DNA from: Streptomyces sp. NBC_00442
GTDB taxonomy: Bacteria > Actinomycetota > Actinomycetes > Streptomycetales > Streptomycetaceae
DNA: 64,000 nt
Direction of reading: 5' to 3'
Assembly: GCF_036014195.1 (NCBI RefSeq)
Contig: NZ_CP107918.1
Coordinates: forward strand, 5,456,001-5,520,000
The position numbers and the translations under genes are program-made. This document shows, piece after piece, positions 1 through 64,000 of this stretch. The notes below the pieces were generated by a model, which worked only from the letters and a program-made list of their open reading frames with translations, had not been told where the DNA came from and ran no database searches. Each line of letters begins with the position of its first letter. Within the stretch, counting starts at the first letter, position 1.

Positions 1-93
1 CGAGATCGAGCAGTTCGTCTTGGCGACCCAGCCGGACGTGTTCGGGTCGATGGACTCGGTGACCGCTGACAGGAAGTTGCCGGGAATCGCCAT
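1..93 (-). CDS. Minor tail (distal tail) protein, N-terminal fragment
   Basis: The first 31 codons of a gene that continues off the left edge. The ATG is two bases after the tape-measure stop codon, so it is the next gene of the tail operon. The protein begins MAIPGNFLSAVTES and has a GWxAKTNC-like stretch, as in minor tail proteins of Streptomyces siphoviruses. By position after the tape measure it should be a distal tail or minor tail component. Function is from gene order and this short N-terminus only. Confidence 0.7.
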   Translation of the reverse strand, partial: MAIPGNFLSAVTESIDPNTSGWVAKTNCSIS

Positions 94-95
94 GG

Positions 96-3000
96 TCACC
101 TCCGTCCCGCAGCGAGGGCTGCCGTCATGTGGCCCGCGAAGGAGTGGACTTGGCCGTCGGCGACGTCCGCGACGTAGGCGTGCAGGGTGGGGCCGTCCTG
201 GACGACGAGCGTCACTGGCTGCCCGGACCCGAACCCGCCCGTTGACGGCTCTGCCGCCATGCGCGTCAGCGCGTTGGCCTGCTGCGTCGTGAACACCGGC
301 TCCGGCCTTCCGGTCCCGTTGTAGGCAAGGTTCATGCCGGGCTGGAGGTATCCGCCGGAGTCGTAGCCGTGCCCCTGGCCGAGGAAGCTGAGGCCCGGAC
401 CGTACCGGTGCTTGGCGTAGTTCAGGGCCGCGAGCAGGTTGTCGTAGCCGTTGAAGATGTCGCCGTGACCAGGGAACTTGTACGCGTTGAACGTCGCAGA
501 GATCGTCTGCATCAGACCCTTGGCGAGGTCCCCGGTGCGGTTGTTGATGTCGCCGATGTTTCCCTGAACCGCACGCTCGTTGCCGCCGGATTCGGTGGCG
601 ATCTGCCGCAGGATCCGGGCGACCATGTCCGGGCTCGTCGACAGGCCGTTCGCCGCCAGAGCCTGGATGACCTGTGGCGTCCACCTGGTCACACCGGACC
701 CGGACGGGGCGCCGGCACTGCCGCCACCGAAGAGGCCGCCGACCGAGGCGACGGTCTTCTTGAGCAGGCCCAGGAGTCCGTCGAGCATGTGCTTCGGCAG
801 CCCTCCGACTGCCTTGCCGATCGGCGTACTGCCGACACCGCCACTGATCTTCGACAGGATCGGCTTGATCAGCGAGCCCCACGCCTTGCTCGGGTCGGAG
901 AACAGGTCGACGCCCGCCTTGGCGAGGTCGACGCCCTTGCTGAACCCGGACTTGATCCAGCCGCCCACCTTGCTGAGCCCGCCGAAGATCCCGCCATCGG
1001 AGAACCCAGGCAGACCGAGGGCTTGCTGGACGCCTGCGACGCCACCGCCGCGGGCCGCGGCGTTCATCGACTCGACGTACTGCGGGCCGACCGCGCGCGT
1101 CCACTCCGGGCGCATGACGGCCTCGCCCCCGGACAGGGCCGCGAGATGCACGTCCCTGCCAGGGGTGTAGCCGGGCAGGATGCCGCCCGTCGCGAAGGTG
1201 TACTTGGGCAGCGGACTCAGATCGACGATCTTCGCGACCGAGTTCCAGACCGGCCGGATCCCGTTGTTGTAGACCGTATCGACAATGAACTGGACGGGCT
1301 TCTGGACGATGTCGTGGACCTTGCCCCAGGAGATGCCGATGCCCTTCTGGGCAAGATCGAACGCGTCGCCGACCAGTCGAACGGCCGACTTCACCTTGTC
1401 GAACGCGGGCTTGATGCCGTGGTCGTAGAGCCAGTTGGCTGTGGACGCGATGCCGTTGAAGACGGGTTGGATCTGGTTGTGCCACAGCCAGGACGCGGCC
1501 GACGCTATGCCCTCAAAAGCGGGCTTGATCGCGTTCTGCCACAGCCATGCGGCGACCGCGGCGACGGCGCGGAACTTGGCGACGACATTGTCGAACGCGG
1601 GCTTGATCCCGTTCTGCCACAGCCACGTCGCGATCGCTGCAACGATCTTGAATTGGATGACCAACGGTGTGATCAAGACCGTGAGAATGACCGCGAACAG
1701 GATGCGCGCCGCCAGAGAGATGGCATCCCAGGCAGGCTTGATCGCGTTCTGCCACAGCCAGACCGCGGCTGCCCCCAGGTACTGCAGGCCGGTCCAGATC
1801 GCCGAGAAGACCGGTTGCAACGCCACCTGCCACAACCAGGTCGCACCCGCGGCGATGGCATTCCACGTACCGACCACGGCATCGTGGAACCACTGGAAGT
1901 GGTTGTAGGCGTACACCACTGCCGCGACGACCAGGGCGATCACCACGATGATCGCCGTTACGACGGCGACGATCGGGTTGGCTTCGAACGCCAGGTTCGC
2001 TGCAGCGATCGCTGCAGTCCACCCTTGCGTCAGCAGGATCACGACGAGCATCAGCCCGCGGTACGCGACGATCGCGACGTTCACCGCGACCTGCGCGAGG
2101 GCGTACAGGCGGGTCGCGACGAAAAGCCCGTACATAAGTTGCACGAGGCCGGGCATGTTGATCGCCAGCCACGACAGGCCGTTGGCCAGGTCGGTGACGA
2201 CCGTCAATGCGACATCAGCCAGCGGACCTAGCGCCTTGGAGATGTCGAAGAACGCGTCGGCGATGGACCGCAGCATCTGGGAGACCAGCGGAGCGTGCTC
2301 GGAGGAGTACGCCAGGAACCGCTCGAACTCCGGGCTCCCCTTGAGGCTTTTGCCCCAGTCGGCGAACCGGTCGCCGAGCTTCTCCAGCCGTGTGCCCATG
2401 TCGTCGACATGCGGCAGGAAGGCGTCGACGATGCCGCCCATGCCCACGAACAGGCGGCCGAAGAAGAGGCCGAGACTGACGAGCGCGGGGAAGACACTCG
2501 TGGCCAAGTCCTGCTTGAAGGTCTTCCACCAAGGCGACTTGAGGCCGGCCGACACGTGGTCCTGCAGGACTTTGATCGCGTCGGCGGCGGCGTACACGAA
2601 CGGCGTCAGGCCGGGCAGGGCGTTCTTCAGCCCGATCAGGGCCCGGGTGAAGATGGGCATCACTGCTGGCTGGAGAGCCGTCGACCAGGCCTTGAACGCA
2701 TCCTTCAGTGACAGGAACGCATTGAACGTGTCCCGGGTCGCCGGCGTCATCTTGTCGAGCAGCGCCTGGTACTTGGCCTGCGCGATGGCAGCCTGATCCA
2801 CACCCCCGGCAGCGGACAGCGCCGAGGAAGCGATCTGCCGCTGAGCGGAGGCGATGGAGTCCGCGGCCTGCGCCTGGGCCTGGGCTGCGGCCCGCTCGGA
2901 GTCGGCAACCCGCTGCTGGGCGTCGGCGATCGCGCGCGCGTTGGCGACAGCGGTACGAGCCTGGGATGCCTGCGCATCCTTCAGCGCCTGGGTCTTGTCG

Positions 3001-4811
3001 GCGACTTCCTGCTGCGCCTGGGCGAGCTTGTCCTGCGCGGACTTGACGGCGTCGGAGCCCTCGACCCCGGCCTTGTTCGCGGCGGCCGTCTTGTCCTTGA
3101 GGCGGGCAACCTGAATGCCCTGCTCTTTGAGGTGCTGGACGGCTTCCTCGTAGGCGAGCTGCGCCTGCTGGCGCTGCATGACGGTCGCCGTCGGGTCTGC
3201 GAGGGACTTCTGGAGCGCATCCTGCGCTTCTTTGACCTGGAACGTGGCGTCCCTCTGCGACAGCTGCGAGTCCTTCAGCTGATTGTTGAGGTCTTCCAAG
3301 TCCATCGCGGCCTGCTTGCGGGCGGCCGTCAGGTCGAGCTGCGCCTTCGTCGCGTCCTTCTGTGACTGGGCGAGGGACTTCTCGGCGTCCTGGACCGCGC
3401 GGGCGGCCTGCTGCGTGGCGAGCGCGGCCTGCTGCTCGGCGTCACCGACCGCGCGCTTGGCCTGGACGATCTGCTCGTTGGCCTGCGTGATCTGGAGCGC
3501 CCCGTTGCGTTCGGCCGACGCCAGGGCCTGCTGGGCGCCGGCCGCCTGGAGCGCTTTGGAGGCGCCCTGTGAAGCGGCCTGACCGCCCTTGTACGTTGCG
3601 TTCGTCGACGCGTCCTGAGCGGCCTTCTGCGCCTGAAGCGCACCAGCGATCGACGTGATCGCGGGAAGCGCCACGGCCGCCAGCGCGCCGACACCGACAC
3701 CCGCCGCCACCAGGGACGAAGTGAAAAGCCCCGTGCCCGCGGCGAGTACAGGCCCGAACGGCAGCGCTGCCAGCGCGCCGACAGCGATCGTCAGCTGGAA
3801 GACGGCACCGAGCGCAGCCGACGTGTCGATGTTGATCGACTTTTTCTTGTCAAGTCCGTCAACCGCAGCCTGAACTGCGGCGAGCTGCGCATAGGCAGCC
3901 GCGGCATCGATCCGGACAGATACGTCTGCCTTGCTCGCCGACAGGCGCTCCAGCCGCGCCCGAATGTCGTCCATCCGAGCAAGCGCTGTGGCGGCATCGA
4001 TGTCGATGCCGATGCGCTTGTCTTTGAGCTCGGTCAGCTTGGCACGCAGGGCGGCGATCTCCGCCTCGGCCGGGGTGGTGTCGGCGCCGATGTTGATGTT
4101 CGGCAGAGCCGCTTCAGCCTGGGCGATCGCCGCACGCACCCGCTGGCCGAGGAGCCCATCCGTCTCAAGGCGAACGGTCCCCGGGTTTGCGGAGATCCGG
4201 TCGATCTCCTCGCGGACCAGCTTGAGTTCGGCCCGCGCCTTCGCGGTGTCCGCGCGCACCGTGACGTCGGGGTGTGCGGCACCAAGCCGGGTGAGCTCGG
4301 CCTCGATGTCGTCGATCTCAGCGCGCGCTGTCGCCGCGTCGATGTCGACACCGATCCGCTTGCTGGCCAGGGTCTCCATCCGGGCGCGCAGGGCCTGAAG
4401 GTCGGCATCGGCCTCGGACGTGTTCGCGTCGATCTTGATTTTGGGCAGCGACTTGAATGCCGCCTCCAGGCGGGCCTTCATGGCCCGCGCGAAAGCACCG
4501 CCCGTCTCCTCGCCCTGCTTCGTCGCTGCGGGCCGCGCGGTCTGGCCGCCCTGGGTGACCCCGTCCCGGATGGCGCCACGGATCGCCGCGGTGATGCGGG
4601 CTGCGATCTGCGACCCGATCTCCTCGCCGATCCGTACACCGATCCCGGCGATCTGTGCCTGCATCGCCGGGCCGAAAGCACGCCCGGCCGCCGAGCCGGC
4701 ATCCTCACCGGCTCGGGTTGCGGCCGGGACGAGGGCGGACTTCAGCCGCTGGTAGATCCCCTGGGTGTTGGGGATGACATCGACCTCGACCGAACCGACA
4801 CTGATCGCCAC
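96..4811 (-). CDS. Tape measure protein with lytic transglycosylase domain
   Basis: A 1571-aa tail tape measure protein, which fixes tail length and travels with the DNA at injection. The GTG start has a GGAGG a few bases upstream. Residues about 105-340 hold three imperfect repeats built on 'DIDAAxA...' segments. Residues about 420-720 are Ala/Gln-rich coiled coil. Residues about 900-1000 are hydrophobic. About seven copies of a WLWQNxIKPAF-type repeat follow between roughly 1000 and 1180. Near residues 1371-1485 is an SLT-type transglycosylase fold with the ATESGGNE catalytic-glutamate motif, a GLMQ motif and an ALNYAKHRYG segment. It follows the tail-chaperone genes, the canonical position. 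The enzymatic domain probably helps cross peptidoglycan during entry. Confidence 0.95.
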   Translation of the reverse strand: MAISVGSVEVDVIPNTQGIYQRLKSALVPAATRAGEDAGSAAGRAFGPAMQAQIAGIGVRIGEEIGSQIAARITAAIRGAIRDGVTQGGQTARPAATKQGEETGGAFARAMKARLEAAFKSLPKIKIDANTSEADADLQALRARMETLASKRIGVDIDAATARAEIDDIEAELTRLGAAHPDVTVRADTAKARAELKLVREEIDRISANPGTVRLETDGLLGQRVRAAIAQAEAALPNINIGADTTPAEAEIAALRAKLTELKDKRIGIDIDAATALARMDDIRARLERLSASKADVSVRIDAAAAYAQLAAVQAAVDGLDKKKSINIDTSAALGAVFQLTIAVGALAALPFGPVLAAGTGLFTSSLVAAGVGVGALAAVALPAITSIAGALQAQKAAQDASTNATYKGGQAASQGASKALQAAGAQQALASAERNGALQITQANEQIVQAKRAVGDAEQQAALATQQAARAVQDAEKSLAQSQKDATKAQLDLTAARKQAAMDLEDLNNQLKDSQLSQRDATFQVKEAQDALQKSLADPTATVMQRQQAQLAYEEAVQHLKEQGIQVARLKDKTAAANKAGVEGSDAVKSAQDKLAQAQQEVADKTQALKDAQASQARTAVANARAIADAQQRVADSERAAAQAQAQAADSIASAQRQIASSALSAAGGVDQAAIAQAKYQALLDKMTPATRDTFNAFLSLKDAFKAWSTALQPAVMPIFTRALIGLKNALPGLTPFVYAAADAIKVLQDHVSAGLKSPWWKTFKQDLATSVFPALVSLGLFFGRLFVGMGGIVDAFLPHVDDMGTRLEKLGDRFADWGKSLKGSPEFERFLAYSSEHAPLVSQMLRSIADAFFDISKALGPLADVALTVVTDLANGLSWLAINMPGLVQLMYGLFVATRLYALAQVAVNVAIVAYRGLMLVVILLTQGWTAAIAAANLAFEANPIVAVVTAIIVVIALVVAAVVYAYNHFQWFHDAVVGTWNAIAAGATWLWQVALQPVFSAIWTGLQYLGAAAVWLWQNAIKPAWDAISLAARILFAVILTVLITPLVIQFKIVAAIATWLWQNGIKPAFDNVVAKFRAVAAVAAWLWQNAIKPAFEGIASAASWLWHNQIQPVFNGIASTANWLYDHGIKPAFDKVKSAVRLVGDAFDLAQKGIGISWGKVHDIVQKPVQFIVDTVYNNGIRPVWNSVAKIVDLSPLPKYTFATGGILPGYTPGRDVHLAALSGGEAVMRPEWTRAVGPQYVESMNAAARGGGVAGVQQALGLPGFSDGGIFGGLSKVGGWIKSGFSKGVDLAKAGVDLFSDPSKAWGSLIKPILSKISGGVGSTPIGKAVGGLPKHMLDGLLGLLKKTVASVGGLFGGGSAGAPSGSGVTRWTPQVIQALAANGLSTSPDMVARILRQIATESGGNERAVQGNIGDINNRTGDLAKGLMQTISATFNAYKFPGHGDIFNGYDNLLAALNYAKHRYGPGLSFLGQGHGYDSGGYLQPGMNLAYNGTGRPEPVFTTQQANALTRMAAEPSTGGFGSGQPVTLVVQDGPTLHAYVADVADGQVHSFAGHMTAALAAGRR

Positions 4812-4830
4812 GGGAGCCTCCTCCCGCGCG

Positions 4831-5292
4831 TCAGGCCGCGCCTCCGTTGATCAACTTGAAGAGTCGTTCAGCAGCCGCATCCGACAGGGCGGCCTTGGGG
4901 CGGGGGGCCTTGGCGCCGGGCCGCCTGATCGGCTCGGGCGGGGTGTGCTTGCGACCCTTGCCGTCACTGTTCGCGAGGATGGTGATGTACTCCAGGCGCC
5001 GGACCCCATCCGCGATGGCCGCGAGGAGCTGTTCCGCCTGCGACCAGCGGCCCTTCTCCGGCTCGCCCTTGTCCGCCTGCTCGACGAGTTCCTCGTCAGA
5101 GAGACCGTTGCGCAGGGCCGTCATGGTCGCCGACTCGGGAGGCAGGTGCTGGATCAGGACCCGCAGCCGCCGGGAAGTCATTCGGTCGCGCCAGAACTCC
5201 GTGAGCTGGTCGCCGTCGCGCGGGTAGTAGCGGGCCAGGTCGGCCTCTATCGCCTCCGCGTGCGCCTCGACGACCGACCGGGTCCACGCGAT
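4831..5292 (-). CDS. Tail assembly chaperone, -1 frame extension (gpT-like part of gpGT)
   Basis: About 153 codons open in the -1 frame relative to the preceding chaperone gene, with no own start and no Shine-Dalgarno at the frame entry. If ribosomes slip at 5292-5298, the sequence continues as IAWTRSVVEAHAEAIEADLA and on to the stop, giving a fusion of about 280 aa. An internal ATG (MTSRRLRV) at 5181 exists, but the conserved-looking sequence starts well before it. This is the usual arrangement of lambda gpG/gpGT-like chaperones that coat the tape measure protein during tail assembly. Confidence 0.85.
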   Translation of the reverse strand: MAWTRSVVEAHAEAIEADLARYYPRDGDQLTEFWRDRMTSRRLRVLIQHLPPESATMTALRNGLSDEELVEQADKGEPEKGRWSQAEQLLAAIADGVRRLEYITILANSDGKGRKHTPPEPIRRPGAKAPRPKAALSDAAAERLFKLINGGAA

Positions 5293-5672
5293 TTTCCCAG
5301 ACCTTCGCCGGCCCGGTTCGCGGCCGAGACGACGAATGCCTCGAACTCGTCGTTCGTCGGGTCGATTTCGTCGTACAGCTCCAAGTCGTCCGGGTGGATG
5401 ACGTGCTCGGCGAACGCGGCGAAGTCAGCCCGCGACAGCATGGCCTGCCACGACTGGCGCCAGGCGCCGGGGGGGATGACCCGGATTTCCTCACCGGCGA
5501 GGAGGGCGGTCACGTAGTGGCCTTCCACCTCGGCCTGCTGTGCATCGACGGGACTTCCCTCTGCGTCGTCCTCGTAGTCTTCGAGCTCCGGCTCGACCGG
5601 GGCCGGAGCGGCAGCCCGTCGGGCGACGGCCGCGGTTTTGCGGGGGCTGGTGGTGCGGTTGTTCGTAGCCAT
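5247..5672 (-). CDS. Tail assembly chaperone, short form (gpG-like)
   Basis: A 141-aa acidic protein starting MATNNRTTSPRK. The start is chosen at 5672 because AGGAGG lies about nine bases upstream; the open frame extends further but without a ribosome site. It has an Ala/Pro/Glu-rich N-terminus, then a folded part with the segment GAWRQSWQAMLSRADFAAF. The last 14 residues are Arg-rich and lie beyond the slippery heptamer, so they are probably the unselected tail of the unshifted product. It lies between the major tail protein and the tape measure, the standard chaperone position. Confidence 0.9.
   Translation of the reverse strand: MATNNRTTSPRKTAAVARRAAAPAPVEPELEDYEDDAEGSPVDAQQAEVEGHYVTALLAGEEIRVIPPGAWRQSWQAMLSRADFAAFAEHVIHPDDLELYDEIDPTNDEFEAFVVSAANRAGEGLGKSRGPGRSSRRTRRR
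5292..5298 (-). other. Programmed -1 ribosomal frameshift site GGGAAAA
   Basis: On the coding strand the heptamer is G GGA AAA in the reading frame of the chaperone gene, which matches the X XXY YYZ rule for tandem tRNA slippage. It sits 14 sense codons before the zero-frame stop. The -1 frame is open from here through the downstream chaperone part. Position and frame are seen in the sequence; use in vivo is inferred from the conserved strategy in siphovirus tail genes. Confidence 0.85.
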
Positions 5673-5771
5673 GGGCGCGGGCCTCCTGGGTGCGCGGCGC
5701 GGGCAGAGGAAGGAAGGTGGTGGACGGGCCGGGCCCGCGCCGACGGTCGGCCCGCCCACCAGTCGAGGGGG

Positions 5772-6356
5772 TCAGGACCCCGTGTAGGCGGGCGTCGCCG
5801 GCACCTTGTCGGAGTGGTAGACCGTGTTCCCGGCGTCGTCCGGGTAGGCGGTGATGGTGACCTCGTAGCCAGCCATGGCGTCCTGCTTGAACGTCACGTC
5901 GGACCGGTCACTGACCTCGCCCTGGGGGACGTAGAAGCCCTTCGCGGTGTCGCCGTCCATGACGAGGAACCACCAGGCCCTGCGGTCGGGTTGCGGCGAC
6001 GCGGTCTCGGCGAAGCTGGTGACGCCGGAGACGGGGTCGAGGTCGTCCGCGTCGATCCGGTACATGATCGACTGGACGGCTACGCGAGCCGTCTCCCACA
6101 ACGTGAGCTTGAACGTCCGCACGGACTTGGTGATCTGCGTGCGGAACGGGGAAGTCAGGCCCCACGGCGTGAACTCCTGGCTCGACTCGTCGAAGCCGTA
6201 GACCAGGCCGTCGTCCGAGATGGCGCCGAGCGGTTCCCACGGAGTGAGCGGCTGAACGGAAGGGTCGGCGGGGGCCGTCGTACCAGCAGCGGCAACCCAG
6301 CCACCGCCGTTGGCACCGATGACTGTCAGGTCCGCCGCGCGGGTGATGTTGACCAT
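5772..6356 (-). CDS. Major tail (tube) protein
   Basis: A 194-aa protein (MVNITRAADLTVIGANGGGW) that should form the tail tube. The start at 6356 has GGAG eight bases upstream; an in-frame ATG at 6374 lacks a good site. The sequence resembles actinophage major tail proteins, with a short N-terminal arm, a WEPLGAISDDGLVYGFDE-type strand region and a C-terminal VTITAYPDDAGN segment. It is flanked by connector genes upstream and chaperones downstream, as expected. A hairpin lies just before the ribosome site. Confidence 0.9.
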   Translation of the reverse strand: MVNITRAADLTVIGANGGGWVAAAGTTAPADPSVQPLTPWEPLGAISDDGLVYGFDESSQEFTPWGLTSPFRTQITKSVRTFKLTLWETARVAVQSIMYRIDADDLDPVSGVTSFAETASPQPDRRAWWFLVMDGDTAKGFYVPQGEVSDRSDVTFKQDAMAGYEVTITAYPDDAGNTVYHSDKVPATPAYTGS

Positions 6357-6380
6357 GAGGAGGTCTCCAGACATGCAGAA

Positions 6381-6400
6381 ACCCCGCACGGCGGCGGGGT
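6381..6400 (-). terminator. GC hairpin upstream of the major tail gene
   Basis: A 7-bp perfect stem (ACCCCGC/GCGGGGT) is followed on the minus strand by TTTC, then by the ribosome site of the major tail gene. It could be a weak terminator or attenuator, or an RNA processing or stability element that raises tail protein yield. A similar hairpin followed by GCATGTC occurs at 21515-21537. Confidence 0.45.
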
Positions 6401-6431
6401 CAGGGACAGGGTCCGGCGCGGGCCCGACCGG

Positions 6432-6833
6432 TCAGGAGACCGGGTGACAGTACAGCTGGTAGGTGGCTCCGACGCGTCGGAGCCCCGTGTTCTCGTAGGG
6501 ACGTTGAGCAGGACGGGCGATCAGGTCGATCGCCCCGAACACGGCATTCGTTGTCCTGGAGCCGCGCAGCTGCCCAGCCAGCAGGCCCCGGATCGTCGCC
6601 GACAAGGCGATGGCTCCGGCGCGCGTCGCGTCGTAGACGTCAATGTCGACGAGCGACCTATCGAGCCGCAGGCCGTCATCGCCACCGCCCACCACCTGCA
6701 CCTGAACTGTGGGCAGTTCCTGGAGCAGGTTGTTGTCGAGCTCGTCACGGACGACGACCTCGTCACCGAGCCGGGCCTGAAGCCAGACGATCAACTCCAG
6801 CTCGACGTCGACCGAGCCGACCGCGGCCGCCAT
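6432..6833 (-). CDS. Tail completion/tail terminator protein
   Basis: A 133-aa protein starting MAAAVGSVDVELELIVW. The start at 6833 overlaps the stop of the upstream gene by one base (ATGA), showing translational coupling. It has the size, position (between the HK97 gp10-like gene and the major tail gene) and the 'VWLQARLGDEVVVRDELDN' N-terminal pattern of head-tail joining or tail terminator proteins in actinophages. Exact role is inferred from order. Confidence 0.75.
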   Translation of the reverse strand: MAAAVGSVDVELELIVWLQARLGDEVVVRDELDNNLLQELPTVQVQVVGGGDDGLRLDRSLVDIDVYDATRAGAIALSATIRGLLAGQLRGSRTTNAVFGAIDLIARPAQRPYENTGLRRVGATYQLYCHPVS

Positions 6834-7174
6834 CAGCGGCCACCAGCCTGAGCAGCCCTCAGCAGGACATGGTGCGGGTGGACCTTCTCGGTGCCGTACT
6901 CCACCCAGCGGGCGTAGTAGGCGCTGTTCCCCACCACGGCGACGGGACGCTTCTTCTGCGAGCGGCCCACCGGCTTGCGCACGACCTTGACGTACCAAGA
7001 CGCCTTGTAGACCCCCGGATGCGGATCACCAGGGCCACCCACGGGAGAGATCGCCTCAGCAACCCCCTTGATGATCTCGGCGCGACGCAAGAGCTCGCCC
7101 TGGATCATCTCCGAGTTGAGGAGCTGGCCGACGCCGCGCGTCGACATCTTGAACCGGGCCTGTCGTCCTGCCAC
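6833..7174 (-). CDS. HK97 gp10-like tail-completion/connector protein
   Basis: A 113-aa basic protein with an N-terminal helical region (MSTRGVGQLLNSEMIQGELL), a middle GVYKASWYVKVV segment and a C-terminal YYARWVEYGTEKVHPHHVLL motif. The last is typical of HK97 gp10-type proteins, where a 'Y..WVE.GT....P..F/L' pattern is conserved. It acts in joining head and tail. It overlaps the next gene by one base. The opposite-strand DUF4429 gene separates it from the upstream connector. Confidence 0.85.
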   Translation of the reverse strand: MAGRQARFKMSTRGVGQLLNSEMIQGELLRRAEIIKGVAEAISPVGGPGDPHPGVYKASWYVKVVRKPVGRSQKKRPVAVVGNSAYYARWVEYGTEKVHPHHVLLRAAQAGGR

Positions 7175-7203
7175 TGTGGCACCTCGCTAACCAAGGGGGA
7201 ATC

Positions 7204-7521
7204 GTGATCGCGGTCGAATCCATCGGCGGACAGGTCCAGTTCGACGGGCAGACCGTCACCATCAGGCGGACCAGCCGCATGGCCAAGTCCACGCTCGGCA
7301 CTGCCGACACGATCATTCCGATCGGGCACATAGGCGCCGTCGAATGGACCGAACCCCGCTGGTACAAGGCCGGGCACATCCGGTTCGCCATCGCCGGCAG
7401 CCAGTCGGCCGCGTCACCGACGCCCGTCAACCGAGACCGGAACGCTGTCATCTTCGGGAAGAAGGAGCTGCCCGCCTTCGAGAAGCTCCGGCTCGCCGTT
7501 CAGGACGCCATCAGCCGGTAA
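7204..7521 (+). CDS. DUF4429 domain protein on the opposite strand (moron)
   Basis: A 105-aa protein and the only convincing plus-strand gene between 1 and 26 kb. It starts with GTG, preceded by AAGGGGGA. The pattern 'V.FDGQTVTI', 'IPIGHIGAVEW', 'GHIRFAIAG', 'RDRNAVIFGKKELPAFEKLR' fits DUF4429, a PH-like short family common in Streptomyces and its phages; its function is unknown. It is inserted among late connector genes, and its 3' end overlaps the convergent head-closure gene by 11 bases. Transcription opposite to the late operon suggests expression in the lysogen. No clear promoter is visible in the 29-base gap before it, so any promoter would lie within the neighbouring gene. Confidence 0.85.
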   Translation: MIAVESIGGQVQFDGQTVTIRRTSRMAKSTLGTADTIIPIGHIGAVEWTEPRWYKAGHIRFAIAGSQSAASPTPVNRDRNAVIFGKKELPAFEKLRLAVQDAISR

Positions 7522-7873
7522 CCCGGTCCGCGGCGAACTGCACAGGACCGCGCGTGCCCGTGAAGGGGTTGTGACCCCAGTCGCCGGGCTCGCCCGTGAT
7601 CTCGCAGACGACACCGCGTACCCGGGCCTTGTCCGTGGTGCGCAGCACCGTCCCGGCGGGCGCGTACACGGTCCAGCCGACGATGACCGTGTCCCGGTCC
7701 TGCTGTTCCTGGCCTCCCACGGCAGGAGCCTGCTGGCGGGGCGTCACGACACAGCCGGGCACGTCGAACGACTCGTCGGGACCCGGCAGGGGCTGGCCGC
7801 GCGGATCCCGGCCAGGCGAGGTGCCGGTCCGGATGATCCGTACCGTCTCCCCGAACACATAGGGGCCGGGCAT
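7511..7873 (-). CDS. Head closure (stopper) protein
   Basis: A 120-aa protein (MPGPYVFGETVRIIRTG) rich in beta strands and turns, with CVVTPRQQ, TVIVGWTVYAPAGTVL and RGVVCEITGEPGDWGHNPFTG segments. Proteins with this GDWGHNPFTG-like C-terminus lie after the head-tail adaptor in many actinophages and correspond to SPP1 gp16-type stoppers. The ATG directly precedes the stop of the upstream adaptor gene. Its 3' end overlaps the opposite-strand DUF4429 gene. Confidence 0.8.
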   Translation of the reverse strand: MPGPYVFGETVRIIRTGTSPGRDPRGQPLPGPDESFDVPGCVVTPRQQAPAVGGQEQQDRDTVIVGWTVYAPAGTVLRTTDKARVRGVVCEITGEPGDWGHNPFTGTRGPVQFAADRVTG

Positions 7874-8290
7874 CTACACCCACCCCCAGCCCGGCTCGAA
7901 CTCCAAGCCCGGCTCATAGGTGTCGTCGACCGGCCACGTCGGCGACGGGTCGGCCGTCGTTGGCGTCGGGTCGATCGTGAACGCTCCGCCCCGGCCTGCC
8001 AGGGACTTGAGGGCCGCCTTGTCGGCCTTCGTCAGATACAGGCCCCCGCTTCCGCTGGGGCGCTGCACCGACATCGGGCCGATCGTCTCGTAGCTGACCT
8101 GCTGCGGGTTCACGTAGGCACGGCCGGCGACCGACAGGACCACCGCCGTGGCATCGTCGGGCAGCGGCTTCACCACGGACTGGCACAGGGCGACAGCCTG
8201 CGTCAGCAGCAGATCGGCGCGCGCCCCGTCGATCTCCTCCAGGCCCAGATACAGGCCCAGATCCTCGGCCGTCGGAGGACTGAACGTCAT
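7874..8290 (-). CDS. Head-tail adaptor protein (Ad1/gp6-like)
   Basis: A 138-aa protein with N-terminal helices (MTFSPPTAEDLGLYLGLEE...ARADLLLTQAVALCQSVV) and the segment AVVLSVAGRAYVNPQQVSYETIG, a pattern found in HK97 gp6-like adaptors that bind the portal. The stop abuts the start of the next connector gene. Upstream lies a glycosyltransferase inserted between it and the capsid gene. Confidence 0.85.
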   Translation of the reverse strand: MTFSPPTAEDLGLYLGLEEIDGARADLLLTQAVALCQSVVKPLPDDATAVVLSVAGRAYVNPQQVSYETIGPMSVQRPSGSGGLYLTKADKAALKSLAGRGGAFTIDPTPTTADPSPTWPVDDTYEPGLEFEPGWGWV

Positions 8291-8299
8291 GACCGCCTC

Positions 8300-9283
8300 C
8301 TACGCCAGGGCTTCCACCGCATCGCACCAGGCAGCCAGGTCGGCTGCCGGATCGAGTTCCGCGCTGCGAGCCTTCGCGCGCTTCGACGCCAGCCGGTACT
8401 CGGCCGGCGCCGCGAGTTTGCGCAGGACCGCCTCGTAGCCGTCGACGTCGTTGCGGTCAACGAAGATCCCGGCCTCGCCGAGCGACTCGCACAGCCCCGG
8501 CGTCGGATGAGCGACGACCGGGATCCCAGAGGCGAGCGCCTCCACCCCGGCCCGGCCCCAGCTCTCATAACTGGACGGCATCAGCAGCACCCGAGTACGG
8601 GCATAGACCCGTTCCCGCATCTCGTGACCGCTGACGTGCTGAACGACCTCGACGTTCGGAAAGGCGGGGAGGATCTGCTCCCCGTAGGCGCCGGCGACCG
8701 CGAGGAACTCGGTGTCCGGCATCCGTTCGGCGAGCTTCTCCAGGACCCGGCCGCCCTTCTCCAAGTTGCAGTTGACGAGCGTCACCTTGCCGCCCGGCTT
8801 CGTCCGGTACTCCTCGGCCAGGACCGGGGGGCGCACAATCATGGTGCTCTCCGAGCGAACCGACTTGGGGTACTCGGCGTAGAACAGCTCAGCCTCGCGC
8901 TCCATCCACTGCGAGTTGTAGACCGCCAGGGCCGTGCCCCCGGACATGACGTCGCGGAACGTCGGCCTGAACGTGTTGTGGCAGACCACCGTGACGGGCT
9001 TGCCGTAGCCGCGGGCGATCGCCAGCGTCGACGGCACGTTCTCCAGGTGCGACACCAGAAGATCGGCCTGCCGCACCGCCGTTGAGAAGTCGAGGCGCGC
9101 CGACAGCGGGATGACCGTGACGCCGTCGATGTCATAGGGCTGACCGTCACCTGTGTAACGCGACAGCCACACCTCAACCCTGTGACCACGGCCGACCAGC
9201 GCCCGCAGCATGCTGTGAAGCATCCACTCCGCACCAGCGTTGTGGCGGGGCGGATAGCCGTGCAGCCGGGCAACAATCCGCAT
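8300..9283 (-). CDS. Glycosyltransferase, GT4 family (GT-B fold)
   Basis: A 327-aa enzyme starting MRIVARLHGYPPRHNAGAEW; a GTG four codons upstream is an alternative start. The N-terminal GAEWML segment, the PSSYESWGRAGVEALASGIPVV segment near residues 235-256 (the E-x7-E sugar-nucleotide region) and the C-terminal domain layout place it in GT4. It lies between the major capsid gene and the connectors, inside the late operon. It is therefore made with the virion and may glycosylate a structural protein or host envelope molecule. A second sugar cassette lies at 16.9-19.3 kb. The acceptor is unknown. Confidence 0.9.
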   Translation of the reverse strand: MRIVARLHGYPPRHNAGAEWMLHSMLRALVGRGHRVEVWLSRYTGDGQPYDIDGVTVIPLSARLDFSTAVRQADLLVSHLENVPSTLAIARGYGKPVTVVCHNTFRPTFRDVMSGGTALAVYNSQWMEREAELFYAEYPKSVRSESTMIVRPPVLAEEYRTKPGGKVTLVNCNLEKGGRVLEKLAERMPDTEFLAVAGAYGEQILPAFPNVEVVQHVSGHEMRERVYARTRVLLMPSSYESWGRAGVEALASGIPVVAHPTPGLCESLGEAGIFVDRNDVDGYEAVLRKLAAPAEYRLASKRAKARSAELDPAADLAAWCDAVEALA

Positions 9284-9303
9284 CGCCCGGCCCACGGTCG
9301 GGC

Positions 9304-10260
9304 TCACGAAGCGCCGGCGGTCGCCACGAAACGCACGAACGCCTCCGCGTCGCCGAGGACGAACCCGTAGTACGCCTCGGCGAGGAGGAGAACGAGGTTC
9401 TCCTGGAACGCGGAGTGCACGCCGCCGTCCTCGTCGATGTACGTCGCCTCGCGGCTGATCTTGACGCTGATGTCCATGCCGACGCCGTAAGCGGTCTGCG
9501 ACCAGTCGCCGCCGATTGCCCGCAGACCGGAGTCCACGCTGGTGGACTGGCGGCGGACCTTGCCCGACACGCTGCGCGAATACGCGAGCGGGTTTCCGAT
9601 GAGTGATCCGGCCATCGCCATGCCCGTGCCCGTGTCCCGAGTCTCCACGAAGATCGGGCGACCGGTGGTGTCCGTGGCGCCCATCAGCTTCGGCTGGAGG
9701 CGGTAGTCGGCGACGGTACCGGTGTATTCCCAGTCGTCGTCGACGATGTCCTCCATGCCGTTGACGAAGTCCTTCCAGATCCCGCCGGTGGACTGCCCGG
9801 TCGTACCGAGGACGCGTTCCTTCGTGGTCATCGCCAGGTAGTCGGCGAACGGCCCGGTCGCGCCCTTCATAGTGCGGCCGTGGATTGCGGCCCGGTCGAA
9901 GGCGCGGGAGAACGCGGTCGGCAGGTCGGCCTGGAGCTGCGTCCACAAGCCTGCCGCGTTGGAGTCGACGACTTCCATCGCCACCGGAATCAGGACAGCG
10001 ATCTTCTTGCCGCTCATGGACTTGATGTTGACGCCGCCAGTGCCAAGCGGCTTACGCCCGGCCTGGTCGACCCAGTCGGCCGTCGGCACATCGAGCGGCA
10101 CCGGGACCGCCGTGGCCGCGGCCATCGACAGCGGCACCTTCTTCGCCAGCGACATCACGGCGGACTGTTCGACAGACTTCTCGAAGATCGGGCCCACCAG
10201 GGTGGGCGGGAGGAACGTCGCATCGACGTCGCTCAGCTTGATCGGATTTGTGTGAGCCAT
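9304..10260 (-). CDS. Major capsid protein, HK97 fold
   Basis: A 318-aa capsid subunit. Features of the HK97 fold are visible: an N-terminal arm (LPPTLVGPIFEKSVEQSAVM), a VPVPLDVPTADWVDQAGRK strand region, the KIAVLIPVAMEVVDSN spine, the 'FSRAFDRAAIHG' helix, and a C-terminal 'ISREATYIDEDGGVHSAF' P-domain strand. It is encoded after the scaffold gene, the usual order. No separate protease gene is seen nearby, so maturation may not need a phage protease of the HK97 type. Confidence 0.95.
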   Translation of the reverse strand: MAHTNPIKLSDVDATFLPPTLVGPIFEKSVEQSAVMSLAKKVPLSMAAATAVPVPLDVPTADWVDQAGRKPLGTGGVNIKSMSGKKIAVLIPVAMEVVDSNAAGLWTQLQADLPTAFSRAFDRAAIHGRTMKGATGPFADYLAMTTKERVLGTTGQSTGGIWKDFVNGMEDIVDDDWEYTGTVADYRLQPKLMGATDTTGRPIFVETRDTGTGMAMAGSLIGNPLAYSRSVSGKVRRQSTSVDSGLRAIGGDWSQTAYGVGMDISVKISREATYIDEDGGVHSAFQENLVLLLAEAYYGFVLGDAEAFVRFVATAGAS

Positions 10261-10275
10261 GGAGGGCTACCTCTC

Positions 10276-10860
10276 TCAGCGCCCCCTGCTGAGGGCGCCC
10301 TTCATGAAGGCGGCGAACTCGTTCGCCGGATCGTTGGGGGTTCGATTGCCGTTACCCGACGAGCCCTGAGCTCGGTCCGGGCGGGGGGCGCGGGGCCCCT
10401 CGTCGGGGCGGGCCCAGTGCGGCTTGCGCTTGAGGAGATCCGCGAGGTCGGCCCGGATCGCGTCCGTGTCGATGCCGCCGTCCTCATCCACATACGCGGT
10501 GAGGTCCAGGGCGCCGGCGGCGTCCTCGGGATCGGCGAACTCCTTGCTCGCCAGGGCCTCGACCTTGGAGGCGACTGCGGTACGTAGCGCCTGCGCCTCA
10601 CGCTTCTGCGCGGCGGTGAGCTGCTCGGTGAGCCGCTCCGACTCCGACTTCTGCGCGTCCTCAAGCTCCTTCGCCCTCTTGGCGAGGGGCTCCAGTTCCT
10701 TGAGGCGCTTGCGGAGGTTCTCCGCCTCGGAGTTCTTCTTCTTCAGCGCCGCCTCGGCGCGCTTCCTGTCGAACGGCTCCTCGTCGACCTCCGCCTCCGG
10801 GGCGGTCTCGGTCTCCTGCGGCTCCTCGACGGTCTCGCCGGTCTCCTCGTTTTCGGGCAT
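10276..10860 (-). CDS. Capsid scaffolding protein
   Basis: A 194-aa highly charged protein starting MPENEETGETVEEPQ, with GGAGGG upstream of the ATG. Residues about 1-35 are acidic; about 38-100 form a long Glu/Lys/Arg coiled coil with Leu heptads (LRKRLKELEPLAKRAKELED). The C-terminus is Gly/Asn/Pro-rich and ends with FAAFMKGALSRGR, a basic capsid-binding tail. Charge, coiled coil and position directly before the capsid gene are typical of scaffolds that leave the procapsid during maturation. Confidence 0.9.
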   Translation of the reverse strand: MPENEETGETVEEPQETETAPEAEVDEEPFDRKRAEAALKKKNSEAENLRKRLKELEPLAKRAKELEDAQKSESERLTEQLTAAQKREAQALRTAVASKVEALASKEFADPEDAAGALDLTAYVDEDGGIDTDAIRADLADLLKRKPHWARPDEGPRAPRPDRAQGSSGNGNRTPNDPANEFAAFMKGALSRGR

Positions 10861-10916
10861 GGTGAACTGGCCCTCCAGGGGCTGAGAAAGGCCACCACCA
10901 GGGCGGCCATGGGGAT

Positions 10917-11687
10917 TTACAACGTGGGCAGATGCCCGTGATCGGCGAGAGCCTGCCGGAACCGGCGAAGCTGATCGCCCGGATAAGGCGCGGCATAGTC
11001 GCGGTACAACCGCTCCCACTCCCGCGCATGATCGGACAGCTCGAACCGCTGCCCCTTGAACACCGGGATCACGCCGCAATGACAGCCGTCGTGAGCCCGG
11101 AAACCTGCCGTGTCCTGCTTGTACACAACCCCGCGGCTCGCCAGCAGCTTGCAGAACGCGCACGCACCCAGCGATGCCGCCCGCGCCCACGCAGTGGCCT
11201 GCCGGTCCTGGCGCACCGCCTCCTGGACGGTGCCCCGGCCCTGATCCGCCACCAGCTTCTGCGTGACCGCCTCCGCCTTCTTCTCCGCCTGATCCAGCCG
11301 GACTTCGAGCGGCTCAAGCTGCGCGGGTGTCGTCTTCGGGTCCTCCGGATCCCGGGGCCACAGATCCTTGGTGGCCCACCGCAGCGACTCGTCGACCTGC
11401 TCGTCCGGTGGCGGATCCAGCAGAGGGACCGTGAACCGGCCCGTCACCTGGGCCGCGACCCGCTCGGCGTCGTAGTAGTCCGCCGCCAGCGCATGCGACG
11501 CGGCGCCGTACTGGTCCACCGCCGCACGGACCGCCATCAGCCAGTCCGGCAGCGTCGCCGACAGCCGCGACGGGATGATCAGGCGCCTGAGCTTCTTCAT
11601 GTCCCGGCCCAGCAACCCCGACAGGGCGGCCTGCGCCCGCCGGTAGCGGCGCGCGCCGTCCCCGGCGTCAGAGACCAGGCTGGGCAT
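10917..11687 (-). CDS. MuF-like minor head (capsid maturation) protein
   Basis: A 256-aa protein. The N-terminal half is helical. The C-terminal part holds the cysteine/histidine cluster CAFCKLLASRG...GFRAHDGCHCGVIPVF, a signature of phage Mu gpF-like and VG15-type head morphogenesis proteins, where it probably binds a metal. It follows the portal gene and overlaps it by 20 bases. It is probably injected or bound inside the head near the portal. No toxin domain is visible at its C-terminus. Confidence 0.88.
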   Translation of the reverse strand: MPSLVSDAGDGARRYRRAQAALSGLLGRDMKKLRRLIIPSRLSATLPDWLMAVRAAVDQYGAASHALAADYYDAERVAAQVTGRFTVPLLDPPPDEQVDESLRWATKDLWPRDPEDPKTTPAQLEPLEVRLDQAEKKAEAVTQKLVADQGRGTVQEAVRQDRQATAWARAASLGACAFCKLLASRGVVYKQDTAGFRAHDGCHCGVIPVFKGQRFELSDHAREWERLYRDYAAPYPGDQLRRFRQALADHGHLPTL

Positions 11688-13113
11688 CCGTGGCCCCCGC
11701 GTCCGCCGGCGCCGCAGGCTGCGGTACCGGAACCTGAGTCAGCCGGGCCACCAGATCGCTGCCCTGCGAGCGGCGGCGCTCCGCCTGAACCCGCTGCCGC
11801 TGGTCCTCGGTCAGCCCCGCCATCTCCAGGACAACATCGCCGTCAGCGGGAAGGATACCCGATTGGACCATCTTCACCGCGGCGTCGGTCTGGGCGGCGA
11901 TCGTCGGGGTGGCCGGGTTGCGCCACACCGCCTCGATCCGCCGCGTCTTGTCCGGCGGCACGCCGTCGCGCACCCACAGAGCGAGGCGCATGACCTCCCG
12001 CCACGACGCCCCGAACCGCCTGGTGCGGCGTTCGGCCTTCTTCACCAGCTGGCCCTCAGCCGAGCGGATCGCGTCCGCCGACGCCGGGTTGTCGCTGGTG
12101 TAGCCCAGCATGTGCGGCGGCAGACCCAGCTGCGTCGCCATGATCCGCGCATACAGGTCGATGATCTTCGTCTGCCCGGACGGGTCATGCGCCGTGAAAG
12201 CGCCCACCGTCGGCACATTGCCGTCCTCGTCCCGCTCCAGCGCCAGAACACGCCCGATGTACGTGTCCCAGGCGCTCTTGGCGTTGCCCTCGGCATCTTG
12301 GAACGCGGACTCTGCGGCACCCAGGATGTAGCGCTGCGGCGCACCGAAGAACTCTGCGGCGACTTCCATGCCCATGAGCCGGCGGCACGCCGCATCGGTG
12401 ATCGACATGACCTCGGGCGTGATCTCCGAGCGGCCCACGCGGTCCGCCGTGCGCTGCCGGTTCGCCATTCGCACCACCGGCACTACACCGAGCTGGTGAA
12501 TGTCGCGGTCGATGACCTCCCAACCGCCGTTCACCTGCACCGCATACACCGTCTGGTCCGGCAGATACAGCACCGTCAGCCGCTCGCTCGCGCTCAGGCC
12601 GTACCCGCCGCCCTGGCACTCCCGAAGCGCGGCCACCGCCATCCGGATCCGTGCGTCCCAGTGCATCGTCATGTCCAGCGGCGACTCCACCGAGATCAGC
12701 GGCGGGCAGTCAGCGGTACCGCAGTCGCCCGAGCCGACCGCGATGTACTCGCGGCCATACGTCAGGGCATCCAGGTGCGCCAGGCTCGCCTCGTCGAACA
12801 GGTCGTTGGCCTGGGCGATCTCGGTGAGGTCCGTCGAATCGGAGCCGTCCGCCCAGCGGAACGCCTCCAGATCCAGACGCTGCTCCAGCGCCTCCACACC
12901 GATCCTCGGCCAGCCGATCACCGTGTGCAGCATCGTCAACTGCGGAGGGATGCTGATTCCCAGGTCACGGACCCGCTGCTCACCGTTGAAGTACGCGTCG
13001 AGCAGCTCCAAATGCATCCGGTGCGCCATCAGATCGGTACGCAGCGAGGTGACCAGATCCACCTCGTCATTCGACAGCGACAGCAGAGGCAGAGTGGGGA
13101 TGGACGTTGTCAC
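11668..13113 (-). CDS. Portal protein
   Basis: A 481-aa portal subunit (SPP1 gp6-like) with a GTG start overlapping the terminase stop (GTGA). Typical segments are LDAYFNGEQRVRDLG near residue 40, EALEQRLDLEAFRW near 75, ALTYGREYIAVG near 115, TPEVMSITDAACRRLMGME, and LPPHMLGYTSDNPASADAIR near 340. The dodecameric ring acts as the DNA channel and docks terminase and connectors. Confidence 0.95.
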   Translation of the reverse strand: MTTSIPTLPLLSLSNDEVDLVTSLRTDLMAHRMHLELLDAYFNGEQRVRDLGISIPPQLTMLHTVIGWPRIGVEALEQRLDLEAFRWADGSDSTDLTEIAQANDLFDEASLAHLDALTYGREYIAVGSGDCGTADCPPLISVESPLDMTMHWDARIRMAVAALRECQGGGYGLSASERLTVLYLPDQTVYAVQVNGGWEVIDRDIHQLGVVPVVRMANRQRTADRVGRSEITPEVMSITDAACRRLMGMEVAAEFFGAPQRYILGAAESAFQDAEGNAKSAWDTYIGRVLALERDEDGNVPTVGAFTAHDPSGQTKIIDLYARIMATQLGLPPHMLGYTSDNPASADAIRSAEGQLVKKAERRTRRFGASWREVMRLALWVRDGVPPDKTRRIEAVWRNPATPTIAAQTDAAVKMVQSGILPADGDVVLEMAGLTEDQRQRVQAERRRSQGSDLVARLTQVPVPQPAAPADAGATDAQPGL

Positions 13114-14858
13114 CGCAGCACCACCACCCTTCCCTTACCCCGCGCCGTCGACCGCTTCGCCCACGCCGGAGAGTTCATGACCATCCGGCGCAGCATCCGC
13201 GCGCCGATCGCACAGACCGCCAAGTCGACTTTCCGGGACGACTCGCGGTGCTCCTTGCCGATCGAATAGCCCCAGGCGTTCGTGCGGCGCCGGGCATTCG
13301 CGACGTGCTGCCGCAGCACCTTGTGGCCGTCATGCGTCAACTGCCGCTCCAGAACATCCCGGTAAAACCGGTCCACGGCCTCCGTGAACGCCTGCTGGCG
13401 TCGCCGGTCACGCATGTCCCACATCACCGCATGCTGGCCGTGACCACTGGCCACGGCCTTCAGCGTCAGGCGCTTGCCGTAGCGCTGCGCCCACGCGTCG
13501 ATGTAGCCGTCCCAGTAGCGCTCGCCGTCCGCATCGTCGAACCCGGAACCCGGGTCGGCGAAGAACGCCAGCGGCTTGTACTCGGCGAACACCCGGTCCA
13601 CGACACCGTCGACCTCCTCGCGCGGCACCCGCCAAGGCGTGCCCTCCGGCCAGTTCGCCGGCCGCTGCCACACGCCGAGCGTCTGCAGGTGCCCGTCGGA
13701 GAGGCGGCATGCCACCAGGCCCGTCGCGTCGTCGGACTTGGAGCCGTCGAAGAACAGCACCAGCTGGTCGCCCGGGGCGAGTTCGATGCCCTCGTGCGGG
13801 CAGGCGTCCCACTCGTAGCGGGCCAGGAACGCGTCCTCCGACGCAACGATCTGGTTGAACCAGAACCGGCGGCTGCGGGACGGCGGGTTACGGACGTCGA
13901 GGATCGACGCCTTCAGCCGCTCAATGTCCAGCCACGTCGAATCCCCGCGGACCGCCCGCAGGGTCGGCTCGATCCACGCCTCGGTCAGCTTCGCCTCGGC
14001 CGGCGCCTCCAGGCTGTCGTAGAACAGCCCGACGTCCGCGGCCCGGCCCGACTCCGCCGACTCGAACGCCTCACGGGTCCGCTCGGCGACACTGTCCTCG
14101 CCGGGCTCATAGGCGTTCGTGTTCGCCAGGGTGCGGGACTGACCGTCCGCCGACTTGGTCGCGTTGCGCTCGATGACCGCGGCCATCTCGTGCCCCTGGT
14201 TCGACTCCAGCCAGTGATGCGTCTCGCCGAGCGACACGAACGTCGGCCGGCCGCCCTCAAGGGCGCGAGGCGAGCTGGTCACGGCCTCGATGCGGGCCCG
14301 GCCCTTGTCGGCATAGATGATCTCCTTGCCGAGGTCGATGCGGTACTCCTCGATCGCCCGCTTCGTCAGGATCGACGGAAACAGCGTCATCGTGTTCCGC
14401 GTCTGGTCCTGCGACACCGCCGCGATCTGCACCCACGCCGCCGGATGCTGCATCCCCAGCGGCTGCCCGGCCGGGACGCCCCACTCGTTGCCCTCGTCCG
14501 CGACCTCGGCGAAACGGCACGGGCCGACGAACTCGAACGCCGACCAGGTGGCGATCAGCGGGTCCTTGCCCCAGCCCTTCAGGCGCTGGATCACGCCGTC
14601 CCGCCACAGGAACCGGTTCGTCACCGGATCCATCGCGTACCACCACAGCGTCAGCCGCGCCTGCTCCGGCGTGTACCGCCACGGCCGGCCCGCATAGTGC
14701 TGCAGGTACGTCGCCGTCCAGGCCAGCGCATGCCAGCCCAGCGTGTACTCCGGCAGCACGAATCGGCCGTCCGGACCACGCCGCCACGACGGGCCGAGCG
14801 TGAACGGGGTGACAACATCCGGGACTTGCTCAGCGGCCGGCGAGGTCACGGTAGGCAT
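13110..14858 (-). CDS. terL: Terminase large subunit
   Basis: A 582-aa DNA-packaging motor. The ATPase half shows a Walker A-like RLKGWGKDPL at residues 92-101 and a later GRPTFVSLGETHHW Walker B region. The nuclease half has an acidic LVLFFDGSKSDD motif and a FADPGSGFDDADGERYW motif, suitable for RNase H-like metal binding. It overlaps the small subunit by 29 bases and the portal by four. With an HNH gene upstream, a cohesive-end packaging strategy is likely but not proven. Confidence 0.95.
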   Translation of the reverse strand: MPTVTSPAAEQVPDVVTPFTLGPSWRRGPDGRFVLPEYTLGWHALAWTATYLQHYAGRPWRYTPEQARLTLWWYAMDPVTNRFLWRDGVIQRLKGWGKDPLIATWSAFEFVGPCRFAEVADEGNEWGVPAGQPLGMQHPAAWVQIAAVSQDQTRNTMTLFPSILTKRAIEEYRIDLGKEIIYADKGRARIEAVTSSPRALEGGRPTFVSLGETHHWLESNQGHEMAAVIERNATKSADGQSRTLANTNAYEPGEDSVAERTREAFESAESGRAADVGLFYDSLEAPAEAKLTEAWIEPTLRAVRGDSTWLDIERLKASILDVRNPPSRSRRFWFNQIVASEDAFLARYEWDACPHEGIELAPGDQLVLFFDGSKSDDATGLVACRLSDGHLQTLGVWQRPANWPEGTPWRVPREEVDGVVDRVFAEYKPLAFFADPGSGFDDADGERYWDGYIDAWAQRYGKRLTLKAVASGHGQHAVMWDMRDRRRQQAFTEAVDRFYRDVLERQLTHDGHKVLRQHVANARRRTNAWGYSIGKEHRESSRKVDLAVCAIGARMLRRMVMNSPAWAKRSTARGKGRVVVLR

Positions 14859-15264
14859 CCAGCGGCCTCACCGTCGCCAGCTGTGGACCCGACGGCTTGC
14901 GCTCCAGCTCCATGCGGGCGCGGCGCCGGTCGCCCTCCGTCGTCAGCAGCGACGCCATCACCGAGTTCAGTGCGGCAACCAGTTGGCCGTTCGGCGGCCG
15001 GTCCGTCTGCAGGGCCCGCGACATGAGCTCCGCGGCATACCGGGCCATCGCCCAGTCCGACGGCTCATAGAACGCCGCCTGCCCGGACTCGCGCAGAGAC
15101 AGATACCAGTCGGTGGCGATCTCGTGCCAGTGCCGATCAGGCTCCGGCAGGTCCGGCAGATCGAGCGGCGGGCCGGCAGCTGCCTGGACGACGGGCAGGC
15201 CCTCCTCCAGGTTCCGGCGCCGGCGTTCCTCGGTGCGCTTGGGGACAGGTCCACGAGTGCCCAC
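14830..15264 (-). CDS. terS: Terminase small subunit (P27 family type)
   Basis: A 144-aa DNA-recognition subunit. The GTG at 15264 is chosen because GGAGG lies six bases upstream and the product begins MGTRGPVPKRTEERRRRN, the usual N-terminus of P27-like small terminases; the frame stays open further without a better site. A helical core follows, with WYLSLRESGQAAFYEPSDWAMARY. It is expected to bind the packaging signal, for which the AT-rich repeat block just upstream is a candidate. Confidence 0.9.
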   Translation of the reverse strand: MGTRGPVPKRTEERRRRNLEEGLPVVQAAAGPPLDLPDLPEPDRHWHEIATDWYLSLRESGQAAFYEPSDWAMARYAAELMSRALQTDRPPNGQLVAALNSVMASLLTTEGDRRRARMELERKPSGPQLATVRPLDAYRDLAGR

Positions 15265-15426
15265 GGCGACCTCCAGGGTCAACAGGGCGCCACCAGGGCG
15301 CCGATGGGGGCTGATGAAGGGACGCGACAGGGGCGGCCACCAGGGCGAACCTTGATCGCGTACATGTGTTTGTGCAGGTCAGAGGCCTAGGAAACCCGTA
15401 CAGATTTCCAGGTGCTATACGGCCCC

Positions 15427-15611
15427 GATCAAAAAAAGATCATGATCAAGGTAAATCCCCCAGGTGATCATGAAACTTTTGGATCAAGGAAAACTTTGGA
15501 TTGATCTTGAGATTCGCCTTGATCGAAGATCTTGGAATCCTGAGATCAACGATCAAGATGAAATGTTGATCGATTCGATCAACATCAACTCACAATCGAT
15601 CACATGCGATC
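15427..15611. repeat. AT-rich block with 14 GATC sites; candidate cos/terminase-binding region
   Basis: The gene-free stretch 15265-15689 (425 bases) contains this unusual block. GATC occurs at 15427, 15438, 15444, 15466, 15482, 15503, 15521, 15528, 15544, 15551, 15568, 15577, 15598 and 15608, often inside GATCAAG or its complement CTTGATC. Base composition drops to well below that of the flanks. It lies between the HNH gene cluster and the small terminase gene, where cos sites of HNH-encoding phages are found. Role in packaging, replication or regulation is inferred. Confidence 0.6.
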
Positions 15612-15689
15612 GACGAGCGATGACCATCACTAGCAGTGCTCGCACACCTGCACTGCCCGACCGCCTCACCCCTACCGCCCGGCGCCCGC

Positions 15690-15944
15690 CTACCCCCGCC
15701 GACGCCCTGCCCTCAGCGCCTTGGCGTGCACCGACGTCGTCATCCCCGTGGCTGCCATGTGCCTGAGCTGGCAGTACCCCTTGGCCCTGGGGCCGAGGTA
15801 CTTGCCGACCTCCCGCACGCAGCGCGACCAGTCACCTGGTGCACCCCATCGAATCTTGGCTGCGCCCTTGCCGTGGGTCCAGTACTGCCGGAGTTGCTCA
15901 GCGCCGCCGGGCCTGCGTCCTGTGCCGCCCTGCTTGCCTGCCAT
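15690..15944 (-). CDS. Conserved actinophage protein near the terminase
   Basis: An 84-aa basic protein starting MAGKQGGTGRRPGG. The ATG at 15944 has AGGAG eight bases upstream. The pattern RQYWTHGKGAAKIRWGAPGDWSRCVREVGKY...RAKGYC is shared by small proteins encoded next to HNH and terminase genes in many actinophages. It has no known enzyme motif; the basic charge and position suggest DNA binding in packaging. Function unknown. Confidence 0.8.
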   Translation of the reverse strand: MAGKQGGTGRRPGGAEQLRQYWTHGKGAAKIRWGAPGDWSRCVREVGKYLGPRAKGYCQLRHMAATGMTTSVHAKALRAGRRRG

Positions 15945-15949
15945 GTGGA

Positions 15950-16138
15950 TCACTCCTCATCAGGCTGATCGTCGTCTCTCTGGATGTAGGCGATGTGCTG
16001 TGCCGGCACGGCCAAGGCCAGGCCGGTGGGCGTGGTGAACACAGCCCAGCTATCGCTGAGTTCGACAGCGAGCTCGGGCTCGTCGATGTACGTGTTGCCG
16101 CTCGGGCCGGCCGTGTGGGCGATGAGGTAGCGCGGCAT
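15950..16138 (-). CDS. Hypothetical 62-aa protein
   Basis: A small acidic protein starting MPRYLIAHTAGPSGNTYIDE. The start at 16138 has GAGG five bases upstream; a GTG two codons earlier overlaps the HNH stop. It is predicted to be a small beta-rich fold with no signal peptide or membrane segment. It is coupled to the HNH gene. No function recognised. Confidence 0.65.
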   Translation of the reverse strand: MPRYLIAHTAGPSGNTYIDEPELAVELSDSWAVFTTPTGLALAVPAQHIAYIQRDDDQPDEE

Positions 16139-16140
16139 GG

Positions 16141-16428
16141 TCACCTCAGTCCTGGGTGCGGTTCTGTTGGCCGTGTGCGGCCCTCTGTTGTGCGCGGGGC
16201 GGCGTTGCCTTCAGCGCTGGACTTGAGCCCGTGGCAGATCGCGCACACGCCTTGCAGCCGGTCTTCTGCGTGGTCGTCGGCCTTGGCCACGATGTGGTCG
16301 CAGTGCGTGGACTTCCGCACACCACAGAGCTTGCAGATCGGATCGCGGGCCAGCACGCGGGCTCTGATCTGCCGCCAGTTCGACGGAAGCCGGGCCTTGC
16401 GGTCCGAGCCCTGCCAGCCGCCGCTCAT
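16141..16428 (-). CDS. HNH endonuclease
   Basis: A 95-aa protein with a complete compact HNH fold: CKLCGVRKSTHCDHIVAKADDHAEDRLQGVCAICHGLKS. The CxxC pairs form the zinc-binding frame; D-H is the catalytic pair and H-G-L-K-S closes the motif. In HK97-like and related phages an HNH protein encoded beside terminase stimulates cos cleavage. It overlaps the upstream hypothetical gene by four bases. Confidence 0.93.
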   Translation of the reverse strand: MSGGWQGSDRKARLPSNWRQIRARVLARDPICKLCGVRKSTHCDHIVAKADDHAEDRLQGVCAICHGLKSSAEGNAAPRTTEGRTRPTEPHPGLR

Positions 16429-16661
16429 GCGGGGTGGTGGGCAAGACCGAGTTCGAACCCCTTGTCAGTCGGCTCGACTGTGGTGACGACGCCGCTGACG
16501 ATGACGTGGCCGTCCGTACCGACAGCCATGAAGGCCTGCCCAACTAGCGGATGGGCGGCCCCGACAGGGTCGCTCCAGGTACAGCTGCATGGCACGTCGT
16601 TGACGAGGAGGCGGTTATCTCGGATCGCGGCACGGAGGCGGTCGCTGGGCGGGTACGTCAC
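16425..16661 (-). CDS. Hypothetical 78-aa protein
   Basis: A small protein (MTYPPSDRLRAAIRDNRLLVN) that ends with a four-base overlap on the HNH start, so it is part of the same transcript. A VGQAFMAVGTDGHVIVSGVVTTVEP segment suggests beta strands. No recognisable domain, signal peptide or membrane segment. Confidence 0.65.
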   Translation of the reverse strand: MTYPPSDRLRAAIRDNRLLVNDVPCSCTWSDPVGAAHPLVGQAFMAVGTDGHVIVSGVVTTVEPTDKGFELGLAHHPA

Positions 16662-16673
16662 TACGCCTCCTAG

Positions 16674-16895
16674 TCAGGGCTTCCAGCGCGGGTCGTGGGC
16701 AAGGTGCGGCGCAAGGATGGCCATCGCCCTGTCAACTGGCGTCAGCTCAGAGGCAGGGGTTGGACAGGCCAAGCCTCGCGGCTGCCAGTCCTCGCTCGCG
16801 GAGCCGATGAAGTGCTGATCGATGTACTCGTCCGCGATGCTGTTGAAGGAGTCGGCGAGACTCGCTTCGAGCGCTGCCCAAAGGTCCTCGGTCAC
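16674..16895 (-). CDS. Hypothetical 73-aa protein
   Basis: An acidic, helix-rich protein (MTEDLWAALEASLADSFNSIADEY) 12 bases upstream of the next small gene and 22 bases after the epimerase gene. It has no known motif. Codon use matches its neighbours. Confidence 0.6.
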   Translation of the reverse strand: MTEDLWAALEASLADSFNSIADEYIDQHFIGSASEDWQPRGLACPTPASELTPVDRAMAILAPHLAHDPRWKP

Positions 16896-16917
16896 GATGC
16901 CTCCACTCTTCTGCCAT

Positions 16918-17799
16918 TCACGCCGTCAGCGCCCGCCGTATGCCCTCTTCGAGGGTGACCTTCGGGTCGTAGAACGCGAGCATCTTCTTCGGGTCGCAGA
17001 CGCGGTGGTGGACGCCTTGCGGCGCGTCGCCCCGGTGCTTGATGACGGGGCTGTATCCGGCGTCCTGCGTCACGTGCCCGGCAAGCTCGTCGAACGATGT
17101 CGCCCTGCCCCAGCCCAAGTTGACGGGGCCGCGCACGTCTTGGTCGACGGCTGCGAGGGTCGCGCCGACGAGGTCGTCGACGTGGATCCAGTCGCGGGTG
17201 GAGTCGCCGCTGCCCCACACCTCGAACGGATCCTGGCGCTCGCGCGCCCGCTGGATGAAAGCCGGGAACGGGTAGGCCGGATCCTGGTCGCTGCCGTAGC
17301 CGGAGAACGGCCGCAGGACCGTCATGCGCGTGCCCTCAGCCTCGGCGTACTGGCAGAGCTGCTCGCCGGTCAGCTTGGCGAGCCCGTAGGTCGCATCCGG
17401 CTTGCCGGGCTGCTCGTAGTCGATGTCCGCCTCGGCGAGCCGGTGAATTTCGCCGGGCTGCTGAAGCGCGACCGGGTAGGCGGCGGAGCTGGAGAAGTAC
17501 ACGGCGCGCGGTGTCCCCGATCGGGCCAGCCAGCGCATGTACCAGGAGTCCAGCGCGAGGTTGGTGGCGACGCCGAGCGGGGAGCCGTCGATGCTGGCCC
17601 GGCCGCCGACGATCGCCGCGCAGTGGATCGCGAGATCGAACGGCGCCTCGTTGGTACGGAAGAAGTCCAGGGCGTCGTACCGGCTGACGTTCGGCGCGGC
17701 CCTCAGGTCGAGGGCCGTGACGTAGTCGCCGCGCTCCGACAAGGCGCGGTGCAGGTGGCGGCCGACGAACCCGGCGGCACCCGTGAGGAGGACGCGCAT
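16918..17799 (-). CDS. NAD-dependent epimerase/dehydratase (extended SDR)
   Basis: A 293-aa nucleotide-sugar enzyme. The start MRVLLTG at 17799 is preferred; a GTG at 17811 is an alternative. It has the Rossmann motif TGAAGFVG (Gly7, Gly10, Gly13), the catalytic triad Ser103-105/Tyr138/Lys142 in SSSAAY and YGLAK, and the C-terminal RDWIHVDDLV motif of UDP- or GDP-sugar epimerases and GDP-fucose synthase-like enzymes. It is encoded with a GT-A glycosyltransferase and a methyltransferase, so it likely makes or modifies the sugar donor. The exact substrate is not readable from sequence. Confidence 0.93.
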   Translation of the reverse strand: MRVLLTGAAGFVGRHLHRALSERGDYVTALDLRAAPNVSRYDALDFFRTNEAPFDLAIHCAAIVGGRASIDGSPLGVATNLALDSWYMRWLARSGTPRAVYFSSSAAYPVALQQPGEIHRLAEADIDYEQPGKPDATYGLAKLTGEQLCQYAEAEGTRMTVLRPFSGYGSDQDPAYPFPAFIQRARERQDPFEVWGSGDSTRDWIHVDDLVGATLAAVDQDVRGPVNLGWGRATSFDELAGHVTQDAGYSPVIKHRGDAPQGVHHRVCDPKKMLAFYDPKVTLEEGIRRALTA

Positions 17800-17801
17800 G
17801 G

Positions 17802-17999
17802 TCACCACCACCTGATGCGTGTGCGTGCAGCATGCCGGAGGGCATCAGCTTCGCGGTCGGCCAGAGCGAGGTGTCCGGGCGACATCATGAAGAGGATCAC
17901 GTCGTCGTGGCGACCCGGGCTGTACGGAGGCAGCGTTCCACCGCGCGCAGGCTGACGGACTCGAAGGAGTCGGAGACTTAGCCTCAGAAGGCGGCGCAT
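17802..17999 (-). CDS. Small protein within the sugar cassette
   Basis: A 65-aa basic protein (MRRLLRLSLRLLRVRQPARGG) whose ATG overlaps the methyltransferase stop (TGATG). The N-terminus is an amphipathic, Leu/Arg-rich helix. The C-terminal half reads DDVILFMMSPGHLALADREADALR. It matches no domain I know. Its coupled position between methyltransferase and epimerase suggests a role in the same modification. Confidence 0.55.
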   Translation of the reverse strand: MRRLLRLSLRLLRVRQPARGGTLPPYSPGRHDDVILFMMSPGHLALADREADALRHAARTRIRWW

Positions 18000-18598
18000 C
18001 AGCTCGCCACCTTCACGGCCTTGTACACGCCCCACGGCAGTTCGCTGTCGATGGGCTCAAGGCCGATGCGGGCGCAGGCGTCGGCTTGCTGCTCGCGCGA
18101 CCAGGTCGTAACGCCGATCCAGTGGCTCGCCTCCGACGGCCGATCGCTGACGGGCCAGTCGAAGACCAGCGTGCCGCCGAGCTTCGTCGCCGCCCGCAGC
18201 CTGGTGATGATGTCGAGGCAGTCGGCGTAACTGTGGTGGATAAGCACGGCGAGCGCATACACGGCGTCCATGCGGCGCCTACCGAGATGGCTGGCGATGC
18301 CGTCGGCCGACGCGTGGACCGTGGTCAGATCGGGCGCGCGGTCGGTGAGCCGGTCGAGCATCCGCTGCGACGAGTCGACGGCCGTCACCTCGTAGCCGAG
18401 CGCGGCCATGGGGATCGCGACGCGGCCGTCACCACAGCCGAAGTCCATGACCTTGGCGCCGGCGGGGATGACCGCGGCGAGCATGGCGGCCTGCTGCCGC
18501 CCGGACTCCCAGTACGCATCCTCGGAGACGCGGCGGAGCGGGTGGATGTCCTGCGGGTCGGCCTGGTCCCAGGCGTCGATGACGTCGGCGGCGGTCAT
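17999..18598 (-). CDS. Class I SAM-dependent methyltransferase
   Basis: A 199-aa enzyme with motif I KVMDFGCGDGRVA at about residues 49-61, an acidic VTAVDSS after the second strand, and a post-motif YALAVLIHHSYADC. It is of the small-molecule or sugar methyltransferase type rather than a DNA methyltransferase, because no SPPY or PC motif is present. It is coupled to both neighbours (four-base overlap with the GT-A gene). It probably methylates a sugar or glycan made by the cassette; inferred from context. Confidence 0.9.
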   Translation of the reverse strand: MTAADVIDAWDQADPQDIHPLRRVSEDAYWESGRQQAAMLAAVIPAGAKVMDFGCGDGRVAIPMAALGYEVTAVDSSQRMLDRLTDRAPDLTTVHASADGIASHLGRRRMDAVYALAVLIHHSYADCLDIITRLRAATKLGGTLVFDWPVSDRPSEASHWIGVTTWSREQQADACARIGLEPIDSELPWGVYKAVKVAS

Positions 18599-19299
18599 GC
18601 TGCCTCCTCGACGAGCGCCCGAAGTTTCTCAAGGTCAGCGGTCAGCGCACCGTCGTCCTTGTACGCGTAGTAGGCGGTCGCATCGGCGGTGACCTGCTCG
18701 GAGCTGTTGCACTCCTCGTAGCCCGCGTCCAGTTGGGCTTTGCCCGCTGCGGGGTGGAGGTGCTCGATGACCATGTCGTCGAGGTAGGTAATCCGCTGCA
18801 TGCCGACTCCCCAGTCCTTCCAGACGAGGTCGACGCACAGGTGCACGAACTGCGGCGGCGCCATGTAGCCGAGCGTCGTGACGATGTCCGACGTCATGGC
18901 CACGGCGGTCGGCATCAGTTCGCCCTGGAGCAGGTCGTTGCCGTAGACGATGCCGGGCCCGCCGGACAGGCACTCGCGGATGCGGGCGTCCCAGCCAGCC
19001 GTGCGGGGCCGGTGATCGTCGCCCATGAAGCCGAGGAAGCGGTAGGCCGAAGCTGCCTTCACGGCCTGGCGGTTGAGGGTGCCGACGAGCCGCTCGCGCT
19101 CCCCGAACACGAACCGGAGCCGGCCGTCAGCCTCATACGCGGTGGCGTGAGCCTCGTACCGGGCGAGCTGCGGGTCGTCCGTGTCGACGGCGAACAGCAC
19201 GCCGGCCGTCGCGCCAGTCGCATCCCACGCCGTCATGATCTCGGGGATGGCCTGGGGACGGTTGCGGGTGGGGATGATGACGAGCAGGTCGTCGACCAT
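18595..19299 (-). CDS. Glycosyltransferase family 2-like protein (GT-A fold)
   Basis: A 234-aa protein. The N-terminus LLVIIPTRNRPQAIPEI is the nucleotide-binding strand of GT-A enzymes. FMGDDHRPRTAGWDARI at residues 91-107 carries a DDH in place of the DxD metal motif. It is the first gene of the four-gene sugar cassette. It may decorate virion proteins, perhaps the capsid or the collagen-like fibre encoded next to it. The acceptor is unknown. Confidence 0.88.
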   Translation of the reverse strand: MVDDLLVIIPTRNRPQAIPEIMTAWDATGATAGVLFAVDTDDPQLARYEAHATAYEADGRLRFVFGERERLVGTLNRQAVKAASAYRFLGFMGDDHRPRTAGWDARIRECLSGGPGIVYGNDLLQGELMPTAVAMTSDIVTTLGYMAPPQFVHLCVDLVWKDWGVGMQRITYLDDMVIEHLHPAAGKAQLDAGYEECNSSEQVTADATAYYAYKDDGALTADLEKLRALVEEAA

Positions 19300-19338
19300 G
19301 TGCGCCTCCGATGGTGTGGGAGGCGCACGGCGGCGGCT

Positions 19339-19908
19339 CTACTTGATGGCCCACTGGGCGGTCTGGTCGGCGAATCCGGAGTTCATCGCGAACTGAATCG
19401 TGGCGATCTTCGAGTCCTTCGGGACTTCGAAGACGATCCAGCCGAGCGCCTTGTCGCCGGGCGGGACCTTGAGGGAGGCGGCCATGGACGGCCCGGCGGT
19501 GACGTCGCCGAACATCGTCCCGAATCGCTGGCCTTGGTCGTCGGCGACCTGCATGCCGTTGCCAGGGCTGTCGCTGTAGACGGCCGTGCCCGTGTTAACG
19601 ACCTGCACTTGCGCGGCCACCCAGCGCTTGCCGGTGTCGGGCCCCATGGCCGGCTCGGAGCTCTTGGCCGGGTCGGCCCACTTGGTGACGGTGACGTCGA
19701 GCTTCTGGCCGTCCTCGTTGCCCGTGACGGAGATGGTGTCGCCGACGGCTGCCTTCTTGGCGGCGCTCGGGCTTGCCTTCGTTGTGCCGGCCTCGCTGGA
19801 GGCCGGGGCCTTCGATGCTGGCGCCGTCTTCACGCTGTCGTCCTGGCACGCCGTTGTGGCCGCCAGAAGGGCGCCGGCTACAGCCAGGCCGCTGATGAGT
19901 CTTCGCAT
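19339..19908 (-). CDS. DUF4352-type lipoprotein
   Basis: A 189-aa exported lipoprotein. It has a basic start (MRR), a hydrophobic stretch and the lipobox ATTAC with Cys21 as lipidation site, then a Ser/Ala/Pro/Lys linker. The folded domain (ISVTGNEDGQKLDVTVTKWADP...RWVAAQVQVVNTGTAVY...LGWIVFEVP) fits DUF4352, an immunoglobulin-like surface domain. A TTGACA box lies upstream. A surface lipoprotein encoded by a prophage may alter the lysogen, for example by blocking superinfection; this is inference. Confidence 0.88.
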   Translation of the reverse strand: MRRLISGLAVAGALLAATTACQDDSVKTAPASKAPASSEAGTTKASPSAAKKAAVGDTISVTGNEDGQKLDVTVTKWADPAKSSEPAMGPDTGKRWVAAQVQVVNTGTAVYSDSPGNGMQVADDQGQRFGTMFGDVTAGPSMAASLKVPPGDKALGWIVFEVPKDSKIATIQFAMNSGFADQTAQWAIK

Positions 19909-19928
19909 GATGCCCCCAGGTGTTGCTG

Positions 19929-19957
19929 AGATGAGGGCAGCATTGTGCGACTGTCAA
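19929..19957 (-). promoter_or_regulatory. Putative promoter of the lipoprotein gene
   Basis: On the minus strand a perfect TTGACA (19952-19957) is followed after 17 bases by TCATCT (19929-19934). It lies about 20-50 bases before the lipoprotein ATG and within the only sizeable gap of this area (19909-20023). A -35 consensus beside a weak -10 is common in Streptomyces. It would allow expression apart from the late operon. Confidence 0.4.
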
Positions 19958-20023
19958 CGGTTCAACTGTGTTGGTGTTGCCGGTTCGTGACGCTTTGGGG
20001 GCCGCCAGGTGACGCAACGGCCG

Positions 20024-20821
20024 TCAGGCGGTGGTGTTGTCGGTGACGAGCCCCAGCGCCGCGAGGGCTGCCAGGAGCGAGGCGTAGGCCGTCCCGTCGC
20101 CGTGCGAACCGCTCACAACGGGCCGGGAGACGGCCGCAGCGCCGAAGAAGCCCGCGGTGCCATTGGCGCCGTTGAGGAGATGCCGCACCGAGCCGTCGCC
20201 GCCGGTGATGTTGACGGGGCCGGTCGAGTTCATGCCCGCCAGGAACGCGGTGCCCTGCTCGATGGCGGCGAGCCGGTTGAAGATGTCGTCCAAGAAGCCG
20301 TTCAGCGTGGTCACCGTGCCGCTGAGGCTGGTGAGGGCCGCCGTGGTGGCCGCGCCGATCGCCGCGGGGGTGACCGGATCGGCGCCGGCTGCTGCGTGAC
20401 TGCTCGCGTGAGCGGTGGGCGTGCGGGAGTTGGTGGTGGACGGATCATCGCTCTTGAGGGCGATCGTCGGTCCTGCCCCGGCGGCCCCAAGAGTCGGCTG
20501 CGGGCCGGTCGGGCCCGTAGCTCCGGCAGGACCCTGGGGGCCTGTAGCGCCGGTGGCTCCCGTATCGCCCTTTGGTCCCGTTGGCCCAGTGGCGCCCGCC
20601 GCACCGGTGTCGCCCTTTGGCCCGGTCGCGCCTGCGGCCCCGGTCGAGCCCTGCGGGCCGGTGTTCCCAGTGTCGCCCTTGGGCCCTGCGGGTCCGGTTG
20701 CTCCCGTGGCGCCGGTCGGCCCCGTAGGCCCGGCGGGGCCCGCGGGTCCGGCCACGGCGATGTATTCGCCGGTGGACGGTTCGGCTACGGGTGCCAGGTC
20801 GGCGAGTTCGATGGTTCCCAT
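20024..20821 (-). CDS. Collagen-like tail fibre, C-terminal part (frame-disrupted gene)
   Basis: 265 codons with a Gly-X-Y repeat region ([19 protein letters not shown] and onward, residues about 25-107). [21 protein letters not shown] segment follows, found in many phage fibres, then a short coiled coil ([17 protein letters not shown]) and a C-terminal tip. The ATG at 20821 has no ribosome site. The frame is open upstream to about 20899 with sensible sequence ([20 protein letters not shown]) that continues the gene at 20830-21120 in another frame. It is therefore probably the larger part of a single fibre gene split by a frameshift. Confidence 0.8.
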
Positions 20822-20829
20822 GTCGGCGG

Positions 20830-21120
20830 TCAGCAGTACCGGATAGGAGCGTCCTGGCGCGTCGTAGGGCGCTTCGGTGACCCGGTAGGTCCACAGCCGG
20901 TCGGGTTGATGCCGTCGGCGTCGCAGGCCAGGACGGTGAGCGTGCAGGCCCCGTTGACCCAGTCGGCGCGGGCTTCGCCCATGACGATGAGTCCGTGTTC
21001 GGCGGAGGAGATCGCGTCGACCTCGGGCCGGAGCGTGAGCCGGCCGCGCATGGGGCCGCCATCGGGATGCTGGCGGGTGTCGACGATGGTGACCGTCTGG
21101 AGGCCTGGCGGGAGCGTCAC
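20830..21120 (-). CDS. Tail fibre N-terminal domain (frame-disrupted gene)
   Basis: A GTG start with a strong GGAGG site encodes 96 aa starting [21 protein letters not shown]. The first 74 codons look like the N-terminal attachment domain of actinophage fibres. The end ([14 protein letters not shown]...) is out of character. In the -1 frame from about 20899 the product continues into the collagen-like part without a stop. One missing base near 20899-20905 (for example one C of ACCCGG) would explain the split. No slippery heptamer is visible. Restored length would be about 365 aa. Confidence 0.7.
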
Positions 21121-21259
21121 GGGCACCTCCGGACGGGGAGTTGGGCCCGCTCCGGCCCGAGGGTGAAGTCGGCCGGAGCGGGTGTCCCGCCTGGAGCCCG
21201 GGAGAGCGGCGGGATGTCGGGGCGCGAACCTGGGGGGTCGGGCGCCCCGAGTATGGGGG

Positions 21260-21490
21260 TCAGGCGGCGCGGCGCAGGATGCGCTGGGCACGCGGCCGGA
21301 CGGTGCGTTCGGCGGCTGCGATCTGCGTCTGCGTGTAGATGCGGCGGCCGTGCTCGTCGTGGCGCGGGTCGGTGAGGATGCCGCGCCGCTCCCAGCTGTA
21401 GATCGTCTCCTTGGTGCGGTCCGTGAACTCGGCGGCCTGCTTGATCGTGAACCAGATCTCGCCGTTGGCGTCTTCACGGTAGGTGTCCAT
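21260..21490 (-). CDS. MerR/excisionase-like HTH protein
   Basis: A 76-aa protein with a winged-helix or AlpA-type DNA-binding pattern: WFTIKQAAEFTDRTKETIYSWERRGIL, then a wing (HDEHGRRIYTQTQIAAAE). A ribosome site GGGGAGG precedes the ATG. It could be an excisionase or a local regulator; it is far from the integrase gene. It directly follows a terminator-like hairpin. Confidence 0.75.
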   Translation of the reverse strand: MDTYREDANGEIWFTIKQAAEFTDRTKETIYSWERRGILTDPRHDEHGRRIYTQTQIAAAERTVRPRAQRILRRAA

Positions 21491-21514
21491 GCGGCACCTC
21501 CCCGGACATGCGAA

Positions 21515-21537
21515 AACCCCCGCACGAGGCGGGGGTT
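21515..21537 (-). terminator. Rho-independent terminator-like hairpin
   Basis: A perfect 9-bp stem (AACCCCCGC/GCGGGGGTT) with a 5-base loop is followed on the minus strand by TTCGCATG. It should reduce transcription running from the membrane-gene operon into the HTH and fibre genes. It resembles the hairpin at 6381-6400, including the downstream GCATGTC. Confidence 0.65.
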
Positions 21538-21610
21538 GACTTTGGGCGCACTGGTAGCGCTGTTACGCATTGTGCATAGAGATGATCTGCTTGTCCAGCA
21601 GGTGCGTCGG

Positions 21611-21748
21611 CTACTTCGTCTTCGACGTGCCGGGCGTGGGCTGGTCGGGCTTGGGGAAATGGCCGCCGCGCGAGGCCTGATAGGTCGTCTCGTGCTTCGG
21701 ATCGGGCCGCGTCTGAGGGGCGATGGGCATCGTCTTGCGGAGTGCCAT
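21611..21748 (-). CDS. Hypothetical 45-aa protein
   Basis: A small ORF starting MALRKTMPIAPQTRPDPKHE and ending TPGTSKTK, with AGGA about ten bases upstream. It is Pro/Lys-rich and probably disordered. It lies between the last Spd-like gene and the terminator. Coding is supported only by codon bias and spacing. Confidence 0.5.
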   Translation of the reverse strand: MALRKTMPIAPQTRPDPKHETTYQASRGGHFPKPDQPTPGTSKTK

Positions 21749-21824
21749 GATGGCGTTTCCTGTCTCGCGTAGGGATGGGGCCCGGGGCGGTTTCCTCGCC
21801 TGGCAGCAGTGGGCCGCCCCGGGG

Positions 21825-22589
21825 TCAGTTGGTCGCGCGGGGGTTCTTGGACAGCACCCGCACGTGGGTCCGGGCGGGGTTCTCGACGTCGTCCACGGTT
21901 TCGATCATCAGGTCCCCCACTCGCCGCCGAACGGGTGTAGCTGTAGCTGTAGCTTCGGGTGTAGCTGGATCCTGACCTGCGGGAACTACACCTACAGTCG
22001 GGGTTACGGTCGAAGCCGGAGAGGGGCAGGGGAGCGCGTCCAAGCGCACCCCGGTCGACACCCGGCGGCCGCGCATCCGGACGGACCCTGACACCGGCAC
22101 CCCGGCGGCCGCGAGCGAGGCCCTCACCCGGGCCGGTGTCCACGCCTCCCCGGTCAGCTCGCCTAGGAGGTCGGGCAGCACGGCAAGGTGGACCCCCGAG
22201 CGGGGACCGATGACGCGTCGAATGAGGTCGACGAACTCGGTGTCCGAGAGGGTCGAGACGGGGGTCTCCTCGACCGGTTCCGGGGCCTCGGCAGCGGCCG
22301 CCGTCGGCGCCGGCTTCCGGGGCGGCTGGCCCGCGCGCCAGGCTGTGGCGCCGAGCAGTGGGAGCACGACCCATAGGACCGCAGGGGCGGCGCGGACGAT
22401 GCGCCACGCGATCCATACCCCCGCCACGACGAGGGCGAGGCGAACCCAGCAGCCCACCGACGCCTGCCAGCCGGTTAGGTCGTCGCGGCGCCCGGCCCGT
22501 ACCCACGCGCTGGCGCGGTCGACGAGGCGCCGGGCAAGCAGCGTCGCGCCGGTGGCGAGCCGTGTCGCAGCCCGGTTGAGGCGGCTCAC
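21825..22589 (-). CDS. Spd-like membrane protein with C-terminal winged-helix-like domain
   Basis: A 254-aa protein starting at GTG (GTGA overlap with the upstream gene). Residues about 45-85 hold two hydrophobic segments (LALVVAGVWIAW and APAVLWVVLPLLGATAW). A Pro/Ala/Glu linker follows, then a domain with EFVDLIRRVIGPRSGVHLAVLPDLL and RVRASLAAAGVPVSGSVRMRG. This resembles the C-terminal domain of transfer or spread proteins on Streptomyces plasmids and integrative elements. It ends the coupled membrane-gene operon. A role in DNA or intermycelial transfer is inferred from family resemblance only. Confidence 0.7.
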   Translation of the reverse strand: MSRLNRAATRLATGATLLARRLVDRASAWVRAGRRDDLTGWQASVGCWVRLALVVAGVWIAWRIVRAAPAVLWVVLPLLGATAWRAGQPPRKPAPTAAAAEAPEPVEETPVSTLSDTEFVDLIRRVIGPRSGVHLAVLPDLLGELTGEAWTPARVRASLAAAGVPVSGSVRMRGRRVSTGVRLDALPCPSPASTVTPTVGVVPAGQDPATPEATATATPVRRRVGDLMIETVDDVENPARTHVRVLSKNPRATN

Positions 22590-23104
22590 AGGATGCCCCC
22601 GAAGCCATTCACCGCGGCCACCAACTGGTCGCCGCCCTGGTTCACGAGGCCGGGCAGCCAGTTGAGGAGGCTCGCCACTCCGGCGGTGATGCACAGGGTG
22701 GAGCCGACCAGCGCGCCGCCCGCCGTGCGCTTCTTGTCCTGCTTCCCGGCGGCACGCCAGCCGAGGACGATCGCGATCGTCGCGCCGAACACCACGATCG
22801 CGCCGTTCGGCGTGAGCGCCCCGAGGCTGCCGTGCGCGAGTGTCGTGCTGGCCCCTCGCCCGGTGACGGCGGAGACGGCCTTGTCGCCGACGCCGTTGGT
22901 CACGCCTGGGGTGCAGCCTGCGAGCCAGCCCATGAGGCCACCAGTGCACATCGTCGACAGGGCGCCGAGGAGGAACCCGGACCCGAACGGGGCGAGCTGC
23001 TTGGGGTCGCGGCTGCCCTTCCACCAGGGGCGGAGGTTCGCCCAGGTGATGGCAAGGGTGAGGGCCAGTCCGGCGAGGGACAGGCCGGCGGTGCTGCCGT
23101 TCAC
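22586..23104 (-). CDS. Spd-like integral membrane protein
   Basis: A 172-aa protein with four predicted membrane segments (LSLAGLALTLAITWANL; FGSGFLLGALSTMCTGGLMGWLAG; NGAIVVFGATIAIVLGW; GALVGSTLCITAGVASLL). The GTG start overlaps the upstream stop, and the gene overlaps the next by four bases. A WWKGSRDPKQLAPF loop resembles proteins of Streptomyces conjugative elements. No catalytic motif. Confidence 0.7.
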   Translation of the reverse strand: MNGSTAGLSLAGLALTLAITWANLRPWWKGSRDPKQLAPFGSGFLLGALSTMCTGGLMGWLAGCTPGVTNGVGDKAVSAVTGRGASTTLAHGSLGALTPNGAIVVFGATIAIVLGWRAAGKQDKKRTAGGALVGSTLCITAGVASLLNWLPGLVNQGGDQLVAAVNGFGGIL

Positions 23105-23631
23105 CGGGTCACCCCCGTGAGTGCGGTGACCGGGTCGAACCAGGACATGGCGCCGCTTGCGCCGACGATCGCGGCGACGAGGAGCGTGCGGGCCCACCAG
23201 CGGCGGGACCGGTCGAGGAGCAGCGTCACGCCGAGGGCTACGACGGCGAGGGTGTAGGCGCCGCCGGTGCTGGCTTCGGCACGGCACTGGTGCAGTGTCT
23301 CCGCCCATGCGGTGATCAGGCTGTAGCCGTGCGGCAGGACAGGCAACGCGGCGATCCCTGCGGCCAGTACGGACTGCACGGGACGCAGCCACTCCCAGAG
23401 CCACGACCAGTCCCTCGACGCCTCAGGCTCCGGGACGGGATAGACGAGGTCCACCGTGACCCGCACGTCGAGCGGGCCGGGCGTCGGCGGATCCGGCATG
23501 GCGTACCAGGACGGCCGCGCGGGCGGCGGCGGAGGAGGGGGCGGCGGCGCCGCGGGCAGGGGGATCGGGATGTGAACGCCGGGCGGGATGATCCGCGTCG
23601 GCTCGATCGGGGTGGGCATGGCGGGGCTCAC
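23101..23631 (-). CDS. Proline-rich membrane protein of the Spd-like operon
   Basis: A 176-aa protein; the GTG at 23631 overlaps the upstream stop, and an ATG four codons later is an alternative. It has a Pro stretch near residues 27-40, then WSWLWEWLRPVQSVLAAGIAALPVL and two further hydrophobic segments. The layout (Pro-rich cytoplasmic arm, then membrane helices) suggests a scaffold in a membrane complex. Function unknown. Confidence 0.65.
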   Translation of the reverse strand: MSPAMPTPIEPTRIIPPGVHIPIPLPAAPPPPPPPPPARPSWYAMPDPPTPGPLDVRVTVDLVYPVPEPEASRDWSWLWEWLRPVQSVLAAGIAALPVLPHGYSLITAWAETLHQCRAEASTGGAYTLAVVALGVTLLLDRSRRWWARTLLVAAIVGASGAMSWFDPVTALTGVTR

Positions 23632-23840
23632 AGAAGGTAGGCCGACGCGGCGGCGCTGCTCACGGTCGTTGCGGCCAGGGTGAGCGCGGGCCGGTGGTGG
23701 CCGGCGTGCCAGGCGGCGACGATGAGGAGCGCGGCGAGCGCGTCGGTGAGGCGGGTGGCGGCGGGGGTGGTGAGGCCGAGGGCGACGCACAGGTGCCACC
23801 CGTCGGCCAGATCGCGGAGTTCGAGGTGGGCCACGGTCAC
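23628..23840 (-). CDS. Small membrane protein of the Spd-like operon
   Basis: A 70-aa protein (MTVAHLELRDLADGWHLCVAL) with hydrophobic segments around residues 35-48 and 52-69 (ALAALLIVAAWHAG; ALTLAATTVSSAAASAYLL). It is coupled by GTGA overlaps on both sides. No known motif. Confidence 0.65.
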   Translation of the reverse strand: MTVAHLELRDLADGWHLCVALGLTTPAATRLTDALAALLIVAAWHAGHHRPALTLAATTVSSAAASAYLL

Positions 23841-24019
23841 CACGCCCGCCAGGTGAGGGCGAGGCACAGGGCGCCGGTGGCGATGCAGGACGTGGCGACG
23901 AACAGCACGGCGTGTACGAGAACGGCGTGAGGGATGTCGTCGCGGTAGGTGCCGACGGCGAGGCCAAGCGCGGCGGCGATCGCCATGACGGGAAAGCCGA
24001 TCATCAGGGCGAGGAGCAT
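23837..24019 (-). CDS. Small two-segment membrane protein
   Basis: A 60-aa protein that is almost wholly hydrophobic: MLLALMIGFPVMAIAAALGL, then a short DDIPHA turn, and VLVHAVLFVATSCIATGALCLAL. TGATG overlap with the DUF2637 gene shows coupling. Probably a subunit of the same membrane complex. Confidence 0.65.
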   Translation of the reverse strand: MLLALMIGFPVMAIAAALGLAVGTYRDDIPHAVLVHAVLFVATSCIATGALCLALTWRAW

Positions 24020-25050
24020 CAGTTGTAGCCCTCCCCGCCCCGCCCGACGTCTCCGTCGGGGTCCTGTTGCGCGGGTGTTGCGCCCGGCGGGGCGGGGCGT
24101 TTTTTGGCGCGGGACAATACGGCCCGGACCTGGTTCTGTCCGACGTCCAGACGGTGGCGCAGAGCCACGCCCTTGACGATGTCCGCTGCGGGCGCAGCAG
24201 GGCCGAGCAACACCGCAACATCGAGGATCGCGTCGGCCTTGGTCAGCGCGGGCCGTTCCTCTGTGACCTGCGGCGCAACAGGTGCTGCGCCCTGTTGCGC
24301 CTCCCGTTCCACGGTCACTTCGGCGGGGCGGAAGCCGAGCACGAGCGCCACCTGTACGGCGTCGACGATCACGCCGTAGGAGATCAGCTGTGAGGCCAGT
24401 TCGGCCGGCGGCAGCGCGGGTTGCGCCTCGTGGGCGATACGGATCGCCTCGGCCGGATCCATCTCCGCGAAGCGTCGTCGCAGCACTGCTGTAGCCGACC
24501 TGTCCTTGCTGTCCGCAGCGGGTGTTGCGCCCGTGTTGCGGGCCGCGTGCTCGATGTGGTCGACGGCCCGCTGCTTGACGCTGCGCCCTGCGCGTGCCGG
24601 GGCGAGGAGCCAGACCCAGCCGCCGAACGCTGGCGGCCGGAACGGGATCTCGCCGCGTTCGACACGCGCCCGGTAGCGAGCGGCGGACCAGGCGAGGCCG
24701 GACGGCAGGAGCAGTGCCAGGGTGGGGCTGGAGAAGAGGATCGCGGCGGGCACGACGGGCATGTGGGCGTCGAGGAGCCGGGCGTGGGTGGTGTTGAGGT
24801 AGCAGGAGACGCTGGCCATGACGAGAGTGCCGAGTACGGCGCCGATCGCGGCACGGCCTTCCTGCACGGCGACGGAGGCGAGGTACATGCAGGCGATGGC
24901 TGCGCCGTCGAACACGGCGACCGCGCCGTAGGCGAACAGTGCCGGGACGCCGTAGGTGTCGTGCGCGACGACGTACAGGGACCAGCCGGTCATGGCGAGA
25001 GCGGCGATGGAAACAGCGCTGATGGAGACGCGCCAGGCGTTGCGGTTCAT
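24019..25050 (-). CDS. DUF2637 membrane protein (Spd/transfer-associated)
   Basis: A 343-aa protein. Four membrane segments lie at about residues 8-29, 34-58, 66-84 and 97-118, typical of DUF2637 as found in Streptomyces plasmids, integrative elements and some phages. The cytoplasmic part of about 220 residues includes a helical AVLRRRFAEMDPAEAIRIAHE region and a C-terminal DVAVLLGPAAPAADIVKGVALRHRLDVGQNQVRAVLSRAKK segment that looks like a winged helix. It is the largest gene of the membrane operon. The family role is unknown; association with conjugative spread is established only by gene context. Confidence 0.8.
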   Translation of the reverse strand: MNRNAWRVSISAVSIAALAMTGWSLYVVAHDTYGVPALFAYGAVAVFDGAAIACMYLASVAVQEGRAAIGAVLGTLVMASVSCYLNTTHARLLDAHMPVVPAAILFSSPTLALLLPSGLAWSAARYRARVERGEIPFRPPAFGGWVWLLAPARAGRSVKQRAVDHIEHAARNTGATPAADSKDRSATAVLRRRFAEMDPAEAIRIAHEAQPALPPAELASQLISYGVIVDAVQVALVLGFRPAEVTVEREAQQGAAPVAPQVTEERPALTKADAILDVAVLLGPAAPAADIVKGVALRHRLDVGQNQVRAVLSRAKKRPAPPGATPAQQDPDGDVGRGGEGYN

Positions 25051-25117
25051 GTGAAGGCCCGTCCAAGGGGGTGGCCGGGCCGCGCGCTGGGGGCGTCGCG
25101 GCCCGGCCGGCTGGTGG

Positions 25118-25294
25118 TCAGCTGGGCTGTTCGGCGTATGCGGCAGCGTTGGTGAACGCGTCGCGGGCGGCGTCGCGCCAGAGGCCGACGGTCCAGCGGT
25201 CGGGCTGGGTCTGGAGTTCCTGGACGCGGTGCACGAGCGCTTCGCCGCGCGCTTGCTCCTCGTAGGCGAGGGCGGGGGCGGACTGGCCGTCCAT
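25118..25294 (-). CDS. Hypothetical 58-aa protein
   Basis: A small helix-rich protein (MDGQSAPALAYEEQARGEALVHRVQ) ending AAAYAEQPS. It lies two bases after the small zinc protein gene and 67 bases before the DUF2637 gene. No motif recognised. Confidence 0.6.
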   Translation of the reverse strand: MDGQSAPALAYEEQARGEALVHRVQELQTQPDRWTVGLWRDAARDAFTNAAAYAEQPS

Positions 25295-25296
25295 GG

Positions 25297-25518
25297 TCAC
25301 CACTCCCCGAACGTGCACACGGGCCCGCAGACCCGACGCTGGTGCGGGCCGCCCGGCGCAAAGTGCGCACGGTGCGCGGCGTCGCGCTGCTCCTGGTCGC
25401 GGCGCGTCTTGTCGGCCTGCCAGGACACGGGCTTGGCGCCGCGGGCGAGCTCCTCGCAGCGCGGGCAGTGGTCGACGAGGCGGCCGAAGCTGCCCTTGTG
25501 GGTGTGCTTCGTCGTCAT
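25297..25518 (-). CDS. Conserved small zinc-binding-like protein
   Basis: A 73-aa protein (MTTKHTHKGSFGRLVDHCPRCEELARGAKP) with a CPRC pair and a C-terminal HQRRVCGPVCTFGEW, giving four cysteines that could hold zinc. Very similar small proteins are encoded in Streptomyces integrative elements and phages next to replication or spread genes. Overlaps the upstream gene by four bases. Confidence 0.75.
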   Translation of the reverse strand: MTTKHTHKGSFGRLVDHCPRCEELARGAKPVSWQADKTRRDQEQRDAAHRAHFAPGGPHQRRVCGPVCTFGEW

Positions 25519-25865
25519 GCCGCACCGCCCGCCGCGCGCCGCAGGATCAGCGCGTACTCGCCGCGCGTGATCGGCGTGCCGTCGGTGATGCGCGGCATGT
25601 GGCGCAGCACCTCGCGCTCGACATCGTCGGCGCGGGTCGAGCGGAAGCCGTGGGCCTCGGTGGCGTAGCGCAGGGCGAGGGCCAGGCGGCTCGGCTCGCG
25701 CATGGCGCCGGCGGGGCGCACGGCGGAGATTCGGTCGGCGATGGCCGTCAGGACGGCGCGGGCGTCGACGCTGGGGCTGGTGGCCTGACGCAGCGCTTCG
25801 TCCTGCTGAGTGGGGTGCTGCTGGGCGCTATCGGTACTGCGCAAAGCGCCAGTACGATCGTTCAT
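25515..25865 (-). CDS. First gene of the Spd-like operon, hypothetical
   Basis: A 116-aa protein starting MNDRTGALRSTDSAQQ with an AGGAGG site. The C-terminal half (VLTAIADRISAV...RLALALRYATEAHGFRSTRADDVEREVLRHMPRITDG) is helical. Its first codons contain an operator-like dyad (25834-25855). Its untranslated leader would contain the three hairpins at 25901-26011. No function recognised. Confidence 0.65.
   Translation of the reverse strand: MNDRTGALRSTDSAQQHPTQQDEALRQATSPSVDARAVLTAIADRISAVRPAGAMREPSRLALALRYATEAHGFRSTRADDVEREVLRHMPRITDGTPITRGEYALILRRAAGGAA
25834..25855. promoter_or_regulatory. Operator-like dyad A
   Basis: GTACTG-N10-CAGTAC. The right-hand 14 bases, read on the minus strand as GTACTGGCGCTTTG, are identical to bases 26037-26050 in dyad B, so the two sites face each other across the divergent intergenic region. 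It overlaps the first codons of the 25515-25865 gene. Likely bound by one regulator, possibly the 89-aa HTH protein encoded to the right. Confidence 0.5.
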
Positions 25866-25900
25866 GGCTGTTCCTCCTGGTGATGCAGGTGGACGGCTGG

Positions 25901-26011
25901 CCCGGCCCGATGTGTCACCACCGGGCCGGGGTTGAGGCGGGGCCTGGTGTGTCACCACCGGGCCCCGCCGTTGTTCAGCCCCGGCCTGTTGTGTCACCAA
26001 CGGCCGGGGCT
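25901..26011 (-). repeat. Three tandem hairpins with identical loop motif
   Basis: Three inverted repeats lie at 25901-25930, 25936-25969 and 25977-26011, with 9-, 9- and 10-bp perfect stems of different sequence. Each loop contains the same 10-mer TGTGTCACCA (at 25911, 25948 and 25990), read as TGGTGACACA in minus-strand RNA. Stems that differ but all pair, with a fixed loop, suggest selection for structure. On the minus strand they would form the 5' leader of the membrane-gene operon. As DNA they could be protein-binding cruciform or iteron sites. Confidence 0.75.
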
Positions 26012-26034
26012 TCGTGCTGTGTTGAGACTAGAAC

Positions 26035-26060
26035 GAGTACTGGCGCTTTGACAAGTACTC
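26035..26060. promoter_or_regulatory. Operator-like dyad B with promoter elements
   Basis: GAGTACT-N12-AGTACTC. It shares 14 bases with dyad A and covers a TTGACA (26048-26053) on the plus strand. On the minus strand TTGTCA followed 17 bases later by CTAGTC could form the operon promoter. The site lies just before the plus-strand regulator gene, so autoregulation and control of the divergent operon are likely. Confidence 0.45.
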
Positions 26061-26075
26061 TGGAAGGGTGGTGCC

Positions 26076-26345
26076 ATGCCAGACGCCGACGAGAAGGGGG
26101 GCTACCCCGAGATGGTGACCTTCACTGAGATCGCCAAGCGGCTCAACGCCGGCGAATACCTGGCACGGCCGATCACCCGCCAGGGCGTGCGGTACATCGC
26201 CGACCACGACCCGTCCTGGCCCGTCCCCCGCGAGAACTGGTTGCGGATCGGCAACGCCTGGGCCGTCCCCTGGGGCCCCATCGAGATGTTCTTCCGATCC
26301 CGCACCACCCGCGGCAGAGGCCCGAACAAGCCAGCCGCTGAATAG
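26076..26345 (+). CDS. Small HTH-type regulator, divergent to the Spd-like operon
   Basis: An 89-aa protein with GGAAGGG seven bases before the ATG. MVTFTEIAKRLNAGEYLARPITRQGVRYIADHDPSWPVP matches a compact helix-turn-helix of the type that reads a 'T..EIA..L' recognition helix. WLRIGNAWAVPWGPIEMFF is the C-terminal wing region seen in such small regulators of Streptomyces mobile elements. It is the only plus-strand gene between DUF4429 and the repressor. It probably binds the dyads upstream. Confidence 0.75.
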   Translation: MPDADEKGGYPEMVTFTEIAKRLNAGEYLARPITRQGVRYIADHDPSWPVPRENWLRIGNAWAVPWGPIEMFFRSRTTRGRGPNKPAAE

Positions 26346-26352
26346 CCCCCTG

Positions 26353-26389
26353 GCGCGGCGCCCCCGACATCAGGTCGGGGGCGCCGCGC
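26353..26389. terminator. Bidirectional terminator
   Basis: A perfect 16-bp GC-rich stem with a 5-base loop sits between the stop of the plus-strand regulator (26345) and the stop of the minus-strand early operon (26392). It fits a bidirectional terminator for the two convergent transcripts. Confidence 0.8.
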
Positions 26390-26391
26390 TG

Positions 26392-27069
26392 TCAGCTCGC
26401 CATCGCTATCCGTGCGGCGAGCGCGAGGTCATCGCGGGTGAACAGGGAGGCGCAGGCGCCGCACTCCGTGTACGCCTCCCAGTCGCGCTTGCGCAGGGCG
26501 AGCGAGTCGCAGCGGGGGCACGGCTGATCAACGGGCCGGACCCTGGGGCGGAGCTGGGTGATGCCTCGAACGGCGCGCATCATCGAGTAGAGCTCATCGC
26601 GCATCTCCCCCACCCAAGGCTGTATCGCAGCCCAGCCGAGGTGAGGTTCGAGCCAGCCGGCGAGAGCTTCCTCCGTGCGGATCCGGGGACCGTGAACGTG
26701 CCGCTCCTCGGTGATGAGCTGCACCCAGCCGCCGAGAGTCCCGCTGATCGGGATATCGCCGTGCTGGTCGCCGTCAGCGTCCCAGACAGCTTCGAGTGCC
26801 GCCGGGCCGACGAGATTCAGCGTGTCGAGCCGGCCGGGCAGGGGCGGGGTGCGGGTGCCGGTGCGGCCCTGGTCGCCGGTGACCTCGCGCAGCATGCTGC
26901 CGTGGCGCAGGACGATGAGCTGCTGCGGGAGCTCGGTGAGCCAGCCGGACATCTGCCGCACGCAGGGATCACAGAGCAGCTGGCGGGTGGCGAGTTCGTG
27001 GGCGCGAAGTTCGCCGGTACAGGTGGCGGCGACGCAAGGGCGAGCGATGTCGTTCACGGCGGGCTCCAT
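26392..27069 (-). CDS. Conserved actinophage zinc-ribbon protein
   Basis: A 225-aa protein with two cysteine clusters: N-terminal CVAATC...CDPC (residues about 11-36) and C-terminal CPRC...CGAC (about 186-206). The middle includes MSGWLTELPQQLIVLRHGS and RLDTLNLVGPAALEAVWD. Proteins of this plan are frequent in Streptomyces phage early regions. It is the last gene of the early operon before the terminator. Function unknown; nucleic-acid or protein binding through zinc ribbons is likely. Confidence 0.8.
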   Translation of the reverse strand: MEPAVNDIARPCVAATCTGELRAHELATRQLLCDPCVRQMSGWLTELPQQLIVLRHGSMLREVTGDQGRTGTRTPPLPGRLDTLNLVGPAALEAVWDADGDQHGDIPISGTLGGWVQLITEERHVHGPRIRTEEALAGWLEPHLGWAAIQPWVGEMRDELYSMMRAVRGITQLRPRVRPVDQPCPRCDSLALRKRDWEAYTECGACASLFTRDDLALAARIAMAS

Positions 27070-27080
27070 GGTGCGGTGGG

Positions 27081-27296
27081 TCAGGGGGTGACGGTGTGGC
27101 CGATGGCGCGGAGGTTGAGCACTTCGGCTTCGTCGTCGAGGAGGCAGGCCGCTGCGTCGGCGTCGAGGCCGGTGGCGGCGATCGTGACGGCGCAGTGCTC
27201 CAGGAGGGCGACGACGGCCGCGCAGCTGATGTAGGGCTGGCCGTCCTGGGCGGCGGCGAGCGGCAGGAACATCGCGAGGCTGACGCGGTCGGTCAC
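27081..27296 (-). CDS. Hypothetical 71-aa protein
   Basis: Starts at GTG (MTDRVSLAMFLPLAAAQDGQ) in a GTGA overlap with the upstream gene. Helical, with AVVALLEHCAVTIAATGLDADAA. No recognised domain. Confidence 0.65.
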   Translation of the reverse strand: MTDRVSLAMFLPLAAAQDGQPYISCAAVVALLEHCAVTIAATGLDADAAACLLDDEAEVLNLRAIGHTVTP

Positions 27297-27622
27297 GACG
27301 TCTCCTGGTCGACCTCGTCGGCCCAGTTGGCGAGTTGCTGGCCCAGGTATCGCGCTTGGGCGGGGTTGAGCAGGACTGCGGGGTCGTCGCTGGCGTCGAT
27401 GGAGAGGCGCAGCCACGGCCAGGGGATGCCGTCTTCGGGCTGGTCGTCGCGTCCGTCGCGGGTGATGTGCGAGGGGATGAGCGCGAGGCCGATGTTGCCG
27501 CCGCGCGGATCGTCCTTGTCGGGCAGGACGTGTGAGCCCTGGTAGATCCACGGCATGCCCAGGTCTTCCGGGTCGCCGTCTCCGTCGCCGCCGATGCCTT
27601 CAATGGTTGCGTAGATGCTCAC
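27293..27622 (-). CDS. Conserved actinophage protein, 109 aa
   Basis: Begins MSIYATIEGIGGDGDGDPEDL and contains MPWIYQGSHVLPDKDDPRGG, ITRDGRDDQPEDG and PWPWLRLSIDAS...VLLNPAQARYLGQQLANWAD. This layout recurs in Streptomyces phages and mobile elements. It is probably a single beta-sandwich-like domain. Function unknown. Coupled on both sides by overlaps. Confidence 0.75.
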   Translation of the reverse strand: MSIYATIEGIGGDGDGDPEDLGMPWIYQGSHVLPDKDDPRGGNIGLALIPSHITRDGRDDQPEDGIPWPWLRLSIDASDDPAVLLNPAQARYLGQQLANWADEVDQETS

Positions 27623-27813
27623 AGCGTCTCCTCGGGCAGCATCAGGTCGGTGATGGTGTCGGGCCAGTCGCGGTAGGCGGGCCGACGGGTGGCGGGCCAG
27701 GGTGCGCCGTGCGCGCCGAGCCCGGAGTGGTAGCCGGGGCAGTCGACGTGGGCCTCCTCGGCCGGGGCGTGAAGGTCGAGCCAGGCCTGCTTGTTGGGGT
27801 CGAGGGCGGTCAC
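27619..27813 (-). CDS. Hypothetical 64-aa protein
   Basis: MTALDPNKQAWLDLHAPAEEAHVDCPGYHSG, with one HVDCPGYH segment that could bind metal together with other residues. Overlaps its neighbours by four bases at each end, so it is translated as part of the operon. Confidence 0.6.
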   Translation of the reverse strand: MTALDPNKQAWLDLHAPAEEAHVDCPGYHSGLGAHGAPWPATRRPAYRDWPDTITDLMLPEETL

Positions 27814-28034
27814 GGCTGCTCCAGGACGTAGCCGGTGCGGCGGGGCTTGCCGTCGCGGGTGAGCGGCGAGTCGTGGAAGGCAGTCGCGAGGATCGAGCGG
27901 GGCCGCTTGCCGGTGACGGCATCCACCACGTCGACGCGATTGGAGCCGGGAAGGCAGGCGGCGACGGAGACACGGATCGGCGGGATGTCTCGCGGATCGC
28001 AGGAGCGGTAGATCTGTCCGGGCTCGATGGTCAT
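27810..28034 (-). CDS. Hypothetical 74-aa protein
   Basis: MTIEPGQIYRSCDPRDIPPIRVSV, with GGAAGGAA upstream. The pattern 'PGQIYRSCDPRD...RVDVVDAVTGKRPRSI' is a small beta-barrel-like layout seen in Streptomyces phage proteins. No known activity. A 73-base gap separates it from the upstream gene. Confidence 0.65.
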   Translation of the reverse strand: MTIEPGQIYRSCDPRDIPPIRVSVAACLPGSNRVDVVDAVTGKRPRSILATAFHDSPLTRDGKPRRTGYVLEQP

Positions 28035-28107
28035 GTCGGTTCCTTCCGGGCGGGGTTGGGGTGGCGGGGCGCCTGCGTAGCCCTGAGAGCCGCGCAGAGC
28101 GCCCGAT

Positions 28108-28509
28108 TTAGCGGATTACCTGATTGGCGCGTTCGGGCGCGAGAGGGGCCTTCAGAGGCTTTCCTGGGGCCGCTTTGCGGCTCATCGGGGCTGCCGGTGC
28201 ACGCTCGAACGCCTTCCCGGTGGTCTTGATCTCCGCGTGGAGCGCCAGGTTGAGGTCGAACAGGGGCACGGTCCGGGCGTCCCGCCGGTCCGCCGAGTCG
28301 GCCAGCGCGGCGACGGCCCTCAAGCGCGCCTCCGCGTCCCGGCCCCGGCGAACCTGGCAGCCCAGGCGCTCGCCGGTCACCGCCCGGCTGCGCACCAGGT
28401 GTCCGATCCCGGCGCGCAGCCGGCCCGCCTCCGCCGCGGTCAACGGCCCCCGCTCGGCGCGGTCGACGAGGATCAGCAGCTGCGCCACCGTCGGCGGCCG
28501 GCCGGTCAC
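28108..28509 (-). CDS. Conserved actinophage helical protein, 133 aa
   Basis: A GTG start in a GTGA overlap. The N-terminus MTGRPPTVAQLLILVDRAERGPLTAAEAGRLRAGI is a common opening of Streptomyces phage coiled-coil proteins. The remainder is Arg/Ala-rich with ALADSADRRDARTVPLFDLN and a basic Pro-rich tail. Function unknown. Confidence 0.65.
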   Translation of the reverse strand: MTGRPPTVAQLLILVDRAERGPLTAAEAGRLRAGIGHLVRSRAVTGERLGCQVRRGRDAEARLRAVAALADSADRRDARTVPLFDLNLALHAEIKTTGKAFERAPAAPMSRKAAPGKPLKAPLAPERANQVIR

Positions 28510-28682
28510 CCCCGCCTCCCGGCGACGATCCGCCCGGCCGGGTCGAGGTGCCCGTCGGCGGTGGCGAGGAGCCGTAGCGCGCGGGCCAGGACGTCGGCCG
28601 GGGACTCGTAGCGGTAGCAGCGGCGCAGGACCTCCGCCGTCGCCGCCTTCAGCGTCGGATGCATCGGACGCGGGGCGGTCAC
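28506..28682 (-). CDS. Hypothetical 58-aa protein
   Basis: A GTG-started small gene (MTAPRPMHPTLKAATAEVLRR) that overlaps both neighbours by four bases. Helical, with RALRLLATADGHLDPAGRIVAGRR. Support comes from codon bias and coupling. No domain recognised. Confidence 0.55.
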   Translation of the reverse strand: MTAPRPMHPTLKAATAEVLRRCYRYESPADVLARALRLLATADGHLDPAGRIVAGRRG

Positions 28683-28918
28683 GGCTGGCTCCCGTTGATC
28701 AGGCGGGCGACGGCCAGGGCGTGGCGCAAGTCCTCGGGCATGGCGGCGTCCTCGCGGACCTCGATGTCAGTCCAGCTGTCCAGCCAGTTGGCAAGGGGTT
28801 CCCGTGCCGCCACGAGTCCAGCAATAGCCGGGGTGGCGGTCATGGCGCCGACGAATCGGGTGCTGCGCAGCTTCTGGGCCGCAGCCGTGAGATCGGCAAC
28901 GGGGCTGGTGTCGGTCAT
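28679..28918 (-). CDS. Hypothetical 79-aa protein
   Basis: MTDTSPVADLTAAAQKLRSTRFVGAMTATPAIAGLVAAREPLANWLDSW. This layout ('LRS..F....T...A..VA.REPLA.WLD') is common in Streptomyces phages. All-helical, no known activity. Coupled to the MazG-like gene by a four-base overlap. Confidence 0.7.
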   Translation of the reverse strand: MTDTSPVADLTAAAQKLRSTRFVGAMTATPAIAGLVAAREPLANWLDSWTDIEVREDAAMPEDLRHALAVARLINGSQP

Positions 28919-29259
28919 CGCTGCGTCTCCTCGGCGGTGTCGATGAGGCCCGCCGCCCGGTCGGCGATCTTCGCGAGCTTGGCGGTGAGGACGTCCTCGG
29001 GGTTGCCGACGATCGAGGCGAGCGCGACGGCGGCGGTCACGATCACGTCGCAGAGTTCGTCCTGAACGTCCGGGACGATGTGCGTGATCCCCTTGCGCGG
29101 GTTCTGGCCCTGCACCCCAATCCAGGCCTGGGCGACCTCCCCCGCCTCCTCGGTGATCTTCAGTAGGCGCAGGGTGATCTCTGCGTCGCTGCGCCCGTTC
29201 TTCGAGTCGAGCCAATCCACGAGGCTGCGGATCGTGGACCACTGGTCAGTGCTGAGCAT
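28915..29259 (-). CDS. MazG-like nucleotide pyrophosphohydrolase
   Basis: A 114-aa all-alpha NTP pyrophosphohydrolase. Metal-binding acidic residues are in place: EExxE at residues 37-41 (ITEEAGEVAQAW) and ExxD at 68-71 (DVQDELCDVIVTAAVAL). Phage MazG-like enzymes hydrolyse (d)NTPs, and some reduce alarmone levels or remove modified nucleotides. Encoded in the early operon. Confidence 0.88.
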   Translation of the reverse strand: MLSTDQWSTIRSLVDWLDSKNGRSDAEITLRLLKITEEAGEVAQAWIGVQGQNPRKGITHIVPDVQDELCDVIVTAAVALASIVGNPEDVLTAKLAKIADRAAGLIDTAEETQR

Positions 29260-29301
29260 CGGATTCCTCCGGGTCGGGTGGTCGGGGCGGTCAGGCGGGA
29301 C

Positions 29302-29628
29302 TCAGCGGCAGTCGGAGCACGGATCGACGCCGCACAGCGAGTGGTCCCGGCGGATGGCGCGGTCGATGCCCGGAGGGATCGCGTGGTCGACGGCGCGCGC
29401 CATGGCAGGGCGTCGCTCGTCGAAGTAGGCGATCGTGCAGCCTTCGCCGCCGATGAACGTGCGCTTCATGTGGTTGGCCATGCGGCGCCACATCTCGCCC
29501 TGCTCTGGCTTCCCGGCGGCTGTCGCCTCGCGGTGGAAGCGGGACAGTCTGTCGATGTCGTGCTGGATCTTTTCGCGGGCCCAGGCGAGGGCGTCGGGGT
29601 CGTTGTCGAAACGGTTCGGGTCGGTCAT
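29302..29628 (-). CDS. Conserved actinophage protein, 108 aa
   Basis: MTDPNRFDNDPDALAWAREKIQHDIDRLSRFHREATAAGKPEQGEMWRRMANHMKRTF and a C-terminal CGVDPCSDCR. The two halves are a helical hairpin and a short cysteine/aspartate tail. GAGGAG precedes the ATG. Seen often in Streptomyces phage early regions; function unknown. Confidence 0.7.
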   Translation of the reverse strand: MTDPNRFDNDPDALAWAREKIQHDIDRLSRFHREATAAGKPEQGEMWRRMANHMKRTFIGGEGCTIAYFDERRPAMARAVDHAIPPGIDRAIRRDHSLCGVDPCSDCR

Positions 29629-29702
29629 GGGTTTCTCCTCGGTGTGGTGGCGGGTCAGGGGGCTGGCGGGCGGCCACGGCGGTCGTCGTGGCACGGCAGA
29701 GG

Positions 29703-29978
29703 TCAGGCGGCGTCGGCCGGCTCGCGGAGTGCGGCGAGGAGACGTTCGCGGTTGGCCTGCTGCTGCGCCGGACTGAGCGGCACACGGCCAGCAGGTCCAA
29801 GGGCGCGGCCCGTCGGGACGGCTTCGGCGTACAGGCGGCCCAGCAGGTCGGCAGGCGGCATCCGAAGAACCCTGCGGGCCTCGGCGACCGTGTTGCGGTG
29901 GCAGCCCACCCGGAAGGCGACGGACGCATCGGTGTGCCCGGCGCGGATCAGGGCGGCGATGTCGGCGCGAATCTTCAT
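29703..29978 (-). CDS. Helix-turn-helix DNA-binding protein
   Basis: A 91-aa protein. Residues 1-35 (MKIRADIAALIRAGHTDASVAFRVGCHRNTVAEARRVL) make a homeodomain-like HTH of resolvase or sigma-region-4 type. The rest is a helical tail with VPLSPAQQQANRERLLAALRE. It overlaps the zinc protein gene by four bases. Likely a regulator of early genes or an accessory replication factor. Confidence 0.8.
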   Translation of the reverse strand: MKIRADIAALIRAGHTDASVAFRVGCHRNTVAEARRVLRMPPADLLGRLYAEAVPTGRALGPAGRVPLSPAQQQANRERLLAALREPADAA

Positions 29979-30274
29979 GCCGCCACCTGCTCGGCTTCTT
30001 CGTACCGGCGGGCGTGGACCGTGGCCCGCTCCCGTCCGTCCTCGTGGCACGGGACGGTCGGGGTGACTTGGCAGGCGGGGCAGCAGGCCGTGTTCTGCGC
30101 CCAGGCGGACATGCGCTGCGGATGCGGCAGAGCCATCCGCCGCTGATTCGACGGGACTTCGCACGGCTTGTGCGCGCCGACCCCGCAGTGCGGGCACGGG
30201 AGCGAGCGGGCCGGATGATGGCCGGCGCGCAGCTGGTGGCGGATCGAGTCGGGCATCGGGGCCTGGTACTTCAC
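29975..30274 (-). CDS. Phage zinc-finger protein
   Basis: A 99-aa protein starting at GTG with GAGGAGG upstream. It carries CPHCGVGAHKPCEVPSNQRRMALPHPQR and CCPACQVTPTVPCHEDGRER, two treble-clef-like units in which each CxxC is followed by PC and by a histidine-containing basic stretch. This unit is widespread in actinophage proteins and probably binds DNA. Confidence 0.78.
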   Translation of the reverse strand: MKYQAPMPDSIRHQLRAGHHPARSLPCPHCGVGAHKPCEVPSNQRRMALPHPQRMSAWAQNTACCPACQVTPTVPCHEDGRERATVHARRYEEAEQVAA

Positions 30275-30603
30275 GGGTTCCTCCTCAGGTCGGTGCATGG
30301 CTTGCAGCCGCAGGTCTGGCCGGGATCGGCGTCGATCCCGCCGTGGTGCTCGGCGGCGACCACGTGTGCGCGGTACGCCTCCAGGGCGCGCATCCAAGCG
30401 CCGGGCGGCTGCGGAGGCGGCGGGTCCGGCGGCCGGGAGCCGGTCTGCCAAGCGCCGGCCCGGTAGCCGGGTGGCCGCGGCGGAGGGACGGTCGGGGGCT
30501 TCTCGCGGCGGGCCCGGCCCTCGGCGATCTGCTGCCGCAGGAACGCCGCCAGGTCGCCCTGGGCGCGCATCTCCCGGATGTCGTCGCGTCCGACGTCACT
30601 CAC
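30271..30603 (-). CDS. Hypothetical proline-rich protein with C-terminal CxCxxC
   Basis: A 110-aa protein. The N-terminus (MSDVGRDDIREMRAQGDLAAFLRQQIAEGR) is helical, the middle is Pro-rich, and the end is DPGQTCGCKPCTDLRRNP. The start GTG overlaps the 3' end of the loader-like gene. Function unknown. Confidence 0.65.
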   Translation of the reverse strand: MSDVGRDDIREMRAQGDLAAFLRQQIAEGRARREKPPTVPPPRPPGYRAGAWQTGSRPPDPPPPQPPGAWMRALEAYRAHVVAAEHHGGIDADPGQTCGCKPCTDLRRNP

Positions 30604-31261
30604 CGGACGCCTCCCGCTCCTGAAGCTCCTGGAGCTTGGCCATCGAGGCGGCGCGGCGACGCTCGATCTCCGCCGGAGACTCCAGTTGCGCGGGGCCGCC
30701 GTTCGCGACCCGAGTACGTGCGGCGTGCGGCGTGTGGAGTTCCTTCCGGCCGCCCCGACTGCCCGGCACATCCACCGCACACGGACGGCCAACTGCCGCC
30801 CGGCAGACGGGACAGCCGACCCCGAGCGGACCAGGACGCTTCACCTCGGCGACCTCCACGCCCGGGATCGACGGCAGGCTCGCCGCAACCCCGGCAACGA
30901 GTTCAGCAACCGGACGGCGACGCAACGGAACGCCGTCGGCCGCCTTCGTCCGCTGAGCCCGAAGCGCAGCGAGATAGGCAGGCACGTCGTCCGGATCGGC
31001 ATCCGGGATCTCTGCGGGCAGGCCGGGGCCCTGAAAGTCGGAGGCCCGGTTGCCGCGCTGGCGCCGTATCTCGCCGATGATCTCGGCCGGGCTGACGAAC
31101 GGCTGGCGGCCGGCGACCGCGGCAGCGGCGGCACGGGCCTCGGCCATGGGCCACGCGGTGAGGACGTCGTGCCAGGCGTCGGGGGTGAACTCGTCGAACT
31201 TCTGCTGGGGGCAGAGGGCTTTGACGTAGCGGGTGAGGACTACGGCCTCTTCTGGGGTCAC
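30596..31261 (-). CDS. Helicase-loader-like protein with zinc-finger domain
   Basis: A 221-aa protein starting at GTG with GGAGGAGAA upstream. The N-terminal part (EEAVVLTRYVKALCPQQKFDEFTPDAWHDVLTAWPMAEARAAAA..., residues 5-75) resembles N-terminal domains of phage replisome loader proteins. The C-terminal unit CPVCRAAVGRPCAVDVPG...HTPHAART is the same zinc unit as in the 29975-30274 protein. It follows the replication initiator directly, as lambda P follows O. Loader role is inferred. Confidence 0.7.
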   Translation of the reverse strand: MTPEEAVVLTRYVKALCPQQKFDEFTPDAWHDVLTAWPMAEARAAAAAVAGRQPFVSPAEIIGEIRRQRGNRASDFQGPGLPAEIPDADPDDVPAYLAALRAQRTKAADGVPLRRRPVAELVAGVAASLPSIPGVEVAEVKRPGPLGVGCPVCRAAVGRPCAVDVPGSRGGRKELHTPHAARTRVANGGPAQLESPAEIERRRAASMAKLQELQEREASGE

Positions 31262-32229
31262 TTCTCCTCCTGCATGCGGGACTTGGCGCGGGCCATGGCC
31301 CGGTCGAACAGGTCGTTGGTTTCCTGCTGCTGGCGGCCGGCCGGGGCGAGGCCGCCGACGACGGCAGGCAGGTAGGCGACGCCGTCCTGCTGCTCGGGCG
31401 CTTCGAGAGAGCGCCAGCCCTGGACCCACGCTGACGCTCCGGCGGGCTGGCCTTTGAGGCGGGCGGAGTTGATCGCGTAGGCGACCATTGCCGGGATGCC
31501 GACGCGCTCGATGGCTTGGCGGGTGTACTCCCAGCCGGACTCTCTGAGGTCCCAGGCGATGCCGTTGAGTCCGGCGGTGGCGATGGCCTTTTTGAGGGGC
31601 GCGAGCTGATCGGGGAGACCGCTCGGACGCGCGCCGCTTGCAGCACCAGTACTTCCGTAGGAAGTACTTGGGGTAGGGGCAGGGGACGGGGTGTCGTTAC
31701 TAACGGCGTTACGAATCTCGTTGACCTGCGCGTCTCGACGGTTTGCGAGGTGGTTTTCTCGCGCGTTCGTGTCGCCGTCGTGTCGCCGTCGTGTCGCGAA
31801 GCTGTCGTTTCCGGTGTCCTGAGCTCCCCCCGTAACGGCGTTACGGGGGGCGTTACTGTCTCGCGACTCGGGGGTGTGCTTGGCGTCCCGCTCGGCACGC
31901 TTCCGCTCCCGGAACGCCTTCTGCCGGGCGGCGTTCGCGGCCCGCTCCGCTTGGACGCGGGCACGGTCGGGGTTGTACACAAGGAAGTCGTGGATCTGCC
32001 AGCCACCGTCCACGCGATCCCAGAGCTGACGGTCTTCAAGCTCCGCCGCCGCCGCCTTCAGGCCGCGGACGTGAGCGATGACGCGCAACTCCTCGTCTCT
32101 CACTAGCCCTTCAGTGAGGTTCTCTGAGGCCCAGCAGAGCGCCGAGATGTACAGCCGGAAGGCGCGGTCGGACAGCAGCGCGACCTTTCGGTGCGATGGG
32201 AACCTGTCGTCCAAGCGGACCCACGTCAT
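31258..32229 (-). CDS. Replication initiator protein
   Basis: A 323-aa protein. The N-terminal winged-helix region (MTWVRLDDRFPSHRKVALLSDRAFRLYISALCWASENLTEG) is characteristic of replication initiators of Streptomyces phages. A basic region (RQKAFRERKRAERDAKHTP) follows, then a low-complexity linker (about residues 115-205) whose DNA contains palindromes and repeats. The C-terminal domain is AIERVGIPAMVAYAINSARLKGQPAGASAWVQGWRSL. As with lambda O, the origin may lie inside the gene. It overlaps the loader-like gene by four bases. Confidence 0.82.
   Translation of the reverse strand: MTWVRLDDRFPSHRKVALLSDRAFRLYISALCWASENLTEGLVRDEELRVIAHVRGLKAAAAELEDRQLWDRVDGGWQIHDFLVYNPDRARVQAERAANAARQKAFRERKRAERDAKHTPESRDSNAPRNAVTGGAQDTGNDSFATRRRHDGDTNARENHLANRRDAQVNEIRNAVSNDTPSPAPTPSTSYGSTGAASGARPSGLPDQLAPLKKAIATAGLNGIAWDLRESGWEYTRQAIERVGIPAMVAYAINSARLKGQPAGASAWVQGWRSLEAPEQQDGVAYLPAVVGGLAPAGRQQQETNDLFDRAMARAKSRMQEEK
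31648..31850. other. Putative phage replication origin inside the initiator gene
   Basis: Within the linker-coding part of the initiator are: a perfect inverted repeat with 9-bp arms (AGTACTTCC/GGAAGTACT, 31648-31668); the 13-mer TAACGGCGTTACG at 31701 and again at 31833; the second copy inside a perfect 25-base palindrome (31826-31850) with arms CCCCCCGTAACG; and GTGTCGCCGTC direct repeats near 31769-31790. Such clusters inside initiator genes are typical of lambda-type origins. The role is inferred. Confidence 0.55.
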
Positions 32230-32310
32230 GTGCGGCTTCTTCCTGGCGGTACGGGTAAGGGGTGCGGGTGCCGGGCTAGCGGGGGCCGGCGCGGGCCGGG
32301 CGGGAGGCGG

Positions 32311-34005
32311 TCACGCGGCGGATGCCAACTGCGGCTGGGTGTGCCGGTCGATGTCTTCGCCGGTGATCGCTTCGACGAGCGCGGAGACGATGACTTCGGC
32401 GCAGTTGGGGGTGACGGCGTTGCCGTACTGGCGGACTTTTTCGCGCTTGGAGCCGAGGACGATGTACTGGTCGGCGAAGCTCATGGCCCGGCCGATCTCG
32501 TGGGGTTCGAGCATGCGGAACCGGACGTCGTCGATGTCCACCTTGCCCTGGACGAGGGCGTACCGGTCGCGGGTGGAGAGCGTGCCGATCGGCTCGTGGA
32601 CGGGGCGGGCCTGGCCGTTGCCGTAGTACGGCACCAGCAGGTGCTCCCAGGTGACCAGCGACTGGTGCCCGGCCGTCGTCAGGGTGCGCAGGTACTCGGC
32701 GGCCGTGGTGCAGTGCTCGCCGCCGTCCCCGGTGCGGCTGCCGTTGTTGCGCATCACGAACGCCGGGACGTCCGGGGTGACGAGGCCGTGGTGGTTGCCG
32801 TTGGCGGAGACGGTGCCGAGGGCTTCGCGGATGGAGCGGCCGCGGAGCTGGTCGCCGCCGCCGCGCATGGTGACCATGAACGGGAGCCAGGCCAGGCCGG
32901 TTTCGTTGCGGGCGGTCTGGGTGCGCAGCGGGTTGTTCGCGCTCGCGGGCTCCTTGCCGTCGCGGCCCTCGACCGGGATGAGGAGGGGCGGGATCGCGAG
33001 CCCGTCGTTCTCGCGGGTGGTGCGGGTCGGGATCGGGTCCCACACCGGGACCGCGTCGTTGCGCCAGGTGCCCCCGGCCGGGACGACGGTGGGGACGGCG
33101 AACTTGTCGAGGCCGGCCTGGATGCGGGCGAGGGTCTTATCGGCGAGGGGCTTGGTGCGGTCGCCGATCCGCTGGCCCGGCAGCGTCCAGTCGATCGCGA
33201 CCGCGGCGGGCAGCGTCTCCGGTTCCACGACCTGGCTGCGGCAGGTGCTGTTGGGGCAGCGGTAGACGTACTGCTGCCGGTAGCGGCCCATGTCCCGGCC
33301 CGGGGCCTTGAACCGCTGCACGGCCTGGACCCACTGGTCGCAGCCGGGGCACCAGGCGCGGGGGCGCAGCCACTTGTCCCAGTCGGGGGTGCGGGCCAGC
33401 GATCGGTGCCAGTACGCGACGTACAGGCGGTCGCGGGACTGGGGCGCCTTGTGGACGGTGCGGGGGTCGGCGTGCATCGAGTTGAGGGCGATGACCCGGG
33501 TGTCGTAGCCGAGCTTCCTGATTTCGCCGATCCAGCGGTCCCACTGGTCCCAGGCCCGGACGTCGACGACGTTCTCGACGACGCCGGCCTTCACCAGCCC
33601 GCCGCGTTGCTGGACGCCCCGCAGGTACATGGGGACTTCCTCCATCAGTGCGCGGGAGCGCTCGACTTCCTCCGAGGGGGCGAACTCGTCTCCGAACAGG
33701 TCGCCTTGCTGGCTGGTGGCGAAGTCCCGCTTCTTGCCGCGGGCGTTCGACCACTGCGGGCATTCCGGGGACGCCCAGAAGATGTCGGTGACTGGCCACT
33801 GCTCGACCGGAGCCTCGCGGATGTCACCGCGGTAGTGGTCGACTTGGGGGAAGTTCGCGGTGTGCGAGTCGATGGCCTTCTGCCAGTGGTTCGCCGCGCG
33901 CTCGACCCGGACGCCGGGGATGGCGTGCATGCCCTGCGAGCTGCCGCCCGCACCGCAAAACCAGTCCATGACGGTGAGCGCGTCGTTGTCGTTGCGGTAC
34001 ATCAC
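32311..34005 (-). CDS. DNA (cytosine-5) methyltransferase, phage type
   Basis: A 564-aa C5 methyltransferase. Motif I FCGAGG is at residues 16-21, ENV at 144-146, QSR at 189-191 and the C-terminal RQYGNAVTPN motif X near 535. Motif IV reads SPECPQWS: the catalytic Cys82 is preceded by Glu instead of the usual Pro in PC, as in some actinophage enzymes. An insert with CPGC (219-222) and CPNSTC (250-255) looks like a zinc knuckle. No restriction partner is adjacent, so it probably protects phage DNA from host restriction or regulates transcription. Confidence 0.92.
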   Translation of the reverse strand: MMYRNDNDALTVMDWFCGAGGSSQGMHAIPGVRVERAANHWQKAIDSHTANFPQVDHYRGDIREAPVEQWPVTDIFWASPECPQWSNARGKKRDFATSQQGDLFGDEFAPSEEVERSRALMEEVPMYLRGVQQRGGLVKAGVVENVVDVRAWDQWDRWIGEIRKLGYDTRVIALNSMHADPRTVHKAPQSRDRLYVAYWHRSLARTPDWDKWLRPRAWCPGCDQWVQAVQRFKAPGRDMGRYRQQYVYRCPNSTCRSQVVEPETLPAAVAIDWTLPGQRIGDRTKPLADKTLARIQAGLDKFAVPTVVPAGGTWRNDAVPVWDPIPTRTTRENDGLAIPPLLIPVEGRDGKEPASANNPLRTQTARNETGLAWLPFMVTMRGGGDQLRGRSIREALGTVSANGNHHGLVTPDVPAFVMRNNGSRTGDGGEHCTTAAEYLRTLTTAGHQSLVTWEHLLVPYYGNGQARPVHEPIGTLSTRDRYALVQGKVDIDDVRFRMLEPHEIGRAMSFADQYIVLGSKREKVRQYGNAVTPNCAEVIVSALVEAITGEDIDRHTQPQLASAA

Positions 34006-34817
34006 GCTGCCTCCTTGTATGCGCTGCGGTAGATCTGGAGTGCACGCTGGAGTCCGTCGCGGGTGACGCCGAGGCGTTCGGCTGCGTGCTCACGGGTGTA
34101 GCCCTGGGCTTCGAGTTCGAGGCTGTCTTCGGACAGGGCGACGTAACGGGGCACGTGTTGGCCGGTGTCCTGCTGGGCGGCGGGGTCGTCGATCGTGTCG
34201 TCGTCCCAGGCCGCAGGCGGCCCCCAGGAGAGTCGGGCGGCTCGTCGCCGGTTGGGTTCGCAGTCTCCGGGGCGGTTGCCGAGGCTCTTGTAGGCGAGCG
34301 TTACGGCATCGGCTGTCCGGCCGTCGACGACGGTCCAGTGGCCGTTCAGGAGAAAGCTGAGGGTGGCGATGTGGAGGCCGCTCTCCGCAGCGATGGCCTG
34401 GCGGGTGTGGCCGAGAGCGATGAGCGCCCGGAGCCGGCGGGTCGTGCCGGTGGCGGGCCGGTCGGAGATCCCGTCGAAGGAGTTCGGCCGGACAGCGAGG
34501 AGGCGGAGGGCCTGGTCGCGGCGGCAGGTCTTGCTTCGCCCGGACAGGAGGTAACTGATCGTCCCCTGGGCGAGGTCGGCGTGGCGGGCAATGAGGGTTT
34601 GGCTCATGCCGCTGGCGAGGAGCATCTCGATGTGCGGTACGAGTTCGGCGCGGGGGACGCGGTTGGGGCGCCCTTCGAGGATGTTCCGGGCGCGCTGGAC
34701 GCCGTAGAGGCGGTTGGCTCGGGTGCATGCCTGACAGCGGCAAGGGCGGCGGGTTCGCGTGCCCTTGTAGCGCCGGTAACTCCCGTGCGGCGGGAGGGGC
34801 TTGCTGGCGGTGGTCAC
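34002..34817 (-). CDS. Multi-HTH DNA-binding protein
   Basis: A 271-aa protein. It opens with HGSYRRYKGTRTRRPCRCQACTRAN, a Cys-rich basic unit frequent in actinophage DNA-binding proteins. HTH-like segments follow: SQTLIARHADLAQGTISYLLSG, TRQAIAAESGLHIATLSFLLNG and C-terminal TREHAAERLGVTRDGLQRALQ. Three recognition units suggest binding of an extended or repeated site. The gene overlaps the C5 methyltransferase by four bases. Regulatory role inferred. Confidence 0.8.
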   Translation of the reverse strand: MTTASKPLPPHGSYRRYKGTRTRRPCRCQACTRANRLYGVQRARNILEGRPNRVPRAELVPHIEMLLASGMSQTLIARHADLAQGTISYLLSGRSKTCRRDQALRLLAVRPNSFDGISDRPATGTTRRLRALIALGHTRQAIAAESGLHIATLSFLLNGHWTVVDGRTADAVTLAYKSLGNRPGDCEPNRRRAARLSWGPPAAWDDDTIDDPAAQQDTGQHVPRYVALSEDSLELEAQGYTREHAAERLGVTRDGLQRALQIYRSAYKEAA

Positions 34818-35077
34818 TGCTGGTCTCCCGTCGGGTAGAGGGGCTGGATGCTGTCGGCGTAGGCGTCGAGGCGCTGGTCGAGTTCGGCGGCCGCACGGGC
34901 TGCCGCATCGACGGGGTCGGGCGCCGGGGCTGGCGGTTCACTGCGGCGCTGCCCTCGGCTCCTGATCCGGCGGCCGGCCCGGATGGCGAGGCGGGCGGTG
35001 GCGGTGAGGAGCGTGAGGTAGGCGACGGCCAGGTACACGGCGAGGGCGCGGGCGGCGTAGATCGCGAAGGTGGTCAT
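34814..35077 (-). CDS. Small membrane protein
   Basis: An 87-aa protein with one N-terminal membrane segment (FAIYAARALAVYLAVAYLTLLTATARLAI, residues 4-32), a basic stretch (RAGRRIRSRGQRR) and an acidic helical tail. The N-terminus is probably outside. Coupled to its neighbours. Function unknown. Confidence 0.7.
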   Translation of the reverse strand: MTTFAIYAARALAVYLAVAYLTLLTATARLAIRAGRRIRSRGQRRSEPPAPAPDPVDAAARAAAELDQRLDAYADSIQPLYPTGDQQ

Positions 35078-35478
35078 GCTGCCCTCCCGGCTCGTGCAGC
35101 TGCTGTGCCGCGCCAGGTGCGCACTCCGCTGTGGTGGGCGGTGGGCCGGTCGGAGCAGGCCCAGCCGGCGGTGCGGACGTAACCCTCGTCTTTGAGGAGC
35201 GTCATCAACCTGCCCCAGTGATGCGCGGGGTCGGGCGGGTCCGCCAGGTCACGGTTCTTGGCGACCTCGTAGCAGGTGAACGTCCGTCCAGCAGCGGCGA
35301 CTTCGAGGAACACCGGCCACACTTCGGCGAGCCAGGTCTCGTAGTCCTCGGCCTTCCGCTGGCTGGCGGTCTTGGTCGCCGCCGGAACGGTTCCGTCGAG
35401 CGCGGGTTGAATGAGCGTCGTCATGCCTCGATTGCTACGGCACGACTCCGACACGTCTTTGGTTTCACGATCTTGCAT
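35074..35478 (-). CDS. Winged-helix-like phage protein
   Basis: A 134-aa protein. The ATG at 35478 is chosen because GGAGG lies eight bases upstream; an internal ATG at 35424 has poor spacing. After a leader of about 18 residues comes MTTLIQPALDG, a helical part (YETWLAEVWPVFLEVAAAGRTFTCYEVAKNRDLADPP), and a wing-like end (GRLMTLLKDEGYVRTAGWACSDRPTAHHSGVRTWRGT). It resembles winged-helix proteins in Streptomyces phage early operons. It follows a 127-base gap from the ATPase gene. Confidence 0.72.
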   Translation of the reverse strand: MQDRETKDVSESCRSNRGMTTLIQPALDGTVPAATKTASQRKAEDYETWLAEVWPVFLEVAAAGRTFTCYEVAKNRDLADPPDPAHHWGRLMTLLKDEGYVRTAGWACSDRPTAHHSGVRTWRGTAAARAGRAA

Positions 35479-35605
35479 GTGGTGTTCCTCCAGTTCAGAC
35501 GGCTTGCCGACTGGAACGGACGATGTTTCACGGAGGCTCAGAGCGTGGTTTCCTAGTGGCGAGCCGGCCGCATTGCCCGCGGCCGGCTCAGGCGCATGCG
35601 GGCTA

Positions 35606-36397
35606 CTACTCGGGGTTCTCGCGCAGTTCGGTGGCCTCGGGGGCCGGGGCGGCACTCAGCCAGGCGAGGAGCGGCGCAGCGATGTCGCGGGCTCCGTTGG
35701 GCCGCTCGATGACCTTGCGGCTGAGGCCGGGGCAGCGGGACTTGAGGACTTCGAGCCGGTTGTCGAGGTCCATGGAGACCGCGATGTCGAACTCGTACTC
35801 GATGCCTTTGCGCTGCTCAGGGCGGGTCCCGACGCGCCTCGGGGACTTGCCAGGCTCCAGCACCCACTCGGTGTAGGAGCGCATCGAGGCGACGACGTGG
35901 CCGGGGTAGGCGAGGATCGCGGCGACCATGTCGTTCTGGAGCGGCGTCCCGTCCTTCCAGCCGGCGAACTTGTTGCCGCCGTACTTGCTGCTGGCCTTGT
36001 CGACCTGGTCGAGGGTGCCTTCGGCTCCGGTCCAGAAGTGGCTGAGGCTGTCGACGAACACGGTCGGGTATCCGGCCTGGGCTGCGGCGTCCAGGACGCG
36101 GATCAGGTCGCGGGGGTTGTAGGTGTCCATCGGGCAGCTGTCGAACTGGATGCCGCCGATGCCCGCGTAGAGGCTGGCCGCGCCCTTCTCGGTGTCGATG
36201 ACCGCGAAGGGCTTGCCCTCGGACAGGCCGTGGGCGATGCCGAGGCCGGTCCACGTCTTGCCGGAGCCGGAGACGCCCTGAATGGACAGGCGGGCTTTGC
36301 GTCCGGCCTTGGTGGCTGGCCGGAAGGCGAAGCCGTTGTCGCCACCGGCGGCCGGGTTCTGGCGGCCGGCGCGCACGGGCGGGGGAAGCTGGTTCAC
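35606..36397 (-). CDS. Sak4-like ATPase (RecA-fold recombination protein)
   Basis: A 263-aa ATP-binding protein with Walker A GVSGSGKT at residues 41-48, a TEKGAASLY segment after the next strand and a Walker B-like TVFVDSLSHFW near residue 116. Size, single RecA core and pairing with an exonuclease gene match Sak4-type phage recombinases. It likely supports recombination or replication restart together with the RecE-like nuclease encoded upstream. Confidence 0.85.
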   Translation of the reverse strand: MNQLPPPVRAGRQNPAAGGDNGFAFRPATKAGRKARLSIQGVSGSGKTWTGLGIAHGLSEGKPFAVIDTEKGAASLYAGIGGIQFDSCPMDTYNPRDLIRVLDAAAQAGYPTVFVDSLSHFWTGAEGTLDQVDKASSKYGGNKFAGWKDGTPLQNDMVAAILAYPGHVVASMRSYTEWVLEPGKSPRRVGTRPEQRKGIEYEFDIAVSMDLDNRLEVLKSRCPGLSRKVIERPNGARDIAAPLLAWLSAAPAPEATELRENPE

Positions 36398-36406
36398 GGA
36401 CTGCTC

Positions 36407-37240
36407 CTAGCTGTTGTACTGGCGCTCGACCCAGGCGGGGAGCGGGATGAGGGCGGTGGTCGGGAAGTAGCCGGGCCAGTGGCCGGTGGCGCGGCCGTGG
36501 GCGTAGTGGTAGAGGGCCTTCTCGTTGAGGCGCCGGCCGATGTCCATGGCGGTCACGTCGAGTTCGGCGACGGTCACCAGGTAGGGCGGCTGTTTCTCCT
36601 GGAAGATGAAGACGAACCGGGCCTCGGGGCCGACGAGTTCGAGCTCCCAGGCGCCCGTGCGGTACCAGTCCGCTTGTTGGTGGTAAGCCCACTTGTGGAC
36701 GGTCTTGGAGATCTCTTCGGGGTCCACGCTGGTGGTCGTCTTGTAGTCGACGATCTCGTTGGCACGCAGCCAGTCGGGCCGTGCTCGGCGCCAGATCCCG
36801 TCGGCTTCCCAGAACATCGACTGTTCGGCAACACCGGACCCGGGTTCCAGCAGGGCCGCTGCCTCGGGGTGCTGGCGCAGCGCCTCGGCCATGGCCTTCA
36901 CGCCGTCGAGCTCGGCTCGCTTCAGCGGCACTGCGCCAGCGGCACGGACTTCGGCAATCTCAGTCTTCGCGGCCTTGCTATCCCACCGGTCGTAGTCGAC
37001 CAGCACCAGCTCGGGCCCGTCGCCAAGGACGAGCTTGTGGGCGGCGGTGCCGACGTCGAAGGCCTTCTTCGGCGGCTGCGGGTTGTCGAGGTTCCACTTG
37101 AACCGGGCCGGGCAGTCGGCGAGTTGGCGGGCGCCGGTCGAGGAGAGGCTGCCGCCGGGAATCGGATCCGAGTGGTAGAGGTCGGCGGGGATGTCGTACA
37201 GGCCGGGGATGATCTCGGCCGTCTCCGTCGCGGCGGTCAC
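36407..37240 (-). CDS. RecE-like/PD-(D/E)XK exonuclease
   Basis: A 277-aa nuclease. Its GTG start overlaps the upstream stop. Motifs of the RecE/YqaJ type are present: GTAAHKLVLG (His68), RPDWL (Asp156), VDYKTT (Asp165, Lys167) and a QADWYRTGAW helix. A 5'-3' double-strand exonuclease would provide ends for the Sak4-like ATPase. It lies next to that gene in the early operon. Confidence 0.88.
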   Translation of the reverse strand: MTAATETAEIIPGLYDIPADLYHSDPIPGGSLSSTGARQLADCPARFKWNLDNPQPPKKAFDVGTAAHKLVLGDGPELVLVDYDRWDSKAAKTEIAEVRAAGAVPLKRAELDGVKAMAEALRQHPEAAALLEPGSGVAEQSMFWEADGIWRRARPDWLRANEIVDYKTTTSVDPEEISKTVHKWAYHQQADWYRTGAWELELVGPEARFVFIFQEKQPPYLVTVAELDVTAMDIGRRLNEKALYHYAHGRATGHWPGYFPTTALIPLPAWVERQYNS

Positions 37241-37572
37241 AGGGCGCGCTTCTTGGTGCAGGGCTCGCAGACGTAGCCCTCGACGCGCTCGGCGAACGGC
37301 CCGTCGGTGTCGCCGCAGTCCGCGCAGTGCGGCTGCGTCGCGGCGGCGAGGAGCTTCGACAGCCCCTCCTCGTCGTAGCGGGCCATGTGGAGCGCTGCCG
37401 ACAGCGCCGGGTACGCGCCGCGCAGAGTCGCCCTGTTGATGACGTCGGCGCTCTCGATGGCCGCCATGAGGTGCTGGGTGAAGGTGCCGGGCTGCTGGCC
37501 GCCGACTCGGCCGTAGTGCCACAGGACGTGGCGTGCGGCCTCGGGCGGGATGGTGATGTTCTCGGTGCTCAT
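37237..37572 (-). CDS. Conserved actinophage protein with zinc ribbon
   Basis: A 111-aa protein (MSTENITIPPEAARHVLWHYGRVGG...GTFTQHLMAAIESADVINR). A C-terminal zinc ribbon HCADCGDTDGPFAERVEGYVCEPCTKK holds two CxxC pairs. It is coupled to the exonuclease gene (GTGA). Function unknown; position suggests an accessory role in recombination. Confidence 0.75.
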   Translation of the reverse strand: MSTENITIPPEAARHVLWHYGRVGGQQPGTFTQHLMAAIESADVINRATLRGAYPALSAALHMARYDEEGLSKLLAAATQPHCADCGDTDGPFAERVEGYVCEPCTKKRAL

Positions 37573-37601
37573 GGTGCGGGCCTTTCGGGTGTGGGATGCC
37601 G

Positions 37602-37641
37602 GGCTCCCGCGCCCGGTTGGGGGGTGTTGGGCGCGGGAGCC
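37602..37641 (-). terminator. Long intercistronic hairpin
   Basis: In the 170-base gap between the DNA methyltransferase stop (37743) and the next start (37572) is a perfect 13-bp stem (GGCTCCCGCGCCC with its complement) and a 14-base G/T-rich loop. No T-run follows on the minus strand, so it may be a processing, stability or attenuation element rather than a simple terminator. Confidence 0.5.
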
Positions 37642-37742
37642 GCGGCTGGCAGCCGGAGCGAGGGGGAGGCTCGACAGCTGCCGGTATGGGTGGTGGTGGG
37701 GTCCGCGCCACTGGCCGATGTCATCCGGAGGCGCGGACCGGT

Positions 37743-38669
37743 CTAGGCGGCGCCGAACTGAAGGACTCCCTGCGCGAACCGCGGCTTGGCGAGGTCGTGG
37801 TAGTCGGAGTTGAGGTCGATGCCGATGTACTTCCGGCCGAGCCCCACGGCCGCTACGCCGGTGGTGCCGGCGCCGGAAAACGGATCCAGCACAGTCCCGC
37901 CGGTCTTGCAGCCGGCCTTGATGCAGCGGGTCGCCAGTTCGAGGGGCATGACGGCGAAGTGGGCTTCGCGGAGGCGTGCCGGTGCGATGGCCCAGACGTC
38001 TCCGGGGTTGGCGCCGTTCGGGTGGGCGGCGAGACTCGGGATGGTTTCTCCGGCTCTGTCGCCGCTCGCCCCGTGACGGCCGCTGGCGCCTGCGGCCTTG
38101 CGTTCTTGCCATGTGGCGCCGGGCCGGGACTGCGGGGCTTCGCGCACCGCGTCCAGGTCGAACCGGTACTGGTCCTGTGCGGTGAGGAAATAGACGATCT
38201 CGTGCTTGCTGCGGAACCGGTCGGTGACGGGTTCGGGCATGCAGCTCGTCTTGTGCCAGACGATCTTGTTGCGCAGGATCCAGCCGTCGCCCCACAGCGC
38301 CAGGCAGACCCGCTCCGGGATGAGTTGCAGGCTTTTCAGCTGTCCCGGAGCCGACCGGGCCGCGGGGCCCACGCCGGCACGGCTGCGGCACTCGATTGCG
38401 GAGCCGTAGGAGTCGCCCAAGTTCAGCCACAGCGTGCCGTCCTCGGCGAGGACACGCCGTGCTTCGGTGAACACCGCCCGAAGGGTGTCGATGTACTCCT
38501 CGGGCGTGGGCTCCAGCCCGTACTGGCCGGGCGTGCCGTAGTTCCGCAGCCCGTAGTACGGCGGGCTCGTGACGATGCAGTCCACCGACCGGTCCGCCAG
38601 GGTACGGAGCACCGCAAGGGCGTCACCGAGGAGGAGAGTTACCTGCTCGTCCTGGTAGTAGGGATCCAT
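37743..38669 (-). CDS. Site-specific DNA methyltransferase (N4-C/N6-A type)
   Basis: A 308-aa amino-methyltransferase. The catalytic motif IV TSPPYYGLRN is at residues 34-43 and the SAM-binding motif I LDPFSGAGTTGVAA near residue 275. The order IV before I is that of the beta class. SPPY suggests N4-cytosine or N6-adenine as target. GGAGG precedes the ATG. No restriction enzyme gene is adjacent. With the C5 enzyme it gives this prophage two DNA-modifying activities, probably anti-restriction. Confidence 0.92.
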   Translation of the reverse strand: MDPYYQDEQVTLLLGDALAVLRTLADRSVDCIVTSPPYYGLRNYGTPGQYGLEPTPEEYIDTLRAVFTEARRVLAEDGTLWLNLGDSYGSAIECRSRAGVGPAARSAPGQLKSLQLIPERVCLALWGDGWILRNKIVWHKTSCMPEPVTDRFRSKHEIVYFLTAQDQYRFDLDAVREAPQSRPGATWQERKAAGASGRHGASGDRAGETIPSLAAHPNGANPGDVWAIAPARLREAHFAVMPLELATRCIKAGCKTGGTVLDPFSGAGTTGVAAVGLGRKYIGIDLNSDYHDLAKPRFAQGVLQFGAA

Positions 38670-39016
38670 CACGCCACCTCCAGGCGGGTCTGGATGCCGA
38701 TCGCCGCGGCTGTCCGGGGTGTCTTCGCTGCCTCGCCGGTGAGGAGGGCAGGACTGCACTGCGGCGACCGCCCGGACCGGCAGATCTGGATGACCGACTC
38801 GATCTGTGTCTGGTTCTTCCGCTCGAAGTCGTGTGCGCGTTCCTCGTCCGTGGTGCGGGAGTCCATGAGGAGCGGCGCCGACCGGTGGTCGCGGAGCGTG
38901 GCGGACAGGCCGACGGGCCATTCGCTGGGGCTCTGCGGGTTGTAGTGGTTGCGGTGCCAGTGCCGGGCGAGGGCGGTGTGGGCGGGGCAGAGGTCCGTCG
39001 GGACGGGCTTGTCCAT
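38669..39016 (-). CDS. Hypothetical 115-aa protein
   Basis: MDKPVPTDLCPAHTALARHWHRNHYNPQSPSEW, with CPAH and HWHRNH that could bind metal. The second half (LLMDSRTTDEERAHDFERKNQTQIESVIQICRSGRSPQC) is charged. TGATG overlaps on both sides. Function unknown. Confidence 0.65.
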   Translation of the reverse strand: MDKPVPTDLCPAHTALARHWHRNHYNPQSPSEWPVGLSATLRDHRSAPLLMDSRTTDEERAHDFERKNQTQIESVIQICRSGRSPQCSPALLTGEAAKTPRTAAAIGIQTRLEVA

Positions 39017-39471
39017 CACGCCACCTCCTGCGGCACGTCGAGGAGGGGCAGCGTCTGCGTGGTCTCGTTGCTGGTGTCGCGGTACGGCACGGGCGAGACG
39101 TAGGGCAGGACCACGTCGGGCGAGTACGGCCGGACGAGTTCGCACGGCACTTCGGTGATCCGGGGCCGGGCCTGGATGACGGCCTGGCGGAGGCGCTCCT
39201 GCTCGGCGCCGGCGCGGATCACCTTGCTCTGGAGCCGCCGGACTTCGGCGACCGCCGCGTCCCGCTCCCGCTCGGCCTGGGCGATGCGCATTTCGTCGCG
39301 CAGGGAGTTCATCAGGGCTTTGTGGACGGCACAGTTCAGGTCCGAGGTCTCGCCGATGAGCATCCGGTTGTCGGCGAGCAGCTTGGCGATCTGGTCCTTC
39401 AGCTGGGTCGGGGTCTGGCCGGCGTGCCGGGCGCGGCTGATCGTGGCCTGCCACGGGAGGGTGAGCGTCAT
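39016..39471 (-). CDS. Coiled-coil hypothetical protein
   Basis: A 151-aa protein. Residues about 15-100 are heptad-like (TQLKDQIAKLLADNRMLIGE...AQAERERDAAVAEVRRLQSKV). The end is a Pro/Val/Tyr-rich tail (VRPYSPDVVLPYVSPVPYRD). Similar coiled-coil proteins occur in Streptomyces phage early operons. Function unknown. Confidence 0.68.
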   Translation of the reverse strand: MTLTLPWQATISRARHAGQTPTQLKDQIAKLLADNRMLIGETSDLNCAVHKALMNSLRDEMRIAQAERERDAAVAEVRRLQSKVIRAGAEQERLRQAVIQARPRITEVPCELVRPYSPDVVLPYVSPVPYRDTSNETTQTLPLLDVPQEVA

Positions 39472-39614
39472 GACTGGTCCCCCTGGCGCTGGTGCGGGAT
39501 GGCGGTACGGGCGGCTTCGCGGCGGGCGCGGCGCTGGTCGCTGAGGTGTTGACCCCAGACCACGAGGCCGAGGGCGACCGCGCCGATCGCGGCGGCGATG
39601 AAGTTGGCGGCCAT
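39468..39614 (-). CDS. Small single-pass membrane protein
   Basis: A 48-aa protein (MAANFIAAAIGAVALGLVVWG) with one membrane segment and a basic tail (RRARREAARTAIPHQRQ). TGATG and ATGA overlaps couple it to both neighbours. Too short for family assignment. Confidence 0.6.
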   Translation of the reverse strand: MAANFIAAAIGAVALGLVVWGQHLSDQRRARREAARTAIPHQRQGDQS

Positions 39615-40084
39615 CACGCCCCCTCGTGGCGGGTGAGGATCTCGGCGAGTCCGGCGTCGACGTCGAGCACGTCGTTGAGCTGGCGGACCATGGTGTCGTT
39701 GGCGGTGCGCATCATGGCGTCGATGTCGTCGTCGTCCAGGTCGGCATCGACGGCCTCGGCGATCTCGGCGCAGTCGGCGCACTGGCCGAGGGCAACCAGC
39801 TCGCGGAGCTTGCAGTTCTCGGCGTCGAGACGCTTGGCCTGCTGCTCGCCGATCCGAACCTTCTGCCGAGCCTCGGTCAACTCGCCCTGAACGGAGGCGA
39901 GGTCGGCTCCCAGGCGCTCGCGGATCATGCGTTCGTGCAGCGGGAGGACTGCTGCGACCCAGTGCTTGACCGAGTCGTAGATGGACCAAGCGAGGTCCGC
40001 AGCGTGCTCGGCCTCATCGGCGGCGAAGACCAGCTCGTCCCACTCGGCGGCGGTCAGGGCGATCGGCGGGAAGTCAGTCGTCAT
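39614..40084 (-). CDS. Coiled-coil protein with CADC pair
   Basis: A 156-aa acidic protein (MTTDFPPIALTAAEWDELVFAADEAEHAADLAWS). A central coiled coil (VQGELTEARQKVRIGEQQAKRLDAENCKLRELV) is followed by GQCADCAEIAEAVDADLDDDDID. It has no enzyme motif. Frequent type in actinophage early regions. Confidence 0.65.
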   Translation of the reverse strand: MTTDFPPIALTAAEWDELVFAADEAEHAADLAWSIYDSVKHWVAAVLPLHERMIRERLGADLASVQGELTEARQKVRIGEQQAKRLDAENCKLRELVALGQCADCAEIAEAVDADLDDDDIDAMMRTANDTMVRQLNDVLDVDAGLAEILTRHEGA

Positions 40085-40568
40085 CGCGCTCACCGGCCTT
40101 CGGGCCGCAGGTGCAGCGGGAGGCTTCCACGTCCTGGTTGATGCGGCAGGCGCACCCGAGGCCGATGGAGACGGCCTGAACGGTCCCGTGGCAGTCGTCG
40201 CAGCGGGCGGCCTCGCCACCGTGCAGGTCGATGAGAGCCCGCACCGTCTCGACGGGCACGTAGCCGTACACCGTTTCGGTCGGCGCTTCGGGATCGTCGA
40301 CGTACTGCTCCCACGTCCCCCACGGTTCAGGGCGGGCGGACGGGAATCCGACTTCAACTTCGGTGTACGGCCCCGGATAGTCCGACGGGGCGTTCGAGCC
40401 GAACGTGAATCCGCCGAGCGCCGGACGAGGGGTGCAGTAGTTTCCCGACCCGGCGATCACCGACAGGGAGAAACCGTCAGCGCACACGATGCGGTTCGGA
40501 ATGACGCGGTTACCTGCCTCGTCGTACTGGCTGTTTCCGGAAGCGGCGATGCGGTCAAGGGTGCTCAT
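40074..40568 (-). CDS. Conserved actinophage protein with cysteine-rich C-terminus
   Basis: A 164-aa protein. The N-terminal half (MSTLDRIAASGNSQYDEAGNRVIPNRIVCADGFSLSVIAGSGNYCTPRP) is a conserved-looking region with GPYTEVEVGFPSARPEPW. The C-terminal part has CDDC, CAC and CTC groups that could bind zinc. This N-terminal block is seen in many Streptomyces phage proteins; activity unknown. Confidence 0.72.
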   Translation of the reverse strand: MSTLDRIAASGNSQYDEAGNRVIPNRIVCADGFSLSVIAGSGNYCTPRPALGGFTFGSNAPSDYPGPYTEVEVGFPSARPEPWGTWEQYVDDPEAPTETVYGYVPVETVRALIDLHGGEAARCDDCHGTVQAVSIGLGCACRINQDVEASRCTCGPKAGERDDD

Positions 40569-40669
40569 CGGTTCCCCCAGGTTTGTCGGCATGCCCAGAT
40601 CAGGGCGGCGATGGAAGCGGCGGTTTCGGCGGCCGCGAGGACGGCCACGATGCGGAGGCTCGGGCTCAT
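40565..40669 (-). CDS. 34-aa membrane peptide
   Basis: MSPSLRIVAVLAAAETAASI, then AALIWACRQTWGNR. One hydrophobic helix, basic end. Four-base overlaps with both neighbours (ATGA) are the main support for coding. Confidence 0.5.
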   Translation of the reverse strand: MSPSLRIVAVLAAAETAASIAALIWACRQTWGNR

Positions 40670-40851
40670 GCCGCCGCCTCCTTGGCCTCGCCGCCGAAGG
40701 GGCGGTCAGGGCAGAAGTGCGGTCCCGAGTGCGCGGCGTAGGCCTCCAGATAGGCCGACTCATTCACGGCCTGAAGCAGCTCCAGCCGCTCCGTGAGCAG
40801 CGCGTTCAGCTCCTTGGCGTTGCGGAGCTCGCGTTCCAGGTCGGTGCTCAC
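40666..40851 (-). CDS. Hypothetical 61-aa protein
   Basis: A GTG-started helical protein (MSTDLERELRNAKELNALLTERLELLQ) with a C-terminal HSGPHFCPDRPFG segment. Overlaps its neighbours by four bases. No domain recognised. Confidence 0.58.
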   Translation of the reverse strand: MSTDLERELRNAKELNALLTERLELLQAVNESAYLEAYAAHSGPHFCPDRPFGGEAKEAAA

Positions 40852-41204
40852 CAGCCCCACCGGCCCAGCGCGTGCGGCAGGGTCATCAGGCTGTTGGTGT
40901 CGGTCCGCCAGGTCTGCGACCGCGACCAGTCCGCCGTGGGGAACGCGCCCTGCACGAGCGCGGCGAGCTGCCGGGAGTCTCCGGAGCGGAGTTTCAGGGC
41001 CCGGCCCGACGCGTCTCGGACCAGGGCCATGAACACCACCTCGGGGTCGCCGTGGGCGTCCGTCCAGACCGGGGTCAGCAGCACCGTGTGCGCGGCCGGG
41101 ACGATCTGGTGGATGCGGTAGCCCAGCTGCTTCACGTGGCGGCGACGGCGGCCCGCAGACGACTTGCACGGGCGGGTCGGCAGGTGCTCAGCGACGGTGC
41201 TCAT
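40848..41204 (-). CDS. Hypothetical 118-aa protein
   Basis: MSTVAEHLPTRPCKSSAGRRRRHVKQLGYRIHQIVPAAHTVLLTPVWTDAHGDPEVVFMALVRDASG. It has a basic N-terminus and a central beta-rich part. TGATG overlap with the DUF6197-like gene. Function unknown. Confidence 0.62.
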   Translation of the reverse strand: MSTVAEHLPTRPCKSSAGRRRRHVKQLGYRIHQIVPAAHTVLLTPVWTDAHGDPEVVFMALVRDASGRALKLRSGDSRQLAALVQGAFPTADWSRSQTWRTDTNSLMTLPHALGRWGW

Positions 41205-41557
41205 CACGCCACCGCCTTCGCGGCGAGCAGCAGGGTGTCCACGACCTCGGCCGGCGTGCGGGCGTCGGCGTCGTTCCAGTCCGCGATCCGCTCGACCGGG
41301 TCCTCCCCTACCGTCCCGGAGACAATTCGCGGCGACAGGTCGGCGACGGCCTCGGCGAGCAGCCCATCCAGTTCCTCCGGCGGCTGCGGGATCCCCGTCA
41401 CAGCGACGGAGAGAGCGCCGAGAGCGCATACGCGCAGGCTGTGCACGGGCGGCGAACCTTCCGCATCGATGTCGTAGAACCAGCCCTTGCAGTGGCCGTT
41501 CGTCTGGATCACATCGGCGGCCTTCTCGTACACGGCGGCCAGTTGCGGGTTGCTCAT
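41204..41557 (-). CDS. DUF6197-type protein
   Basis: A 117-aa protein with the family pattern LAAVYEKAADVIQTNGHCKGWFYD, VCALGALSVAVTGIP, and RIADWNDADARTPAEVVDTLLLAAK. The family occurs in actinobacteria and their phages; function unknown. Coupled by overlaps to both neighbours. Confidence 0.8.
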   Translation of the reverse strand: MSNPQLAAVYEKAADVIQTNGHCKGWFYDIDAEGSPPVHSLRVCALGALSVAVTGIPQPPEELDGLLAEAVADLSPRIVSGTVGEDPVERIADWNDADARTPAEVVDTLLLAAKAVA

Positions 41558-41814
41558 GACGCCCCTCCACGGGTGCACTCGGTGCGGGTGTAGTCGCGGC
41601 CCCGCAGGTCGGGGTCGATGTCGAGGAACTGGTGCCACTGCTCCGCAAGGCGGCCATCCGGCACGGGCACGGCTGCGTGGGCGTGCGCGGAGATCTCCGC
41701 GATCTGCCGCTCCAGAGCCGCGGCACGCTGACGGGCGACCAGCGCCTTCATCTCTGCTGCGAGACGAGGCAGCGGCACGTCCAGGCGCTCGATCGGGTTC
41801 GTGGGAGTCGCCAT
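41554..41814 (-). CDS. Hypothetical 86-aa protein
   Basis: MATPTNPIERLDVPLPRLAAEMKALVARQRAAALERQIAEISAHAHAAV. Helical first half, then WHQFLDIDPDLRGRDYTR. The ATG at 41814 overlaps the upstream stop (TGATG). No domain recognised. Confidence 0.62.
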   Translation of the reverse strand: MATPTNPIERLDVPLPRLAAEMKALVARQRAAALERQIAEISAHAHAAVPVPDGRLAEQWHQFLDIDPDLRGRDYTRTECTRGGAS

Positions 41815-42452
41815 CACCGGTCACCCGCCTCGGCGTCGTCGCGGCCAAGCAGCGGGCCGGCGATGTCCTCGACGAACACGAACTTCTTGCCGTCCTCGTT
41901 CCGCCACGTCCTCGCCAATGCCGCACGGTGCAGGCGGTCCTTGAGGGCGTCGCGCTCGACCCGCAGTCGGTCCAGTTCGGCGAGCAGTGCGGGGACGTCC
42001 TCGCGGGCGTGAGCGATGAACGCGGCGTCGTCCTGGTTGTTGTTGCCGAGATAGCCGAGGCTCACCGAGAGCAGGCCCGTCTCGTCTTCGACCAGGCGCT
42101 CCAGCGACGGCTTGTGGTTTTCCACGTGCCACGGACCTTCGGTGGCGGCCTCGACGCGGGCCCGGATCTCGGCCTCGCGCACCGGCGTCAGTGACTGTCC
42201 GGCGACGCCGTAGGGGGCTTCCGCCCCGTGCTCGGCGATCCGGGCGTCGATGGCCCGCATCATCTGCGCGACCAACTCGACGCGCTCCCCGGCAGGGAAC
42301 GACGGCAGTTCGGCGCGACGGACGTCAGCGGCAGCCTCGGCGCGGACCGCGTCGTAGAAGGCGGCCAGCAGATCGGATGCCACATCGGCAGGGATGTCAT
42401 GGTCCATAGCCATGACCAGCTGCTTGAACTCGGGAGTGGTCGCGATACTCAT
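41814..42452 (-). CDS. Conserved actinophage protein, 212 aa
   Basis: N-terminal helical part (MSIATTPEFKQLVMAMDHDIPADVASDLLAAFYDAV). A middle and C-terminal block reads EIRARVEAATEGPWHVEN...NQDDAAFIAHAREDVPALLAELDRLRVERDALKDRL. That block recurs in many actinobacterial phage proteins. No catalytic motif. Coupled to neighbours. Confidence 0.75.
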   Translation of the reverse strand: MSIATTPEFKQLVMAMDHDIPADVASDLLAAFYDAVRAEAAADVRRAELPSFPAGERVELVAQMMRAIDARIAEHGAEAPYGVAGQSLTPVREAEIRARVEAATEGPWHVENHKPSLERLVEDETGLLSVSLGYLGNNNQDDAAFIAHAREDVPALLAELDRLRVERDALKDRLHRAALARTWRNEDGKKFVFVEDIAGPLLGRDDAEAGDR

Positions 42453-42739
42453 CGCGCACCGCCGTTGGCGAGTTCCGGGCGGGACGTCAGCGGGTGCGGC
42501 TCCAGCGACAGCCAGTCGCAGCCGGCAGACAGGCGGATCGAACCGTCGTCTTCCTGCTTTGCGTCGTCGATCCTGAACGGCAGCCTCGCGGCGGCGTCGA
42601 CGAACTGGCCCTTGGCCAACTCGCGGTCGGCGAAGACACCGAGGACAGTGCCGCCCTCACCGAACTCGCCCTGCATCAGCAGCCAGACCACGCCCGCACC
42701 TCGCGGTACCTCGGTGGCCGGTGAGACAATCTTGTTCAC
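42449..42739 (-). CDS. Hypothetical 96-aa protein, first gene of the early operon body
   Basis: MNKIVSPATEVPRGAGVVWLLMQGEFGEGGTVLGVFADRELAKGQFVDAA. The pattern 'VWLL..GE..EGG.V.GVF.D...A...F' occurs in small phage and actinobacterial proteins that replace isolated signalling-like domains; function unknown. A 105-base gap lies upstream, which may hold a promoter. Confidence 0.68.
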   Translation of the reverse strand: MNKIVSPATEVPRGAGVVWLLMQGEFGEGGTVLGVFADRELAKGQFVDAAARLPFRIDDAKQEDDGSIRLSAGCDWLSLEPHPLTSRPELANGGAR

Positions 42740-42844
42740 GAGCTTCTCGCTCTCTCTCGCAGGTAGTTGCGTGCAGAGGTGTGGATCTCGGAGGGCCGTC
42801 TGCCGGGGACTTGGCGGTTACCGGCGGCCGGCCCGCATAGCCGC

Positions 42845-43123
42845 CTAGGCGGCGGGGGCGACCTGTCCGCGGTCGTGCTCGCGGCGGATGTCGTCGGGCG
42901 TGAAGGTGATCCGCCCGCCGTCCGTGTGGTGGAAGACCTCGCGGCGGTAGCACTTTTCCTTGAGGCTGCGGACGCTGCGGTAGGGCAGGAGCTGCTTCTC
43001 GACGACCTCTTCCGGCGTCCAGCGGATGAGGTCCAGTTCCTCGGCGGCCTTCCGTGCCAGTGCGGAGCGTCGGGCCTTGGTGACTGTCTGCATGGGGGGC
43101 GCCTTCGTGGCCTTGGCGGTCAC
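42845..43123 (-). CDS. Winged-helix/excisionase-like DNA-binding protein
   Basis: A 92-aa basic protein. The GTG at 43123 has a strong AAGGAGA upstream. After a Lys-rich leader comes LDLIRWTPEEVVEKQLLPYRSVRSLKEKCYRREVFHHTDGGRITFTPDDIRREHDRG, which has the helix-turn-helix plus wing plan of excisionases. The position two genes from the integrase, behind a Cro-like gene, fits an excisionase or early regulator. Confidence 0.7.
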   Translation of the reverse strand: MTAKATKAPPMQTVTKARRSALARKAAEELDLIRWTPEEVVEKQLLPYRSVRSLKEKCYRREVFHHTDGGRITFTPDDIRREHDRGQVAPAA

Positions 43124-43329
43124 GTCGTCTCCTTGTGAGTTATGGCGTCTGGCGGCACGTTCAGTGCGCTGGCGACCTTCAGGACCGGCTCGTCGTCCGG
43201 CTCTCGGATGAGCCCCCTCTCCAGGCGGGAGAGGTAACCCCTGTTCAGTCCGGTTGCCGTCTGCATGGCGCGCAGGCTCATGTTCTGAGCTGTGCGGATC
43301 GCCCTTATGGCCGTTCCGTTCGGTCTCAC
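43120..43329 (-). CDS. Cro-like XRE family regulator
   Basis: A 69-aa protein with a complete XRE HTH (IRTAQNMSLRAMQTATGLNRGYLSRLERGL) and a short C-terminus. The GTG start has no Shine-Dalgarno, and the operator dyad lies within about 5-25 bases upstream, so the mRNA may be leaderless. It diverges from the repressor gene and starts the early operon. By position it should play the Cro part in the lysis-lysogeny switch. Confidence 0.82.
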   Translation of the reverse strand: MRPNGTAIRAIRTAQNMSLRAMQTATGLNRGYLSRLERGLIREPDDEPVLKVASALNVPPDAITHKETT

Positions 43330-43333
43330 GTTT

Positions 43334-43352
43334 AGAAACTAGACCCAGTTTC
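43334..43352. promoter_or_regulatory. Operator dyad next to the Cro-like gene
   Basis: GAAACT-N6-AGTTTC (43335-43352), preceded by A at 43334. The 11-mer AGAAACTAGAC starts at 43334, and a near copy AGAAACTGGAC starts at 43497 in the second dyad. It overlaps the probable Cro promoter. Confidence 0.55.
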
Positions 43353-43493
43353 GCTACATGCGCAAGCGGTCTGGGGACGCAGTTTGTAGATTTTCTGGAC
43401 GTGACACTCGGTGACAGGGGCGCACGCGTCGCGTATGTCGGGCGCCCCCTGCAACCCTGAGTGCTTGAATTGGCTACTAATGTGCAGGTCAAA

Positions 43494-43514
43494 GCCCAGA
43501 AACTGGACTTCTGG
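43494..43514. promoter_or_regulatory. Operator dyad next to the repressor gene
   Basis: A perfect dyad CCCAGAA-N7-TTCTGGG lies 32 bases before the repressor ATG. It shares AGAAACT(A/G)GAC with the dyad at 43334. A third, weaker half-site pair (CAGTTTG...TTCTGG) lies near 43381-43400. Together they form the likely switch operators. Confidence 0.55.
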
Positions 43515-43545
43515 GTTGCACAGAAATAAGGCATGATGCGGAGTC

Positions 43546-44061
43546 ATGGACCAGGACTGGGCAGCACTGGGCGAGGCACTGAAGGCCGCACGCAAGGCGC
43601 GCCGTCCCGAGGTGCGGCAAGACGACGTGGCGGCAGCGCTCAACATCAGCCGCTCGACCATCGCGAACATCGAGGGCGGCCAGCGGTTCTCGAAGGTCAC
43701 CGGGGCAATTCGCGCCTATGCGCAGTTCCTCAACTGGACCTTCGACTCGCCCGAGCGAGTGCTGGCCGGCGGCGAGCCCACGGTCATTTCGGGCAGCCAG
43801 GCACCGGTGCGACCAACCTCGCGCGCGGACGACGCCGGCCTCCCTATGGCGGTGCAGGACGAACTCGACCGTGAGGGTGTGCTCGTGGACACGGCCGTCA
43901 TCCCGCTCGGAGACGGCACCAACATGGTCGTCGTCGTCAAGGGCGGCTCGAAGAACCCGACTCCCGAGGAGCGCCTGCGTCATCTCGAAGCGTGGCGCCG
44001 CGCGCGAGAGCACCTCAAGGAGCTCGACAACCCCATCGGCGACCCGGCCAACGGCCAGTAG
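43546..44061 (+). CDS. XRE family phage repressor
   Basis: A 171-aa protein. The N-terminal HTH (ALKAARKARRPEVRQDDVAAALNISRSTIANIEGGQRFSKV, residues about 11-51) is followed by a linker, a VLVDTAVIPLGDGTNMVVVVKG segment and a charged C-terminal helix (RLRHLEAWRRAREHLKEL). It is on the plus strand next to the integrase and divergent from the Cro-like gene, so it is the candidate immunity repressor. No LexA-type Ser/Lys peptidase motif is evident, so induction would not be by self-cleavage. Confidence 0.85.
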   Translation: MDQDWAALGEALKAARKARRPEVRQDDVAAALNISRSTIANIEGGQRFSKVTGAIRAYAQFLNWTFDSPERVLAGGEPTVISGSQAPVRPTSRADDAGLPMAVQDELDREGVLVDTAVIPLGDGTNMVVVVKGGSKNPTPEERLRHLEAWRRAREHLKELDNPIGDPANGQ

Positions 44062-44168
44062 CACGAGGCCATTTCAGTCACTACAAACCCTGCACAACTG
44101 ACCCGAATGTGTGGTTGCATGACCGAACGCTGACTATGGGGCCACCAGTCGGATCAAGCGGGGTGCCG

Positions 44169-44378
44169 ATGTGTGTCCATGTGTACAGCGCTGCCGGTCT
44201 TCCAGACGGAACCCTGGTATGGGTCAAGAGGGAACCACTCCACATTCGCGTCTACGCCGACGAGTCCCTAGTTGGGGTCGGCGGGACCCTCACGGCCGCG
44301 GGGCATGACGAAGTGAACCGTGCCCTCGCCGGCCTCCTCGGATCGCCCACGCTCGAAACGGCTAAGTCCTGCCATTAA
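44169..44378 (+). CDS. Small protein between repressor and integrase
   Basis: A 69-aa protein (MCVHVYSAAGLPDGTLVWVKREPLHIRVYADESLVGVGGTLTAAGHDEVNRALAGLL). The ATG at 44169 has GCGGGG upstream; an in-frame ATG at 44136 lacks a site. The strand-rich pattern and codon bias support coding. Function unknown; probably expressed in the lysogen with the repressor and integrase. Confidence 0.55.
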   Translation: MCVHVYSAAGLPDGTLVWVKREPLHIRVYADESLVGVGGTLTAAGHDEVNRALAGLLGSPTLETAKSCH

Positions 44379-44437
44379 CCCCTGCTGTCATCGGCGGCTG
44401 GAGGACAATGGGCAGTACCGGCAAGGGGGTTGAGGTC

Positions 44438-45787
44438 ATGGCCTACGGCGAAAAGGTCTACAAGGTCCGCAACGGCAAGCAGACCAAGCAGTTCACCTGG
44501 CGATGCAAGTACAAGCTGGCCAACGGCAAGTACGGCACCGAGCCTGGATTCCCCACGAAGAAGAAGGCCGAGGAGTGGGGCGAGGAGCAGGAGGCCGCCA
44601 TCCGGGCCGGCCGCTGGATCGACCCGGCTCTCCAGCGGATGCACTTCGGCGAGTTCGCCCGGAAGTGGATGAAGGCCAAGCCCAAGCGCGGCAACACGGT
44701 CGGCAAGCGGTGGAACCTGCTGGAGCAGCACATCCTGCCCACGTGGGAGCACACGCCGATGATCGCCATCAACTGGTTCGACGTCGATGCCTGGCAGCAG
44801 GGCCTGTCCTGCGACGAGACGACCGCCGGTCACGCGGTCAGTCTGATGTCGTCGATCCTGACCGGCGCGGTCGACGCCAAGCACCTGTCGGTGAATCCGC
44901 TGTACGCCCGACGACGGACGCGTGCCGCCGCAGGTATGGCCGGCGCGAGCCAGAAGAAGAAGGATGAGGAGAAGTGGGCGCCGCCGGAGGTCGTGTTGCA
45001 GATGGCGCAACGCCTGGGCCCGGCAATCGGGCTGCACGTCATCGCGACCGCGTTCACGGGGCTCGGCTGGGGCGAAGGGGCCGGGCTACACCGAGACAAC
45101 GTTCTGCGCACGCGACGGCAGGCGTATGACGGCGGCTGGTTCGAATGTCCCGTGATCAGGGTGGATGAGGAGGTGGGGGAGCTCGTTGAGTACGAGGGGC
45201 GCGACGAGGAGGGCAACAAGACGGGGATGGTGCACCGGCTGGAGCCGCCGAAGAACGGCACCCGCGGACGGGACATCGACGTGCCCCCATTCCTGACAGA
45301 GCTGCTGCGGTACCACCTTGCGGACTGGCCGCACGAGTACGTGTTCTGCACGCCGTCGGGTAAGTGGTGGCGCCGTTCCAACTTCACCCGGGCCCACATC
45401 CGGCCGGCGGCGGATGGCCGCGAGGCGCTGCCGACGGTCAAGGGGCACCAGCCGCGGCCTGCATGGGATCCGATCATGCCTGGGCTGACCATGAGGGCCT
45501 TGCGGCACACGCACGACACCTATCAGGAGCAGATCGGGGTACGGCCGGCCTTGATGTTCGAGCAGGCGGGCCACAAGCGCCCGGGAATCAAGGCGGTGTA
45601 CCAGCACCCAACGCCTGCGATGCGCCAGGAACGTCTTGACGGATTGCAGGAGATCTACGAGCGGGCGATGCATAATCTGAAGTGGCGCACGCTGTGGGGC
45701 CGGGTCGACTTGAAGAAAGCTCCCCGAGGAGTTGATCTCCCAAATATCTCCCAAACGATCAATCGGGATCATGGGCGTGCTGCGTGA
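44438..45787 (+). CDS. int: Tyrosine recombinase (integrase)
   Basis: A 449-aa phage integrase; the ATG at 44438 has AAGGGGG nine bases upstream, and an ATG at 44408 is an alternative. It has an N-terminal AP2-like arm-binding region (KQTKQFTWRCKYKLANGKYGTEPGFPTKKKAEEW), a SAM-like core-binding domain, and a catalytic domain with LRHTH (Arg356, His357), GHKRPG (His379) and nucleophile VYQH (Tyr388). Unusually, the box I position expected to be Arg is Gly210 (TGLGWGE), and the H of HxxR is Arg353. It ends 51 bases before the tRNA-derived attachment core. Confidence 0.9.
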   Translation: MAYGEKVYKVRNGKQTKQFTWRCKYKLANGKYGTEPGFPTKKKAEEWGEEQEAAIRAGRWIDPALQRMHFGEFARKWMKAKPKRGNTVGKRWNLLEQHILPTWEHTPMIAINWFDVDAWQQGLSCDETTAGHAVSLMSSILTGAVDAKHLSVNPLYARRRTRAAAGMAGASQKKKDEEKWAPPEVVLQMAQRLGPAIGLHVIATAFTGLGWGEGAGLHRDNVLRTRRQAYDGGWFECPVIRVDEEVGELVEYEGRDEEGNKTGMVHRLEPPKNGTRGRDIDVPPFLTELLRYHLADWPHEYVFCTPSGKWWRRSNFTRAHIRPAADGREALPTVKGHQPRPAWDPIMPGLTMRALRHTHDTYQEQIGVRPALMFEQAGHKRPGIKAVYQHPTPAMRQERLDGLQEIYERAMHNLKWRTLWGRVDLKKAPRGVDLPNISQTINRDHGRAA

Positions 45788-45838
45788 CCGCAGGTCAAAG
45801 GGCTGAGGCAAGGTCATAGAGGCCTGTTTACCTCGGCT

Positions 45839-45882
45839 CTTACAAAGCAGATGTCGGCGGTTCGAAACCGTCCACGCCCACC
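45839..45882 (+). other. attR core: 3' half of a tRNA gene, probably tRNA-Val(UAC)
   Basis: Bases 45839-45880 fold as the 3' part of a tRNA: anticodon loop CTTACAA (anticodon TAC), 3' anticodon strand AGCAG, variable bases ATGTC, T arm GGCGG-TTCGAAA-CCGTC, acceptor strand CACGCCC and discriminator A, then CC. The 5' half (GGGCGTG acceptor, D arm) is absent upstream. Prophages that integrate into tRNA genes leave such a partial copy at the far end. The intact tRNA should be at attL, outside the window. Confidence 0.75.
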
Positions 45883-45910
45883 GGTAGTAAGAACAGGCGA
45901 GAGCCTGTTG

Positions 45911-45946
45911 AGAAGCCCCCCGGTCGTCATCGGCCGGGGGGCTTCT
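45911..45946 (+). terminator. Terminator after the attachment site
   Basis: A perfect 13-bp stem (AGAAGCCCCCCGG and complement) with a 10-base loop lies 29 bases after the tRNA 3' end. It was probably the terminator of the original tRNA gene and may now end integrase transcription. Confidence 0.8.
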
Positions 45947-46070
45947 CTGTGACCACAGTCCGCAAAGAGCCCACTTCCCGACGCAATCGGCGTGCCCCCG
46001 CGCGGATGTCGTACGGCGGTGAGAGGCCCCGGCGGCAGGGCTGGCCGGCCGGGGTGGTGAGTGCTAGGGC

Positions 46071-46456
46071 TCAGCCCTTCGGTTTGGGGACGATGACGAT
46101 GGGGCCACTGTCGTCGGAGTGCCGGCACGACGCGGCCACGGAGGCGAGTTGATGCTCGGGCGACTGCCACAGGCCGAGGTCGACGGTGCAGCCGGCGCTC
46201 TTGATGTGCCGGTCCGTGGCGAGGCCGACGCCCCGATCGCGCAGCCGCTCCACGCCGAGTCCGTCTATACCGAGTGGCGCCACCACGTCCGCAACGGACT
46301 TGAGCAGGTGCGGGACGGCGCCCTCATACGCTCTGCCACCAGACGCGTCTGTTCCGCGGCCACTTTTCGGCACTCGTCCCGGGCCTGGTGCAGACCGGAT
46401 GAGGGCGCGGCGAGAGCAGGGGTGGCCGCGTGGGGCGTTTCGTGTGTACGACTCAT
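46071..46456 (-). pseudogene. Frameshifted hypothetical gene beside attR
   Basis: The 3' part, in one frame, ends ADVVAPLGIDGLGVERLRDRGVGLATDRHIKSAG...HSDDSGPIVIVPKPKG. The 5' part, in another frame from the ATG at 46456, reads MSRTHETPHAATP...HQARDECRKVAAEQTRLVAERM. They join sensibly if one base is restored near 46335, giving about 128 aa. I do not recognise the family. It may instead be two unrelated open frames. Confidence 0.4.
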
Positions 46457-46627
46457 GTGTACGACGGCTCCCTCGTATCGGTTGAACTCGTCTCGGTGAA
46501 GGTGAGGAGCCGCCAACCCGCGCACATCGCGCTGTACTTGACGGCGTTCGAGGAGTTGCGCGGCATGGCGGTCCACGGGGCCGAGGCCCGGTCCCTCGTC
46601 GTGCGGGCCCTCGGCGCGTTGCACTGA
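46430..46627 (+). pseudogene. C-terminal remnant of an XRE-type regulator
   Basis: The open frame ends VYDGSLVSVELVSVKVRSRQPAHIALYLTAFEELRGMAVHGAEARSLVVRALGALH, which resembles the last 55 residues of Streptomyces XRE regulators with a DUF5753-like C-terminal domain. No HTH part or good start lies upstream; instead the overlapping minus-strand remnant and the prophage end follow. It is likely a decayed fragment. Confidence 0.45.
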
Positions 46628-46782
46628 CCGCGCGCCCTCACCGCGACCGCCCGCCCCCGGGCCGCAAAGGCGCCGTCCCCCGCCGAGCGGTCGCGGTGTG
46701 CGGCGGGAAGGGGACAATGGGAACTGCGCCGCCGCACCCGCGCGGCGCACCCGCTTCGCACTGGAGCGTCCGAGGAGCAGAC

Positions 46783-47241
46783 ATGGGTCGCATGCGTCGG
46801 CAGAAGGCCAAGGCAGCAGTCCTCATGGGCGCCGTCGCGGCGCTTGCCGTCACGGTCGGACCGGCCGGGGCGGCCGCTGGAGAGGGCCGGCAGGTTGAGC
46901 CCACCACCGTCGTGGTCGACTGTTCCGGGCAGTCCCAGGTCCGGCCGACCAGCTACCTGATCGCCTGCGGTGACGGGAACAACGGGCTGGTCTCCCTGCA
47001 CTGGACGCAGTGGGGGCAGACGTCCGCGGAAGGCCGGGGCTCGGACGTGGTGAACGACTGCGTCCCCTACTGCGCCGCCGGCCGCTTCCACGAGTTCCCC
47101 GTGACGGTCCGGCTCGACACCGTCCGCCCCAGGCCCGGCCAGTCCGGGGAGGCGTACTTCACCGTTCTGCACGTGCACTACACGGCCGCTACCCCGCCCC
47201 GCACGCCCCGCGACGCGACGTACTCGATCGTGGGTGCGTGA
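46783..47241 (+). CDS. Secreted protein of unknown function
   Basis: A 152-aa protein with GAGGAG before the ATG and a Sec signal peptide (basic RRQKAK, hydrophobic AAVLMGAVAALAVTVG, Ala-x-Ala cleavage near residue 27). The mature part has a CSGQ...CGDGNNGLVSLHWTQWGQ...NDCVPYCAAGRFHEFPV pattern with paired cysteines, shared by small secreted proteins of Streptomyces. Probably a beta-sandwich. Function unknown. Confidence 0.8.
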   Translation: MGRMRRQKAKAAVLMGAVAALAVTVGPAGAAAGEGRQVEPTTVVVDCSGQSQVRPTSYLIACGDGNNGLVSLHWTQWGQTSAEGRGSDVVNDCVPYCAAGRFHEFPVTVRLDTVRPRPGQSGEAYFTVLHVHYTAATPPRTPRDATYSIVGA

Positions 47242-47290
47242 GGCCGGGTCCGCGAGGCCCGGTTTCCCGGCCCCCGGGGGACCTCAGCGG

Positions 47291-47322
47291 GAAGCCCCGT
47301 CGGTGGGTGCGGACGGGGCTTC
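47291..47322 (+). terminator. Terminator of the secreted-protein gene
   Basis: An 11-bp perfect stem (GAAGCCCCGTC/GACGGGGCTTC) with a 10-base loop lies 50 bases after the stop. It belongs to a gene-free stretch, 47242-47627, that otherwise holds only the 11-bp tandem repeat. Confidence 0.7.
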
Positions 47323-47529
47323 GCGGCGGCGCCGCAGCGGGCTCGGGGAAACGCTCGACGCCGGTTTCCGGCGGGCCAGGAGCGGGGGAGGACGCCGCCG
47401 GATGGCCGAGATTACGCCTGTGGTTGGCTGAAACGTAACCCCTGTGCGGGGTGAGACTTCGACCGTCGCGCGGGGCCGTGGAGGACGCTGTCCCGGGCTC
47501 GGGATATTCTCCGCCGTCCGCGTGCCGCA

Positions 47530-47584
47530 CGGACGCGGCACGGACGCGGCACGGACGCGGCACGGACGCGGCACGGACGCGGCA
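47530..47584. repeat. Five tandem copies of an 11-bp unit
   Basis: CGGACGCGGCA is repeated five times without change, 44 bases before the DUF1990 start codon. It lies in the promoter or leader region, so copy number could affect expression; slippage may change it. No known function. Confidence 0.85.
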
Positions 47585-47627
47585 TGGGCCGGCTTCGGGG
47601 CGGGCCGGGAGCGAGGGGGAGCGGGCC

Positions 47628-48296
47628 ATGGGTGTACGGCGGGATCTTCGGGCGGCGTACGAGCGTGCCTGTGCGAGCGAGCCCAGTTACGCGGAGGTCG
47701 GCGCGACCGGCGGGCCGGGGCTGCCGACGGCGGGCGGCGCGTATCGGGTCTTCCGGCGCCGGATCACGGTCGGGCACGGTCCCGAGGCGTTCGAGCGGGC
47801 CGGGACGTACGTGTTGACCTGGGGCGTTCAGCGCGGTGCGGGCTTCGGGGTGTACCCGGCCCCGGGGGTGTCGGAGGCGACCGGAGTGTCCACCACCTCT
47901 TCCGCGATCACCGCCCCCTCCGCGATCCCTGCCCCCTCTGCGATCGCCGCTCCCGGCGCCACCGCGCTGGTCGTTCTGCGCCTCCCCGGGCTTCTCGGGC
48001 TCCCCTGGCTCCCCGGGTTCCCCCGTCTCGTCATTCCCTGCCGCGTCGTGTGGACCGTGCGTTCCGCCGAGCGCATCGGGTTCGCCTACGGCACGCTGCC
48101 CGGACACCCCGAGTGCGGTGAGGAGTCGTTCGTCGTGGGGCGGGAGGCGGACGGGCTCGTATGGTTCGAGGTCGCAGCGTTCTCCCGGCCCGCCACCTGG
48201 TACGCCCGGCTCGGCGGCCCCCTCACGCGGCTGCTCCAGGATCTGGCCACCCGGCGCTACCTGCGGGCGGTGGCCGCCGCCGCCGTACGCCCGTGA
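47628..48296 (+). CDS. DUF1990 family protein
   Basis: A 222-aa protein starting MGVRRDLRAAYERACASEPSYAEVG. The family pattern is seen in GGAYRVFRRRITVGHGPEAFERAG, VIPCRVVWTVRSAERIGFAYGTLPGHPECGEESFVV and WFEVAAFSRPATWYARLGGPLTRLLQDLATRRYL. An unusual Ala/Pro/Ser/Thr low-complexity insert (TTSSAITAPSAIPAPSAIAA) interrupts the middle. Function of the family is unknown. Confidence 0.88.
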   Translation: MGVRRDLRAAYERACASEPSYAEVGATGGPGLPTAGGAYRVFRRRITVGHGPEAFERAGTYVLTWGVQRGAGFGVYPAPGVSEATGVSTTSSAITAPSAIPAPSAIAAPGATALVVLRLPGLLGLPWLPGFPRLVIPCRVVWTVRSAERIGFAYGTLPGHPECGEESFVVGREADGLVWFEVAAFSRPATWYARLGGPLTRLLQDLATRRYLRAVAAAAVRP

Positions 48297-48474
48297 GGGG
48301 ACGCGCGCGGGTGCCGTACACCCTGTGGGGCAACGCGCGCCGCTGCCGTACGCCCGTACGCCCGTGGGGGAACGCGCGCCGGGCGGATCACGTCCCCCAG
48401 GGAGGTGCGGGGACGTACGGCGGGCGGTGGCACACTGGCGGCCGATCGATGAAGGCGGGGAAGGGAAGCTTGTC

Positions 48475-49566
48475 GTGGCGATGATGCGAAATCTGCGGAG
48501 GGCGGTGCGCCGCGCCTATCGCAGGAGCGTCGACCTCAGCCACCCCGCGCGCTCGCCGCTGGGGAGCGCCGTCGTCAACTGCGCGGTGTACGTCGACGGG
48601 ATACGGCAGCAGGACGACGGCCCGGTGGACGAGGCGCTGCGCCGGGTGCGCAAGCTCGGCGGCGGAGCCTTCGTGTGGATCGGGCTGCACGAGCCGACCG
48701 AGGGGGAGTTCGCCGGGCTCGCCGAGCTGTTCGGGCTGCACCCGCTGGCCGTCGAGGACGCCATCACGGCCCACCAGCGGCCCAAGGTCGTCCCGTACGA
48801 CGACACGCTGTTCGCGGTGTTCAAGACGTGCCGGTACGTCGAGCACGAGGAACTCACCGCCACCAGCGAAGTGGTGGACACCGGCGAGCTGATGGTGTTC
48901 ACCGGGCCCGACTTCGTCATCACCGTCCGGCACGGCATGAACGGCTCGCTCGGACCGCTGCGGGAGGCCCTGGAGTGTGAGCGCGAGCAGCTCACCAAAG
49001 GTCCTTCGGCGGTGCTGCACGCCCTCGTCGACCAGGTCGTCGACGAGTACGTGGAGGTCGCCGACGCCATGCAGAGCGACATGGACGCCGTCGAGACCGC
49101 CGTCTTCGCCGAGAACGCCGAACGCGGCGACGCGGGACGCATCTACCAGCTCAAGCGCGAAGTCCTCGAACTGAAGCGGGCGGTGGCGCCGCTCGACCGG
49201 CCCCTGCAGAAGCTCGCCGGTGAAGCGATGCCCTCCGTCGCCCCCGAGATCAGGCCGTACTTCCGTGACGTGGCCGACCATCTGCTGCGCACCACCGAGC
49301 AGATCGCCTCCTTCGACGGCCTGCTCGATTCCATACTGCAGGCCCACCTCGCCCAGGTGACCGTCGCCCAGAACGAGGACATGCGAAAGATCACCGCTTG
49401 GGCCGCCATCGTCGCCGTGCCGACCATGGTGTGCGGCATCTACGGCATGAACTTCGAGAACATGCCCGAACTGCACTGGCGTTACGGCTACTTCATGGCG
49501 CTCGGCCTCATGGCCGCGGCCTGTTTCGTCATTCACCGCGGGTTCCGGCGCAACGGCTGGCTGTAG
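48475..49566 (+). CDS. CorA-type magnesium/cobalt transporter
   Basis: A 363-aa protein. The GTG at 48475 is six bases after AGGGAAG; ATGs follow two and three codons later. It has an N-terminal alpha/beta cytoplasmic domain (VVNCAVYVDG...AFVWIGLHEPTEGEFAGLAELFGLHPLAVEDAI), a long helix with DQVVDEYVEVADAMQSDMD, then two membrane segments separated by the GMNFENMPELHWRYGY loop that carries the GMN selectivity motif. It lies alone with its own terminator. Confidence 0.93.
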   Translation: MAMMRNLRRAVRRAYRRSVDLSHPARSPLGSAVVNCAVYVDGIRQQDDGPVDEALRRVRKLGGGAFVWIGLHEPTEGEFAGLAELFGLHPLAVEDAITAHQRPKVVPYDDTLFAVFKTCRYVEHEELTATSEVVDTGELMVFTGPDFVITVRHGMNGSLGPLREALECEREQLTKGPSAVLHALVDQVVDEYVEVADAMQSDMDAVETAVFAENAERGDAGRIYQLKREVLELKRAVAPLDRPLQKLAGEAMPSVAPEIRPYFRDVADHLLRTTEQIASFDGLLDSILQAHLAQVTVAQNEDMRKITAWAAIVAVPTMVCGIYGMNFENMPELHWRYGYFMALGLMAAACFVIHRGFRRNGWL

Positions 49567-49585
49567 CCGGCCGTTGCGCCGGAAC
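49542..49585 (+). terminator. Terminator overlapping the corA-like stop codon
   Basis: A perfect 16-bp inverted repeat (GTTCCGGCGCAACGGC and complement) with a 12-base loop containing the TAG stop codon. It is shared by convergent genes, the other being at 49590-49862. Confidence 0.7.
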
Positions 49586-49589
49586 GCGA

Positions 49590-49862
49590 TCAGTCGCGGT
49601 CGCGCGAGAAGAGGCCCTGGCGCTCGCGCTCGTAGCGCCGCTCCCAGCGGTCCATGCGGTCCCGCCGCGCGCGGTAGGCGCGGTAGGTGGCGTCCGGACG
49701 GCCGGTCCCGGCCCCGGCGCCGGGGCCGGAGGACGAGCCGCCGCCCGAACGGCGCCGGCCGGTGAACAGGACGGCCACGACGGCCACCCAGAGGACGATG
49801 CCGCCGGGGCCGAGGCCGAATCCGTAGAGGGTCAGGGCGAGAAGGATCATCCAGAGGATCAT
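49590..49862 (-). CDS. Small membrane protein
   Basis: A 90-aa protein. The first 35 residues are hydrophobic (MILWMILLALTLYGFGLGPGG, then IVLWVAVVAVLFTG). The rest is Gly/Ser-rich, then charged (RAYRARRDRMDRWERRYERERQG). Conserved type of small actinobacterial membrane protein; function unknown. Confidence 0.75.
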   Translation of the reverse strand: MILWMILLALTLYGFGLGPGGIVLWVAVVAVLFTGRRRSGGGSSSGPGAGAGTGRPDATYRAYRARRDRMDRWERRYERERQGLFSRDRD

Positions 49863-50030
49863 GATGGGTCCTTGTAAGGCGGTCCGGGAGCTTCCCCCCG
49901 GTCCCCGGGTCGAGCCCTCAAGTTACTGCGCCGCGGGGGCAGTTGGCGCGTGAGTTAATCGCCTGCCGCCCGCCCCTGCACCCCGGGACGCCCGCCCCGA
50001 CCCGCTCTCGGCCCGCGCTGCGACCCGCTC

Positions 50031-50450
50031 TCAGCCCGCGCTGCGACGGCTCTCCGCCAGGCCGCGCAGCCGTTCCATCTCGCGCCGGTCGCGCTTGGTC
50101 GGCCGGCCGAGGCCGCGGTCGCGTACGCCCGCCGCGAGCGCGTCCGCGCGGGCGGGCGGCGGCGGGCTCTTGTCGATGTACGCCTCCGCCGCGACCGGGG
50201 CGCCGACCCGCTTGCGCAGCAGCTGGACGACCTTCACGATCCGCTCGCGGCCGTCGAGGCGCACCCGCACCTCGTCACCGGCCTTCACCAGGTGGGAGGC
50301 CTTCACGCGCTCACCGTTGACATGGACGTGGCCGCCCCGGCAGGCCGTGCCCGCCTGGGAGCGCGTCTTGGTCAGCCGGACCGACCAGATCCAGCTGTCG
50401 ACGCGCACGGGGCCGGTGCTTGTGCCGTTGCCGTTCGCTGCTTCCGCCAT
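50031..50450 (-). CDS. RNA-binding S4 domain protein (Hsp15-like)
   Basis: A 139-aa protein. The S4 fold is clear: VRVDSWIWSVRLTKTRSQAGTACRGGHVHVNGERVKASHLVKAGDEVRVRLDGRERIVKVVQL. A basic C-terminal tail (GRPTKRDRREMERLRG) follows. It probably binds ribosomal RNA or stalled 50S subunits, as Hsp15 does; the function in actinobacteria is inferred. Confidence 0.9.
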   Translation of the reverse strand: MAEAANGNGTSTGPVRVDSWIWSVRLTKTRSQAGTACRGGHVHVNGERVKASHLVKAGDEVRVRLDGRERIVKVVQLLRKRVGAPVAAEAYIDKSPPPPARADALAAGVRDRGLGRPTKRDRREMERLRGLAESRRSAG

Positions 50451-50573
50451 GCCTCCGACTCTAGACGGCGTGCCCGGCGCAGCCTCGCGGTTTTCGGCCG
50501 GGGAGCCGGTCCCGGGGCTCGGCCGGGGAGCCGCTCCCGGGCCGTTGTCAGTGGCGTCGGTCACACTGGAGGC

Positions 50574-50804
50574 ATGTGCAGAAGCATCAAGACATTGAGG
50601 CCGCCGGCGATGCCGGAGGAGGCCACGGAGGACGACATCAGGGCCGCGGCCCTGCAGTACGTGCGCAAGGTGTCCGGGTTCCGGGCGCCGGCCGCGCACA
50701 ACAGGGAGGTGTTCGAGCGTGCGGTGGACGAGATAGCGGAGGCGACCCGCGAGCTCCTGGCCGGGCTTGAGGTGCGGGGCGCGGCCGCGAAGAGCTCCGC
50801 CTGA
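50574..50804 (+). CDS. DUF2277 family protein
   Basis: A 76-aa protein (MCRSIKTLRPPAMPEEATEDDIRAAALQYVRKVSGFRAPAAHNREVFERAVDEIAEATRELL) that fits DUF2277 throughout. CTGGAGG lies directly upstream of the ATG. Function unknown; highly conserved in actinobacteria. Confidence 0.93.
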   Translation: MCRSIKTLRPPAMPEEATEDDIRAAALQYVRKVSGFRAPAAHNREVFERAVDEIAEATRELLAGLEVRGAAAKSSA

Positions 50805-50892
50805 CCCCGGCGGCGCTCTGGGCTCGCTCGGAAGGACAAGCGCGCGCTCTCATAGAGAGTGGCGCGAGCCTCGGCGAGAGTGCGCGGGCTTC

Positions 50893-50976
50893 CGTCGGGA
50901 GACGCGCGGATCGTGTCGGGAAACGCGCGGATCGTGTCGCGAGACGCGCGGGTCGTGTCGGGAGACGCTGCGGGCG
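50893..50976. repeat. Four tandem copies of a 21-bp unit
   Basis: Units begin at 50893, 50914, 50935 and 50956, consensus GTCGGGAGACGCGCGGATCG plus T, with a few changes; the fourth is partly degenerate. They lie between the convergent DUF2277 and DedA genes. Possibly a minisatellite-type repeat without coding function. Confidence 0.8.
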
Positions 50977-51002
50977 CCCGCAGCGAACCGGCGGGCTCCT
51001 CG

Positions 51003-51638
51003 TCAGGAAACCGGCGCGGGCGCCGGCGACGGGCGCTTGACGACGTACGCGGCGAGGGCGCCCGCCGCGAACAGGGCGAGGAGCGACACGGCGGTGCCCA
51101 GCCAGGTCGCGCCGAGCCACTGGCCACCGAAGTAGCCGAGCCCCACGCTGTACGTCGCCCAGGCCACGCCCGCAAGCGCCGACCAGGGCAGGAACTCGCG
51201 GACCTTGCGCCGTGCCGCGCCCGCGCCCAGCGAGACGACGGAGCGCCCGGCCGGGGCGAAGCGCGCGATGACGACGAGGCCGCCGCCGCCCCGGCTCAGC
51301 GCGATGCCGAGTCGTTCCTGCGCACGGGTCAGGCGGCGTGAGCGGGCGATGGCGCGCTCCAGGCGGGCGCCGCCGCGAAGCGCCAGGCGGTACGCGATGA
51401 GGTCGCCCAGGACGGAGGCTATGGCGGCGCACGCGGCGAGGGCGAGCAGATCGGCGTGGCCGGCCCGGGTGGCGTCCCCGGCCCCGGCGGCGGTCGCCGA
51501 CCCCGCGGCCGTTGTCGCCGCCGTGATCACGAGCACCCCGCTGGGAAGGACGGGGAGGAAGACGTCGAGCAGCACGGAGAGGGCGACCACGGCGTAGATC
51601 CAGGGGCTCGACGTGAGCGCCCCCACACTCTCCAGCAC
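51003..51638 (-). CDS. DedA/VTT-domain membrane protein
   Basis: A 211-aa protein with the DedA plan: an N-terminal hydrophobic helix (WIYAVVALSVLLDVFLPVLPSGVLVI), a GDLIAYRLALRGG stretch, then RFAPAGRSVVSLGAGAARRKVREFLPWSALAGVAWATYSVGLGYFGG, the F..G.R motif region needed for function, and a last helix. Members flip lipids or maintain membrane potential. Intracellular partner unknown. Confidence 0.9.
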   Translation of the reverse strand: MLESVGALTSSPWIYAVVALSVLLDVFLPVLPSGVLVITAATTAAGSATAAGAGDATRAGHADLLALAACAAIASVLGDLIAYRLALRGGARLERAIARSRRLTRAQERLGIALSRGGGGLVVIARFAPAGRSVVSLGAGAARRKVREFLPWSALAGVAWATYSVGLGYFGGQWLGATWLGTAVSLLALFAAGALAAYVVKRPSPAPAPVS

Positions 51639-51856
51639 GTTCGCTCCTCAGCGGCTTGTCGTTTCCCCGGACGGTGAATACCGCGGTGTCGCGGGGAAGC
51701 GGCAGGGGCGGCGGTACAGCCTTAGAGCGTACGCCCGGACCTGCGCGGGTTTCCGTCAGGGGTGGTGGTGCGACGCCGCGGCATGCCGCTGCCCGGAGTT
51801 CGGCGGGTGAACTCCGGGCAGCGGACGGGGTGTTGCGCGCCGAGCGGCGGCGGGGC

Positions 51857-52315
51857 TCAGGCGGCGACGGTCTCGCGCTGGGCGTCCGCGGCCGGGCGGG
51901 CGGTGCGGCGGGAGCCGAAGAGCTGGTCGAGGGCGAAGGCGCCGGGGCCCGTGAACGCGAGGAGCAGGAAGGCCCAGCAGTACATCGCGGAGGGCTCGCC
52001 GCCGTTCTGCAGGGGGAGCAGCGCGTGGGACTGGTGGACGCTGAAGTAGGCGTACGCCATGGAGCCCGAGGAGATCAGGGCGGCGGGGCGGGTGAAGAGG
52101 CCGGCCAGCACCAGGATGCCGCCGACCAGCTGTATCACCGCGGCGTACCAGCCGGGCCAGGTGCCCGCGGGGATGGAGCCGCCGCCCATCGTGCCGCCGA
52201 AGACGCCGAACAGGGAGGCCGCGCCGTGGCAGGCGAAGAGGAGGCCGATGACTATGCGGAACAGGGCCAGCGCGTACGGGCGCGCGCCGGCGACGTCGAG
52301 CGTGGGGGAAGCCAT
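51857..52315 (-). CDS. DoxX family membrane protein
   Basis: A 152-aa protein with four membrane helices. LALFRIVIGLLFACHGAASLFGVFGG and WYAAVIQLVGGILVLAGLFTRPAALISSGSMAYAYFSVH are the conserved DoxX segments. AAGGAGC precedes the ATG. Members are linked to thiosulfate or quinone redox and stress; exact role unknown. The 216-base gap upstream (51639-51856) shows nothing recognisable. Confidence 0.93.
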   Translation of the reverse strand: MASPTLDVAGARPYALALFRIVIGLLFACHGAASLFGVFGGTMGGGSIPAGTWPGWYAAVIQLVGGILVLAGLFTRPAALISSGSMAYAYFSVHQSHALLPLQNGGEPSAMYCWAFLLLAFTGPGAFALDQLFGSRRTARPAADAQRETVAA

Positions 52316-52397
52316 GGGGGGCTCCTTCGGTTGGGGACGTGACCGATGGGGTCCACAGGTTAGGCAGGCCTCAGTAGTGCTTGCAAGTTCAACATAA

Positions 52398-54080
52398 TTA
52401 ATTGCTTGTTTCGGGCGGCTGAATTGAGCCAGGAGGGGCGCCGGGGGCGAGTGGGCGGTCGAGAACGGTCTCCCATTGGGCTGGACCAATGCGCCGTCGT
52501 CGGTTGCGACGTGCCTGTTCGAGGCGCAGGTGTGCGGAACGGCCGTGCAGCGCAAGGGTCATCAGCTGGTTGCCGAACCAAGGGCCGCCGGTCCTGCGCC
52601 AGTCGAGCACGGGCTGTACCACTCGGCCGTGCCGCGCCAGGACGCGTCCGAGCCTGCGCCCCAGCCGGCTCCAGCCGAAGCGGAATCCGGCCCGCACGGG
52701 GGCCGGAACCGAGTTGTGGACGGGCGAACACGTCAACTGTGCGACGTAGGAGGCGGGTTGAGGGGCAACATTTGGCCAGAAGGGTTCCGCCACATAGGCG
52801 TGGTGCACGTCCCCCGACAGGACGCTGATCGTGGCCGGGGCGCCGGGGCCCGACCCCACGCGGGCGATCAGATCGCCGAGGAGGGCGAACGAGGCGGGAA
52901 ACGCGGCCCAGTGCTCCAGGTCCGCCCGGCGCCGCAGCCGCTCTGCGGCGCGTGCCCAGCGCGGCCCGCGCGAGCCCGCGCAGAGCGCCGCGTTCCAGCC
53001 CTCCGCGTCATGGATGAGCGGAGGGAGCAGCCAGGGCAGCGAGGTGCCGATCAGCAGATGGTCGAAGGAGCCCGGGGCGTCGAGCACCTGCTCGCGCAGC
53101 CACCGCGCCTCGCCGGGGTCGAGCATCGCCCGCCGGTCCTCGGCCAGGACGCGGGCCGCCCGCGTGTCCACCATGACCAGACGGGTGCGGCCGAAGTCGC
53201 GCCGGTAGCTCCAGCGCACGGACGCCGGGTCCGCGTCGGCCCGCGCCACGAAGGAGCGCAGCGCCTCCGTGCCGTCCGGCACGCTCCGCACCGTCGCGTA
53301 CAGCGGGTCGGCGGCGAGCTCGGCGGGGGAGAGGTTGCCCAGGTGCTGATACACCCAGTACGACATGAGCCCGCTGAGCACCCGCTCCTGCCACCAGGGC
53401 GTGGCCCGCATCTCGGCGAGCCAGGCGGCGCTGGAGTTCCAGTCGTCGATCACGTCGTGGTCGTCGAAGATGTGGCAGCTCGGCACGGTGGAGAGCAGCC
53501 ATCGCACCTCCGGATCTCGCCAGGACTCGTCGTACAGCCGGGTGTACTCCTCGTAGTCCGCGACCCCGGCGCCCGGGGCGTCGCGCAGGTCCCGGCGGGC
53601 GGCCAGCCAGCGCCGCGTGTCCGGCGAGACGCTGTCGGCGTACACCTGGTCGCCCAGGAGCAGCAGGACGCCGGGCCGCTCGGCCCGCGGGTCGGCCGCG
53701 AGCCGCGCGGCGAGGGCGTCGAGTGCGTCCGTGCCGGCGGGGTCGGGCGCGCGGCGGCAGGAGCCGAAGGTGACGCGCAGCCCGGTGGCCCCGGCCGCAG
53801 GGACGGTGAGGGTGCTCGGCGGGAATCCGGAGCCGGGCGCCGGCCAGACCGGCCGCCCGTCGAGCAGCACCTCGTAGGAGGTGGTGGTGCCCGGTGTCAG
53901 CCCCTCCACCGGGACCAGGGCGTAGTGGTGCCCCGCGATCTGGAACGTGCGCGCGCTGCCCCGGGCGCCGTCGGCGCAGCGCACACCGGCCGTGCACGGC
54001 CGGTCGGTCTCGACCCAGACCGTGGCGCCGCCGCACGGATCCAGGTAGCGCAGCAGTGGACCCAGGCGAAGCCCGGCCAT
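52398..54080 (-). CDS. phoD: PhoD-like metallophosphatase
   Basis: A 560-aa enzyme of the PhoD phosphodiesterase/phosphatase family. A fibronectin-like N-terminal domain (residues 1-95) is followed by the catalytic domain with FGSCRR, LLLGDQVYAD (metal ligands Asp, Asp), CHIFDDHDVIDDW, a central MVDTRA and ISVLSGDVHHAY. No Tat signal peptide is visible at this start (MAGLRLGPLLRYLDP), so this may be a cytoplasmic member. Stands alone. Confidence 0.92.
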   Translation of the reverse strand: MAGLRLGPLLRYLDPCGGATVWVETDRPCTAGVRCADGARGSARTFQIAGHHYALVPVEGLTPGTTTSYEVLLDGRPVWPAPGSGFPPSTLTVPAAGATGLRVTFGSCRRAPDPAGTDALDALAARLAADPRAERPGVLLLLGDQVYADSVSPDTRRWLAARRDLRDAPGAGVADYEEYTRLYDESWRDPEVRWLLSTVPSCHIFDDHDVIDDWNSSAAWLAEMRATPWWQERVLSGLMSYWVYQHLGNLSPAELAADPLYATVRSVPDGTEALRSFVARADADPASVRWSYRRDFGRTRLVMVDTRAARVLAEDRRAMLDPGEARWLREQVLDAPGSFDHLLIGTSLPWLLPPLIHDAEGWNAALCAGSRGPRWARAAERLRRRADLEHWAAFPASFALLGDLIARVGSGPGAPATISVLSGDVHHAYVAEPFWPNVAPQPASYVAQLTCSPVHNSVPAPVRAGFRFGWSRLGRRLGRVLARHGRVVQPVLDWRRTGGPWFGNQLMTLALHGRSAHLRLEQARRNRRRRIGPAQWETVLDRPLAPGAPPGSIQPPETSN

Positions 54081-54179
54081 GGAACCCCCTCCGTCGTCGA
54101 TCCGTTCGTAGGAGTACGGACGGTACGGAACGAGGAGACGACGCGACAGGTTCCGGCGGTCGTCACAACCGCCGTGACA

Positions 54180-54848
54180 TCAGCAGCCGTTGAGGATGGA
54201 CTGGAGGGTGGACTTCTCGGCGGAGTCGACCGTGAGGCTGTAGTAGTGCTTCACGTCGACCCACATTCGCGCGTAGGTACAGCGGTAGGAGGTGAGCGAG
54301 GGCAGCCACTTGGCCGGGTCCTTGTCGCCCTTGGACTGGTTGACGTTGTCGGTGACCGCGATCAGCTGGGGGCGTGTCAGGTCGTTGGCGAAGCCCTGGC
54401 GCTGGGGGGTGGTCCAGGCGTTCGCGCCCGAACGCCAGGCCTCGGCGAGCGGCACGATGTGGTCGATGTCCACGTCGGCCGAGGCGGACCAGGTGGCGCC
54501 GTCGTAGGCGGAGTACCAACTGCCGCCGGTGGCAGCGCAGCTGGAGTCGGTCGTCACGTTCGTGCCGTCGCGCTTGAGGACGACCTCGCGGGTGTTGCAG
54601 GTGCCGGACTGGGTGATCCAGTGCGGGAACTTGTCGCGGCTGTACCCCGTCAGCGAGCCCTCCGCCTGCACGGTCAGCTCGCCCAGGTAGGTGCGGGCGG
54701 TGGCGGCGCTCACCGGGGTGGGCGGCGCGGCCTCGGCGGCCGGGGCGGTGATCAGCGCACCGGCCGCGGCGAGCGCGGCCGCGGCGGCGAAGACGGCCGT
54801 GCGACGCGCGTAGACGCGGGGCGTGCGGACTGCTATGGCGTCTGACAT
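54180..54848 (-). CDS. Secreted HNH-type nuclease (DUF1524-like)
   Basis: A 222-aa exported protein. The signal peptide (TPRVYARRTAVFAAAAALAAAGALITAPAAEAA) has an Ala-x-Ala site near residue 41. The mature enzyme has YSRDKFPHWITQSGTCNTREVVLKRDG, the catalytic DIDHIVPLAEAWRSGA and DNVNQSKGDKDPAKWLPS. This is the H-N-N layout of extracellular actinobacterial nucleases. Likely degrades extracellular DNA. Confidence 0.92.
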   Translation of the reverse strand: MSDAIAVRTPRVYARRTAVFAAAAALAAAGALITAPAAEAAPPTPVSAATARTYLGELTVQAEGSLTGYSRDKFPHWITQSGTCNTREVVLKRDGTNVTTDSSCAATGGSWYSAYDGATWSASADVDIDHIVPLAEAWRSGANAWTTPQRQGFANDLTRPQLIAVTDNVNQSKGDKDPAKWLPSLTSYRCTYARMWVDVKHYYSLTVDSAEKSTLQSILNGC

Positions 54849-55060
54849 GCGAACTCCCTTGATGTGGGGGGAACTTGACCGGCCGCGGGACGGGCGGTCC
54901 GGCCAGCGTGGCGGCGCCGGGTTGCCTGGGGATGGGCGCCAGGTAACAGCGTGGCGACATGGTCACGTCAGATCAAGACTTCGGACGACACTGCGGCGAC
55001 ACCGCCCCGCACCGCGCCTGACATACCGTCTCCAAGAGCCGCACGCCGTACGGTTGACGC

Positions 55061-55813
55061 GTGCTGCTGCCCGTGAACATCACGCTCGGAGCCGTCCTCG
55101 TCGCCCTGCTCCTCGCCGCGGCGGGCGTGGCCGCCGCGGCGCACCTGGGGCGCCACCGCGAGATCCTGATCGCGGGGGTGCGGGCGGCGGTCCAACTCGG
55201 CGTGGTGGCCCTGGCGATCCACTGGGTCGTCCGCTCGGTTCCGCTTCTCCTCGGCTTCCTGCTGCTGATGTTCGCGGTCGCGGTACGCACCGCGGGGCGC
55301 CGGATGACCGCCAACCGCACCTGGCGATGGGCGGCCGCCCCCATCGCCGCCGGAGTGGTCCCGGTCGTCGCGGCGCTGCTGCTCACCGGACTCGTCCCCG
55401 TCAAGGGCATCGCCCTGATCCCCGTCACCGGCATCCTCATCGGCGGCGCGCTCACCGCGACCGTCCTCGGCGGGCGCCGCGCGCTCGACGAGCTGACCGC
55501 GCGGCGCGGCGAGGTGGAGGCGGGGATGGCGCTCGGACTGCCCGACCGGGACGCCCGCCTGGAGATCGCCAGGCCCGCCGCGTCCGACGCGCTGCTGCCC
55601 GGCCTCGATCAGACGAGGACGGTGGGCCTTGTCACGCTGCCCGGGGCGTTCGTCGGCATGCTGCTCGGCGGCGCTTCCCCCGTGCAGGCGGGCGCGGTCC
55701 AGCTCTTCGTCCTGGTCGCCCTCATGGCCGTACAGGCGATCGCCGTGTCGGTGGTGCTCGAACTCGTCGCGCGCGGCAGAGTGCACCGTGAGGCCCGGGA
55801 CCTTGGTCCCTGA
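55061..55813 (+). CDS. UPF0014/FetB-type ABC transporter permease
   Basis: A 250-aa protein with seven or so membrane helices. The family pattern is clear in REILIAGVRAAVQLGVVALAI, TGILIGGALTATVLGGRRALDEL, RGEVEAGMALGLPDRDA and LVTLPGAFVGMLLGGASPVQAG. Related to E. coli FetB (iron export) permeases. No ATPase gene is adjacent. The GTG start has no clear ribosome site and may be leaderless. Confidence 0.9.
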   Translation: MLLPVNITLGAVLVALLLAAAGVAAAAHLGRHREILIAGVRAAVQLGVVALAIHWVVRSVPLLLGFLLLMFAVAVRTAGRRMTANRTWRWAAAPIAAGVVPVVAALLLTGLVPVKGIALIPVTGILIGGALTATVLGGRRALDELTARRGEVEAGMALGLPDRDARLEIARPAASDALLPGLDQTRTVGLVTLPGAFVGMLLGGASPVQAGAVQLFVLVALMAVQAIAVSVVLELVARGRVHREARDLGP

Positions 55814-55845
55814 CGGGGCGCGTACGGCATGCCGTACCCTTGAGG

Positions 55846-55975
55846 ACGCAGAAGGGGAGTAGCTCTTCGCCGGAACGTCGACATACTGCCGAGTCCCCCA
55901 GGGGTCTTGGCCGGCGCCCGGAGGCGAGTGCCCGTGAGGGCCCCGCCAGCGAGACCTTCGGCCGCAGTGACCATG
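55846..55975 (+). ncRNA. yybP-ykoY (manganese) riboswitch
   Basis: The leader has the class features in order: GGGGAGTAGC near 55852, a central GACATACTGCC segment near 55880, a helix-forming region, and ACCTTCGGCCGCAGTGACC near 55952-55970. This class senses Mn2+ and typically controls Mn2+ exporters. It lies about 100 bases before the GDT1-type gene. Ligand and gene agree, which supports the call. Confidence 0.88.
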
Positions 55976-56067
55976 ACCTTCATGGCGCCGCCGTGCCGAA
56001 GCGACCCCGGATCCAGCTCGGAACTGCTCTCGGTGCGGCCACGCCCGACCGATAGAGGAACCCTTCC

Positions 56068-56649
56068 GTGCTCAGCTTCACGATCATGGCGATCACCTTC
56101 GGCGTGATCTTCCTTGCCGAACTCCCCGACAAGACCGCGCTCGCCGGACTGATGCTCGGCACCCGCTACAAGGCGTCGTACGTCTTCGTCGGCGTCGCGG
56201 CCGCCTTCGCCGTCCATGTCGTCCTCGCCATCGCGGCGGGCAGCGTGCTGACCCTGCTGCCGCACCGGCTGCTCCAGGCGATCGTCGGCGTGCTCTTCCT
56301 CGCGGGCGCGGCGATGCTGCTCTTCAAGAAGGGCGAGGACGACGAGGAAGTGAAGCCGCCCGCCGACCAGTCCTTCTGGAAGGTGTCGGGGGCCGGCTTC
56401 ATGCTCATCCTGGTCGCCGAGTTCGGTGACCTGACCCAGATCATGACCGCCAACCTGGCCGCGCGGTACGACAGCCCGCTGTCCGTGGGTATCGGTGCGG
56501 TGCTCGGCCTGTGGGCGGTCGCCGGGCTCGGCATCGTGGGCGGACGGACCCTGATGAAGCATGTGCCGCTGCGCCTGATCACCAAGGTGGCGGCCTGCCT
56601 GATGCTGGCCCTCGCCGGCTTCAGCCTGTTCGAGGCGATCGCGGGCTGA
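56068..56649 (+). CDS. TMEM165/GDT1 (UPF0016) family manganese exporter
   Basis: A 193-aa membrane protein starting at GTG, with two copies of the acidic family motif: ELPDKT (residues about 18-23) and EFGDLTQ (about 117-123). Six membrane helices in two repeats. Members transport Mn2+ or Ca2+ out of the cytoplasm. The upstream yybP-ykoY riboswitch indicates induction by excess Mn2+. Confidence 0.93.
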   Translation: MLSFTIMAITFGVIFLAELPDKTALAGLMLGTRYKASYVFVGVAAAFAVHVVLAIAAGSVLTLLPHRLLQAIVGVLFLAGAAMLLFKKGEDDEEVKPPADQSFWKVSGAGFMLILVAEFGDLTQIMTANLAARYDSPLSVGIGAVLGLWAVAGLGIVGGRTLMKHVPLRLITKVAACLMLALAGFSLFEAIAG

Positions 56650-56723
56650 GCCGCGGGGCCGGCCTTCGGGGCCGGTCTTCGCGACCGAGCCCCGGGGCCG
56701 GTGCCCCGGGGCCGGGATGCGAA

Positions 56724-56753
56724 AACGGCCCCCGTGGTAGGACGGGGGCCGTT
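56724..56753. terminator. Bidirectional terminator
   Basis: A 12-bp perfect stem (AACGGCCCCCGT/ACGGGGGCCGTT) with a 6-base loop lies between the convergent exporter and HAD genes; short A and T runs flank it. Confidence 0.82.
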
Positions 56754-56815
56754 CGTGCGGGGGCTGCCCGACGCCGGTCCGGGAGGCCTGGCGTCTGTGC
56801 AGCGGGCGCCCGGCG

Positions 56816-57490
56816 TCAGCCGGTGATCTCCAGGCGCAGGGCGCCGTCCGCGCCGGCGGTGACGGTGAGGTGCGTGAGGTCGGGGACGTGGACGGTGGGC
56901 TCGTGGGCACCCGCCCGCGGGCCCACGCCCACGACGCGCATCCCCGCGGCCCTGCCTGCCGCGATGCCGGCCTCGGAGTCCTCGAAGACGACGCAGTCCG
57001 CCGGGGCGAAGCCCAGTTCGGCCGCGCCCTTGAGGAAGCCCTCCGGGTCCGGCTTGCTCGCGCCCACGGACTCGGCCGTGATCCGCACCTCGGGCATCGG
57101 CAGTCCCGCGGCCGTCATGCGGGCACGGGCGAGTGCCGCGTCGGCGGAGGTGACCAGGGCGTGCGGCAGCTCGGCGATGGCGGCCATGAAGGCACCGGCC
57201 CCGGCGACCGGCACGACGCCCTCGGTGTCCGCGGTCTCCTCGGCGAGCATCACCTTGTTGTCGGCGTGGTTCTGCTCCATCGGCCGGTCCGGGAGCAGCA
57301 CGGCCATCGTGGCGTAGCCCTGGCGGCCGTGGACGACCTTGAGGGCGGCCTCCGGGTCGAGGCCGTTGCGCTCGGCCCAACGGCGCCAGCAGCGCTCGAC
57401 CACGGCGTCGGAGTTCACGATCGTGCCGTCCATGTCCAAAAGGAGGGCGCGGGCGGTCAGGACGGTGGTGGTCGTGGTGCTGGCCGACAT
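56816..57490 (-). CDS. HAD family hydrolase (sugar phosphatase-like)
   Basis: A 224-aa enzyme. Motif I LLLDMDGTIVNSD (nucleophile Asp and general acid Asp), motif II LVTSADA (Ser/Thr), motif III SKPDPEGFLKGAAELG (Lys) and motif IV VVFEDSEAG are all present. An alpha-helical cap between motifs I and II places it with beta-phosphoglucomutase-like or sugar phosphatases. Substrate unknown. Confidence 0.92.
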   Translation of the reverse strand: MSASTTTTTVLTARALLLDMDGTIVNSDAVVERCWRRWAERNGLDPEAALKVVHGRQGYATMAVLLPDRPMEQNHADNKVMLAEETADTEGVVPVAGAGAFMAAIAELPHALVTSADAALARARMTAAGLPMPEVRITAESVGASKPDPEGFLKGAAELGFAPADCVVFEDSEAGIAAGRAAGMRVVGVGPRAGAHEPTVHVPDLTHLTVTAGADGALRLEITG

Positions 57491-57674
57491 CGGCGGACTC
57501 CAGAGCGCGGGAGGGCGCATGGGGGACGGAAGAACAGGGGTGACGCAAAGACAAAGGTGACCCCCGCCCGCCGGTCAGGGAGTGCAGGCAGGGATCACTT
57601 TGTTCCACCACGATACAAAACGAGGAGGGGTTTGTGCCACCCGCCCCCTTTTCCGGGGCCGGTCCGTCACCCGT

Positions 57675-58760
57675 CTAGGGCCGGTCCGTCACCGATTCGA
57701 GGGCGCTCCGCGTCTGCGGTCCGTACACCCCGGCCGGGTCGCCGCTGACGCCGAGATAGGACTGGAAGTCGCGCACCGAGCGCTCCGTACGCGAGCCGAA
57801 GGTGCCGTCGATGCTGCCGGTGTAGAGGCCCAACTGGCCCAGCCGCTCCTGGAGTTCGAGCACCCCGGGCCCGCTGTCGCCCCGCCGGAGCGGCTGGCTC
57901 GGGGGCGGCGCGAGGGGCTTGCCCTCGGGGGCGCGCGAGGACCGCGGGGACGCGGAGGGCGGGGGCGCCGCGGGCGCGGACTTGGACGGGCCCGGCGCGG
58001 CGGCCCGGGACGCGGACGAGGTCCCGGACGGCGACGGCGACGGCGCGACCGGGGCCGACGCGGACGCCGAGCGGCTCGGGGCGGGCTTCCTCGTGTGCGG
58101 GGCGGAGGCCGAGGGGGCCGCGGACGCGGTGTCGGCGCCGCTGTACGGGACCCCGGTGTCCACGGCGTCGGGCAGCGCCTGCTTCGGCGTCGCGTCGTCG
58201 GCGAACAGGGTGCTCGCGAACGCCGCCGTGGCGATGACGGCGGCGGTGGCGGCCCCGATGGTCAGCACGGCGAGCCGGCGTCGCCTGCGCCTCCGTGCGC
58301 CCGCCGCGGGCCGGCCGGGACTGAAGGAGCGGTGGGCGGGGTAGGGCATCGCGGCCGTGCCCGCGCCCACGGAGTCGCTCCCCGGCGCCGTGCCCCCGTC
58401 CGCCGAACCCCCGGCCGCGCCCTGTGCCGTCACGGCCGCCGCGATCGGGCCCACCGTCGGGGGAGCGGTCACCCCGAACCGCGTGGTCCGGTCGGCGTCG
58501 CCGTCGGCACCGGCGTGGCTGTGGGCGTCCGCGTCGCCGTCGGCGCCCGCGTCGGTCGCCACACCGTCGGCCGGGGGCGGTGCGCCGTTCGGCAGGACGA
58601 CGTACGGCCGGATGCGCAGCGGGTCGAAGTCCTCGGCGGCGGCGGCCTCCGCCGAGCGTCCGGCGTGCGCGGTCGCGGCGGTGCGCGGGGCGCAGGCGCA
58701 GCCGGGTCTGCCGTCCACCCCGCGTTCCGCGCCGCATTCAGGACAGCCGTGTCCGGTCAT
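57675..58760 (-). CDS. Membrane-anchored peptidoglycan-binding protein
   Basis: A 361-aa protein starting MTGHGCPECGAERGVDGRPGCAC, a short zinc-ribbon-like start. A variable acidic region follows, then a membrane helix (LAVLTIGAATAAVIATAAFA) after an Arg-rich stop, a long Ser/Ala/Pro-rich cell-wall linker, and a C-terminal PG_binding_1 domain (LRRGDSGPGVLELQERLGQLGLYTGSIDGTFGSRTERSVRDFQSYLG). The C-terminus should bind peptidoglycan outside. GGGGAGGGG precedes the start. Confidence 0.92.
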   Translation of the reverse strand: MTGHGCPECGAERGVDGRPGCACAPRTAATAHAGRSAEAAAAEDFDPLRIRPYVVLPNGAPPPADGVATDAGADGDADAHSHAGADGDADRTTRFGVTAPPTVGPIAAAVTAQGAAGGSADGGTAPGSDSVGAGTAAMPYPAHRSFSPGRPAAGARRRRRRRLAVLTIGAATAAVIATAAFASTLFADDATPKQALPDAVDTGVPYSGADTASAAPSASAPHTRKPAPSRSASASAPVAPSPSPSGTSSASRAAAPGPSKSAPAAPPPSASPRSSRAPEGKPLAPPPSQPLRRGDSGPGVLELQERLGQLGLYTGSIDGTFGSRTERSVRDFQSYLGVSGDPAGVYGPQTRSALESVTDRP

Positions 58761-58912
58761 CGTCGGGTCCCCTCCCCTTGGACTGCGAGCGATTATGCCC
58801 GGCGCCCCGCGGCCGCCCGGGGTGTGCGGCCGTGCTCCGGCAGGCCATTTCCGTACATTCCGATCAAGATGGTGTGACGAGTCCGAGCACACCAACGGAT
58901 GGGACGTGGGCC

Positions 58913-60985
58913 ATGGCTCAGGGAACCGTTCCCGCCACCGTCGCCCCCGGTGAGGGGCACGAACGGCGGACCGTGCTGGTCGCCATCGGCGCGCTGCTGC
59001 TCGGCATGCTGCTCGCCGCGCTCGACCAGACGATCGTCTCGACGGCGCTGCCGACCATCGTCAGCGAGCTGGGCGGGATGGAGCACCTGTCATGGGTGGT
59101 CACGGCGTACATGCTGGCGTCCACCGCCGCCACCCCGCTCTGGGGCAAGCTCGGCGACCAGTACGGCCGCAAGAAGCTGTTCCAGGCGGCGATCGTCATC
59201 TTCCTCATCGGCTCCGCGCTGTGCGGCGTGGCGCAGAACATGGGCGAGCTGATCGGCTTCCGCGCGCTCCAGGGCCTCGGCGGCGGCGGCCTCATGGTCC
59301 TGTCCATGGCGATCGTCGGCGACCTCGTATCGCCGCGCGAACGCGGCAAGTACCAGGGCCTGTTCGGCGCCGTCTTCGGCGCGACGAGTGTGCTGGGCCC
59401 ACTGCTCGGCGGGTTCTTCACCGAACAGCTCAGCTGGCGCTGGGTGTTCTACATCAACCTGCCCATCGGCGTCGTCGCGCTCCTGGTCATCGCCGCCGTG
59501 CTGCACATCCCGTCGCGCGGCACCCGCCACACCATCGACTACCTGGGCACCTTCCTCATCGCCTCCGTCGCGACCTGCCTGGTCCTGGTCGCCTCGCTCG
59601 GCGGCACGACGTGGCCCTGGGCCTCGGCACAGATCATCGGGCTCGCGGTGCTCGGCCTGGTGCTGCTCGTGGCGTTCATCGCGGTGGAGCGCAAGGCCGT
59701 CGAGCCGGTCCTGCCGCTGAAGCTGTTCCGCATCCGCACCTTCAGCCTCGTGGCCGGCATCAGCTTCGTCGTGGGCTTCGCCATGTTCGGCGCGATGACG
59801 TACCTGCCGACGTTCCTCCAGGTCGTGCGCGGCATCTCGCCCACCATGTCCGGGGTGCACATGCTGCCCATGGTGTTGGGTCTGCTGCTCACCTCCACGG
59901 CGTCCGGTCAGGTCGTGTCCCGCACGGGGCGGTGGAAGGCCTTTCCCATCGCGGGCACGGCGGTCACCACCATCGGCCTGCTGCTCCTGCACCGGCTCTC
60001 CGAGACGAGCCCCACCTGGGAGATGAGCGTCTACTTCTTCGTCTTCGGCGCCGGCCTCGGCCTGGTCATGCAGGTCCTGGTCCTGGTCGTGCAGAACGCC
60101 GTCGACTACGCGGACCTGGGCGTCGCCACCTCGGGCGCCACCTTCTTCCGCTCCATCGGAGCCTCGTTCGGCGTCGCCATCTTCGGCACGATCTTCACCA
60201 ACCGGCTCACCGGCAAGCTCTCCGACGCCCTGGCCGGGCGGCGGCTTCCGCCCGGCGTGGGCCCCGCCACCATCTCCGCCGACCCGCGCGCCATCGGTCA
60301 ACTCCCGCCCGCCGCACGCCAACCCGTGCTGCACGCCTACGCGTCGTCCATCACCGACGTCTTCCTGTACGCGGCCCCGGTCGTCCTCCTCGCGTTCGTG
60401 ACCGCGTGGTTCCTCAAGGAGGACAAGCTGCGGGGCGCGGTCACCGCGCCCGACACCAGCCAGACCCTCGCCTCGAACCCCGTCGAGCGGTCCTCCTACG
60501 ACGAGTGCGCGCGCGCCCTTTCGGTGCTCGGCACCCGTGAGGGGCGCCGCGAGATCTACGAAACGATCACCCGCAAGGCGGACCTCGACCTCCAGCCCGC
60601 GGCCAGCTGGCTGCTCCTGCGCATCAACAAGTACGGGTCCGCCGACCCCGGGGTGCTCGCCGAGCGCAGCCCCGTACCGCTGCACGTCATCACCGATGCG
60701 GCCCGCCAGGTCGAGGAGCGCGGGCTCGCCGAGCGCGACGGCATGCCGCTGGTCCTCACGGACGAGGGCAGGCGGACCGCGGTCCGCCTGTCGGCTGCGC
60801 GCGAGGAGTCCCTGGCCGAGCTGCTCGGCGACTGGTGGGGCCCGGACCGTCCCACCGACCTGGTGAAGCTGGTGACGGAGCTCTCCGCGGAGATGTCGGG
60901 CTCCGACGAGGAACAGCCGCACTCGCCGCTGGCCCGCCAGGACCTCAGGACCCAGGGACACGGGGAGGCGCAGCCCAAGCCCTAG
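58913..60985 (+). CDS. MFS multidrug exporter (DHA2) with C-terminal winged-helix domain
   Basis: A 690-aa protein. The DHA2 (EmrB/QacA) exporter part covers residues about 20-510 with motif LDQTIVSTALPTI, motif A GKLGDQYGRKKLF, and motif C-like GPLLGGFF in helix 5. After about residue 530 comes a cytoplasmic MarR-like winged helix (ASWLLLRINKYGSAD...DAARQVEERGLAERDGMPLVLTDEGRRTAVRLSAAREE). This fusion occurs in Streptomyces and may let the exporter sense substrate or bind DNA. It is about 14-helix in type. Confidence 0.93.
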   Translation: MAQGTVPATVAPGEGHERRTVLVAIGALLLGMLLAALDQTIVSTALPTIVSELGGMEHLSWVVTAYMLASTAATPLWGKLGDQYGRKKLFQAAIVIFLIGSALCGVAQNMGELIGFRALQGLGGGGLMVLSMAIVGDLVSPRERGKYQGLFGAVFGATSVLGPLLGGFFTEQLSWRWVFYINLPIGVVALLVIAAVLHIPSRGTRHTIDYLGTFLIASVATCLVLVASLGGTTWPWASAQIIGLAVLGLVLLVAFIAVERKAVEPVLPLKLFRIRTFSLVAGISFVVGFAMFGAMTYLPTFLQVVRGISPTMSGVHMLPMVLGLLLTSTASGQVVSRTGRWKAFPIAGTAVTTIGLLLLHRLSETSPTWEMSVYFFVFGAGLGLVMQVLVLVVQNAVDYADLGVATSGATFFRSIGASFGVAIFGTIFTNRLTGKLSDALAGRRLPPGVGPATISADPRAIGQLPPAARQPVLHAYASSITDVFLYAAPVVLLAFVTAWFLKEDKLRGAVTAPDTSQTLASNPVERSSYDECARALSVLGTREGRREIYETITRKADLDLQPAASWLLLRINKYGSADPGVLAERSPVPLHVITDAARQVEERGLAERDGMPLVLTDEGRRTAVRLSAAREESLAELLGDWWGPDRPTDLVKLVTELSAEMSGSDEEQPHSPLARQDLRTQGHGEAQPKP

Positions 60986-61010
60986 CAGGACCCTGTAGCT
61001 ACAGCTACAG

Positions 61011-61514
61011 CTACAGCTCCTTCGCGAACCAGCGCTCGCGGTAGGGGCCCTCGCTGTACGGGGCCACCTCGCGGTAGCCGTGTTTCGCGTACAGGCCCCG
61101 TGCCTCGACCAGGTCGTGCCGGGTGTCAAGGGCGACCCGGCGCGCGCCGAGGCGACGGGCCGCGTCCTCAAGGGCGTGGAGCAGTGCCCCGCCGCCCCCG
61201 GTCCCGCGGGCGAAGGGGCGGACGAAGACACGGGTGAGTTCGGCGGTCGCCGGTGACGTCCCGTCGATCACGGGCGCCCGTGCGAACAGGAGCACGCCGC
61301 CGCACGCCGCGGGTCGCCCCTCGTACCGCCCGACCACGAAGTCGCCTGTGGGCTGGCCGAGTTGGTCGGCGCCGTCGTCGGTGAGCCCGCGCTCGATCTC
61401 CGCGGGGGTGGCGGGCCGGCCGTACCACCGGCTCGCCACCTCGTCGTAGTAATCGCGGCGCAGCAGGCTCGCGTCGGGGGTGTCGGGCCGCTCGGCAGCC
61501 ATGATCCAACTCAT
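61011..61514 (-). CDS. GNAT family acetyltransferase
   Basis: A 167-aa enzyme (MSWIMAAERPDTPDASLLRRDYYDEVASRWYGRPATPAEI). The acetyl-CoA-binding motif A is AELTRVFVRPFARGTGGGGALLHALEDAARRLGARRVALDTR; the glycine-rich turn is RGTGGGG. A final YAKHGYREVAPYSEGPYRERWF follows. Substrate unknown. An alternative ATG is at 61502. Confidence 0.92.
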   Translation of the reverse strand: MSWIMAAERPDTPDASLLRRDYYDEVASRWYGRPATPAEIERGLTDDGADQLGQPTGDFVVGRYEGRPAACGGVLLFARAPVIDGTSPATAELTRVFVRPFARGTGGGGALLHALEDAARRLGARRVALDTRHDLVEARGLYAKHGYREVAPYSEGPYRERWFAKEL

Positions 61515-61598
61515 GGCCCCCTGCCTACCCCGGCGGCGCACACCCCGGCCACCGAATTAAAACGCCCGGCCGGGCGCGAACGGTCCGACCCGGCCGGA

Positions 61599-61928
61599 TC
61601 AGGCCTTGGGCGCTGCCTGCTGGACGACCTCGAAGGACCAGAGCGTGGATCCGGACGCCGCCGGCTTGGGCCGCTCGCCGCCCTCGCCCTGCCCGCCGCC
61701 GTGCGCCCCGCGCATCGACGTGGCCATCCAGTTCTGGAAGTCCTCCTCGCTGCGCCAGCGCGTGTAGACGAGGTACTGGTCCGTGCCCTCCGCCGGGCGC
61801 AGCAGCTCGAACCACTCGAAGCCGTCGGAGTTCTCCACCGACCCCGCCCGCGAGGCGAACCGCTTCTCCAGCACCTCGCGCTGCTCGTCCGGCACGGTCA
61901 GTACGTTGATCTTTACGACGCTGGGCAC
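61599..61928 (-). CDS. Antibiotic biosynthesis monooxygenase (ABM) family protein
   Basis: A 109-aa protein starting at GTG with GGAGAGG upstream (MPSVVKINVLTVPDEQREVLEKRFASRAGSVENSDGFEWFELLRPAEGTDQYLVYTRWRSEEDFQNWM). This is the dimeric alpha+beta ABM fold, also seen in heme-degrading IsdG/MhuD-like enzymes; FQNWM.S is the family helix. Heme versus quinone-type oxidation cannot be told from sequence. Confidence 0.9.
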   Translation of the reverse strand: MPSVVKINVLTVPDEQREVLEKRFASRAGSVENSDGFEWFELLRPAEGTDQYLVYTRWRSEEDFQNWMATSMRGAHGGGQGEGGERPKPAASGSTLWSFEVVQQAAPKA

Positions 61929-62015
61929 GCGACACCTCTCCTCGGAAGGGCGCCGGGCGGCGCGCCTCCACCTCGTCCACGGTCCATGGTCCATGGTCCG
62001 TCCGCGATCAGTGTG

Positions 62016-63128
62016 CTACACGGCTCTCGGGTACGGGCCCGCGGCCGTCCGCCGGGTCCGCAGCCGCCACACGGCGAGGCCCGCCCCGACGGCCACCACC
62101 AGCGCGCCCCCCACCGTCAGGAGCCAGGCCGGGACTCCGCCCACGGTCATCAACTCATCCGTGTACCAAGCGCGTTGGAAGTCCGTGTCGGCGGGTGCCC
62201 GACGGATCTCGTGATCACCGGTGATCCCGGCCGGCCGGGGGAAGTGCTGGGTCAGGGCCGTCACGTAGACCGAGGGGGCGTGGCCCGTCAGCTCGCCGAG
62301 CGCGCCGCCCGGGTTCGCGACCCGGCCCGCGAAGAGCGTCTGCGGCGTGTCGCCCCCGATGGCGGACGCCGTTTCCATCCGGTGGGCGCCCAGCAGATAG
62401 AGGTCCAGCGTCTGCGGGGTCTTCGCGAGGCGCGAGAGACGCATGGGATAGACGGGGCGCTCGCTGGCGAAGGTCAGGCTCAGCGGATCGAGCGGGCCGC
62501 CCAGCGTCCGGCCGGCCTGGTCGGGAGCGAGCCGGATCGCCACGTACTCCCACTTCTGGTCGACGTAGGGCCGCAGCTCGGTGGCGAGGGCCGGGGGCAG
62601 CTGGAAGCCGTTGTGGGCGAGCCAGTCGCGCAGCGCCGTCGGGTCGGTCGCGGTCAGCGTGGCCACGTCGAACGGGCCGAGGCGCTCCCGGCCGACCACC
62701 TGCACGGGCGGGGTCGCCCCCGCACGCGGCGCGCCGTCGCCGACACGGCGGTCCTCGGCGAACGGCCAGTCGCCGTCCTTGGGCCAGAAGTACGCGCGGG
62801 TGCGGTGCACGGGCGCGGAGATCTGCTCCAGCTGGTCGAAGAGGTGCCGGTCGCCCAGTTTCACCGTCGCCCGGCTCGGCACCGGCATGATCCACGCGGC
62901 GCGCGGCGCGTTCCCGTCGACCGTGAGCCGCATGACGATCTGCTCGCTCCGGCCGTCCCACCGGACGGCCGAGGTCTCCTGCCGCACGCTCAGCTGCCGC
63001 CCGCTCTGCGGCACCATGGCCCCGCAGCCGCAGGCGTAGGCGGGCGCCACCAGCGAGCCCAGTTGCAGCGCCAGCAGCGTCATGGCCACCAGTAGTGCCC
63101 GCCGCCATGGTCCCCGCGCGCCCGTCAT
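62016..63128 (-). CDS. DUF2330 exported membrane protein
   Basis: A 370-aa protein. The start MTGARGPWRR at 63128 is followed by a signal or anchor segment (ALLVAMTLLALQLGSLVAPAYA) and the conserved ACGCGAMV motif. The extracellular domain has AAWIMPVPSRATVKLGD, VDQKWEYVAIRLAP and RPVYPMRLSRLA, all DUF2330 signatures. A C-terminal membrane helix (WLLTVGGALVVAVGAGLAVW) and a basic tail close it. Function unknown. Confidence 0.9.
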   Translation of the reverse strand: MTGARGPWRRALLVAMTLLALQLGSLVAPAYACGCGAMVPQSGRQLSVRQETSAVRWDGRSEQIVMRLTVDGNAPRAAWIMPVPSRATVKLGDRHLFDQLEQISAPVHRTRAYFWPKDGDWPFAEDRRVGDGAPRAGATPPVQVVGRERLGPFDVATLTATDPTALRDWLAHNGFQLPPALATELRPYVDQKWEYVAIRLAPDQAGRTLGGPLDPLSLTFASERPVYPMRLSRLAKTPQTLDLYLLGAHRMETASAIGGDTPQTLFAGRVANPGGALGELTGHAPSVYVTALTQHFPRPAGITGDHEIRRAPADTDFQRAWYTDELMTVGGVPAWLLTVGGALVVAVGAGLAVWRLRTRRTAAGPYPRAV

Positions 63129-63316
63129 GCCCTCGTACCCCCGTGTGATCGATCGCTCCGGCAGTTGGTCGATCGGCACTGTCGGCCGACGGGAGCTACG
63201 ACGACGGTGCGGTGCCCGCGGTTCCGGTTCTGTGCGGCTCGGCGATTGGGCCGGTCGGCGCGGGTCGGCGGGGCAGTGGGTCAGCGGTCAGCAGGGCAGC
63301 GGGTCGGGCCGCCGGG

Positions 63317-64000
63317 TCAGCGGGCCGGGCCGGCGGAGCCGTCGCCGAGGGCCGACACATGAGCGGGGACGCCCGTGCCCGCGGGCAGGGCGGGGTCCGG
63401 CTCGGGCGCTCCGAAGCGTGTATGGACCGGGATCACGCCGGCCCACAGGCCGAGCTCGCCGTCGGGTCCGTCCGCGTCGTCGGGCGGCCCCGATGCCACC
63501 TTGACGGACGCTTCGTCCAGCGGCAGGGCGAGCAGCGAAGTGGCCGCCAGTTCCTTGGAGTTGGGGCGCCGCGCGTAGTCCCACTGTCCGGGTGCGCAGT
63601 GTTCTGTCAGGACCCTGAGACCGTGCAACAGCTCGTCGCCCCCGGTGATCAGCCGGGGCACGGCGTAGATCATCGCGCTGCGGTAGTTGACCCCGTGCTC
63701 GAAGACCGACCGGGCGAGCACGAGCCCGTCGACGTGGGTCACGGTCACGCACACCGTCGCCTGCGGAGCCCGGACGACGCTGCGGCTGGCGACGGATCCG
63801 TGCACGAACAGCGTCCGCGTCGCAAAGTCGACGCCGTACACCGTCGGCACCACCATCGGGGTGCCGTCGACGACGACCCCGAGGTGGCAGACGAAACCGG
63901 CGCCGAGGATCGTGTCGAGGTCGGCCACCCGGGTGCTGCCCTGGTCGCGCAGCCGCCGGTGCCGGGTGCGCTCCGTGACGGCCAGTTCGGCCGGGCGGGC
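63317..64000 (-). CDS. Pyridoxamine 5'-phosphate oxidase-like flavin protein, partial
   Basis: The frame continues beyond the right edge, so the start is not seen; at least 227 residues are present. The edge codes for AELAVTERTRHRRLRDQG, then GFVCHLGVVVDGTPMVVPTVYGVDFATRTLFVHGSVASRSV, and NYRSAMIYAVPRLI. This is the split-barrel flavin-binding fold of nitroreductase/PNPOx-like proteins. The C-terminal part has a WAGVIPVHTRFG motif. Substrate unknown. Confidence 0.88.
   Translation of the reverse strand, partial: ARPAELAVTERTRHRRLRDQGSTRVADLDTILGAGFVCHLGVVVDGTPMVVPTVYGVDFATRTLFVHGSVASRSVVRAPQATVCVTVTHVDGLVLARSVFEHGVNYRSAMIYAVPRLITGGDELLHGLRVLTEHCAPGQWDYARRPNSKELAATSLLALPLDEASVKVASGPPDDADGPDGELGLWAGVIPVHTRFGAPEPDPALPAGTGVPAHVSALGDGSAGPAR

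Follow-up and report, generated by a model that had tools for sequence, protein, structure and literature searches.

A conserved three-hairpin leader at the head of a putative prophage late operon in Streptomyces, and its possible role as a cis-antisense RNA

Results

The hairpins lie between a divergent gene and a putative late operon

The window, i.e. the whole 64-kb stretch of DNA analysed, is part of a 7.7-Mb one-contig Streptomyces genome and contains a prophage, with integrase and regulator genes, an early block, and genes for terminase, portal, major capsid, tail tube and tape measure. The hairpins are located between a plus-strand gene for a protein of 89 aa and a minus-strand block that extends from 25865 leftward. 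They had been predicted to form the leader of an operon, between two related operators. Their position agrees with this: the block behind them comprises terminase, portal, capsid and tail genes, and GTACT-N12-AGTAC inverted repeats are found at exactly two places in the window. The features of the locus are the following.

44408-45787: integrase, prophage gene
26076-26345, plus strand: divergent 89-aa gene, possibly a winged-helix regulator according to its predicted structure
26036-26059, either strand: operator 1, AGTACT-N12-AGTACT inverted repeat, overlying the minus-strand promoter
26049-26054, minus strand: -35 box TTGTCA of the late operon promoter, from the sequence
26025-26030, minus strand: -10 box TAGTCT, after an 18-nt spacer, with a predicted start at about 26017-26019
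25978-26010, plus strand: hairpin 1, the outermost, terminator-like on the plus strand
25936-25969, plus strand: hairpin 2, the best conserved of the three, its pairing maintained by wobble on the plus strand
25901-25930, plus strand: hairpin 3, from sequence and fold
25876-25889, minus strand: CCTG..CAGG stem taking in part of the Shine-Dalgarno sequence AGGAGG (25873-25878), from a pattern match
25834-25855, either strand: operator 2, GTACT-N12-AGTAC inverted repeat, overlapping the antisense -10 box described below
25515-25865, minus strand: gene 1 of the operon, 116 aa, a weak relative of the VWB gp22 family phrog_28251 (E 0.0064)
96-25865, minus strand: putative late operon led by the hairpin leader, small genes followed by terminase, portal, capsid and tail genes

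Strand and gene content suggest that the minus-strand block is one late operon; a crude choice of open reading frames also called plus-strand ones inside it (e.g. 7204-7521 and 22593-23120). The model of the 89-aa protein was of moderate quality (mean pLDDT 77.5), with the secondary-structure order E-H-H-E-E-H, and its best PDB match, the winged helix of Mu transposase, was not significant (E 0.15).

Several other features of the prophage were noted. Epimerase, methyltransferase and glycosyltransferase genes are found within the structural-gene block (16918-19299 and 8300-9223, minus strand), a group 1 glycosyltransferase gene adjoining that of the major capsid protein; these sugar genes perhaps serve virion sugar decoration. 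The late block also encodes a collagen-repeat protein (20024-20755, Pfam Collagen), and the early block two DNA methyltransferases, of the C5-cytosine and N6/N4 types (32311-34002 and 37743-38669). Several relatives have another strong hairpin, frequently one with a C-rich loop, at a distance of about 550-1060 nt behind the leader. That of the window is at 25072-25109 on the minus strand, in the gap before the gene at 24019-25050; in L280 it lies at about +616 nt from the first loop, and it is likewise present in L052, L042, L067, L166 and L180.

The hairpins share a hexaloop

Three tandem GC-rich hairpins are indeed present at 25901-26011, and the identical loop word TGTGTCACCA reported for them has exactly three copies in the window (25911, 25948 and 25990). 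No further copy was found in the 64-kb window at up to one mismatch, for which reason we discarded the idea of trans targets within it; the word by itself is not rare, about 2.7 occurrences being expected in the window at up to one mismatch. The loop had been described as one of 10 bases. Because the outer four bases of the 10-mer pair together in the minus-strand fold, giving U-G-(G-U-G-A-C-A)-C-A, in which U-G pairs with C-A, it is instead a hexaloop and the stems are longer. The stems do pair, as predicted, over 12-14 pairs rather than the 9, 9 and 10 bp first given, and the pairing is not perfect, with one bulge and one mismatch in different hairpins. Over 70 unique hairpins, the second closing pair was T-A in 67, C-G in 2 and C.A in 1, changes at this position thus occurring pairwise (C-G replacing T-A in 2/70); in hairpin 2 of L294 we read it by eye as A-T.

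Folding of the 176-nt region was far better than that of shuffled sequences on both strands (z -6.4 minus, -6.7 plus; 0/200 shuffles as good on each). Mean single-hairpin energies were equal by strand (-25.2 sense, -25.5 antisense), and free folding formed all three hairpins in 19/22 leaders for the sense strand vs 14/22 for the antisense strand. The best global fold of the plus strand of the window retained just one of the three. Rfam 15 gave no match at the gathering score in the 64-kb window, and the 14 matches at a relaxed threshold were all far below that score. Searches of open-access papers yielded no account of the element either, in keeping with the impression of an undescribed element.

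The leader is conserved among phages

To what extent is this structure shared? A two-loop pattern matched 51 stretches in viral sequences and 84 in genomes, the majority of them rejected by a GC-stem filter, and a looser pattern, with N-N at the two central loop bases, brought further leaders. As the viral part consists of the matches listed, the resulting family counts at least 26 distinct leaders, at least 22 of them with three motif-bearing hairpins. Rows representing the same phage were merged: L022, L141 (L280), L027 (L119), L184 (L288), L203 (L163), L285 (L158), L287 (L159), L290 (L146) and L291 (L289). L066, L129 and L218 were removed as low-complexity or unrelated, along with other pattern hits failing the GC-stem filter. 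Four leaders with two motif-bearing hairpins each (L146, L282, L283 and L284) are in the 26-leader counts and outside the 22-leader alignment. Homologous leaders and a covariance model had been called for as a check on the idea that structure around a fixed loop is under selection; conserved loops and covarying stems were found, which supports that idea. We take the hairpin array to be a genuine RNA element that Streptomyces-type phages have conserved.

Some leaders come from Streptomyces-named genomes (e.g. L067, L119 and L121) or from phage VWB, and many from uncultured viral contigs. Exact patterns found the element in 3/392 genomes of the genus (the own genome, G354 and G112). The two-loop pattern occurred in 14 genomes of the genus, only the own one and G354 passing the hairpin filter. 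At E 0.001 or better, the covariance model matched 9/200 genomes of the family, the own included, in 4/17 genera, these matches taking in one- and two-hairpin versions (such as L298, L300 and L297) and weak relatives; on the whole own genome it gave one match. The element is thus sparse in genomes, as would be expected of a phage element.

Among named phages, the only DNA matches listed were two VWB records. The VWB leader (AY320035, 15626-15754) has the same three hairpins and the same loop kind, GA, as that of the window, and lies in the same place, between gp21, which matches an excisionase/regulator family, and gp22. Behind it, gp22 to gp57 cover about 33 kb, only gp46 being on the opposite strand. 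No feature is annotated under the matching VWB stretch. The two leaders differ in operator type, and in VWB-type leaders no operator of the 25834-25855 kind was seen at the antisense -10 box. The divergent 89-aa protein had no match among phage records and matched 6 plasmid records; by DNA, pSP90 was matched among plasmid records, where the leader of L236 was not found. Phage-plasmid-like leaders (L157, which is pSP90, L160, L161 and L162) have the promoter, the operator, the antisense -10 box and a terminator-like first hairpin, with its tail in pSP90, L160 and L161, and lack the loop motif. The CCTG..CAGG stem is present in 25/26 hairpin-bearing and 4/4 phage-plasmid leaders (29/30), the sole exception, L049, reading CTTG..CAGG.

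On the minus strand, TTGTCA or TTGACA stands 16-19 nt from TAnnnT in 12 of the 24 leaders that were readable upstream. TAnnnT alone was present in 6 more, making 18/24 as compared with 21% in shuffles; L254, L289, L067, L185, L282 and L284 lack a minus-strand -10 box at this place.

Pairing in hairpin 2 is kept on the plus strand

We compared pairing on the two strands, using for hairpin 2 an alignment of 20 of the 22 leaders (L042 and L052 were omitted, their hairpin 2 being equal to that of L008). On the plus strand, pairs formed in 99.3% of the 280 cells, in 22 of them as G-U; 7/14 pairs were changed on both sides, and covariation reached 0.427 vs 0.181 in shuffles (0/500). On the minus strand, 91.4% of the cells were paired, none as G-U, and covariation was also significant (0.295 vs 0.074 in shuffles; 0/500). 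The strands thus differ at 22 of the 280 cells, each a G-U wobble when read as plus strand and a mismatch when read as minus strand; there was no cell of the opposite kind, and 2 cells were unpaired either way. These 22 cells are distributed over eight of the 14 pairs, all one way, and eight columns is the fairer number because related sequences inflate cell counts.

The other hairpins showed a weak bias in the same direction, with 12 G-U vs 17 A-C for hairpin 1 and 7 vs 14 for hairpin 3 on the sense strand. A strand-neutral count on the sense strand yielded 19 G-U vs 39 A-C distinct contexts (p 0.012), or 11 vs 25 when counted by position and type (p 0.029). Counts of G-U taken from single best folds (23 sense and 79 antisense in 70 hairpins) overstate the bias and were dropped. 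Only hairpin 2 is decisive in this respect. Its wobbles can all be read as plus-strand C to T changes. Strand-biased mutation during transcription could add to them, which would also point to plus-strand transcription; replication bias may be another source.

A predicted antisense -10 box and a U-enriched tail flank the hairpins

Signals that could start and end a plus-strand RNA were found on either side of the array.

25853-25858, plus strand: predicted antisense -10 box TACGAT, within codons 3-5 of gene 1
26011-26019, plus strand: U-enriched tail TTCGTGCTG after hairpin 1, from T counts over 24 leaders
25866-26019, plus strand: predicted antisense RNA of about 154 nt, from the -10 box, the tail and the wobble evidence, with both ends predicted

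The sense-strand motif A...TA, which corresponds to TAnnnT on the plus strand, stood at +8 of gene 1 in 24 of 28 unique leaders, as compared with a background of 2/5759 positions in the same genes. These 28 are the unique starts among 30, and consist of 25 hairpin-bearing leaders (21/25 at +8) and 3 phage-plasmid leaders without the loop motif. When +5 to +8 were allowed, the count rose to 27/28, three having the motif at +5 or +7 and only L254 being without it. The wobble base of codon 4 was T in 26/28 leaders vs 6.1% in downstream codons, and the amino acid encoded there was of nine kinds; selection therefore seems to act on DNA or RNA and not on the protein. Seven further distinct loci found with the covariance model were also inspected. 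Five had the antisense -10 box near the start of gene 1 (L294, L296, L297, L298 and L300), and L299 and L301 lacked it in the usual place. L299 (at about 1543-1574) is a two-hairpin relative with a different loop, TGGTTGGACA.

On the antisense strand the leaders have no conserved -35 box, and strict scanning of 25700-26200 detected neither a sigma-70 promoter nor a terminator. In the available text of PMC4895711, TANNNT is the -10 element at 80.4% of 3,570 S. coelicolor start sites and a -35 element is recognised at only 58.6%; for S. avermitilis, the available text of PMC8780764 supports both TANNNT and U-enriched ends.

The sequence that follows hairpin 1 is also strand-biased. Over 24 leaders, the mean number of T in it was 2.9 for the first five and 4.0 for the first eight positions on the plus strand, and 0.375 and 0.46 on the minus strand. 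Corresponding plus-strand values were 2.4 and 2.7 for hairpin 2 (0.25 in the first five on the minus strand) and 1.1 and 1.5 for hairpin 3. The plus-strand tails are U-enriched and are not U-runs. Since the first-five value of hairpin 2 is nearly equal, the terminator cannot be assigned to hairpin 1 from its tail, although among several terminator-like ends its own is the best.

The loops differ between phages at two bases

On the minus strand the hexaloop reads G-U-N-N-C-A, its surrounding bases being nearly fixed and its two central bases varying between phages. In the 26 leaders among the matches listed, the central pair was GA in 11, UG in 6, CG in 6, AG in 2 and mixed in 1, so that it was uniform across the counted hairpins of a leader in 25/26. 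The mixed leader, L158, has GA, AG and AG (sense loops at 6331, 6373 and 6410 of its reverse strand). It is a close relative of the leader of the window, with loops 2 and 3 changed from GA to AG and loop 1 still GA; its stem 2 is the same as that of the window and its stem 3 differs by one base. The sense loops fit G-U-N-R-C-A, with U-N-R in all four kinds and G before U. U-turn recognition loops of the YUNR type are defined by Y-U-N-R (PMC4485353, available text), and the full motif was absent from both sense and antisense loops. The identity of the divergent protein, compared with that at 11 other loci, did not correspond to loop class. Pairing of the loops with 'TCACCA' near the Shine-Dalgarno sequence of the window was also considered, and dropped as many relatives have other bases there.

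Discussion

A proposed cis-antisense RNA opposite the late leader

The leader is conserved and its stems covary; it further has the antisense -10 signal, the tail bias and the wobble bias. From these sequence data we propose, with a probability of about one half, that a plus-strand cis-antisense small RNA, with the hairpin array as its body, lies opposite the 5' leader of the late operon, its identical loops serving loop-loop recognition. The odds given to this antisense reading rest on the antisense -10 box and on hairpin 2; the T counts after hairpin 2 and the minus-strand promoter counts moderate what is claimed for the terminator and the promoter and leave the odds as they were. Neither a likely antisense transcript nor a loop that varies between phages and is uniform within a leader had been anticipated from the sequence alone.

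The system might work as follows. A promoter made of a -10 box only, in the first codons of gene 1, would start the antisense RNA opposite the start codon, and hairpin 1 with its U-enriched tail would end it opposite the mRNA start. Two facing promoters, with about 170 bp between their -10 boxes, would in this way produce complementary RNAs with matching hairpins. In plasmid copy-control antisense pairs, complementary hairpins first make contact by loop kissing (PMC4485353, available text). Here each antisense loop could meet each mRNA loop, all loops of an element being the same, and this would make the first contact faster. Pairing would extend from the loops across the leader and the Shine-Dalgarno sequence, blocking the translation of gene 1; with its predicted ends, the antisense RNA is complementary to the whole leader, Shine-Dalgarno sequence included. 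The RNA duplex would be open to RNase III, and expression of the operon could be lowered by polarity or by RNase III, the outcome being a brake or a threshold on late genes. In leaders that have operator 1 as well as operator 2, a single regulator could shut both promoters in the lysogen, and the product of the divergent gene is a possible candidate. A leader with mixed loops, such as L158, would be tolerable if the partner of each loop is its own complement.

Several observations tell against this reading. Free folding forms all three hairpins more often for the sense strand, covariation is significant on that strand too, and the wobble bias of hairpins 1 and 3 is weak. The antisense strand has no conserved -35 box and no hit in the strict promoter and terminator scans, its tails are U-enriched without being U-runs, L299 and L301 lack the antisense -10 box in the usual place, and neither loop has a full YUNR motif. 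Complementarity by itself leaves the nearly fixed bases around the central pair unexplained. These bases hint at a reader that recognises more than base pairing, and both strands of the leader may matter.

We also considered that the repeated loops might form a two-letter identity code (GA, UG, CG, AG) in previously undescribed antisense/leader RNA pairs of Streptomyces phages. Phages with the same code would then silence each other's late operon, and the code would define RNA-based immunity or incompatibility groups. This extension of the antisense reading is speculative and we regard it as unlikely.

If the antisense reading is true, an unannotated RNA governs the switch to late genes in Streptomyces-type phages, including VWB. 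One could then study, in a natural system, what the repetition of one loop and a two-base code contribute to the rate and the specificity with which two RNAs recognise each other. Altering the promoter or the code would change proteins little or not at all.

Other explanations

The main rival places the function on the late mRNA, where the hairpins would be a site for antitermination or for binding a regulator, comparable to HK022 put or lambda nut boxB: the repeated loop would be recognised by RNA polymerase or by a phage protein, and terminators would be read through. The minus-strand promoter just before the hairpins fits this, with its -35/-10 pair in half of the leaders and its -10 box alone in a quarter, as does the length of the block that follows, some 26 kb in the window and about 33 kb in VWB. 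Furthermore, the sense RNA mostly forms all three hairpins and its stems covary, all four kinds of sense loop fit the U-turn-like G-U-N-R-C-A, and uniform loops within a leader would suit a single trans-acting reader. This was our leading model until hairpin 2 had been counted on both strands, its wobble pairing being on the opposite strand only. Antitermination also leaves the antisense -10 box and the tail unexplained, the loops of L158 are of mixed kinds, the divergent protein, the one family compared, does not track loop classes, and 6/24 leaders are without a minus-strand -10 box at this place. Intergenic hairpins downstream of the leader, considered as terminators that antitermination would have to overcome, are candidates at most. 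We hold antitermination to be a minority possibility, with a chance well below even.

Could the plus-strand transcript instead be the leader of the divergent regulator gene? It would cross the hairpins into 26076-26345, with hairpin 1 as an attenuator, and the plus-strand promoter signal does point at that gene, the next on the strand. Yet in L297 an HTH-like gene, co-directional with the mRNA, ends shortly before hairpin 1, and the hairpins, the tail of hairpin 1 and the antisense -10 box are all kept there, which makes this explanation improbable. Of similarly low probability is a sponge or protein-binding small RNA whose loop copies titrate or recruit an RNA-binding protein independently of pairing with the mRNA. 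It would account for the identical repeated loops and for the nearly fixed bases flanking the variable pair, but no candidate protein was found and versions with one or two hairpins exist.

Finally, GC inverted repeats between two operators could suggest that the element acts as DNA, forming a cruciform or a hairpin in single-stranded DNA that serves replication, transfer or the binding of a repressor; such a reading predicts no strand bias in hairpin 2, where the 22 cells all go one way, and the tails are strand-biased too, so that this is very improbable and the cruciform for transfer first envisaged is unsupported, hairpin 2 being kept strand-specifically.

Comparison with known systems

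P22 sar and lambda OOP are phage cis-antisense RNAs, in which a short hairpin RNA is made from a promoter facing a phage operon. Like them, the RNA proposed here is predicted to run antisense to the beginning of a phage gene. As judged by description, it differs from them in having three hairpins that share one loop, in its place at the head of a putative late operon, and in belonging to Streptomyces-type phages.

HK022 put and lambda nut boxB place hairpins, with loops of several specificity classes, where a long phage transcript begins, as the predicted minus-strand promoter would do here; in contrast to them, the strand bias of hairpin 2 favours the opposite strand.

In plasmids, antisense pairs control copy number, as with ColE1 RNAI/RNAII and R1 CopA/CopT, and changes in the loops set specificity groups. 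We know of no plasmid antisense pair with one loop repeated three times. Unlike these pairs, the present element is accompanied by no replication gene or primer that we could see, and its loops lack the strict YUNR motif. RNA-based replication has been reported for mycobacterial prophages (PMC7157519, available text), which we cite as an analogy only. Overall, the antisense reading has the strongest support of those considered here, its chances being about even, and the element is one for which neither Rfam nor the open-access papers searched gave a description.
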